Source: Candidatus Kuenenia stuttgartensis (GTDB lineage Bacteria > Planctomycetota > Planctomycetia > Pirellulales > UBA1268). From it: a stretch of 37,926 nucleotides of DNA. Numbering within the stretch: the stretch's first letter is position 1; each line of letters starts with the position of its first letter. The notes below the pieces were generated by a model, which was not told where the DNA came from, ran no database searches, and was given only the letters and a program-made list of their open reading frames with translations. A program made the translations under genes and the position numbers. Location of the stretch: assembly GCA_945860405.1 (NCBI GenBank), contig CAMARC010000005.1:1-37926 (forward strand), in the 5' to 3' direction. Shown piece after piece: positions 1-37,926 of this stretch.

Positions 1-1148
1 GACGACGCGAAGCCGTTGCCGGCGTCGAACTCCCAGAGGATCTCGCCATCGGTTGTCCGCAGGGCCACGACCTTGCCGGCCGAATCGCCGACGATCGCCG
101 CCAGCCCCACCGAGTTGCCGTCACCGGCGCCGCCGAGATGGACGACAACGGGCGAACCATCGACCCGCCCGCGCATCCCCTGCCGCCAGGCCCGCGCGCC
201 ATCGGCCAACGCAAAGGCCTCGACGGCCCGGCCGCGGGTGCCGACCAGCGCGAGCTCTCCGGCAATTGCGGCACTCGATCGGAAGGCCTGGCCATTTCCC
301 TGGGGCACGAGCTTCCAGGCAACCTTCCCCGCTGCGACATCGATCGCCCAGAACACGCCCCCCTCGCTTCCAAATAGTGCCAGGCTCCCGGCGGCTGCCG
401 GGGTCGTGCCGGTGGGGCCGTCGATCGCCACCGCGACATCCTCGGCGCCGGTCGCGGCGTCGATGACATGGAGCTTGCCATCACAGCCGGCCAGCAGCAC
501 CTTCCCGGCGGCCACCGTCGGCGAGCAGCGGATCTGGTCGGCGATGGTGTGCTTCCAGAGCACCTTTCCATCCGCGAGCGCCAGACAGGCGAGCGTCGCA
601 TCCTGCGAGCCGATGAGGACGCGCATCCCGTCGTCGCCAGGCAGGAGCGTCGGCCCCCCCGACACCTCGCCCCTGGTCTCGTGGGTCCAGCGGATCTCGC
701 CGCTGGCGGCGTCGAAGGCCCGCACCATCCCGGCCCCATCGCCAACGACGACCAGCGGCACCGCCGCGTCGGTCGACACCGCCGCCGCCGAAGGAAAGCC
801 GACGTCGGTCTTGAACGACCAGACCGTCTTCCCATCGACGAGATCGAGGCAGTGGAAGGTGCCGTCGAGGTCGCCGACGAAGATCCTCCCACCAGAAACG
901 ACCGGCGTCGCCTCGAAGGCGGTCTTGTCGAGTTGTCGGTGCCAGCGTTCGGTCAGCGGCAGGGCGAGCCGGGCCGCGGAGCGCCCCGTCCCGGCGAGAA
1001 CACCGCGGAACATCGGCCACGCATCGGCGGCCGCTTCGTCGCCCCCCTCCGCGGCAACCGCCGCATGCCCCCCGAGCAACATCGCGAGCACCACGATCCC
1101 GCGACACAAGCCCGATCGCCGGGCGGTCAGACGACTCCAGAAACTCAT
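1..1148 (-). CDS. PQQ-like beta-propeller repeat protein (outer membrane protein assembly BamB-like/quinoprotein-like fold), C-terminus cut by window edge
   Basis: Own translation of the minus strand from ATG at 1148 gives a signal-peptide-like start (MSFWSRLTARRSGLCRGIVVLAMLLGGHAAVAAEGG) then repeated propeller motifs (DGTFHCLDLVDGKTVWSFKTD, MVRAFDAASGEIRWTHETRG, TLACLALADGKVLWKHTI, VVALRTTDGEILWEFDAG). Open to the window start, so absent from the ORF track. Confidence 0.85.
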   Translation of the reverse strand, partial: MSFWSRLTARRSGLCRGIVVLAMLLGGHAAVAAEGGDEAAADAWPMFRGVLAGTGRSAARLALPLTERWHRQLDKTAFEATPVVSGGRIFVGDLDGTFHCLDLVDGKTVWSFKTDVGFPSAAAVSTDAAVPLVVVGDGAGMVRAFDAASGEIRWTHETRGEVSGGPTLLPGDDGMRVLIGSQDATLACLALADGKVLWKHTIADQIRCSPTVAAGKVLLAGCDGKLHVIDAATGAEDVAVAIDGPTGTTPAAAGSLALFGSEGGVFWAIDVAAGKVAWKLVPQGNGQAFRSSAAIAGELALVGTRGRAVEAFALADGARAWRQGMRGRVDGSPVVVHLGGAGDGNSVGLAAIVGDSAGKVVALRTTDGEILWEFDAGNGFAS

Positions 1149-2305
1149 CGGGCCTCCTCGTAGAGCTTCGTCAAATCCTCGACGGCGACAGGGCGCGGGT
1201 TGAAGCCCGCCGTCCACTGGCTCGCGGCGGCGGCGGCAAGAAACCCGACATCGGGCGCCGCGATCCCCGCCGCGGAGAGCGAGGGGGCGAGCCCACCGAC
1301 CCTCACGATCCCCTCGAGCCAGGCGGCGAGCCGATCCCCGGCCCGATGCCCCTCGGCCTTTGTCCCTTCGGGGAGCGCGGCGACGAGTTCGGCGTAGGGG
1401 GAATCGTCGCCGGCGGCATTGAAGCGGACGACATGAGGCAGCATCATCCCGACCGCCTGCCCGTGGACGACGTCGTGGACCGCCGTGAGCGGGTTGGCGA
1501 GCGCATGAGCGGCACCGAGCATCGAGTTCTCGATCGCCATCCCGGCCCACGAAGCGCCCAACTGCACCGCCTCACGGGCCGCCACATCGCCGGGATCGGC
1601 AAACACCCGCGGCAGACCAGCCGCGAGGAGGCGGAAGGCCTCGCGCGAGAAAAGCCTCGAGGCCGGCGTTGCCGCCCGGCTGACATGGCTCTCGACGGCA
1701 TGGGAGAGGGCATCGATGCCGGTCAGCGCCGTCACCCGCTGCGGTTGGGTGAGGGTGAGCCTGACGTCGAGGATCGCTACCCGGAATGCCGCCCGGGGGT
1801 CGCCGCAGGCCATCTTGACGTGGGTCTCGGCATCGCTGATGAGCGCGAAAGACTGCGTCTCGCTCCCCGTCCCCGCCGTCGTCGGCACGCCGATCGACGG
1901 CAGCATCGGGCCAGTCGCCTTGCCGCGACCGTGGTAGTCGTGCATCCGACCGCCGCAGGAATGGACGAAGTTGATCCCCTTGGCGCAGTCCATCGAGCTG
2001 CCGCCACCAATCGCCACGATGACGTCGGGGCGGACCCGGCGGGCGACCTCCACCCCGGCGGCGACGTGGGCAGTGGTCGGATTCTCGCCGACGTCGGTGA
2101 AGGTGGCGACGGCGTACCCCGCCGACTCGAGGGCCGCGATCCCCAGCCCCGCGTGCCCCGCCTTCACGACTCCATAATCGCTGACGACCAGCGCCCGGTT
2201 GCCGCCGAACTCGCGGGCAAGCGAGCCGAGCCGGTCGACTGCTCCGGGCCCGACGACCAGCCGCGTGGCGGCACGGAACTCGAACGGCTGCGGGATGGAC
2301 ATCAT
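1145..2305 (-). CDS. Iron-containing alcohol dehydrogenase family protein
   Basis: 386 aa; motifs VIAIGGGSSMDCAKGINF, GVPTTAGTGSETQSFALIS and HALANPLTAVHDVVHGQAVGMMLPHVVRFN, typical of Fe-ADH. Confidence 0.92.
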   Translation of the reverse strand: MMSIPQPFEFRAATRLVVGPGAVDRLGSLAREFGGNRALVVSDYGVVKAGHAGLGIAALESAGYAVATFTDVGENPTTAHVAAGVEVARRVRPDVIVAIGGGSSMDCAKGINFVHSCGGRMHDYHGRGKATGPMLPSIGVPTTAGTGSETQSFALISDAETHVKMACGDPRAAFRVAILDVRLTLTQPQRVTALTGIDALSHAVESHVSRAATPASRLFSREAFRLLAAGLPRVFADPGDVAAREAVQLGASWAGMAIENSMLGAAHALANPLTAVHDVVHGQAVGMMLPHVVRFNAAGDDSPYAELVAALPEGTKAEGHRAGDRLAAWLEGIVRVGGLAPSLSAAGIAAPDVGFLAAAAASQWTAGFNPRPVAVEDLTKLYEEAR

Positions 2306-2324
2306 GAATGGCTCAGGGGAGTCA

Positions 2325-3755
2325 TCAGGCGACGCCAGCGCCTGCCGGCATCTGGAGCGCCCGCGAACGGTAGAGGAAGTCGATGATGTTCCCCTCGTGA
2401 GGCTGGAGCCAGTCGAGCTTCGTCGTCGGCACGGGGCCGAGGTTGAGGCGATCGATCTCGGTGCAGTCGATGAGGGCGTGCTGGAAGGCAGGGTCGTCGG
2501 TAATCGCCGTGCCGACGAGCGTCGGGCCGATCTTCTCGAGCATCTGCCCCTGCGGGCACTTCACCACCGCCACGAACGGGAACATGTACTCCGCCTTCGC
2601 GATCATCGGGTCCGGGCTGCTGCAGTGCGCGACCACCGGCCGCAGCCAGCCGCAGCGCTCCCCCTCCACCAGTCGCGGGCCGTACTTCTCGGTGGGATGG
2701 CTGACGCCGGGAGCCGCCAGCCCCGCTTCGATCTGCCCCCAGGTCGCCTTGGCGGCGCCGGGAATCGTGAATGCCGCGAGCTTCGCATGGGGATCGTCGG
2801 GCGGCAGGACATCGACCGGCCCGAGCCGCTCGGCCAGCCCCGCGGCGATCGCCTCGGTGTGCCGGCTGGCCCAGATCGCCGAGCAGTTGATGCAGCCACG
2901 GCCACCGTTGACGGCGACGCTCTCCACCATCATGTCGATGTAGTCTTCCCAGCGGTCGACGACGTCGTCACCGATGAGGATCTTCGAGAACCCGGGGCCG
3001 TGGACCTGCACGCCGGGATTGCCGCGATATTGCTCGACCGTCTTGGCACTCCCGAAGATCATGCTCCGCTTGCAGGCGGCGAGGATTGAAGCCCCGACGT
3101 CGGTAGCGCCCGGGTAGAGCCCGATCGCCTCGGAGGGAATCCCCGCTTCGATCATCGCCGCCGCCATCCGGTAGGGCGTCCAGGGCTCCTGGCCCCCCGG
3201 CTTCATGACGAGGCCGACGCCGAGGGCGATCACCGGCAACCACAGGGTGTGGACGCCGGGGGAGTTTGACGGCAGAACGAGCCCGAGCACCGGCGACTGG
3301 GCCTGGTAGCTGACGACGACGTCGCGGTGCTCGCGGCCGTAGCCCTTCCAGAAGACCTCCGGCGGGAGGCCGCGGGAGAGGGCGTCGAGCATCCGGTCCA
3401 TGTTCGCGAGGACGAACATGTTCTTCTGCATGTTCGCCCGGCAGAGGGTCTCGGGGAGCCCGGTCGTAGCCGACTGCTGCTTGACGAAGTCGTCGGGCGA
3501 CTGCTTTGTGTCACCGACGGTGAGCGTGCCGTGGGCATAGAGATTGCCGGCCGTCTGGAGCCGCTCGACGACGTCCTCCGGGTCGAGCGTCAGCAGCGCC
3601 TCGCGGGCCTTGGCCGCCTTTTGCATGTCGCGGCCCACGAGCGCCCCGCCGACCTGGCTGACCTCCGCCACCGGCTCGCCGGTGAGGAAGTGGACGAGTT
3701 TCGTCCGCTCGATCGACTCGTAGGGCTTGCCGAAACGGAAGGCGGGGAGGTGCAT
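2325..3755 (-). CDS. Aldehyde dehydrogenase superfamily protein (acylating/LuxC-like reductase possible)
   Basis: ORF 2325..3977; the likely start is ATG 3755 (MHLPAFRFGKPYESIERTKLVHF) with AGGAG upstream. ALDH-like features: LPSNSPGVHTLWLPVIALGVGLVMKPGGQEPWTP and candidate nucleophile region NGGRGCINCSAIW. Confidence 0.8.
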   Translation of the reverse strand: MHLPAFRFGKPYESIERTKLVHFLTGEPVAEVSQVGGALVGRDMQKAAKAREALLTLDPEDVVERLQTAGNLYAHGTLTVGDTKQSPDDFVKQQSATTGLPETLCRANMQKNMFVLANMDRMLDALSRGLPPEVFWKGYGREHRDVVVSYQAQSPVLGLVLPSNSPGVHTLWLPVIALGVGLVMKPGGQEPWTPYRMAAAMIEAGIPSEAIGLYPGATDVGASILAACKRSMIFGSAKTVEQYRGNPGVQVHGPGFSKILIGDDVVDRWEDYIDMMVESVAVNGGRGCINCSAIWASRHTEAIAAGLAERLGPVDVLPPDDPHAKLAAFTIPGAAKATWGQIEAGLAAPGVSHPTEKYGPRLVEGERCGWLRPVVAHCSSPDPMIAKAEYMFPFVAVVKCPQGQMLEKIGPTLVGTAITDDPAFQHALIDCTEIDRLNLGPVPTTKLDWLQPHEGNIIDFLYRSRALQMPAGAGVA

Positions 3756-3870
3756 CAACAGGGCTCCTGCAACGTTGTCAAAAGTTTCCAGATTCAGAAG
3801 ATACGCCGTCTGCAATCCAAAGGAGGCGCCCACGGTCGCCCGGACGTGCGACCGCAAGCCTCCGCCCCAA

Positions 3871-3900
3871 GCCCGCCGGGGCCACGATGGCCCGGCGGGC
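3871..3900. terminator. Strong GC-rich hairpin between the adenylating enzyme and ALDH genes
   Basis: GCCCGCCGGGGCCA-CGA-TGGCCCGGCGGGC: near-perfect 13-bp stem with one bulge, 8 nt past the minus-strand stop at 3908. No U-tract, so intrinsic termination is uncertain. Confidence 0.45.
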
Positions 3901-3907
3901 GTAAAAG

Positions 3908-5035
3908 TCAATAAACGCCGACCGTGGTCGACGAGGCGAGCTCCCGGAAAGGGCGCACGCCACTGATGCCATCCCACGGGTATTTCGCGTAGGGAAGTTC
4001 GCGTTCCCCCTCGTCGCGCTCGAGGAAGCCGGGCACGAACGTCTCCTTCGTGAGGGTCGTGAGCTTGACGCGCCCGGTGCCGCCGTAGGGGACGACGGTG
4101 TTGGTGTCATCAAAGTCGACGACCTCGATCACCGCGCGGGGCTGCGGGGCGTAGTAGGCGATCGTATAGCCGTCGGCCGGCACCACCGGCCTGGAAGCCG
4201 CCAGCCCCATGAGCGTGTTGCCATAGGTGGGGGTCATGAAGGCGCCGTCGAGGAGTTCCTCCACGGCAAAGCGGGTCCACTGCGGGGTGAACTCGGTGCC
4301 CCCGGAGAAGATCCCTGTGATCCCGGCCTTGCGGATCGTCGTCCCGCGTTTTTCGAGCCCGAGCGCCAACGACTCGAGGAGCTTCGGCGTCGTGAACATG
4401 CACTTCACGTCGTGGCCCGCCTCGAGGATCGTGATCGCCTGATCGATGCAGTGCTGCTTGTAGGCTTCGAGATGCTCCATCCACCCCTTCTGAATGAGCT
4501 TGACCACCCAGCGCGGGTCGAGATCGACGCAGAAGCAGATGCCGCCACGGTGCTGGGCGAGATGCTCGATCGACAGCCGCAGCCGCCGCGGCCCCGACGG
4601 CCCGAGCATCAGCCAGTTGGCGCCGCGCGGGAAATACTCCTCGGGAAGCGTGTCGCTGAACTGCTCGTAGTCGGTGCGGAAGTCGCGCATGTTGACGCGC
4701 GACTTCGGCACGCCGGTAGTGCCACCGGTCTCGAAGACATACGCGGGCTGACCGGCAAAGCCCTGGGGGATCCACCGCGTCACCGGGCCTCCGCGGAGCC
4801 ATTCATCCTCGAACGGGGGGAACTTCTTCAAGTCGTCGTAGCTCTTCACCTCGGTGATCGGGTTGAACTTCAGCGTCTTCGCATACTCCAGCCAGAACGG
4901 GCAGCCGGTGGAGGGATGGAAATGCCAGGCCATCATCTCCACGGCGTGGGCATCGAGGGTCGCGCGGGCCTGCTTCACGGCGGCGTCGTCGGCAACCTGG
5001 AACACCGGGTTCTTAGAGGAAACGTCGGTCGACAT
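3908..5035 (-). CDS. Adenylate-forming enzyme, LuxE acyl-protein synthetase/phenylacetate-CoA ligase-like
   Basis: 375 aa (LuxE-like length); P-loop-like AYVFETGGTTGVPKSRVNMRDFRTDYEQFSD; downstream TPTYGNTLMG and YGGTGRVKLTTLTKETFVPGFLERDEGE. Confidence 0.8.
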   Translation of the reverse strand: MSTDVSSKNPVFQVADDAAVKQARATLDAHAVEMMAWHFHPSTGCPFWLEYAKTLKFNPITEVKSYDDLKKFPPFEDEWLRGGPVTRWIPQGFAGQPAYVFETGGTTGVPKSRVNMRDFRTDYEQFSDTLPEEYFPRGANWLMLGPSGPRRLRLSIEHLAQHRGGICFCVDLDPRWVVKLIQKGWMEHLEAYKQHCIDQAITILEAGHDVKCMFTTPKLLESLALGLEKRGTTIRKAGITGIFSGGTEFTPQWTRFAVEELLDGAFMTPTYGNTLMGLAASRPVVPADGYTIAYYAPQPRAVIEVVDFDDTNTVVPYGGTGRVKLTTLTKETFVPGFLERDEGERELPYAKYPWDGISGVRPFRELASSTTVGVY

Positions 5036-5108
5036 CGCAGGGTCTCTGGAGGGGAGTGGAGTTCAATCCGCGACCGCCATCGACGGCACGGACACGGGGG
5101 GCAGGGGA

Positions 5109-5582
5109 TCAGCCCTCACCAGGCGGCGGCGCCGGGGGGGCTCCGAGTTGGGCAAAGAGTTGCAGCACGCCGTTGAAGTGGGCGAGCCTGGGGCCGTAGC
5201 GGTCGATGAACTCGCCGAGAGCATATTCGCTGTCGGTGAAGTTTTCGGCGTTGTCGAAGGCCTCCGTAGCCACCCCGGCAAGGAACTCGGTGTGGACCTT
5301 GGCAAGCGACTCGGCGGCCTGGCGACAGGAGCGGGCCAATTCCGGATTGGCATCCTTCCAGGCCTTGAGTTCCGCGGCCCGCTGCCGTTGCTGGAGCGAC
5401 ACCTGCGAGACGAGTTCCGTGAGCAGTTCGCATTGGCGGGAGAGCAGTTCGATCTGCCGCTGCTGAAGGGCGATCGACTCTCCGAGCAGATGCCGCGTCT
5501 GCGGATCGGGCGCGGCCCCACCAGGAGTGATCGACGTGGCGGAGATGTCGAGTTGCGTGAACACGGGGGGAAAATCACTCAT
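5109..5582 (-). CDS. Hypothetical protein with central coiled-coil-like segment
   Basis: 157 aa ORF; LGESIALQQRQIELLSRQCELLTELVSQVSLQQRQRAAELKAW looks like an amphipathic helix. Confidence 0.6.
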   Translation of the reverse strand: MSDFPPVFTQLDISATSITPGGAAPDPQTRHLLGESIALQQRQIELLSRQCELLTELVSQVSLQQRQRAAELKAWKDANPELARSCRQAAESLAKVHTEFLAGVATEAFDNAENFTDSEYALGEFIDRYGPRLAHFNGVLQLFAQLGAPPAPPPGEG

Positions 5583-5810
5583 GGCACGGCCCGCCGGTGG
5601 TGGAAGTGGGAACCGTGGAAGATTCTACCCACGCCCGCGGGAATGGTAGCCCTCCGGCCCCCGTTCGGCCGGGCGGGGCCGATTCCCGTCAGGGTTTCCC
5701 CAGCCTACGGCGGCGGGCTCGCCGATCCCCCCGCACGACCGGGGGAGGCTCCCGGTCCTCAAGTGGCGCGTCCCGTCACCCGATGCAAGGGCTGGCGGGG
5801 AGACGGTTCC

Positions 5811-5824
5811 CTGCGGATCCGCAG
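5811..5824. promoter_or_regulatory. Perfect 14-bp palindrome, possible operator
   Basis: CTGCGGATCCGCAG, self-complementary, 53 nt upstream of the proposed GTG at 5877, in the divergent intergenic region. Confidence 0.25.
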
Positions 5825-5876
5825 CCGACGGCCTGCGGAACGGCCGCCTCCGGGCGGGCGACGGCATGGGGGAGCG

Positions 5877-6383
5877 GTGGACACCAACGACGCAACGCTG
5901 ACTTTTGGGTTTCTCACCACCGTTGATTCGCCCACCCACGGGGTGTTCGGCGGGTATCTCGTCGTCGACTCGACGGGACGGCCCTTGGAGTTTCACTGCA
6001 CGACCCCAGTGAAGGTGTCGAGGGCCCAGCAGATTCTCTACGGGGCAACGCTGCCCGGTCATCTCCATGGCCGGCAGATCGGCGCCAACCTCCTCGCCGA
6101 GGCCACCTCTCACCCCCTGGCCGTCCTCATCGACGCCGAGACGCTGCTCCATGTCCGCCCACACACGGCCCTGCCGGTCGGGCTCGTCCTCCGGTCTGAC
6201 CCGGCCGTGTCGGCGCCGCGCGATGACGACGCCCTGCTCCGATTCGGCACGACGACGATCAGCCTGCCGGCCGACAGGCACGCCGCGGTGATCGAGGGAC
6301 TCACGGCCCTGGCCGGCGCCGTCGATCTCTGCGAGCCGTTCGAGCGGATCCGGGCTGCGATCGACGAGGCCCAGCGGCACTGA
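5877..6383 (+). CDS. Conserved-looking hypothetical protein upstream of SNF2 helicase
   Basis: C-terminal part of ORF 4854..6383. The upstream part overlaps minus-strand genes and is low-complexity. From GTG 5877: VDTNDATLTFGFLTTVDSPTHGVFGGYLVVDSTGRPLEFHCTTPVKVSRAQQILYGATLPGHLHGRQIGANLLAEA... Ends 22 nt before the helicase start. Confidence 0.6.
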   Translation: MDTNDATLTFGFLTTVDSPTHGVFGGYLVVDSTGRPLEFHCTTPVKVSRAQQILYGATLPGHLHGRQIGANLLAEATSHPLAVLIDAETLLHVRPHTALPVGLVLRSDPAVSAPRDDDALLRFGTTTISLPADRHAAVIEGLTALAGAVDLCEPFERIRAAIDEAQRH

Positions 6384-6405
6384 GCCGCCCCGCAGGGCCA
6401 AACGC

Positions 6406-8244
6406 ATGCCTCCCTCGTCTGAGGCTGCTGCAACGATGGGCGACGCGGGGGGAGTAGTCATGCCGCCAGAGATCCAACGAACCCCTCCGACCGGCGTCGG
6501 CAGCCACGCCCTGCGGAGCGCGGAGCTGAGCCTGCCGCCGGTGACCCTCCGGCCGACATGGCGCGTCGATGCACTGCCGCGGCCGCGCGTCCTCCGCCTC
6601 CCGCTGGCCGGATCGACCCCTGCCGTCACATCGATCAGTCTCCTCGAGGCCATGCCGAAGGTGTCGAGCTACCGCTTTCCCCGCGCCGTCGCCGCGCCCG
6701 TTGCCCTTGCGGCGCCTCCCCGGCCGGCCACCGCCCAGCCGCCCGCCAGCGCGGAGCCAGCGGTGCGACGGCCTGACCGTCCGGCGCGGACGCGGATTGC
6801 CCCCCCGGGGGACGTGGTGCGAATGGAGGAGCGGCTCTGGTTCCTCCTTCAACCCGACCTCGAAACCCTCCTTCGCTCTTGCCACCTCGACTTTCCCCGC
6901 CGGCCATTCCCGTTCCAACTCGAAGGCATGGCGTTCCTCATGCCACGGCACGCCGCCGTCCTTGCCGACGAGATGGGGCTCGGCAAATCGATGCAGGCCA
7001 TCTCCTCGATCCGCCTCCTCATCCATGCCGGTGAAGCGCGTCGCGTCCTCGTCGTCTGTCCGAAGGGGCTGGTGTCGAACTGGGTGCGCGAGTTCGGCGA
7101 CTGGGCTCCGGAAATCCCGGTGGCGGTGATCGAGGGAGATCCGCAGCGTCGTCGCTGGCAGTGGGCCCTGTCGGATGTCGCGGTGAAGGTCGCCAACTAC
7201 GAGAGCGTCGTCCGCGACCGGGAGCTCATCGCCGAACTGAAGGCCTCGTTCGATCTCGTCGTCCTCGACGAGGCGCAGCGCATCAAGAACTCCGCCAGCC
7301 AAACCAGCCACGCCATCCGGGCCCTCTCGCGTCGCCGCAGCTGGGCCCTCACCGGCACCCCGGTGGAGAACTCTGCCGACGACATCGTCGGCCTGTTCGA
7401 GTTCGTCGCCCCGGGGCACCTCGACGAACGGATGTCACCGCGGGCCCTCGGCGCCGCCGCAGCCGACCATGTCCTGCGGCGGACGAAGGACAAGGTTCTC
7501 AAGGATCTCCCTCCCCGGCTCAACCGCGACGAACGGATCGAGCTCACGCCCGAACAGCGCGAGACCTACCGGCAGGCCGAGGAGGATGGAGTCCTCCGGC
7601 TGGCCGACATGGGGCGGTCGGCGACGATCCGCCATGTCTTCGAGCTCGTCCTCCGGCTCAAGCAGGTGTGCAACTTCGACACCCACTCTGGCGAGAGCGC
7701 CAAGCTCGAATGTCTCAAGGCCGATCTCGAGGAGGTGCAGGCCAGCGGCCGCAAGGCGCTCGTCTTCAGCCAGTGGGTCGAGACGCTCGGAAAGCTCGAG
7801 AAGGAGCTCACGCCCTTCGGGGCGCTGCAATACCACGGCGGGATGTCGACGGCGGCCCGCGACGAGGCAATCCGGCGGTTCAAGGCCGACCGCCGCCACT
7901 CCGTCCTCCTCCTCTCCTACGGCGCTGGCGCCGTCGGGCTCAACCTCCAGTTCTCGCAGTACGTCTTCCTCTTCGACCGCTGGTGGAATCCGGCCGTCGA
8001 GGATCAGGCCGTCAACCGAGCCCACCGGATCGGCGCGGCCGGGGCCGTTACCGTCACCCGGTACCTCGCCGCCGACACGATCGAGGAGCGGATCGACGAA
8101 GTGCTGCGAAAGAAGCGCGACCTCTCCGAGCTGATTCTCTCGCAGTCGGAGCCTTCCGAAGCAGGGAGCACAGGGCTGACGGTCGACGAGCTTTTCGCTC
8201 TCTTCAAGCTTCCGTCACCGTCCCGGACCGCGGCGGCCGCCTGA
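6406..8244 (+). CDS. SNF2/SWI2-family DEAD/DEAH-like helicase (RapA/HepA-like)
   Basis: Helicase motifs: LADEMGLGKSMQAISSI (I), LVVLDEAQRIKN (II, DEAQ), WALTGTPVENSADDI (III), KALVFSQWVETLGKLEKEL (IV), LLSYGAGAVGLNLQFSQYVFLFDRWWNPAVEDQAVNRAHRIG (V/VI). Confidence 0.95.
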   Translation: MPPSSEAAATMGDAGGVVMPPEIQRTPPTGVGSHALRSAELSLPPVTLRPTWRVDALPRPRVLRLPLAGSTPAVTSISLLEAMPKVSSYRFPRAVAAPVALAAPPRPATAQPPASAEPAVRRPDRPARTRIAPPGDVVRMEERLWFLLQPDLETLLRSCHLDFPRRPFPFQLEGMAFLMPRHAAVLADEMGLGKSMQAISSIRLLIHAGEARRVLVVCPKGLVSNWVREFGDWAPEIPVAVIEGDPQRRRWQWALSDVAVKVANYESVVRDRELIAELKASFDLVVLDEAQRIKNSASQTSHAIRALSRRRSWALTGTPVENSADDIVGLFEFVAPGHLDERMSPRALGAAAADHVLRRTKDKVLKDLPPRLNRDERIELTPEQRETYRQAEEDGVLRLADMGRSATIRHVFELVLRLKQVCNFDTHSGESAKLECLKADLEEVQASGRKALVFSQWVETLGKLEKELTPFGALQYHGGMSTAARDEAIRRFKADRRHSVLLLSYGAGAVGLNLQFSQYVFLFDRWWNPAVEDQAVNRAHRIGAAGAVTVTRYLAADTIEERIDEVLRKKRDLSELILSQSEPSEAGSTGLTVDELFALFKLPSPSRTAAAA

Positions 8245-8280
8245 CGACGGCACGCCGCGGATCGGATCGTGCGACGCGCA

Positions 8281-10017
8281 TCAGCCCGTGGTGGTCGACC
8301 CCTTCGACTGCGGCCGGAGCGTCGCCGGCGTCGTCACCGTCACCGCTGCCTGCCCGGGCCGCACGACCACAAACTGTCGGGTTCCGGTGGCGGGGCGGGA
8401 CGGCGTCGTGACGACCGGTTGAGGCTTCGCCGGGGTCACGGTGATCGTGATCGCCGACTGGTCGCCGCTCGCAGCGGCCCCCTGGCTGGGCTTGCTCGAG
8501 GAGTCCTGTGACGGTTGGCGAATCGTGACCACAATCCCCCAGCCACCGGTGAGGATACCGGCGGACGTGCCGGAGGATCCGTTGCCGGACTTCGAGGCGA
8601 GGGGGCCGTTGAGGACGTACGAATCGGCGCGGCCGTAGTTGACGGTGTAGCCAAGGTCGGCGAGTGCTCCGAGCGTCACCCGACTGATCGGATTGCGTCC
8701 CTCGTCCGCAAACGGCGTCATCAACTCGTTGCCGAGATAGTCTTCATCCCAGTGGCCGAGCACAATCGGCTGCACCGGCACGGCCTTGTCCGTCTTGCCG
8801 TAGCTTTGATACTGGGCCACGGCATTGGCACCGACGTACGTCGGCGTCTCGGTGGTGTCACCCTCGATGAGATTCAGGTCGGGGAAGTCCTTGAAGAAGT
8901 TCTGGTATTTCCAGAAGCTCCCGATCCCGAACGCATGCCCCATCTCGTGGGCGATGACGGCGGTGAGGTTCGCGAAGCCGGTGTCGGCCGGATCGATCCC
9001 TGTCGTGCCGAGATAGGCGGTGTGGTTACCGTTGGCATCGGTGCTGCGGATGGCCGGCTTGGTGCCGTCCGGGTCCATCGGCCAAGCGTTGGCGAGGACG
9101 CCGTTTTCACCGTCGGACTTCCTGCCGCCAATCAACCCCATCTGCACGTTCATGAGGAAGTCGTCGATGAACCGGCCACCGACCACCACGGGCGGAAGGT
9201 CGGCGATGATCACCGACTGCCACTTGTTGACCGCCGCCTTGGCCGCCCCCTGCACGACCAAAGGCACGTTGCCGATGAAGTTGATGTCGATCTGGAAGCC
9301 TTCGCGGTCGTTGACGATCGAGGTCGTCGACGAGGCCCCGACGATCTTGCCATTGGTCGCCGACGACAGCACCATGGAGAAGTTGGAAGGCTTCGGCGTC
9401 CGGATCGGAGCGTCGGCCCTGATCGGGACGTAGATCTCCTTGAACGTTTCGTTGCCGCTGAAGGTCAGAGTTCCGCTGCGGGCATCGAAGTCCTTGCCGG
9501 CCGCGGCTCCGCCGTTCTTCGTGGCGAACTTGAGCGTCACGGGCTTGTCACCGGGGGCCCGGTCGAGGCTGACGGTGAAGACCGCATCGCTGCCGCGAAT
9601 ACCGTAGGCCGGCGCGGTCACCCAGACCTGGGGCACCGAGGACTTCGATCCGGGGGAGGAATTGAGCGTCAGGCCGTTCCCGCTGCCGCCGAGATTCGCC
9701 TCGAGGAGCAGATCGTCGGCGGCCGTCGTGGGGGTGATCGTGCAGAACGGGCAGCAGCACTTCGTGCCTGGCTCGGACTGCGAGGCCGGCGCTTCGCCGC
9801 TCTCGGCGGCATCGATCGGGGCGACCGAAGGGGCCGACATCCCGTCGGCGACGACATTCTCTTCCGACGGTGCTTCAGACCCGCGCACGGCCAGAAAGGC
9901 GTCGAGTTCGATGCAGGTGGCGCACATTACCTTGCGGACCTCGAGGCTTTCGACCCTGAGGTCACGACGCAGTTTCGACAAACCGTGGATGGAGGCTGAG
10001 CGGTTGTTCCTCGACAT
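8281..10017 (-). CDS. Exported zinc metalloprotease with Calx-beta domain (leishmanolysin-like catalytic region)
   Basis: ORF 8281..10026; ATG 10017 preferred because GAGG lies 8 nt upstream. Zincin motif VIAHEMGHAFGIG; Calx-beta-like AVFTVSLDRAPGDKPVTLKFATKNGGAAAGKDFDARSGTLTFSGNETFKEIYVPIRAD; N-terminal LRRDLRVESLEVRKV motif of the kind seen on planctomycete surface proteins. Confidence 0.85.
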   Translation of the reverse strand: MSRNNRSASIHGLSKLRRDLRVESLEVRKVMCATCIELDAFLAVRGSEAPSEENVVADGMSAPSVAPIDAAESGEAPASQSEPGTKCCCPFCTITPTTAADDLLLEANLGGSGNGLTLNSSPGSKSSVPQVWVTAPAYGIRGSDAVFTVSLDRAPGDKPVTLKFATKNGGAAAGKDFDARSGTLTFSGNETFKEIYVPIRADAPIRTPKPSNFSMVLSSATNGKIVGASSTTSIVNDREGFQIDINFIGNVPLVVQGAAKAAVNKWQSVIIADLPPVVVGGRFIDDFLMNVQMGLIGGRKSDGENGVLANAWPMDPDGTKPAIRSTDANGNHTAYLGTTGIDPADTGFANLTAVIAHEMGHAFGIGSFWKYQNFFKDFPDLNLIEGDTTETPTYVGANAVAQYQSYGKTDKAVPVQPIVLGHWDEDYLGNELMTPFADEGRNPISRVTLGALADLGYTVNYGRADSYVLNGPLASKSGNGSSGTSAGILTGGWGIVVTIRQPSQDSSSKPSQGAAASGDQSAITITVTPAKPQPVVTTPSRPATGTRQFVVVRPGQAAVTVTTPATLRPQSKGSTTTG

Positions 10018-10504
10018 GGCATGCACCTCAGGGGCTCTTGAATAGGGCGATTGTCACCGGCAAGCGTGTGCCGGCCGACGAAAGGCCGCAGGAAAAGAAG
10101 AAACGGATGGGGGGGTGGCTTGCGTTTCCAACTGCACCGCGAAGGGGGCACACGGGATCCGCTGGGGCGATCTACGCCAACGGAGGGGACTTGGTTCGAT
10201 CCTGTGGATGTCACGATACCGACGGGGCACGATCACCCCCCGGAAGAGGCCCGGTCTTCGGTCCATCGGTCGAAGCCCCGTCCGGCCTCCACGGGAGTCG
10301 AAGAAAGGGGAGGCCATGCCGGATTTGCTGGTTTCGCAGCCACCCCCTTCCCCATACCTTGGATGAGCATACCCTCGTCCCCGGAGGACCACCAGTTTTC
10401 GGTCGATGTGGAGCCCGTCGGGCGTGGCGGATAGTCTCGCGGCATGGCGTCCGACTCGCGGGACGACCAACTGCGAGAAGCCCGGGCCGAGAGATCGCAC
10501 CTCC

Positions 10505-12370
10505 ATGACCTGCCGCTACGACTACGACGTGATCGTCATCGGGGCCGGCCATGCCGGGGTCGAGGCAGCCTGTGCCGCCGCGCGCCTGGGGGCCAAGACG
10601 GCCCTCCTCACGGGCAATCTCGATACCGTCGGCCAGATGAGCTGCAACCCGGCCATCGGCGGCGTTGGCAAGGGACAACTCGTTCGCGAGGTCGACGCCC
10701 TGGGAGGGCTCATGGGGCGGGCGATCGACGCCACTGGGATCCACTTCCGTGTCCTCAACCGCTCCAAGGGGCCGGCGATGCACGGCCCCCGGGCCCAGGC
10801 CGACAAGCGGCACTACCAGTTCGAGGTGAAGCGACTCGTGGAGGAGATGGCGGGGCTCGATCTCCGCCAGGAACTCGTCGACGGCCTCCTCCTCGAGCCA
10901 CTCCCGGCCGCCGGGGCGACGGGCCCTCCGATGCGGGCCGTCGGCGTCCGCGTCGTCGGCGGGGCCGAATACCGGGCCGAGTCGGTCGTGCTCACCACCG
11001 GGACCTTCCTCCAGGCGGTGATGCACACCGGCGAGGCCCAGACGCCGGGGGGAAGGGCAGGGGAGGGGACGACCTCGGGGGTCAGCCGCAGCCTGGCCGA
11101 GGCCGGCATCCGTCTGGAGCGCTTCAAGACCGGCACCCCCTGCCGGCTCTCGGCCCGATCGATCGACACCTCCCGCCTCGAATGCCAGCCGGGCGACCCC
11201 GATCCGCAGGCGTTCTCCTTCCTCAGTGAATCCCTTCCCGGCGACCAGATCGACTGCTGGATCACCCGGACGAATCCCGCCGTCCACGCCCTGATTCGCG
11301 AGAACCTCCACCGGGCGCCGATGTACAGCGGCCAGATCGAATCGCGTGGGCCCCGCTACTGCCCGAGCATCGAGGACAAGGTGGTGCGATTCGCCGACCG
11401 CGATTCCCATCAGCTGTTCCTCGAGCCGGAGGGGCGGCGGACGACAGAGGTGTATGTCAACGGGATTTCGACGAGCCTGCCGCGCGACGTGCAGGACGCG
11501 ATGATCCGCCTCGTGCCAGGGCTTGAAAAAGCCCGGATCATGCGCTACGGCTACGCCGTCGAGTACGACTACGCCCCCCCCGATCAACTCACGGCGTCGC
11601 TCTCGAGCAAGCGTGTCGCCGGCCTGTTCCTCGCCGGGCAGATCAACGGCACGACCGGCTACGAGGAAGCGGCCGCGCAAGGCGTTGTGGCAGGCACCAA
11701 CGCCGCCCTCGCCGCGGCGGGTCGCGAGGCTTTCATTCCCGACCGTGAAGAGAGTTACGTCGGCGTGCTCGTCGACGACCTCGTCACCCGCGGGGTCGAC
11801 GAGCCCTACCGGATGTTCACCAGCCGGGCCGAGCACCGCCTCGCCCTCCGTCATGACAACGCCGATCGTCGCCTCACGCCGGTGGCGGCCCGCTTCGGGC
11901 TCGCCGAGCCTGACCGCGTTGTACGGCTGACCGGGAAACTCGCCGCGATCGAGGCGACTCTGGCGACGCTCGGCACGACGCGACTCGGCGGCGTATCGCT
12001 CCTCGACATGCTCCGCCGCCCCGAGTTTTCCTGGACCGACGCCGTGGCGGCCTGTCCGTCCTTGGCCGCGGTGCCGGCGGAGGTGGCGGGCCAAGTGGCC
12101 TGCGACATCCGCTACGAGGGCTATCTCGGACGGGAGCGCCAGCGGATTGCCAAGCGTCGGGCCGAGGGAGACCGGTCGATCCCGGAGGGGCTCGACTGGG
12201 CCGCCATCCGCCATCTCCGCGCCGAGGCACGGGAGCAACTCGCCCGGATCCAGCCCCGTTCGCTCGCGCAGGCGGGCCGAGTGAGCGGGATCACCCCCGC
12301 CGACCTCGCTCTGGTTATCGTCCACCTCCAGGGGCGGGGCCGGCGGAGAGATACAAGCGACCAGGCCTGA
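10505..12370 (+). CDS. mnmG: tRNA uridine-5-carboxymethylaminomethyl(34) synthesis enzyme MnmG (GidA)
   Basis: [126 protein letters not shown]. Confidence 0.97.
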
Positions 12371-12390
12371 CATCCATTGGCCGCACACCC

Positions 12391-13728
12391 ATGCCGGAAA
12401 CGCCACCGATGCGCATCGTCCACATCACCGCCGGGGCAGGGGGGAGGATCTGCGGATCGTGCCTCCACGACAACGCGCTGGTCCGCGCCCTCCGCCGGCG
12501 TGGCCGCGACGCGATCCTCCTGCCGGCCTACGTTCCCACCACCACTGACGAGGAAGACGTCGCTGAACGGCGGGTGGTGATGGGGGGCGTGAACATCTGG
12601 CTGCAGGAGTTCATCCCCTTCTTCCGCCACACCCCCTGGTTTTTCGACCGGCTCCTCGATGGCCGCCGCCTGCTGACCTGGCTTTCGGGGCGGACGGCTC
12701 ACACCAAGCCAGAGGATCTCGGCGCGATCACCGTCTCGGCGCTGGAAGGGGAGGCCGGTCACCAGCGGAAGGAGGTTGAGAAGCTCGCCTGTCTCCTCCG
12801 CGACGAACTCCAGCCCGATGTTGTCCATCTCTCCAACATCCTTCTTCTCGGCCTCGCCCGACCGATCCGCGCGGCGACCGGCGCGGCGATCATCACGAGC
12901 CTTTCCGGCGAGGACATCTTCATCGGCCAGTTGCCCGCCCGGCACCGCGAACGCGTCCTCTGCCTCCTCCGCGAGCGTTCTGCCGACGTCGACCGATTCG
13001 TCGCCTTGAACCAAGCCTTCGCCGACCAGATGGCCCCGGTGCTCGGGGTCGCCCCCGAGAAGATCGCCGTCGTCCCCCACGGCGTCGATGCGAAGGGCTA
13101 TCCAGACCTGCCACCCGATCTCGCCGCGCGGCGTCGAAGCCGCGGCGGCAGCCTCCGCATCGGCTCCCTTGCCCGGGCCTGTCCGGAGAAGGGGCTCGAC
13201 GTCCTCATCCGTGCCGTGGCAATGCTCGCCGCGACGCACGACGTGCGTCTCGTCGCGGCCGGAGCCGAGATCGAGGCAGAGCGCCCCTACCTCGAGCGCT
13301 GCAAGCGACTCGCCGCCGATCTCGGCCTCGCCGACCGCTTCGAATGGCGTGGGGAGGTCGATCGGGCCGGAAAGCTAACCCTCCTCAGCGACGTCGACCT
13401 GTTCGCGATGCCGACGACGCACCCCGAGGCGAAGGGGATTCCGGTCCTCGAAGCCTTTACCGCCGGCCTCCCCGTCGTCGCCTCCGATCACGGGGCGTTC
13501 CCGGAGTATCTCGGCCGCGATCCTGCCACCAGGCTCGGGCTGCTCTGCACGCCGGGCGACCCGGCCGCCTTCCAAGCGGCACTGCTCATGCTCGCCGACG
13601 ATCCGGGCCTGCTTGAGCGCATGGGCCGCGACGCCTTCGCCGCAGCTCGGCAGCGTTTCACCCCCGACGCGATGGCCGCGGGCCACGAGCAGCTCTACGC
13701 CGCCGTGCTCGCCGCGCGGCCGCGATGA
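12391..13728 (+). CDS. Glycosyltransferase family 4 (group 1)
   Basis: GGRICGSCLHDNALVRALRRRG; IGSLARACPEKGLDVLIRAVAML; DLFAMPTTHPEAKGIPVLEAFTAGLPVVASDHGAFPEYL. Starts 20 nt after the mnmG stop. Confidence 0.9.
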   Translation: MPETPPMRIVHITAGAGGRICGSCLHDNALVRALRRRGRDAILLPAYVPTTTDEEDVAERRVVMGGVNIWLQEFIPFFRHTPWFFDRLLDGRRLLTWLSGRTAHTKPEDLGAITVSALEGEAGHQRKEVEKLACLLRDELQPDVVHLSNILLLGLARPIRAATGAAIITSLSGEDIFIGQLPARHRERVLCLLRERSADVDRFVALNQAFADQMAPVLGVAPEKIAVVPHGVDAKGYPDLPPDLAARRRSRGGSLRIGSLARACPEKGLDVLIRAVAMLAATHDVRLVAAGAEIEAERPYLERCKRLAADLGLADRFEWRGEVDRAGKLTLLSDVDLFAMPTTHPEAKGIPVLEAFTAGLPVVASDHGAFPEYLGRDPATRLGLLCTPGDPAAFQAALLMLADDPGLLERMGRDAFAAARQRFTPDAMAAGHEQLYAAVLAARPR

Positions 13729-13755
13729 CCGGCGACGATCGGTGCCACCGCCTCG

Positions 13756-14748
13756 TCACTTCCACTGCCACAAGTCGCCGTCGGCGAGGACGCTCCGCGG
13801 GGCGTCGCTTTCGAGCCACCCTAGAGCCGCCTTGTCGCCGCGGAGGAAGGCGTCGAAGAAGGCCGTGGAGAGGGCGAGGACGACGCGGTGGTGATTCGGG
13901 TCGCGGGGGCGTTTGCTCCCCGGCAGGACGCGGTCGCCGAAGGCCTGATGCTCCCCTTGGAAGAGGACGAGCTCATATTTTTCCCCGGGCGGTAAGGCCG
14001 AAAACACCTCCCGGCGCGACTGCGGCGTGGCATTGCCGACCGGGGAATCGTCCTCCGTGCCCGTCATGATCATCCACGGGATCGCGATGCCGCCGAAGGC
14101 GCTTTGGCCATCGGCGATCCGAGGAAGCGACGGGCTCATGAGGAGCGCCGCGCCGATCCGGCGATCGGTGAATGGCGTCCGGCCGTCAGCCGTCCGTTGC
14201 CCGGTCACCCCCTGAGCCGTGACGGCTCCGAAGGAGTGGCCGGCGATGCCGACCCGGGCCGGATCGAGCCGGCCATCGAGGGGCCCGCCCGCTTCACCGT
14301 TCCACGCCTTGAGCCGATCGAGGACGGCCGAAACGTCGCGATAGCGATCGAGCGTCGTCGAGAGATTGATCGCCTTCCGCAGCGCCGGGAGGCGCTCCGG
14401 GAAAGGGAGATCGCGCCACACCGCCTCGTCGCTGCCGGCATGCTGGAGGAAGACGACGCAGGAGCCCCGCGCCGACCAGTGGCGGCCGAGGTAGGCATTG
14501 CCATCACGGGCCCCGCCGAGACCGTGGCTGAAGAGGATCACCGGCGCCGGTCGGCCGTGGCTGGGGAGCCAGACGCGCACGGGGATCGTGCGTTCACGCC
14601 CCTCGTCAACCACATCGAGATCGAGCGGCGCCGGAAGGGCAGCGGGCGATTCAATCGCGAGGGGGTCGTAGGCCGGATCAGCCGCGTGCGCCATCGCCAC
14701 CGCTCCCAACAAGCAAGCGATCGGGATGAGGAACCGAAGCATCAGCAT
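13756..14748 (-). CDS. Secreted alpha/beta hydrolase (PAF-acetylhydrolase/dienelactone-hydrolase-like)
   Basis: Signal peptide MLMLRFLIPIACLLGAVAMAHAAD; PVILFSHGLGGARDGNAYLG; nucleophile elbow GIAGHSFGAVTAQG. Confidence 0.88.
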   Translation of the reverse strand: MLMLRFLIPIACLLGAVAMAHAADPAYDPLAIESPAALPAPLDLDVVDEGRERTIPVRVWLPSHGRPAPVILFSHGLGGARDGNAYLGRHWSARGSCVVFLQHAGSDEAVWRDLPFPERLPALRKAINLSTTLDRYRDVSAVLDRLKAWNGEAGGPLDGRLDPARVGIAGHSFGAVTAQGVTGQRTADGRTPFTDRRIGAALLMSPSLPRIADGQSAFGGIAIPWMIMTGTEDDSPVGNATPQSRREVFSALPPGEKYELVLFQGEHQAFGDRVLPGSKRPRDPNHHRVVLALSTAFFDAFLRGDKAALGWLESDAPRSVLADGDLWQWK

Positions 14749-14757
14749 GGCAGGCCC

Positions 14758-15855
14758 TCACGCGTGATCACCGCCATCGTCCGGGCTATCACCCTTGCCG
14801 GCGAGTTCGTCTCCATGCCCGCCATGCTTCCCCGGGAAGGCCATCGACGCAGCGACGCTCGTGCCGATGAGGCCGACGACGATGAGGAGCGAGAGCCATG
14901 GCGGCACGAGGTGCCCTTCGCCGTGGGCGTCCCAGCCCCACTGATCGGCCAGCCATGTCTGATGGCGGGCCCATTCGGCGATCATCTTCACCCCCACGAA
15001 CACGAGCACGGCCGACAGGCCGTAGTTGAGGAACCGGAACAGGTCCATCACCCCGGCGAGCAGGAAGTAGAGGGCCCGCAGGCCGAGGATCGCGAAGACG
15101 TTCGAGGTGAAGACGATGAAGCGGAAGTATTCGGCATGCTGGTCGACGACGCCGAGGATCGCCGGCACGCTGTCGACCGCGAACAGGACGTCGGTGCTCT
15201 CCACGACGAGGAGGACGAGGAACAGCGGCGTGGCGAAGAGCTTGCCCGCCTCGCGGACGAAGAACCGGTCCCCTTCCTGGTGGTTCGTGACGGGGATCAC
15301 CCGGCGGACGAGCTTGAGGAGGAAATTATCGCCGGGATCGACCTCCTCGTCGCCGAACGAGAGCTTGATGCCGGTGTAGATCAGGAACGCCCCGAACAGC
15401 GGCATCACCCATTGGAACCGCTCGATGAGCTCCGTCCCCAGGAGGACGAACGCCAGGCGCATGATCACCGCGCCGAGGATCCCCCAGAAGAGGACACGGT
15501 ACTGATACTTGAGCGGCACCTTGAAGTAGCCGAACACGACCGCGAACACGAACACGTTGTCCATCGACAACGACCATTCGACGAGGTAGCCGGTGAGGAA
15601 CTCGACCGCGGCATTCTTCCCCAGCCACCACCACACCAGCCCGTTGAAGGAGAGGGCGAGGGCGGCCCAGAAGCAGGTCCAGAAACCGCTTTCGCGGAGC
15701 GACGGCTCGTGGGCCTTGCGGTGGAACACCGTCAGGTCGAGCGTCAGCATGACCACGACGAACGCGGCGAAGGCGGCCCAGTGGCCGAAGTTGATCGGGC
15801 CGACGGCGGCGGACGGGGCTTCGGCCACGGCGAGAATGGGCAACCAGGCGTCCAA
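14758..15855 (-). CDS. TerC/Alx family integral membrane protein
   Basis: TTG start; VVMLTLDLTVFHRKAHEPSLRES, TGYLVEWSLSMDNVFVFAVVFGYFKVP, VESTDVLFAVDSVPAILGV, IVFTSNVFAILGLRALYFLL. Confidence 0.93.
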   Translation of the reverse strand: MDAWLPILAVAEAPSAAVGPINFGHWAAFAAFVVVMLTLDLTVFHRKAHEPSLRESGFWTCFWAALALSFNGLVWWWLGKNAAVEFLTGYLVEWSLSMDNVFVFAVVFGYFKVPLKYQYRVLFWGILGAVIMRLAFVLLGTELIERFQWVMPLFGAFLIYTGIKLSFGDEEVDPGDNFLLKLVRRVIPVTNHQEGDRFFVREAGKLFATPLFLVLLVVESTDVLFAVDSVPAILGVVDQHAEYFRFIVFTSNVFAILGLRALYFLLAGVMDLFRFLNYGLSAVLVFVGVKMIAEWARHQTWLADQWGWDAHGEGHLVPPWLSLLIVVGLIGTSVAASMAFPGKHGGHGDELAGKGDSPDDGGDHA

Positions 15856-15945
15856 GGCAGGCGTTTCCTTGTCGGATCGGGTCTACGGTCGAGTAGGACT
15901 ACGAATGAGCGGAAAGTGTAGCAGGGGGCCCGAAACCGGCCCCGA

Positions 15946-16386
15946 TCAGCCCCGCAGACCGCGGACGAGGCTGGTCGTCATCGCGGCGAAGACTGTGGCA
16001 ACCCGGTCCCACTCTCTGTCGTCGGCCTGACAGAAAACGACATGGAGGGAACCGGGCGCCTGCAGTGTCCGCACCGAGGCGGTGTTCGTGAGGTCGAGGC
16101 AATAGAAGTTCAAGTCGAAGCCGGGGAGGAGGTGGCCACCGATCGTGTCGCTGGCCGCCTCGATGTCGATGTCCTGATACTCCGACCGCATCTGGGCGAC
16201 GACGGCCTCGGCAAGCAGTCGGGCATTTCCATCCCCGTCGTGCCGGCTCACCGACCAGAAGCCCCCTCCCGGCGAGAGGAGCGTGACCGCCGGGCTTCCG
16301 CCGGCTTCGGAGCCACCGTCGGCGTCGAGTTCGAGGGCCCAGTCGTCGGGATAGTCGAACACCAATCCCATCCGTTCAAACCGCAT
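15946..16386 (-). CDS. Hypothetical protein (small PsbP/LpqN-like fold possible)
   Basis: ORF 15946..16443; start MRFERMGLVFDYPDDWALELDAD at 16386. The 'F.YP..W' opening and size recall LpqN/PsbP-like proteins (inference). Confidence 0.6.
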   Translation of the reverse strand: MRFERMGLVFDYPDDWALELDADGGSEAGGSPAVTLLSPGGGFWSVSRHDGDGNARLLAEAVVAQMRSEYQDIDIEAASDTIGGHLLPGFDLNFYCLDLTNTASVRTLQAPGSLHVVFCQADDREWDRVATVFAAMTTSLVRGLRG

Positions 16387-16553
16387 CGTCCCAGGCCCTC
16401 CGCAGAGGCCTTCAGGAGGATCCCGGCGACCACCGCCGGCCATCCGGGCCCTGACGTAACCGTCCGCATGATAGCGGGTTGTGCCGACTGGAGCGGTCTG
16501 GACCGAAATCCCTTTCCCCGTTATTGTCCCCGCCCCTTCCGGGAAAAGCCGTC

Positions 16554-18596
16554 ATGCCTAGCCCCTCCCTCACCACCGCGCCGCGCCGGCACGCCCTCGA
16601 CTGGGTCGTGCCGATCGGGATCCTTCTGGCCGTGATGGTGGTGCTGGCGCCAGTCCCGGCGGCCCTCCTCGATATCCTCCTCGCCGCCAATCTGACGCTT
16701 TCGGTGCTCGCCCTCCTGGGGGCGATCGCCGCCCGCACGCCGCTGGAATTGAGCATTTTCCCGACGTTTCTCCTCGGCTCGACGCTCGTCCGCCTCGTCC
16801 TCAACGTGGCGACCACGCGACTGGTGCTGTCGCGTGCGGCCGTCGACGGTGCCGATGCCGCCGGCGAGGTTGTGAAAGCGTTCGGACAGTTTGTCGCGGC
16901 CAACGATCTCATCGTCGGGGGGGTGATCTTCGCGATCATCGCGGTCATCCAGTTCGTCGTCATCACGGCCGGCTCGACGCGCACCAGCGAAGTCGCGGCC
17001 CGCTTCACCCTCGATGGCCTGCCGGGGCGGCAGATGGCGATCGATGCCGAGGTCCAGGCCGGGGCCCTGACGCGCGAGGAGGCCCGGGCGGCACGCCTCG
17101 AGGTCCAGCGCCATGCCGACTTCTTCGCCGCCATGGACGGTGCCAGCCGGTTCGTGCGGGGCGAGGCCATCGCCGGGGTGATCATCACGGCGGTCAACAT
17201 CGTCGGCGGACTCGCGATCGGGGTCGTGCAGCACGGCATGCCCCTGCGTCGCGCCGTCGACGTCTATTCCCGACTGACGATCGGCGACGGCTTGGTGAGC
17301 GCGGTGCCGGCGCTGTTTGTGTCGGTGGCGACGGGCCTGCTCGTTTCGCGATCGAGCCAGGCGGTCGACTTGCCGAGGGAACTCGGCCGGCAGTTCTTCT
17401 CGCGGGCCCATGTCCTCGTCATCACCGCCGGCTTCCTCGTCGCCCTCTCCCTCACCGGGCTCCCCCGCGTGCCGCTCCTGGCGATGGCGGCCACGCTCGG
17501 CGTCGGCGCGATCCTCCTCGCTCGTCAGCAAAGCGCCTCCGTGGCCTCACCGGCCGGCGCGTCGAGCGGCGAATCGGCGCGCTCCCCCACCATTCCGGTG
17601 GACGAGCCGATTGTCGTCGAACTCGGAGCCGGGCTGCTCCCGCTCCTCACCGGCCCCGATGCGGCGCTGATCGCGGCGGTTCGCCAGATGCGTTCCGAGA
17701 TCGGCGCCGATCTGGGGATGGTGGTCCCGCAAGTGGCCTTCCGCGACAATCTTTCCCTTCCTCCGCGTGGCTACCAAGTCACGGTGGCCGGGGATCCGGC
17801 GGCCGACGGTGTCCTTCCCGAGGGACGGCGGCTGGCATTGCCAAGGGCCGGCGAACCGCTCTCCCTCGATGGCCCCGAGGGGGTCGAGCCGGGGGGCCAG
17901 CGCCGCGGCGTCTGGGTCGGCCAGGCGCTCGCCGAAACGGCCCGGAAACGAGGCGCCTCGGTCCTCGACGAGACGGCCTGTATTAGGCAGGCGCTCGAGT
18001 CGTCGATCCGCCGGCATGCCGACAAGCTCCTCTCCCGCGAGGCGGTGGCCCGGCTCCTGGAATCCCTTCGGGCCACGCAGCCGGCCCTCGTCGAGCAGTC
18101 GACGGGCGACGGCCTCCCCCTGGCGCGGATCCACCGGGCTTTGCAACTTCTCGTCCGCGAGGGGGTGCCGATCAGGCCGCTCTCGGAGGTGCTCGAAGTG
18201 CTCGCCGATCATGCCGGCAGCGACGCCACGCCGGCCCAACTCGCCGAGGCGGTCCGCCGCGAACGGGCAGCGACGATCTGCCGCCGTGGCCGCGACGCGG
18301 AAGGCCGCTTGGTCGTCGTCCGCGTCGCCACGCCCGCCCTCGACACACTCCTTTCCGACAGGCCCCGCGACGCCGCCCGGATCATCGCCCAGGTCCGCCG
18401 GGCGGTGGCGCCGCGGATCGAGCGCGGGGCGCCCGCTGTCGTGGTCGTCCCGGCCCATGGTCGCAGTCAAGCGCGCGACCGGCTCTGCCGACAACTGCCG
18501 ATGCTCCAGGTGCTCTCCGACGAGGAGGCAACGGGTGAAGATTCGATGGTGGTATTCGTAACAGTCGGTGAAGAAGAGGCGCTCAGGGCAGCCTGA
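16554..18596 (+). CDS. flhA: Flagellar biosynthesis protein FlhA
   Basis: From ATG 16554: LLDILLAANLTLSVLALLGAIAARTPLELSIFPTFLLGSTLVRLVLNVATTRLVLSRA; FTLDGLPGRQMAIDAEVQAGALTREEARAARLEVQRHADFFAAMDGASRFVRGEAIAGVIITAVNIVGG. Confidence 0.95.
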   Translation: MPSPSLTTAPRRHALDWVVPIGILLAVMVVLAPVPAALLDILLAANLTLSVLALLGAIAARTPLELSIFPTFLLGSTLVRLVLNVATTRLVLSRAAVDGADAAGEVVKAFGQFVAANDLIVGGVIFAIIAVIQFVVITAGSTRTSEVAARFTLDGLPGRQMAIDAEVQAGALTREEARAARLEVQRHADFFAAMDGASRFVRGEAIAGVIITAVNIVGGLAIGVVQHGMPLRRAVDVYSRLTIGDGLVSAVPALFVSVATGLLVSRSSQAVDLPRELGRQFFSRAHVLVITAGFLVALSLTGLPRVPLLAMAATLGVGAILLARQQSASVASPAGASSGESARSPTIPVDEPIVVELGAGLLPLLTGPDAALIAAVRQMRSEIGADLGMVVPQVAFRDNLSLPPRGYQVTVAGDPAADGVLPEGRRLALPRAGEPLSLDGPEGVEPGGQRRGVWVGQALAETARKRGASVLDETACIRQALESSIRRHADKLLSREAVARLLESLRATQPALVEQSTGDGLPLARIHRALQLLVREGVPIRPLSEVLEVLADHAGSDATPAQLAEAVRRERAATICRRGRDAEGRLVVVRVATPALDTLLSDRPRDAARIIAQVRRAVAPRIERGAPAVVVVPAHGRSQARDRLCRQLPMLQVLSDEEATGEDSMVVFVTVGEEEALRAA

Positions 18597-18722
18597 CGCC
18601 ACCACGGATGCTTCCGGCAAGGATCGCCGGGAGGAGATGTGGCGGAATTGCGGTCCCGGACGGAATGGCTCATGGACCGGGGCCTTGGCGGACGATAGAT
18701 CGTGGTTCGGCGGCCGGAAGGC

Positions 18723-18747
18723 CGGGTCTCCACCTGCGGGAGGCCCG
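18723..18747 (+). promoter_or_regulatory. Hairpin in the 5' leader of the sigma-factor gene
   Basis: CGGGTCTCC-ACCTGCG-GGAGGCCCG: 9-bp stem (one G-U) ending about 30-40 nt before the start codon. Confidence 0.3.
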
Positions 18748-18777
18748 ACATCCCGGCCGCGGCGAGCCTGCCCTTTC

Positions 18778-19584
18778 ATGGAGGATGTCGTGGCGAATCA
18801 ACATGCTGCACAGCTGACGGCCGAGGATATCCAGGAGCTCTGGCGGCAGTTCAAAGCCGATCAGTCCAACGAGCAGCTCCGCAACAAGCTGATCGAGATC
18901 TACCTGCCGCTCGTCCGCTACAACGGCGAGCGGATCTGGTCGCGGCTCCCCGAGGGGGTCGAACTCGACGACCTCACGTCGGCGGGCACCTTCGGGCTCA
19001 TGGACGCGATCGACGCGTTCGACATGGGCCGCGGGGTGAAGTTCGAGACCTACTGCGTGCCGCGAATCCGCGGTGCCATGCTCGACGAACTGCGGACGAT
19101 GGATTGGGTGCCACGGCTCGTGCGGAGCAAGGCCAGCAAGCTCAACGAGGCGTTGAAGACGCTCGAAGCGAAGCTCGGCCGGGCGCCGGCCGACGCCGAA
19201 GTCGCCGAGTACATGCAGCTCTCGCGCGAGGATTTCGAGAAGCTCCTCGTCGAAGCCAACGCCGCCAGCCTCGTCAGCCTCAACAAGAAGTGGTGCGAGA
19301 CCGACAGCTCGAAGGACGTCCGCGAGATCGACATCCTCGAGGACAAGAAGGGGGAAGACCCCACCCGCCGCATCCAGAAGGGCGACCTCATGCGGCTGGT
19401 GACCAAGGGCCTCAACCGCAACGAGCGGCTGATCATCATCCTCTACTACTACGAGGAACTGACGATGAAGGAGATCGGCGCCACGCTCGATCTCTCCGAA
19501 AGCCGTGTCAGCCAGATGCACAGCGCCATCGTCGAGCGGCTGCAAAACCAGCTCGAACGTCGCCGCCCCGAATTCGCGATGTGA
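18778..19584 (+). CDS. fliA: FliA/WhiG-type flagellar RNA polymerase sigma factor
   Basis: LVRYNGERIWSRLPEGVELDDLTSAGTFGLMDAIDAFDMGRGVKFETYCVPRIRGAMLDELRTMDWVPRLVR; IIILYYYEELTMKEIGATLDLSESRVSQMHSAIVERL. Start is ATG 18778, or GTG 18790 preceded by GGAGG. Confidence 0.92.
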   Translation: MEDVVANQHAAQLTAEDIQELWRQFKADQSNEQLRNKLIEIYLPLVRYNGERIWSRLPEGVELDDLTSAGTFGLMDAIDAFDMGRGVKFETYCVPRIRGAMLDELRTMDWVPRLVRSKASKLNEALKTLEAKLGRAPADAEVAEYMQLSREDFEKLLVEANAASLVSLNKKWCETDSSKDVREIDILEDKKGEDPTRRIQKGDLMRLVTKGLNRNERLIIILYYYEELTMKEIGATLDLSESRVSQMHSAIVERLQNQLERRRPEFAM

Positions 19585-19944
19585 GCCTGTCGCGGCCAGC
19601 CGTTACCCGACTCCGGAGCGAAAACCTCCGGAAGCTGGGCAGGGCGGGCAGGTCGGGAGGAGAGGGCTGATCGGAGCGACACCAAGGATTCTGTTTTTTT
19701 CCTTCAGTTCCGACGGTTGGTTGGTCGATGAAACAAGGAAGGTCCGTGGCGCCCCAAGCCGGGATGGATCCGGAAGGGACGGCGGGCAGCGACTGGTGTC
19801 GCCGTCCCGAGGAAGCGCGGCAACAATAGGAACGTTCAGGCGGATCCGTTTTCTTCCTTCCGGACAAGTGAACTCTCCGGCTCACGTCAGCGTACGTGGC
19901 GGAGGGTCGAGGGAAGCGGAAAGCCGCCTGCAAGGAGTACCATC

Positions 19945-20235
19945 ATGAACATCTTCGGTATCACGTTCACGCAGGGTGCCCGTGCCGCTGCCGCCGTCAA
20001 GTCAACCGGCGCGGTGGAGACGGCGAAGGCCGCCCAGGCGACGCAGGGAATGGGCGTCGGTCAGGTTCACGACCAGATCGACCTCTCGGTCGACGGCGTT
20101 CGTGCGGCCGAGACCGCTTCCGACATCCGCTTCGACCGGGTCGCGGCGATCCGCACCGCCATCGCGGAAGGATCGTACGAGACCCCCGAGAAGCTCGATC
20201 TCGCCCTCGAGCGTCTCCTCGACCGGATCAGCTGA
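19945..20235 (+). CDS. flgM: FlgM-like anti-sigma-28 factor
   Basis: 96 aa; C-terminal DRVAAIRTAIAEGSYETPEKLDLALERLLDRIS matches the FlgM pattern; AAGGAG SD; next gene after the FliA-type sigma factor. Confidence 0.8.
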   Translation: MNIFGITFTQGARAAAAVKSTGAVETAKAAQATQGMGVGQVHDQIDLSVDGVRAAETASDIRFDRVAAIRTAIAEGSYETPEKLDLALERLLDRIS

Positions 20236-20278
20236 ACAGGCTCCGATCGGGTTGGCCAACAGGCACGACCAACAAGAC

Positions 20279-20316
20279 AGGCAGCCAGGCCGGCGACGGT
20301 CTGGCTGCCTTCGTTT
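20279..20316 (+). terminator. Rho-independent-like terminator after flgM
   Basis: Perfect 10-bp stem AGGCAGCCAG-GCCGGCGACGGT-CTGGCTGCCT followed by TCGTTT, 43 nt after the flgM stop. Confidence 0.7.
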
Positions 20317-20342
20317 GCGGCCAACCCGGGGCTGGGGAGGGG

Positions 20343-20351
20343 TGATACAAT
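20343..20351 (+). promoter_or_regulatory. Extended -10 promoter candidate for the Fur-family gene
   Basis: TGATACAAT (TGn + TACAAT) about 36 nt upstream of ATG 20388; no good -35. Confidence 0.4.
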
Positions 20352-20387
20352 ACCCACGATCCTTTCCTGACCGAGGAACGCTTCGTC

Positions 20388-20894
20388 ATGCCCACCACCT
20401 CCGATTTCTCGCTCGGTAAGGTCGATGTGGCGCTGACGCCGCGCGAGCGGTTTGAGGAGTTTCTCCAGGCCCGGGGGAAGCGGATCACGCGGCAGCGGCG
20501 AATGATCGTCGAGCACGTTTGCGCCCGACACGAGCACTTCGACGCCGAGCAACTCCTCGCCGATCTCCGCGGCACCCCCGACGGCGCTTCCGCGAGCCGG
20601 CCGACGGTCTACCGGACACTCACCGAGCTCGTCGAAGCGGGGCTGCTGCGGAAAATGGTGCTCGGCGGCCGGGCCGTCTACGAGCACGACTACGGCTACC
20701 CGCAGCACGATCACCTCCACTGCACCGGCTGCCAGACGCTGATCGAGTTTTCGAGCGCCGACCTGGGGAAGATCCTCGACGCCGTCGCCGCCCTCCATCA
20801 ATTCCGCGCTCAGGGCCACCGCCTCATCATCAGCGGCCTGTGCATGAACTGCCGCTCGAATCGCAGCCGGTCGCGCCATCAGGACCGGATCTGA
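20388..20894 (+). CDS. Fur-family transcriptional regulator
   Basis: GKRITRQRRMIVEHVCARHEHFDAEQLLADLR; SRPTVYRTLTELVEAGLLRKM; HDHLHCTGCQTLIEF with C-terminal CMNC. Confidence 0.93.
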   Translation: MPTTSDFSLGKVDVALTPRERFEEFLQARGKRITRQRRMIVEHVCARHEHFDAEQLLADLRGTPDGASASRPTVYRTLTELVEAGLLRKMVLGGRAVYEHDYGYPQHDHLHCTGCQTLIEFSSADLGKILDAVAALHQFRAQGHRLIISGLCMNCRSNRSRSRHQDRI

Positions 20895-20906
20895 CTGGCT
20901 CGGGTC

Positions 20907-20946
20907 TGGCCTTGGCCGATGCCGGCTGGCCGTGACCGATGCCGGC
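20907..20946 (+). repeat. Two-copy 20-bp tandem duplication
   Basis: TGGCCTTGGCCGATGCCGGC / TGGCCGTGACCGATGCCGGC, 18/20 identical, just 3' of the Fur-family gene. Confidence 0.7.
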
Positions 20947-21298
20947 AGGCGGGGATTCGTGAAGGCTGGCGTTCTCGAGAGCTGCCTCACCTCCGGGCAG
21001 ACGCTGCCGGAATCCCGGGCGGCCGACCGTTTCCTCAAAGCGGATGAGCGTCTCTTTCTCCCGCTCGCGGAATGGCCTCAACCCCATCCGTCACCGGGGG
21101 TTGCGGCCGATGGCGCCAGGCCTGGAGCCGCGTTGGCAGGCCGCCGGCATGCCAGTTGCTTTCTCTCTTCCCCCGCCCGCCGCTTCCAACCGCGCGAGCC
21201 CCCGCCTGCTTTCCCACCGCAACTCGGGCGTCGCTCGGGCCAGGCCTTCTGCTGGCCTCCACGAGGATCGCTCCCGTCTTCCCTGCCACGAGGTGCTC

Positions 21299-22162
21299 AT
21301 GCTTGCCTCGCCCTCTTCCACTCTGCGCGCGTCGATCGTTAAAAGGATCGGTCGCGCGGCGCTGGCCGTCGCGTTCCTCGCGCTCGGGGGATGCTCAGCG
21401 TCATCCTCCGAAGACCGCGGGCAAGCTCCCCGGACGTTCAGCGTGCTTGCCGACTGTTTCTTCCGCAGCACGGCTGATCATCGAGAGGAGACCATCTCCG
21501 TTGACGAGGCCCACCGTCTGGCGGCCAATCCGTTCGGTATCTCCCTCCGTCGCCTCCGCGCGCTCGACGCCACAGCGGCCCATGAGCTTGCGGCCTGCCG
21601 TGGCTTCCTCCACTTCGCCGTTCTCCCGGAGCTCACCCACGCGGCCGCGGCTGAGCTAGCCGCGCACGCCGACGACCTGCGGCTCGACCGACTGGAGACG
21701 CTCTCTGCCGACACCGCCCTGGCCCTGGCGAGGCACGCGGGCACACTCCATTTGAACGGCCTGCGATCGATCGACGTCGCCACGGCCGAGGCGCTTGCCA
21801 CCCACAACGGGCTGCTCGCCCTCAACGGCCTCGAAGATCCCGAAGAAGAGGTGATCCTGGCGCTCACCCGGCACCGCGGACACCTCTGCCTCAATGGTGT
21901 GACGACGCTGTCGCCCCAGGCCGCAGCCGCCCTCGCTGCCCGCCGCGGGAAGGCGAGCCTCCACGGCCTGGCATTCCTGGCGTATCAGTCGCTCGTGAGC
22001 TTTCGCCTCGACAGCAACCGATCGGGCGTCGACCTCCCCGACTGGATCCCCACAGGGCGCAGCGGGGAGATCGGCCTGGAGCCGGCCGCCTGGAAAGGAA
22101 AGGGCAAGGCGCTGCCCCGACCGCTCGCCACTCCATCCATCCTCGCCTCCATGAACGACTGA
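21299..22162 (+). CDS. LRR-like repeat lipoprotein
   Basis: From ATG 21299: lipobox ALAVAFLALGGC, then ~23-aa repeats such as LRLDRLETLSADTALALARHAGT, LHLNGLRSIDVATAEALATHNGL, LALNGLEDPEEEVILALTRHRGH, LCLNGVTTLSPQAAAALAARRGK. Confidence 0.75.
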   Translation: MLASPSSTLRASIVKRIGRAALAVAFLALGGCSASSSEDRGQAPRTFSVLADCFFRSTADHREETISVDEAHRLAANPFGISLRRLRALDATAAHELAACRGFLHFAVLPELTHAAAAELAAHADDLRLDRLETLSADTALALARHAGTLHLNGLRSIDVATAEALATHNGLLALNGLEDPEEEVILALTRHRGHLCLNGVTTLSPQAAAALAARRGKASLHGLAFLAYQSLVSFRLDSNRSGVDLPDWIPTGRSGEIGLEPAAWKGKGKALPRPLATPSILASMND

Positions 22163-22191
22163 CAAACCGCAACCCGTGTGGGCGGGGACGT

Positions 22192-23637
22192 TCAGACGTG
22201 GAGCGCGGCGGCGGCGGCGCGGGCCGGGTTGCGACGGAGCGCCTCGCGGACCGGGCCGGCGAGAAACTCCTCCACCTGGGCTGACGCCCGTCCGGCCAGC
22301 CCCTGCGACTCCATCGCGGCTTCCAGATCGACAGCCACGAAAAGCGGGTCGGCAGCGAGACGGGCCGCGAGGTCGTTCGGCTTCCCTTCGCGGATCGCCG
22401 CCGTCGTCGCGTGGCTATGAACGCGGAAGGCTTCGTGGAGCTCCTGACGGTCGCCACCGGCCTTCGTCCCCGCCATCAGGATCCGTTCCGCGGCGAGGAA
22501 GGGGAGATAGTTCTCGAGGTTCCGGCGGATCGCCCCCGGGATAACGACGAGGCCACGGGCGATGTTGGCATAGAGCACAAGCTGGGCGTCGGTGGCGAGG
22601 AAGGCCTGCGGGAGAACGAGGCGGCGCGGCGCGGAGTCGTCGAGGGTCCGCTCGAACCACTGCGTGGCTGCGGTCTGCCCGGCCGTCGCGGCCAGGCCCA
22701 TCACGAACCGGCCGAGGCCGCACATCCGCTCGGCCCGCATTGGATTGCGCTTATAGGGCATCGCCGAGGAGCCGACCTGATCCTGCTCGAAGGGCTCCTC
22801 GAGCTCCCCCGAGGCGGCCGCGAGCCGGAGATCGTTGCCGGCCTTATGGGTCGATTCGGCGATGCCGGCGAGGCCCGCCACGATCTGCGAGTCGATCTTC
22901 CGGGTGTAGGTCTGGCCGGTGACGTCGTAGGAGGCGTGAAAGCCGAGCTTCCGCGACACCATCTCGTCGAGGGCACGGACTCGGGCATGATCGCCGTCGA
23001 AGAGCTCGAGGAAGCTCGCCTGGGTGCCGGTCGTTCCCTTCGCCCCACGGGCCCGGAGGAGTTGGCGACGGTGGACGATCTCCTCGAGATCGATGAGCAG
23101 GTCGTGGATCCACAGGCAGATGCGCTTGCCGATCGTGGTCGGCTGCGCCGGCTGGAGGTGGGTGAGCCCGAGGCAGACGATGTCTTTGGTCTCGGCCGCC
23201 TTGGCCGAGAGCGCCTCGATCACCCCGGCGAGCCGGGCAGCGATCAGATCGAGCGAATCGCGCATCAGCATCAAGTCGGTGTTGTCGGTGACAAAAGCGC
23301 TGGTCGCTCCGAGGTGGAGGATCGGCCGGGCCAGCGGCGCCGCATCGCCGTAGGTGTGGAGGTGGGCGAAGACGTCATGCCGCATCTGCTTCTCGTAGGC
23401 CGCCGCCTTGGCGAAGTCGATCGGCTCGAGGTTGGCCCGCAGTTGCGACAGTTGGGCCGGCGTGATCGAGAGCCCGAGTTCGGCCTCGGCCTCGGCCAGC
23501 GCCAGCCACACCTGACGCCAGGTACGGTAGCGGTTGCGATCACTCCACAGCCTGGCCATCTCGGCGGAGGCGTAGCGGGATGCCAACGGATTTTCCCACA
23601 CGTCCCGATGCCCGTCCTGCTGTCCATCCGCGTTCAC
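22192..23637 (-). CDS. purB: Adenylosuccinate lyase
   Basis: WENPLASRYASAEMARLWSDRNRYRTWRQVWLALAEAEAELG; signature GSSAMPYKRNPMRAE; GTG start at 23637 overlapping the holA stop (GTGA). Confidence 0.94.
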   Translation of the reverse strand: MNADGQQDGHRDVWENPLASRYASAEMARLWSDRNRYRTWRQVWLALAEAEAELGLSITPAQLSQLRANLEPIDFAKAAAYEKQMRHDVFAHLHTYGDAAPLARPILHLGATSAFVTDNTDLMLMRDSLDLIAARLAGVIEALSAKAAETKDIVCLGLTHLQPAQPTTIGKRICLWIHDLLIDLEEIVHRRQLLRARGAKGTTGTQASFLELFDGDHARVRALDEMVSRKLGFHASYDVTGQTYTRKIDSQIVAGLAGIAESTHKAGNDLRLAAASGELEEPFEQDQVGSSAMPYKRNPMRAERMCGLGRFVMGLAATAGQTAATQWFERTLDDSAPRRLVLPQAFLATDAQLVLYANIARGLVVIPGAIRRNLENYLPFLAAERILMAGTKAGGDRQELHEAFRVHSHATTAAIREGKPNDLAARLAADPLFVAVDLEAAMESQGLAGRASAQVEEFLAGPVREALRRNPARAAAAALHV

Positions 23638-24809
23638 GTCGGCGTTCTCCTGGTCCCGTTGCCTGTCCTGCTGCCTGTTCGTGGGCCCGATCCACTCGGC
23701 GCTGCCGCCGGGCTCCCCGGCCTGCCCGCCGAGGCATCGATCCCTGGCGTCTGTCGGGCCATCATGCAGATCAACCGCTCCAGAGCCAGCCTCGCTCGCA
23801 GGCCGCGGGAAGCATCCCCTTTGAGCGATCGGTCGAGGTCGGCAAGCCGCTGCGGAAGCTGACGGGCCCGACGGCCGCCGAGTTGCTGGAGCGATTCGCG
23901 GGCTTGGGCAAGCGCCTTGGGCCACGCCGCCACGCCGGCCGACTTGAGCGCCTCGTCGAAGCTGCCGGGGCGCCCCGCGCCGGGGGGGAGCCCGAGGAGC
24001 CGGGCGGCAGCAGCGAGGCGGCGGAGGCTCGTCGCCGCTTGGGCAAACAGCGCGATCGGGTTCTCGCCGTTGGCGAGGAGATCGGCGAGCGCCGAGAGCG
24101 CCTCCGGGGCGTTCCCCGCCGCCGCGGCATCGACCATTCCCCAAGCCGAACGCTCCTGCGCGCTCCCCACCATGTCGTCGATTGCCTCCGGGGGGATCGC
24201 CTTCCCCCCCTTGCCCTGCGCTCCGGCGAGCCGTTGCACAGCCTGATCGATCTGACCGAGTTCGTTGTTGAGGCGTTCGAGGAGACGCTGCGCGGTGGCG
24301 GCCTCGAGCACGCAGCCATGCCGGGCACGGGCCCAGTGCCGCACCCAGACCGCGAGATCGATTTTCGACGGCACGGCCAGGTCGATGACCGCGTGTTGGG
24401 CGGCGAGCGCCTTCGCCAACCGCGTCGTAGCAGGAAAGGTCTTGACGTCGAGGATCACAAGCCCGCGATGGCCGCGGGGGGCGGCGCCGAGGGTCTCGAG
24501 CGTCGCGCGACATTTGGTCACGAACGGATCGGCCGAGCGGACGACCGCCACTCGCGTCGCTCCGGCAAACATCGGCACCGTCGCCGCTTCATCGAAGATG
24601 TCGCGTGGATCCTCGATCGAGTCGCCGTCGAACTCCCGCCACGCCCACGACCGGTCGGCCTCGTCGGGCACCAAGTGCCCGCGGATGAGCCGGAGAAGCT
24701 CACCGGCCAGGAAGGGCTCGTCGCCCACAAGCGCGATCACCGCCGACGGCGGTGGCGACCAGTCATCGGGGGCGCGGAGGATTTCCAGGGCGGAGCGGGA
24801 TTCGGCCAC
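23634..24809 (-). CDS. holA: DNA polymerase III subunit delta
   Basis: VIALVGDEPFLAGELLRLIRGHLVPDEADRSWAWREFDGDS; VPMFAGATRVAVVRSADPFVTK; C-terminal collar region LARARESLQQLGG..., then a low-complexity RTGSRTGNGTRRTPT tail. Confidence 0.85.
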   Translation of the reverse strand: MAESRSALEILRAPDDWSPPPSAVIALVGDEPFLAGELLRLIRGHLVPDEADRSWAWREFDGDSIEDPRDIFDEAATVPMFAGATRVAVVRSADPFVTKCRATLETLGAAPRGHRGLVILDVKTFPATTRLAKALAAQHAVIDLAVPSKIDLAVWVRHWARARHGCVLEAATAQRLLERLNNELGQIDQAVQRLAGAQGKGGKAIPPEAIDDMVGSAQERSAWGMVDAAAAGNAPEALSALADLLANGENPIALFAQAATSLRRLAAAARLLGLPPGAGRPGSFDEALKSAGVAAWPKALAQARESLQQLGGRRARQLPQRLADLDRSLKGDASRGLRARLALERLICMMARQTPGIDASAGRPGSPAAAPSGSGPRTGSRTGNGTRRTPT

Positions 24810-24875
24810 GGGGGGCGCCTCGGAGGACGCCGGACCGGGGAAGACCTACGGCCCCGGAAACGGCAGCCGAGCAGT

Positions 24876-24978
24876 CTAGCTTTCCGTGGCAAAAGATACC
24901 CTTGACCTTGTCCGCCGCCCCGCCCAGGCCCGTTGCCTACTAGCTGCCCGTGGAAAAAGTCATCCATGACCTTTTTCC
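24876..24978 (+). repeat. Degenerate ~38-nt direct repeat pair upstream of holA
   Basis: CTAGCTTTCCGTGGCAAAAGATACCCTTGACCTTGTCC (24876-24913) and CTAGCTGCCCGTGGAAAAAGTCATCCATGACCTTTTTCC (24940-24978). Confidence 0.5.
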
Positions 24979-25036
24979 ACTTGGAAAACCTCCGGTTTTC
25001 TCGAGTGCTACGCACTCGCGACCGCCTCGTGCGGTC
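24950..25036. repeat. Phased hairpin array: one long hairpin plus three 17-nt hairpins at 18-nt spacing
   Basis: H1 GTGGAAAAAG-TCATCCATGAC-CTTTTTCCAC (24950-24980); H2 GAAAACC-TCC-GGTTTTC (24984-25000); H3 CGAGTGC-TAC-GCACTCG (25002-25018); H4 GACCGC-CTCGT-GCGGTC (25020-25036). All listed stems are perfect. Confidence 0.85.
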
Positions 25037-25061
25037 GGGCCGTCACTTTATCCAAAGCCTG

Positions 25062-26870
25062 CTAGGGGAGGACCTTCACCCCGCCGAGTTTGCCGACAAC
25101 CCGCGGCATTGCCACGGTGACCGGCTCCGGCGTCGTGCCGCGGCCGATGTTCCCTGCGGCGTCACTCGCCTCGACCCGGATGAAGACCCGAGCCGGTGTT
25201 CCCCGCTCGGGCTGCCAGCGGTATTCGCCCTGCGCTTCCAACCCTTCGGCGATCGTCCCCCACGGGCCGTCGGCACTTGGCGACTGGATCAGCCGGACGC
25301 TCTTGGGAACGAGGATCTGATCGCGGGCCGCCCAGCGGATGAGCACGCCCCCCGGCTCGGTGTCTTTCAGGCGCGTCGCCTCGAGAATCTCGACCTGCGG
25401 GGGCTCGTCGTCGATGCCGATCCATCCTTCCGGCATCTCGCCCGAGCGTGGCCCGCCCCCGGCGTCGGGGAGGTCGGGGACAATCTCGAGACGGAAACCG
25501 TACAGCCCGGCAGCGGGAAGAGTGACTTCGATCGGACTCTGGCCGTCGTCGTCCACGGCGCTGCGCTGCCAGGTGACACCGCCGTCGTTGGTGCTCCACA
25601 GTTCCACGCGCACCGGGATGGTGTCGGGGCGGTCGGATTGCATCTCGTAATCCCAGGTGAATCTCCGGGAGCGGACGATCTGGAGGGGGCGGCCACGGTA
25701 TTCGGTGGGGAGCGCTCGCGCCACCGTCCCCGGTGCCGCAGCCTCGATCGCCGGGGTCGCGGGGGCAAGCGGCGGAGGCGCCGTGGCCCCCACCTCCGGC
25801 CGGCCACCAGAGGGCAGGCCCGCGCGACTGGCTGTCCCGACAGGACGGGCAAGCACGCTGCGGCTGTGGCCGGCTTCAGAAGGCGGGGCGACGGCCGCGG
25901 CCGGCCCCTCGCCGGCCCAACGTCCCGACGTGTCGGCCGCCCATCCCCCCGGGGGCACGGTGGCCACGTCCGAGGATGCCCCGGCCTGAGGCTCCTGCCG
26001 ACTCTCCAGCTGCCGACTCTCCAGTTGGCTCGCCGCGGGCAGGGCAGGGGGGGGCGCTGAAACCACCGCGGAGGATGACTGCCCGGGCAACGCCGGGACA
26101 CCGATCTCCGCCGCGAGCGTGCCCTGCTCGACACCAGGGTCGGCAGCCTCCATCGTGAACTGCTTCACGGTGCGATGCCCGGCGGCATCGCTGATCGCGA
26201 TCCGCACCGTGAGGGCCTCGACCTTCTCGCCTGCCCACCAGATCTCCTCGCCGAGGAGATGCGCCGGGGACTCGCGGGAGAGGATCGCCTCGGCGGCGAT
26301 CTTTTTCCAGGTCGGCTCCGCTTTCGTCTGATACTCCACCACCATCTTCGGGAGGTCGAGCGTGTCGTCAGCGGCCGCGTAGCGACAGACGATCTCGCCG
26401 TCGTTGCCCCGCCACACCCGGGCCGTGACGCGCGGCGCGGCGGCATCGACGAGGACGCGCATGTCGGGCCCCTCGCCCCCGCGCTGTCTCCCCTTGCCAT
26501 CGATCGCCCGAAGTCGAAACCAATACTCCCCGTCGGCCACGGCCCTGTAGACGATCGACCCAGCCTCCGGCCCGGCCTCGCCGGCCTGCTCCCAGGTCGC
26601 CCCGAGATCCTTCGAAGCCTGAAGGAGGACCCGCGCCGCGGCGTGGTCGGCCTGCTGTGACGGCGCTACCTTAAAGGGGATCGCGAAGGTCGTGTTCGTC
26701 GTCCGGACCAGATCGGGAAGCCTCGGGGCCGGAGAAAGCTCCTCCCCCCAGGCGCGTCCCAACAGCCCCAGCAGACAGACCGCCATCAACCCAGGAAGCC
26801 TCCGGCAATGGATGGCTCCACGGCCGTTCCCGGCGACGAACTGGCGAAAGTGTCTGCTGGTCGATCGCAT
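25062..26870 (-). CDS. Secreted hypothetical protein with repeated beta-sandwich-like segments
   Basis: 602 aa; signal-peptide region LMAVCLLGLLGRAWGEE. Recurrent pattern such as VLLQASKDLGATWEQAGEAGPEAGSIVYRAVADGEYWFRLRAIDGKG, ELWSTNDGGVTWQRSAVDDDGQSPIEVTLPAAGLYGFRLEIV, LIQSPSADGPWGTIAEGLEAQGEYRWQPE. Confidence 0.7.
   Translation of the reverse strand: MRSTSRHFRQFVAGNGRGAIHCRRLPGLMAVCLLGLLGRAWGEELSPAPRLPDLVRTTNTTFAIPFKVAPSQQADHAAARVLLQASKDLGATWEQAGEAGPEAGSIVYRAVADGEYWFRLRAIDGKGRQRGGEGPDMRVLVDAAAPRVTARVWRGNDGEIVCRYAAADDTLDLPKMVVEYQTKAEPTWKKIAAEAILSRESPAHLLGEEIWWAGEKVEALTVRIAISDAAGHRTVKQFTMEAADPGVEQGTLAAEIGVPALPGQSSSAVVSAPPPALPAASQLESRQLESRQEPQAGASSDVATVPPGGWAADTSGRWAGEGPAAAVAPPSEAGHSRSVLARPVGTASRAGLPSGGRPEVGATAPPPLAPATPAIEAAAPGTVARALPTEYRGRPLQIVRSRRFTWDYEMQSDRPDTIPVRVELWSTNDGGVTWQRSAVDDDGQSPIEVTLPAAGLYGFRLEIVPDLPDAGGGPRSGEMPEGWIGIDDEPPQVEILEATRLKDTEPGGVLIRWAARDQILVPKSVRLIQSPSADGPWGTIAEGLEAQGEYRWQPERGTPARVFIRVEASDAAGNIGRGTTPEPVTVAMPRVVGKLGGVKVLP
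25995..26024 (-). repeat. In-frame 15-bp perfect tandem duplication (LESRQ x2)
   Basis: CTGCCGACTCTCCAG repeated twice without mismatch inside the 602-aa ORF. Confidence 0.85.
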
Positions 26871-27132
26871 GCCGCTGAATCGTCAACGCCGCGACGGCAC
26901 GTCCCGACTTTTGGGAATGACGGGTAAAGTCCCCCCAGATTCACATCCGCACGCGCTCGGTGACTCAAACTGGGAAACCGGCAGGGTTTGGGGGAAGAGG
27001 CGGTTTTCGTGCTGGACCGGGTGATCCGCCGACTGCCATAATCCGCGCTGCTCCGCAGCCGTCGCCCCGGTGTTTTTCCGGTCCGAGCCCCCTCTTCCCA
27101 GCCCCCCCCTCTCACCAGCCCCCCTTGCTGAC

Positions 27133-27450
27133 GTGTTCTCCCCCGAAACCTCGCTCCGCGACCTCGCCGGCCTGGCGGCGATCCTCGTTGGCGGACTTCT
27201 CGCCCTCATCGTCGCCCTCAGGGCCCTCCAGTCGTGGGTCAGGCGGGCGCAGCAGGATCAATCGGAGTCCGGTCGTGGCGATTGGGAAAACGCGCTGGCC
27301 GGCTACAAAAATCTCCGCGATCAGGGTGTTTTGAGCGAAGCGGAATACCGAAAAATAAGAACGCTCGTCGAACCGCACATGCAGAAGCCGGCTCCCGGAG
27401 GCACCCCGCCGCCGGCCAAGCCGCTTCCGCGGACGGGGCACGGCGACTGA
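27133..27450 (+). CDS. Small membrane protein with SHOCT-like C-terminal helix-hairpin
   Basis: Start uncertain (GTG 27133 or 27070); [58 protein letters not shown]. Confidence 0.6.
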
Positions 27451-27508
27451 CGAAGATCTGCCCGCGACCGATTCACGCCCAACCGCAGTCCGAAAGGGAA
27501 TTACCGAC

Positions 27509-28801
27509 ATGCCATCAGGGAAGGACGTCAACAACCTCGGTCGCCGCGGGGCGGGTGGAACGACGAAGAAGAACGCGTTCTGCTCATTCTGCCGCAAGAG
27601 CTACCGAGACGTCGGCCCGTTGGTGGAGGGCCCCGGGGATGTGTACATCTGCGGCGAGTGCATCGAGCTTTGCCAGTCGATCCTCGATCAGGAGAAGAAG
27701 CGCCGCGGCACGAGCAAGCAGCTCTTCACCTCGATCCCGTCACCGCGTGAGATCGTCGGCCATCTCGACGAATACGTCATCGGGCAGGAGCACGCCAAGC
27801 GGGTGCTCGCCGTCGCCGTCCACAGCCACTACAAGCGTCTGACGCTCGGCAGCGAGGGCTCTGATGTCGAGGTCGAAAAGTCGAACATCCTCCTCCTCGG
27901 CCCCACCGGCTGCGGCAAGACGCTCCTTGCCAAGACCCTCGCTCGGGTGCTCAATGTGCCGTTCGCGATCGGTGATGCGACCACGCTCACCGAGGCCGGC
28001 TACGTCGGTGAGGACGTGGAAAACCTCCTCCTCAAGCTCCTCAATGCTGCCGACTTCGACATCGAAGCCGCCCAGCGCGGGGTGCTCTACATCGACGAGA
28101 TCGACAAGATCGGCAAGACGAGCCAGAACGTCTCGATCACCCGTGACGTCTCCGGCGAGGGGGTGCAGCAGGCGCTCCTCAAGATGCTCGAAGGAACCGT
28201 TGCCAACGTGCCGCCGCAGGGTGGCCGCAAGCACCCCGAGCAGCAGTACATCCAGATCGACACCTCGAACATCCTCTTCATCTGTGGCGGCACGTTCGTG
28301 GGGATCGACAAGATCATCGCCAAGCGCCTCGGCAAGCGGACGATCGGCTTCGGGCAACCGACCGGACACAAGGGAGAGGCAACCCTCGCGGAACTGCTCC
28401 CGCAGGTCGATTCCGACGACATTCTCGAGTTCGGGCTGATTCCCGAGCTCGTCGGCCGTCTCCCGGTGATCTCGTCGCTCAAGCCACTCGACGAACCGTC
28501 GCTGGTGAAAGTGCTGAAAGAGCCCAAGAACGCGCTGGTCAAGCAGTATCAGAAGCTCTTCGGGATGGAAAACTGCCAGCTCGAGTTCACCGACAACGCC
28601 CTCTCCTCGATCGCCCGTCGGGCGATGCGGAAGGACACCGGCGCCCGTGGCCTGCGGTCGATCATCGAGGACGTGATGCTCGACGTGATGTTCGATCTTC
28701 CGGAACACTCCGGCAGCTCGTACGTGATCACGGAGCGGAACGTCGACGACAAGGAGCCGGTCCTGCCGGCCCGGGACACGCCTCGCCACAAGTCGGCCTG
28801 A
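27509..28801 (+). CDS. clpX: ATP-dependent Clp protease ATP-binding subunit ClpX
   Basis: Zinc finger [94 protein letters not shown]. Confidence 0.98.
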
Positions 28802-28831
28802 CGCGGCGAGGGACACCAGCAGGGTTCGCGA

Positions 28832-29004
28832 GTGCCGGGTCGGCACGGGCGCACAGCCTCGCTCTGCAGCGAGGGGTCGCCCGTGCTCCGAGAGCCGGCG
28901 TAGCCGACAAGCGGAGCCATGGATGGCGGAGCGCAGGCGGGTCCGAGTGAGCGGAGGCCTGGAGGGCCGTAGCGAACGTCCGGCGACGGGGCACGGGCGA
29001 CCCC
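28832..29004. repeat. Structured inverted-repeat element between convergent genes (REP/BIME- or MITE-like candidate)
   Basis: GTGCCG-GGT-CGGCAC (28832-28846); GCACGGGCG (28843-28851) pairs with CGCCCGTGC (28878-28886), enclosing CCTCGCT-CTGC-AGCGAGG (28857-28874); a 14-bp perfect inverted repeat GGGGTCGCCCGTGC (28873-28886)/GCACGGGCGACCCC (28991-29004) brackets ~104 nt. Confidence 0.75.
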
Positions 29005-29023
29005 GAAGCCACGCTTGGCTCGC

Positions 29024-30160
29024 TCAGGAAGAGGCGTCGGCAAGCCTGATGAGGGCCGCGATCCCGCGGTCGAGCATCCGGTCGGTGACGGTGTAGGCGA
29101 TGCGGAAGTGGGTGTCGGCGGAGCCGAAGACGCTCCCAGGAACCACGATCAGCTTCTCCTGCTCCGCCGCAATCTCGGCAAACCGCTTCCCCGAGCCGCC
29201 GGGCGCCTCAGGGTAGAGGTAGAAGGCCCCGCCCGGCTTCACGAAAGAATAGTGGCCGGCGATGCCCGCCATCAGCTTGTCGCGCTTCCGCTTGCACTCG
29301 GAGAGGGGGACATCCATCGGGGCGTCGATCGCGGCGATCGCTCCCCACTGGCCGATCTGCGGGGCACAGACGAACGTGTACTGCTGCAGCATCGTGCAGG
29401 CATCGATGATCTCGGCAGGCCCGTGGACCCACCCCACCCGCCAGCCGGTCATCGCATGCGACTTCGAGAAGCCGTCGATGACAACGATGGCGTCGCTGTG
29501 CGCGGCCGGCGAATGGAAGGGCTCGTCATAGCAGTAGGAGCGGTAGAGCTCGTCGCTGATGAGCGTCACGCCCGTCTGCTCGGCAAGCCGGGCGAGGTCG
29601 CGCACGGTCTCGAGCGGAGCAACGAACCCGGTCGGATTCGACGGCGTGTTGAGGAGGATCGCCTTCGTCCGCGGTGTGATCGCCGCCGCCACTCGTTCGA
29701 CATCGATGGAAAACGACGGCGAGGTGTCGACGATCACGCAGGTGCCGCCGAGGAATTCGACGAGCGGCCGATACATCACGAAGGCCGGCTCGAAGAGGAT
29801 CACCTCGTCGCCGGGATCGATCATGGCCATGAGCACGAGGACCAAGGCGCCGCTCGAGCCACTGGTGACACAGAGCTTCCGCCCGGGCTGCCCCAGCTCT
29901 TCGCGAACGGCTCCCTCGAGCCGTTCGCGGAGCTGCGGGATGCCTTGGGTCTGCGTGTAGCCGCTCTTTCCGGCGTCGATGGCAGCCTTGGCCGCCTCGC
30001 ACGCCGCCACCGGCATGGCGAAGTCGGGCTGGCCGATCGCCAGATTGATCGGGTCGTCGAGCCGCGCGGCAAGATCGAACGCCTTCCGGATCCCGGAGGA
30101 ATCGAAAGCGCTGGCCCGCCGCGAGACGATCGTCCGCCGCACGGATGCCGGGGTGTTCAC
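29024..30160 (-). CDS. Pyridoxal-phosphate aminotransferase class I/II (aspartate aminotransferase-like)
   Basis: NLAIGQPDFAMPVAACEAAKAAIDAGKSGYTQTQGIPQLRERL; LLNTPSNPTGFVAPLETVRDLARLAEQTGVTLISDELYRSYCY; GFSKSHAMTGWRVGW. GTG start overlapping the upstream stop. Confidence 0.95.
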   Translation of the reverse strand: MNTPASVRRTIVSRRASAFDSSGIRKAFDLAARLDDPINLAIGQPDFAMPVAACEAAKAAIDAGKSGYTQTQGIPQLRERLEGAVREELGQPGRKLCVTSGSSGALVLVLMAMIDPGDEVILFEPAFVMYRPLVEFLGGTCVIVDTSPSFSIDVERVAAAITPRTKAILLNTPSNPTGFVAPLETVRDLARLAEQTGVTLISDELYRSYCYDEPFHSPAAHSDAIVVIDGFSKSHAMTGWRVGWVHGPAEIIDACTMLQQYTFVCAPQIGQWGAIAAIDAPMDVPLSECKRKRDKLMAGIAGHYSFVKPGGAFYLYPEAPGGSGKRFAEIAAEQEKLIVVPGSVFGSADTHFRIAYTVTDRMLDRGIAALIRLADASS

Positions 30161-31356
30161 TTGGCGTCCTTGAAGATCTTGGCGAGTTCCTCACCGAGCT
30201 TCTCGCCGCGGACATCCATCGACACGACCTTGCCGTCCCGGCCGACGAGGATCACGGTGGGGATGCCGGTGATGCCGTAGTACGCGGCGAGCGGATGCTG
30301 CCACCCCTGACCCTCGGGCTGCTCGAAGAGGATCGTCCAGGGGATCTCCTTCTCCTTGAGGAAGGCTTCGAGGGCATCACGGTCGGTGTCGAGACTGATC
30401 CCCACCACCTCGAATCCCTTGTCGTGGTACTTCTCGTAGGCAGCCAGAACGTTTGGCATCTCGGCAATGCACGGCCCGCACCAGGTGGCCCAGAAGTCGA
30501 CGAGCACGACCTTGCCAGCGAGCGTCTTCTGGTCGAATGCTTGGCCATCGAGGTTCGTGCCGCGGATCTCCATCTCGTTGCCGATCAGGCCGAGGCGGCG
30601 GAGCATGCCGGCCATGCCCTCTCCCATCGCCTTGATCTGCGGATTGCTGCTCTTCACGAACGCCCCGCCGAAAGCGGCGTAGGCCTTGCCGGCCGCTTCG
30701 CTTCCCTCCGGCATGTGCTCCAGAGCGCCAGCGAACTGCATCGCAAACTGCGCGATCGCCCCGTCATCAGGGTCTTTCTCGAGCAACGCGTTGATCCGAG
30801 TGACGACGGATTCCGCCCCGGTGACGTCCTGGTCTTTGAGGATCTTCTGCGCATCGCCTACCAGAACGATCTGCGCGGCCTCGGCGGCGAGTTCGGCATC
30901 CCCACCACTGACGAGCGTCTCGGCGAACTCGTCGAGGGTGGCCTCGGCATCGCGATCGCCAAGCCGGGCAAGCAAGGTCAGGCTTTGGAGCTTCATCCGC
31001 GAAGCCCGCGCCCGGGCCTCGTCCTTCGGCCCCGTCTGATCGAGGATCTTGTCGGCCACGGTGACCGAGGTCTTGGCCACCTTGCCGAGAAACGCCTCGG
31101 CCTGCTGGCGGCTGGTCGGCTTGAAGTTCGTCTTGTGGAGCTTGTCGATGAAGGCGAGCAACTCCTCGGGAGTTCCGTCCGGAACCTCACCGATCTCGGG
31201 GATGCCGTTAGCTTCCCCCTTCTTGGCCGCGGTTGGATCGGCGATGTCGTCGACCACCACCTGGGCCGAGAGGCTCCCACCGGTCGCCAGGATGATCCCC
31301 GCGGCGCAGAGGATCGCTTGACCGGCGCGACGGGAACGGGCCATCGGGAAAAACAT
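30157..31356 (-). CDS. TlpA-like thioredoxin-fold redoxin with helical N-terminal region
   Basis: ORF 30157..31446; start ATG 31356 (MFFPMARSRRAGQAILCAAGIILATGGSLSAQ, signal peptide). Redoxin domain LAGKVVLVDFWATWCGPCIAEMPNVLAAYEKYHDKGFEVVGISLD...GIPTVILVGRDGKV. Confidence 0.92.
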   Translation of the reverse strand: MFFPMARSRRAGQAILCAAGIILATGGSLSAQVVVDDIADPTAAKKGEANGIPEIGEVPDGTPEELLAFIDKLHKTNFKPTSRQQAEAFLGKVAKTSVTVADKILDQTGPKDEARARASRMKLQSLTLLARLGDRDAEATLDEFAETLVSGGDAELAAEAAQIVLVGDAQKILKDQDVTGAESVVTRINALLEKDPDDGAIAQFAMQFAGALEHMPEGSEAAGKAYAAFGGAFVKSSNPQIKAMGEGMAGMLRRLGLIGNEMEIRGTNLDGQAFDQKTLAGKVVLVDFWATWCGPCIAEMPNVLAAYEKYHDKGFEVVGISLDTDRDALEAFLKEKEIPWTILFEQPEGQGWQHPLAAYYGITGIPTVILVGRDGKVVSMDVRGEKLGEELAKIFKDAK

Positions 31357-31637
31357 GAAAACCTCGAGGGGATTCGCTCCCGAGGGGAGCAGGTGTTGAG
31401 TTGGCCTTGCGGACGACCCGTCGATCGTAACGGGCTCGGGCGGCACGGGGCAATCCGACCGGCAGCGCGGATTTCCGCTGGCGTTGGCCGAATGGGCGGC
31501 TGCGGGGTTGAAAACCGGGATCGGCGAATCGTTTTTCGCCTGGCAGATGGGGGAAAATCTTCCCCGCCGACGGCCGCAGCGACCGGGCCGCTGGCGACAT
31601 CGGCCGGCCCGGCGGCCCCTCGTCGACGATCAGCCGA

Positions 31638-33143
31638 TCAGTGGACGATCGTGCGAAACCGCACGAATCCGCCCTGGCCCGGAGCGAGCGTCCCCTTGAA
31701 GGTCCAGGAGACGAGCGTGGCGCCGTCATCCCCCTTCGAGGTGGAGATCTCTGCCGGGAGATTCGATACCGGGCTTCCTTCGATCACAGCCAACCGGCCG
31801 GGGACGGCATCGACGAGCGTGATGTCGGTGAGAGGACGGTCGCCGGAGTTGAGGAGGAAGATCGTGAAGTCGAGCTCCTCGCCGGGGCGGGCGGTATCGC
31901 TGCCGGCCCGCTTGGAGAGGGTGAGCTCGCAGCGGCCCGGAGACTCGAGGCGGAGCGTGGCCACGCCGTGATCGACGGCGAGCACGTCGGCGGCCTCGCC
32001 ATTGACGGTCACCTGGGCCCCCGAGACACACATCCAGGCCAGCGGCACGTCGATCTTCCGCGCCAGCCGCGGCGCCTGCACATTGTGGACCTTCTCGGCA
32101 GGGAGGTCGAGCGCGACGGCGACCGGGCCGTCGACCCCTTCCTTGAGCACCGGCGGCTGCACCTTGTCGACGGCCAGCACGGGAATCCGGTCTTCGATGG
32201 CGATGCCCGGCTGGGCCAGCTTGGCGGCGACGATCTGGGTCTGCTGGGTCTTGTCGCGGACCGACTGGCCGACCGCGCCCGACGCGGCGATGGTGTCGAG
32301 AGCGACGCCGCGCGGACCGGTGGGGACGGCGTCCTCGAACGGACGGATCACCCGCCGGACCGACGAGAACCGCGGTGCGTAGACGCAGGTGCAATTGGAG
32401 GCGACGACGCAACTCTCCGCTTCCAGGCAGGCCTCGTCCTCAGGCGCGGGGCCGGGCCCATCGGCGCGGTAGCGGGCGACCGTGTCGCCGGAGGTGAGGT
32501 TGCCCAGGCGAGTGCGGCCGCGGGGTACGGCCGGCTTGCCGTGATCACCGCCGTCACAGACAAGACACGGCCCGATGACCGGGATGGCAATCGTGGGAAC
32601 GATGGGGCCGCCGCAGCCAGCCTGGCATTCCCCCCCCTGGCAGCCAGCGGAGGCATGGGCTCCGCGAATCCGACAAGCGTGCAGCCGGCAGCGCGGCGAA
32701 CCGCAGCCCCCCTCACGAGTGCCATGGGGGGCGTTCTGTTGGCATTCGGGCCCCTGGCAGACGCCGCCACCGATCGCGGTGGCATCGGCTGGCAGCGGCG
32801 TTGCCCCACCGGCTTGGCCGAGACGGGGCAGGGAAGGGGAGGGGAGTTCGAGTCCGGTTGAGTGCACCTCGCCATCCCGGATCGTCGCCGCGATGCGGGG
32901 CAGCTCGGAGGCGGCCGCGGCAGCGGCACGATCCTCAGCACTGCGCACGGCCGCAGATTCTTCGGCGTCGGAAGGCTGGGCGACGGCAGCAGAGGCGATG
33001 GCGGCAGGGAGCGGCATCACGGCAGCCACGGGCACCGTGAGTGACATCGAGCGGCACGACGCCAGGAGGACGGCGCCCGCGGCGACGGCCAGCCAGCGGA
33101 CAGTCTGGCCGGGACGGTGAGCAGGTGGCTGGGACGACCTCAT
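31638..33143 (-). CDS. Cys-rich DUF11-domain lipoprotein (OmcB-like architecture)
   Basis: From ATG 33143: lipobox WLAVAAGAVLLASC; Cys-rich linker; C-terminal DUF11-like ARPGEELDFTIFLLNSGDRPLTDITLVDAVPGRLAVIEGSPVSNL...LAPGQGGFVRFRTIV. Confidence 0.82.
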   Translation of the reverse strand: MRSSQPPAHRPGQTVRWLAVAAGAVLLASCRSMSLTVPVAAVMPLPAAIASAAVAQPSDAEESAAVRSAEDRAAAAAASELPRIAATIRDGEVHSTGLELPSPSLPRLGQAGGATPLPADATAIGGGVCQGPECQQNAPHGTREGGCGSPRCRLHACRIRGAHASAGCQGGECQAGCGGPIVPTIAIPVIGPCLVCDGGDHGKPAVPRGRTRLGNLTSGDTVARYRADGPGPAPEDEACLEAESCVVASNCTCVYAPRFSSVRRVIRPFEDAVPTGPRGVALDTIAASGAVGQSVRDKTQQTQIVAAKLAQPGIAIEDRIPVLAVDKVQPPVLKEGVDGPVAVALDLPAEKVHNVQAPRLARKIDVPLAWMCVSGAQVTVNGEAADVLAVDHGVATLRLESPGRCELTLSKRAGSDTARPGEELDFTIFLLNSGDRPLTDITLVDAVPGRLAVIEGSPVSNLPAEISTSKGDDGATLVSWTFKGTLAPGQGGFVRFRTIVH

Positions 33144-33925
33144 GGCACCACTCCCGGGGCAGGCAGCCGATTGCCCAAAACGATCTCGGCGACCGGGGCC
33201 CCGAGCGTGGCGGCGATCTCGCGCGGATCGTCGCAAGGGCGGACGTCGAAGGAGTTGGCCGCGGAGATGTCGGCGACGTCCGGGTCGCAGGCCATGTAGA
33301 CGATCCGTTCGACGTGCGCCCCATCGAGTGCCTGGACGAAGTCGTTCTCGTCGATCACCAGCTCGACCGGAAAGCGGTGATCCATGCCCGGGGGCGTGGC
33401 AAGTCGGGCGAGGATGCGGATCGTCGGATAGACCTCGAGCCCCTCGTAGCCCGGCACCCCGCCGAGACGCACCCGGTAGGTGCTCCCCACCAACAGCGAC
33501 GTCCGGAACGGAGCCGCGGCGGGGGGCGACCAACCGGCAAAGGTCTCGACGGAAACCGTCATTCCCTTCGGCCCCTGGATCGAGACCGGCTGGAGCGCCG
33601 CAGCCAGAGAGGCCTCCGGAAAGGGACCGGCCTGCGGGTGTCCTTGGGCGCCAATCGCTCCCGGCAAGAGTCGGCTGGCGAGTGAATCCATCTGCTCTTC
33701 CGGCCCCGCGTCGCCGCCCTGCAACGGCAACGCGATTCCGGTGAAGCAGGCGGTCGCCAGCAGCCCTCGGACAACCCGCAGCACGGTCCCTGACCGGACA
33801 GCCCTTCGGGACAACGCCCCGACTGGGTTCCACCGCGTCGTCGATCCGGCCGTGCATCCGGTGGAGCGGTGGGTGTTCATGGCATCAACACGAAAGGGGG
33901 AAAGAACGGACGAAACGATCGACAC
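33140..33925 (-). CDS. Exported protein, paralogue of the upstream lipoprotein
   Basis: 261 aa (start may be internal at MNTHRS). YRVRLGGVPGYEGLEVYPTIRILARLATPPGMDHRFPVELVIDENDFVQALDGAHVERIVYMACDPD aligns by eye with the 34025..35263 product. ATGA overlap with the next gene. Confidence 0.75.
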   Translation of the reverse strand: MSIVSSVLSPFRVDAMNTHRSTGCTAGSTTRWNPVGALSRRAVRSGTVLRVVRGLLATACFTGIALPLQGGDAGPEEQMDSLASRLLPGAIGAQGHPQAGPFPEASLAAALQPVSIQGPKGMTVSVETFAGWSPPAAAPFRTSLLVGSTYRVRLGGVPGYEGLEVYPTIRILARLATPPGMDHRFPVELVIDENDFVQALDGAHVERIVYMACDPDVADISAANSFDVRPCDDPREIAATLGAPVAEIVLGNRLPAPGVVP

Positions 33926-33980
33926 CGAACGCTGAGCCTGGCCTCCACGACCACCGGGAGCTTCTTTCCCGGCGACCTTC

Positions 33981-34008
33981 CCTGGACCGGTCAGGTGACC
34001 GGTCCAGG
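33981..34008. promoter_or_regulatory. Near-perfect 28-nt palindrome in the intergenic gap of the envelope operon
   Basis: CCTGGACCGGTCA-GG-TGACCGGTCCAGG, 13-bp perfect arms, between the minus-strand stop at 34025 and the next gene at 33925; no U-tract. Confidence 0.6.
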
Positions 34009-34024
34009 GGTTGGTCGATGTGAT

Positions 34025-35263
34025 TCAGGGGATGAAGTCTTCCGGGGCCGGCGGGCACTCGCCGGCGGCGGTGTCGGGATCGGGCCCGCCGTTGCCGACG
34101 TACCGGAGACGATCTTCGTCGGGCTGACGGAGCCGGATGTTCGGCACGTCCGACCGCTCCGCGATGTAGGCCCGGTGGGCCGGCTTGGGGTAGCTCAAGC
34201 CCGGAGACTGCTGGACATGGAGTTTGATATCCCTGGTCGGCGGCGGGATGTGGTGCTTGGTGTGATTGGTGATCGTGTGCTTCCTCAGACCGGCGGGCAC
34301 CCCCAGCGGGATGTGGGCCGGGCCTGGGAGGCCGATCGGCGTCCCGGTGATCGGATAGCCGTAGGTCGGTGCCGTCATCCCGGCGAGGAACGCCGGCGGT
34401 AGCTGCGAGGGATCACCGCCACAGGGCATTCCCAACGGCATCGGATTGGCCGCAGAAGCGCCCGGCATCCCGGCTCCACCATCACCGGCCAGGGCCCCAG
34501 CCCCCTTCCCGGGAGACTGCAGATCCTTGTTGCCGATGCGGATGATCGCGAGGATCGAGCCCCGGCGATCGGCCTCGACGACCGGATCGCACCCCGGATC
34601 GAGACGCGTGCTGACGAGCGTTTCCACGCCGGCAACCGCCAGTTCCTGGTACTCCGGGTCGGGAAGGTAGACGACCTTCGTCACGAAGTTGCCGCTCGTG
34701 ACCTGATCGAGATCCTCGTCGGTGAGCTGGAACGGGATCGCGTTGTGGGCGAGGAACGCATCCGTCCGCGGAGTGACGGGGGCCACTTCGAGCGTCGGGT
34801 AGAGCTCGAGCCCTTCCTGACCGGGGATGTCGGTGAGCTTGAGGCGGTAGATGGCCCCCTGGACGAAGTCGTAGCGACCGGGCGTCACGAGCGGCTCGGA
34901 ATCGAAGCCACCGAACTCCGTGACATCCCAGTGGACCTGCATCCCATCGGGGCCGATAAAGCCGATCTGGGAAGCGGGGAGGTTCATCCCGTAGCCGGGC
35001 CCTCCCATCCCACCGGCATCGACGCCGTTGGCGGCCATCATTTCCTCGTAGCCGACCGGGGAGATCACCCCGGGGCCAGGCCCCTCCACGCCGGGGCCGG
35101 GATGCTGGAGCATCGCCGCCGGCGGGAGCACGTTCGTGTGCGGCGTGGCGACCGGACGGATCTGGGCCAGTCCGGTGAACGGTGAGTTCGCCGGGATGTG
35201 GCAGCCGGTCAGCGAGGCTGCCAGCGACAAGCCGACGAAACCCTGCAGATGTCGTTTCACCAT
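34025..35263 (-). CDS. Planctomycete-type envelope lipoprotein
   Basis: From ATG 35263: MVKRHLQGFVGLSLAASLTGC lipobox; YRLKLTDIPGQEGLELYPTLEVAPVTPRTDAFLAHNAIPFQLTDEDLDQVTSGNFVTKVVYLPDPEYQ. Very strong SD. Confidence 0.8.
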   Translation of the reverse strand: MVKRHLQGFVGLSLAASLTGCHIPANSPFTGLAQIRPVATPHTNVLPPAAMLQHPGPGVEGPGPGVISPVGYEEMMAANGVDAGGMGGPGYGMNLPASQIGFIGPDGMQVHWDVTEFGGFDSEPLVTPGRYDFVQGAIYRLKLTDIPGQEGLELYPTLEVAPVTPRTDAFLAHNAIPFQLTDEDLDQVTSGNFVTKVVYLPDPEYQELAVAGVETLVSTRLDPGCDPVVEADRRGSILAIIRIGNKDLQSPGKGAGALAGDGGAGMPGASAANPMPLGMPCGGDPSQLPPAFLAGMTAPTYGYPITGTPIGLPGPAHIPLGVPAGLRKHTITNHTKHHIPPPTRDIKLHVQQSPGLSYPKPAHRAYIAERSDVPNIRLRQPDEDRLRYVGNGGPDPDTAAGECPPAPEDFIP

Positions 35264-35264
35264 C

Positions 35265-35276
35265 GGATCACCTCCT
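35265..35276 (-). promoter_or_regulatory. Extended Shine-Dalgarno, 12 nt
   Basis: Minus-strand AGGAGGTGATCC one nt before ATG 35263; fully complementary to the conserved bacterial 16S 3' end GGAUCACCUCCU. Confidence 0.85.
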
Positions 35277-35357
35277 CTAGCCTGCGGACGATTGGCCGCA
35301 TGTCCCGGTCGGTCGGGGAAGCCCCTGTGCGGATCGCTGCTGGTCGTGTCTGAACGT

Positions 35358-35388
35358 CCTGCCACGGCGGGAATCCGCCGTGGGCAGG
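35358..35388. promoter_or_regulatory. Hairpin in divergent intergenic region
   Basis: CCTGCCACGGCGG-GAAT-CCGCCGTGGGCAGG: 13-bp stem with one bulged G, 77 nt upstream of ORF 35465. Confidence 0.5.
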
Positions 35389-35464
35389 CCGGGGGGGCTT
35401 CCGTACACTCGCGCCTTGCGGCATCCGTTACCGGGGCCGCTGGCAGAAGTCACCACCCGCCCCA

Positions 35465-36589
35465 ATGGATTCGACTTCCGGGGACGGATTCTTTGGCAAA
35501 ACCCTCAAAGTCGTGACGACCCCACCAACCGACACCCGCCACAGATTCCCCGGATTCCGCCGGCGCGCGCCGGTGTGGATGGCGATCCCGATAGGCCTGG
35601 CAATGTGCGTCGTGTCGGGGGTTTCGGTGACCGGCCAACCGCCGGCGGGCAGCGTCTACCAGCGTTTGACTCCGGCCACGGCTGAGCCGGCCGCGGAGTT
35701 GGCCCCAGACTCCCCGGCTACCGCTGCCCCCCCACTCCCGCTTCCTCTTCCATCCTCCGCGTCAGCCACCCCCGAATCGGCTGCCGAACAGGCCGGACGG
35801 GCGGAGCGGGTGGTCGCCGCCGCCTTGGCTGGGCTCTCCCGGGTGCCGTCGGTCTCAGCCCGCGTCCGGCACCTCGTCCGGGTCGACGACATGGTGCTCA
35901 AGGGGAGCGGGCGCTACGTCCAGTCAGGGGTGGGGGAGGATCAACGCTACCGGTACGAATACCGCCTCAGCGCCACCGACGAGGAGTTCGAGATCCTCGA
36001 CGTCTGCGACGGGCTGTTCGCCTGGAACTTCCGCCGCATCGGTCAGAATCCCCCCCAAGTGGAGCGGATCGACGTCCGCCGCATCCGCGAGCGGCTCGAG
36101 ACCCTCGGCATCGCCCACCGCCAGGATCAATCGGCGTACCTCGGCGGCGTGCAGCGCCACCTCGGCCTCCTCCGCCAGTATTTCCGGTTTGCGTCGATCA
36201 CGTCGGCGGTGATCGACGATGTTCCGGTGTGGCTCATCGAGGGGACCTGGGATCGCGACACTCTCGCCTGGATCGTCAAGGAGAAGGCGGAGGCGATCAA
36301 GAGCGAGGCGGGGGTCGCGCCGAACGAACTCCCCGACGGCATGCCGTACAGCGTTCGACTCTCGATCAGCAAACGAGAACTCTTTCCCTGCCGGATCGAG
36401 TGGCTCGCCGTGCCGGGCAAGCGGCCAACCTCGCCGGCGGCGCTGCAGGTGGTGGCCATGATGGAGTTGTACGACGTCCGTATCGGCGATCCGGTCGACG
36501 TGTCGGCGTTCGTCTACAAGCCGGCCACGGAGGGGCTGACCGACATCACCGACGCCTACCTGCCGCAGGTCCAGCCGCTGCGGCAGTGA
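35465..36589 (+). CDS. Secreted hypothetical protein (LolA/DUF1571-like beta-sheet protein possible)
   Basis: 374 aa; TM/signal region VWMAIPIGLAMCVVSGVSVTGQ; LSRVPSVSARVRHLVRVDDMVLKGSGRYVQSGVGEDQRYRYEYRLSATDEEFEILDVCDGLFAWNFRRIG. Confidence 0.7.
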   Translation: MDSTSGDGFFGKTLKVVTTPPTDTRHRFPGFRRRAPVWMAIPIGLAMCVVSGVSVTGQPPAGSVYQRLTPATAEPAAELAPDSPATAAPPLPLPLPSSASATPESAAEQAGRAERVVAAALAGLSRVPSVSARVRHLVRVDDMVLKGSGRYVQSGVGEDQRYRYEYRLSATDEEFEILDVCDGLFAWNFRRIGQNPPQVERIDVRRIRERLETLGIAHRQDQSAYLGGVQRHLGLLRQYFRFASITSAVIDDVPVWLIEGTWDRDTLAWIVKEKAEAIKSEAGVAPNELPDGMPYSVRLSISKRELFPCRIEWLAVPGKRPTSPAALQVVAMMELYDVRIGDPVDVSAFVYKPATEGLTDITDAYLPQVQPLRQ

Positions 36590-36596
36590 CGGCCGG

Positions 36597-37730
36597 TCAA
36601 CCGGCGCCGCTCCATCCCGCCGCGACGAGCCGGACGGCGGCATCGATCGCCGCTTCCATGCTCGTCGAATCGGCATCACCGCGACCGACGATGTCGAACG
36701 CCGTGCCGTGGGCGACGCTCGTCCTCACCAGCGGCAGACCGAGCGTGATGTTCACCGCCCGGTGCATGCCCAAGAGCTTGACTGGAATGTGCCCCTGATC
36801 GTGGTACTGGGCCACGATCCCGTCGAAGCCCCCGCGGGCGGCGCGGAGAAAGAGCGTGTCGGCGGGGAAGGGGCCTGCGGCCTCGATTCCGGCAGCGCGC
36901 AGCGCGGCGACCGCCGGGGCGATGATCCGCGTCTCCTCATCGCCGAACAGCCCTCCCTCGCCCCCATGGGGATTGAGGGCTGCCACCCCGATCCTCGGGC
37001 GCCGTCCAAGCAGCGCCACGAGGAGGGAAGCCAATCGCTCCCCCGCGGCAACGATCCCCGGGGTGGAGAGCCGCTCGATCGCCGTGGCGAGCGACTCGTG
37101 GAGCGTGACATGGACGACCCCGAGCGGACCATGCACCAAGCCATCCGTGGTCGGCGGGAGCCAGAGCATCATCGAGGCAGCGGCGTCGGGGAGCCCGCAG
37201 GCTCGCGCCAGCCATTCGGTGTGCCCGGGGACGTGGTGCCCCGCGGCGTGAAGCGCTTCCTTGTGGAGCGGCCCGGTGACGAGGGCGCCGCGGCGACCGG
37301 CGCCGTGCACGAGCCGAAAGGCCTCCTCCAGCGCCCCCACCGCCGCCCGACCACCGGCCGCGGAGATCCGGCCACGGGGAACGGCCTCTTCGGCGCTGTT
37401 CGGCTCGACGACGAGCACCGTCTCGGCGGTCGAGGGGCGCAGGTCGTCCGCCGCCACCCGCTCCACCGCCAGCCGCGGCAGCGACCTCACCGCTCGCAGC
37501 ACGTCGCGGAGCAGCTCGGCCCTGGCCACGACGCGGAGCCTGGCGCTGGCATGGGCCGTGGTCCTGCTCCACGCGCCGAGAACGACCTCGGGGCCGATCC
37601 CGGCAGGATCACCGCACGTCAGGCAGACGAGCGTGGGGCAGGGGGGAGGCGGGGCAGGGGAGTGGCCGGTGGCAGGCAAGGCAAAAGCTTCGGCATGGGG
37701 GAAGGCCGACGAGGAGAAGAAAAGCCTCAC
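36597..37730 (-). CDS. pdxA: 4-hydroxythreonine-4-phosphate dehydrogenase
   Basis: LTCGDPAGIGPEVVLGAW; ALVTGPLHKEALHAAGHHVPGHTEWLA; GVAALNPHGGEGGLFGDEE; GIVAQYHDQGHIPVKLLGMHRAVNITLGLPLVRTSVAHGTAFDIVGRGDADSTSMEAAI. Confidence 0.95.
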   Translation of the reverse strand: MRLFFSSSAFPHAEAFALPATGHSPAPPPPCPTLVCLTCGDPAGIGPEVVLGAWSRTTAHASARLRVVARAELLRDVLRAVRSLPRLAVERVAADDLRPSTAETVLVVEPNSAEEAVPRGRISAAGGRAAVGALEEAFRLVHGAGRRGALVTGPLHKEALHAAGHHVPGHTEWLARACGLPDAAASMMLWLPPTTDGLVHGPLGVVHVTLHESLATAIERLSTPGIVAAGERLASLLVALLGRRPRIGVAALNPHGGEGGLFGDEETRIIAPAVAALRAAGIEAAGPFPADTLFLRAARGGFDGIVAQYHDQGHIPVKLLGMHRAVNITLGLPLVRTSVAHGTAFDIVGRGDADSTSMEAAIDAAVRLVAAGWSGAG

Positions 37731-37831
37731 TCCGCGGCCTGAACAGGCGACTCGTGTCGAGACTGACCCACCAGCCTATAGTTTCCTCCTCCTGTCCACA
37801 CCCATGCCCTTCCCGAGGAGCGTCCCAGGCG

Positions 37832-37926
37832 ATGGAACGTGTCTACTCCCGTGCCGCGATGTTTGCCGTGGCCCTGATGCTGGCGACGGCGCTGCTCGGA
37901 CTGTGGATCGGCGACCTCCACGGCCA
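37832..37926 (+). CDS. N-terminal fragment of a membrane/exported protein, truncated by window end
   Basis: MERVYSRAAMFAVALMLATALLGLWIGDLHG, hydrophobic segment, open at the window edge; TATAGT at 37777-37782 could be a -10 element. Confidence 0.5.
   Translation, partial: MERVYSRAAMFAVALMLATALLGLWIGDLHG

Follow-up and report, generated by a model that had tools for sequence, protein, structure and literature searches.

The hairpins analysed here lie within a 37,926-nucleotide stretch of DNA (the window), between two minus-strand genes (Table 1). When the sequence was re-read, four hairpins were found at the coordinates given by the original prediction, and hairpins 2, 3 and 4 are spaced by exactly 18 nt. 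The constant 6-5-6 architecture that had been assigned to these three fits the last of them, hairpin 4, with its 6-bp stem, whereas hairpins 2 and 3 in fact have 7-bp stems and a 3-nt loop. Single 6-5-6 hairpins are frequent in this GC-rich window (26 observed versus 21.8 expected). A triple in 18-nt phase occurs once, at 24984, and was present in 0 of 200 first-order Markov randomisations of the window, confirming the phasing. Compared with shuffled sequences, the 118-nt element described below folds strongly as RNA (z = -6.7 and -5.2 for the two strands) and as DNA (z = -7.6, plus strand).

The original prediction overlooked a larger repeated unit (24940-25065), in which terminal inverted repeats enclose the array. 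Alignment of copies together with their flanks reveals that this unit begins and finishes in CTAG; between the two CTAGs is an element of 118 bp (24944-25061), the interior of which is the array. Its ends are imperfect 16-bp terminal inverted repeats (CWGCCCGTGGAAAAAG / CAGGCTGTGGATAAAG), and it contains neither a transposase nor coding capacity. On its left lies an older, decayed copy of the same family, and the intact copy inserted into the right-end CTAG of this decayed one. In sister genomes G001, G002, G003 and G006 the decayed copy occupies the orthologous place by itself. At three other loci (L157, L195 and L120), two copies stand head to tail at a spacing of about 123 bp, as if a second element had entered the target duplication of the first, like the decayed and intact pair in the window. 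A putative further copy elsewhere in the window (15715-15834; 14.4 bits) lacks the element ends and looks like a chance match.

Table 1 Features of the locus, with their positions in the window.
Feature	Positions	Strand	Sequence or basis
Neighbour with weak similarity to DNA polymerase III delta subunit (holA)	23634-24809	-	PF21694, E 8.7e-5, below the Pfam cut-off
Older decayed copy, same element family	24876-24943	+	Resembles the left end of the intact copy (34 nt, 79% identity)
Left target-site duplication	24940-24943	.	CTAG; single CTAC at the G003 empty site; 4-mer agreement among copies
Left terminal inverted repeat	24944-24959	+	CTGCCCGTGGAAAAAG; conserved across copies; up to 15/16 identical to related IS1182-like ends
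Hairpin 1	24950-24980	+	GTGGAAAAAG-N11-CTTTTTCCAC; left-end sequence, then its own inverted copy; folding and covariation
Hairpin 2	24984-25000	+	GAAAACCTCCGGTTTTC = GAAAACC-TCC-GGTTTTC; sequence and covariation
Hairpin 3	25002-25018	+	CGAGTGCTACGCACTCG = CGAGTGC-TAC-GCACTCG; sequence and covariation
Hairpin 4	25020-25036	+	GACCGCCTCGTGCGGTC = GACCGC-CTCGT-GCGGTC; sequence and covariation
Right terminal inverted repeat	25046-25061	-	CTTTATCCAAAGCCTG on the plus strand; copy alignments, comparison of ends
Right target-site duplication	25062-25065	.	CTAG; CTA (25062-25064) is the TAG stop of the minus-strand neighbour ORF
Neighbour ORF, 602 aa	25062-26870	-	No Pfam match; stop codon is the insertion site

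Copies, target sites and distribution

Used as a query, the region recovers ten copies of about 126 bp from its own genome at 90-98% identity (counting the one in the window), besides many partial matches or fragments. Two subfamilies differ in their interiors, yet in both most elements are 117-119 bp long: subfamily B, also present in the own genome, has the same ends and hairpin 1 and an equal total length, with other inner palindromes. In L014, L016, L018 and similar copies of subfamily B, a single long palindrome, GACACCCCC...GGGGGTGTC, stands in place of hairpins 2 and 3 of subfamily A. From the alignments, inner palindromes seem to merge or split while the total length stays near 118 bp. 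A third variant, of 145 bp, carries additional sequence within hairpin 1.

Matches to a covariance model were obtained in 32 of the 36 sampled genomes of family f1 and in 3 of about 160 genomes from other families of the order. The suggestion of a palindromic repeat family has been borne out: there are many copies in the same 18-nt phase, with compensatory stem changes, and in all likelihood an enzyme moves them. Most named records that contain the hairpin-1 sequence are planctomycete MAGs; a few bear the names Kuenenia or Verrucomicrobia, which may be misnamings. Plasmid records compared with the region gave short chance matches only, and the core 16-mer was not found in the literature searched for a published description of the repeat. 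Many contigs terminate inside or at the repeat (C221, C266, C428 and C623 of G005, for example), so the repeat fragments assemblies and hides full copy numbers.

In 53 of 130 copies the element has the same 4-mer on both sides, whereas shuffling gives 25.5 +/- 3.4 (maximum 36 in 2000 shuffles). Within one subfamily the identical pairs include CTAA/CTAA and TTAG/TTAG and, because these flank nearly identical elements, the 4 bp belong to the target, which is of the YTAR type. In 77 of the 130 copies the two 4-mers are unequal, and CTGG or CTTG stands at some of the empty sites; hence either the target is less strict than YTAR or duplications have mutated. A C is found two bases to the left of the duplication in 61% of copies, and the right side has no matching preference; insertion may be oriented, since the preference sits on the left flank alone.

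Clean empty sites occur in sister species, where most tested sites are empty. These sites are exactly 122 nt shorter (118 bp plus 4 bp); at one locus as many as four species have such a site. One locus reads GGTCGCGC-CTGG-CCCCATCG in three genomes, with CTCG in a fourth, compared with GGTCGCGC-CTAG-118-CTAG-CCCCATCG in the own genome. At the window locus, an empty site in G003 reads GTTGCCTC-CTAC-GGGAGG, compared with GTTGCCTA-CTAG-118-CTAG-GGGAGG in the window. Most copies lie at the end of a gene or close to it. Several have the stop codon within the duplication, and at several other copies in the own genome an ORF ends exactly at the element edge (by crude ORF calling). Insertion into C-TAG stop codons, sparing genes, is a simple targeting rule that can be tested. 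The arrays are insertions with 4-bp target duplications in such positions, which leaves the proposed reading of the 18-nt phase as six codons without support.

G000 and G005 share three copies that are identical (0/118 differences at the window, 0/118 at L031 and 0/99 at L074), with flanks that differ by 4-8%. The loci concerned are 24940-25065 of the window with L369/L375 of G005, L031/L032, and L074/L102. Other shared copies diverge at or above the flank rate, for example 11/120 versus 4.3%, and 18/115; pooled orthologous copies show 42/1465 differences versus 228/4119 in flanks (summed from the table of copies). One site is occupied by both types: of L033 (G002), L089 (G005) and L093 (G003), the 145-bp type, with an additional hairpin inside hairpin 1, is present in two species and the 118-bp type in the third. 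Candidate causes of the identical copies and the mixed-type site are independent insertions at a favoured site, exchange between copies, constraint, and effects of MAG assembly, any one of which could account for them.

A candidate mobilising enzyme

A candidate partner was found by searching relatives for DDE transposases. The own genome contains an element of about 1.49 kb with ends CAGCCCGTGGCCCAAG and CAACCGTGGCCCAAG, each abutted by CTAG, which stands on both outer sides. Its transposase has PF01609 and DUF772 domains, and its best NCBIfam model is IS1182, below the cut-off. We use the name 'IS1182-like' because scores for the best model, NF033551 (195 and 154.5 bits), fall under its NCBIfam cut-off of 270. 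The own-genome transposase is frameshifted near the N terminus, so, if insertion sequences of this kind move the 118-bp element, past or unassembled copies must have acted. IS1182-like ends in related genera (CAGGCTGTGGAAAAAGTCGTC in G025, CAGGCCGTGGATAAAGTCGTC in G035 and CCGGCTGTGGATAAAGTCGTC in G016) each match the right end of the 118-bp element at 15 of 16 positions, and those of G025 and G035 are preceded by CTAG. CTAG is also found on both sides of the IS1182-like loci L343, L345 and L315, and L340, with an intact transposase of 472 aa, has perfect 16-bp terminal inverted repeats, as in IS1182, for which repeats of about 16 bp and a 4-bp duplication are characteristic. A Paracoccus IS1182 element captured by trap plasmids has inverted repeats that agree at 16/16 positions, together with a duplication of 4 bp (PMC3281130).

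The insertion-sequence end of the own genome matches the left end of the 118-bp element at 13 of 16 positions only, the best matches being in other genera. In G021, the left end of the 118-bp element (CAGCCCGTGGCCAAAG, L126) is close to the insertion-sequence end of the same genome (CAGCCCGTGGCCCAAG), and the two kinds of end therefore seem to vary together. Counting against an IS1182-like partner, an intact transposase was not found in the own genome, nor was a homologue detected in the copy-rich G007 and G015, all of them draft MAGs. Draft MAGs often lose multicopy insertion sequences. A search for an autonomous copy with the exact ends of the 118-bp element, within about 1 Mb of copy-bearing loci, returned composite pairs of separate copies only. 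Several unpaired ends in G007 proved to be copies with one degraded end, with no longer element found there, and no transposase was found beside a truncated copy in L023.

We consider it highly probable that the array belongs to a non-autonomous transposable element of 118 bp (a MITE), whose insertion duplicated a CTAG that includes the stop codon of the neighbour, and which is moved in trans by what we infer to be an IS1182-like transposase. Mobilisation in trans is probable because IS1182-like elements have nearly the same ends and the YTAR target; the enzyme would thus come from insertion sequences whose 16-bp ends match and whose target is the same. Acting in trans, it would move the gene-less element into CTAG, and insertion there would duplicate 4 bp, keeping the TAG stop of the neighbour. 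The hairpins may help the element spread, either as compact or cruciform DNA fixing the end-to-end distance or by insulating against read-through, and would then act for the spread of the element rather than for the host at each site. This role of the hairpins is the weakest step of the mechanism.

Stem changes and the origin of the array

Covariation was assessed in 29 diverse copies, with the structure derived from one of them. Stem cells are paired in 95.3% of cases, and 12 of 30 pairs have changed on both sides between genera, the compensatory changes to which the original prediction had looked. Two-sided cells number 56, compared with 16.6 +/- 3.2 after shuffling, a test that related sequences inflate. 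Sliding the partner by 1 nt, a control that keeps relatedness and favours a structure derived from the set, lowers pairing from 95% to about 50%. In hairpin 3, one pair is changed from AU to GC in 12 of the 29 sequences; in hairpin 4, 5 of 6 pairs are altered on both sides in some sequence. Loops and the near-18-nt spacing are also kept between genera. The picture within 35 young subfamily-A copies is different: single-copy changes in stems are not depleted (23 versus 26.4 expected), and broken pairs (29) exceed two-sided changes (10). Selection on structure, as originally proposed, thus finds support between genera, where stems covary and structure is hence retained in the spreading lineage, but not in the changes of individual copies. 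Most simply, copies that will spread further retain their pairing, whereas at most sites where copies rest it is lost over time. We hold only tentatively that the array is a selected functional part of the transposon (a structure for transposase or host protein, or insulation), with the host partly keeping intact copies and the MITE selected for structure as well as ends.

Somewhat less likely is a MITE with perfect stems kept by template-switch (quasipalindrome) repair in replication rather than by selection. Even where selection is absent, such repair produces perfect palindromes and changes on both sides of a stem, and the single longer palindrome of about equal length that takes the place of hairpins 2 and 3 in subfamily B is in keeping with it. 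However, the excess of broken pairs over two-sided changes in young copies indicates that such correction is not fast, and loops and spacing are conserved between genera along with the stems. Such repair could also contribute to the pairing.

A structured host RNA, or a regulatory or terminator element at gene 3' ends that has been copied around the genome, is very improbable. The stable fold, the covariation, the position of copies near gene ends (several with a stop codon in the duplication) and the lower divergence of pooled orthologous copies relative to flanks would all suit it; but the Rfam search, bearing on the earlier idea of a known structured RNA, gave no match at gathering score, a single weak terminator-like match is about the chance level, single-copy changes strike stems at the expected frequency, the drift of several orthologous copies equals or exceeds that of their flanks, and the majority of tested sites are empty in sister species. 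Finally, movement as a single-strand palindromic element by a Y1 (HUH) transposase, as in REPIN/RAYT systems and the RAYT-like enzyme proposed earlier, would suit a palindromic, intergenic repeat that persists over genera, in a family about half of whose genomes have single-copy Y1 transposases, but it is largely refuted and deserves almost no credence, as the Y1 gene is absent from repeat-bearing G000, G007, G010 (95% complete) and G011 (91% complete), several of them copy-rich, the repeat was not found within 1.5 kb of Y1 genes of the family, and inverted ends with co-varying 4-bp duplications are not HUH products.

Relation to known elements

As judged from sequence comparison, copy alignments and empty sites establish a repeated mobile unit with terminal inverted repeats, a 4-bp YTAR-type duplication, clean empty sites, subfamilies and covarying stems. 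Dispersed non-coding copies, terminal inverted repeats, target duplications with empty sites, and ends and target in common with an autonomous element, all seen here, are features of a MITE. We propose that Planctomycetes harbour a new family of MITEs, for which an IS1182-like transposase is the probable driver. These planctomycete draft genomes thereby gain a well-delimited mobile element that has been spreading recently, with ends and target known and a likely enzyme, and its presence explains why many of their contigs end in this repeat. The covarying array at a near-constant 118 bp also makes a clear case for asking whether small transposons undergo selection for DNA structure between their ends.

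The IS1182 family (for example ISPse1 of Paracoccus, PMC3281130) is alike in its 16-bp inverted repeats and 4-bp duplication; it has a DDE transposase with DUF772, and ends of related elements match the MITE ends at up to 15/16 bp. It differs in its length of about 1.5 kb, its transposase gene and the lack of an internal hairpin array. RUP of Streptococcus pneumoniae, thought to be driven by IS630-Spn1, is likewise short and gene-less, with terminal inverted repeats like those of a resident insertion sequence, a fixed short target and many intergenic copies, but has a TA target, an IS630 enzyme, another sequence and a 9-bp terminal inverted repeat (PMC2229807). ERIC/IRU, a 127-bp enterobacterial repeat, is similar in size, intergenic and has a strongly folded transcript, but differs in sequence, its 7-bp terminal inverted repeat, its TA ends and its end-to-end pairing rather than an array of separate hairpins (PMC2229807). 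REP/REPIN sequences with RAYT (GTAG- or CGTC-tagged) are also dispersed palindromes and have been reported in Planctomycetes, but consist of 20-40-bp units with a one-ended tag and an HUH enzyme (PMC3733652), whereas the 118-bp element has inverted ends, a target duplication and, presumably, a DDE enzyme. MITEs as a kind are familiar; what sets this one apart is its covarying inner array of hairpins.
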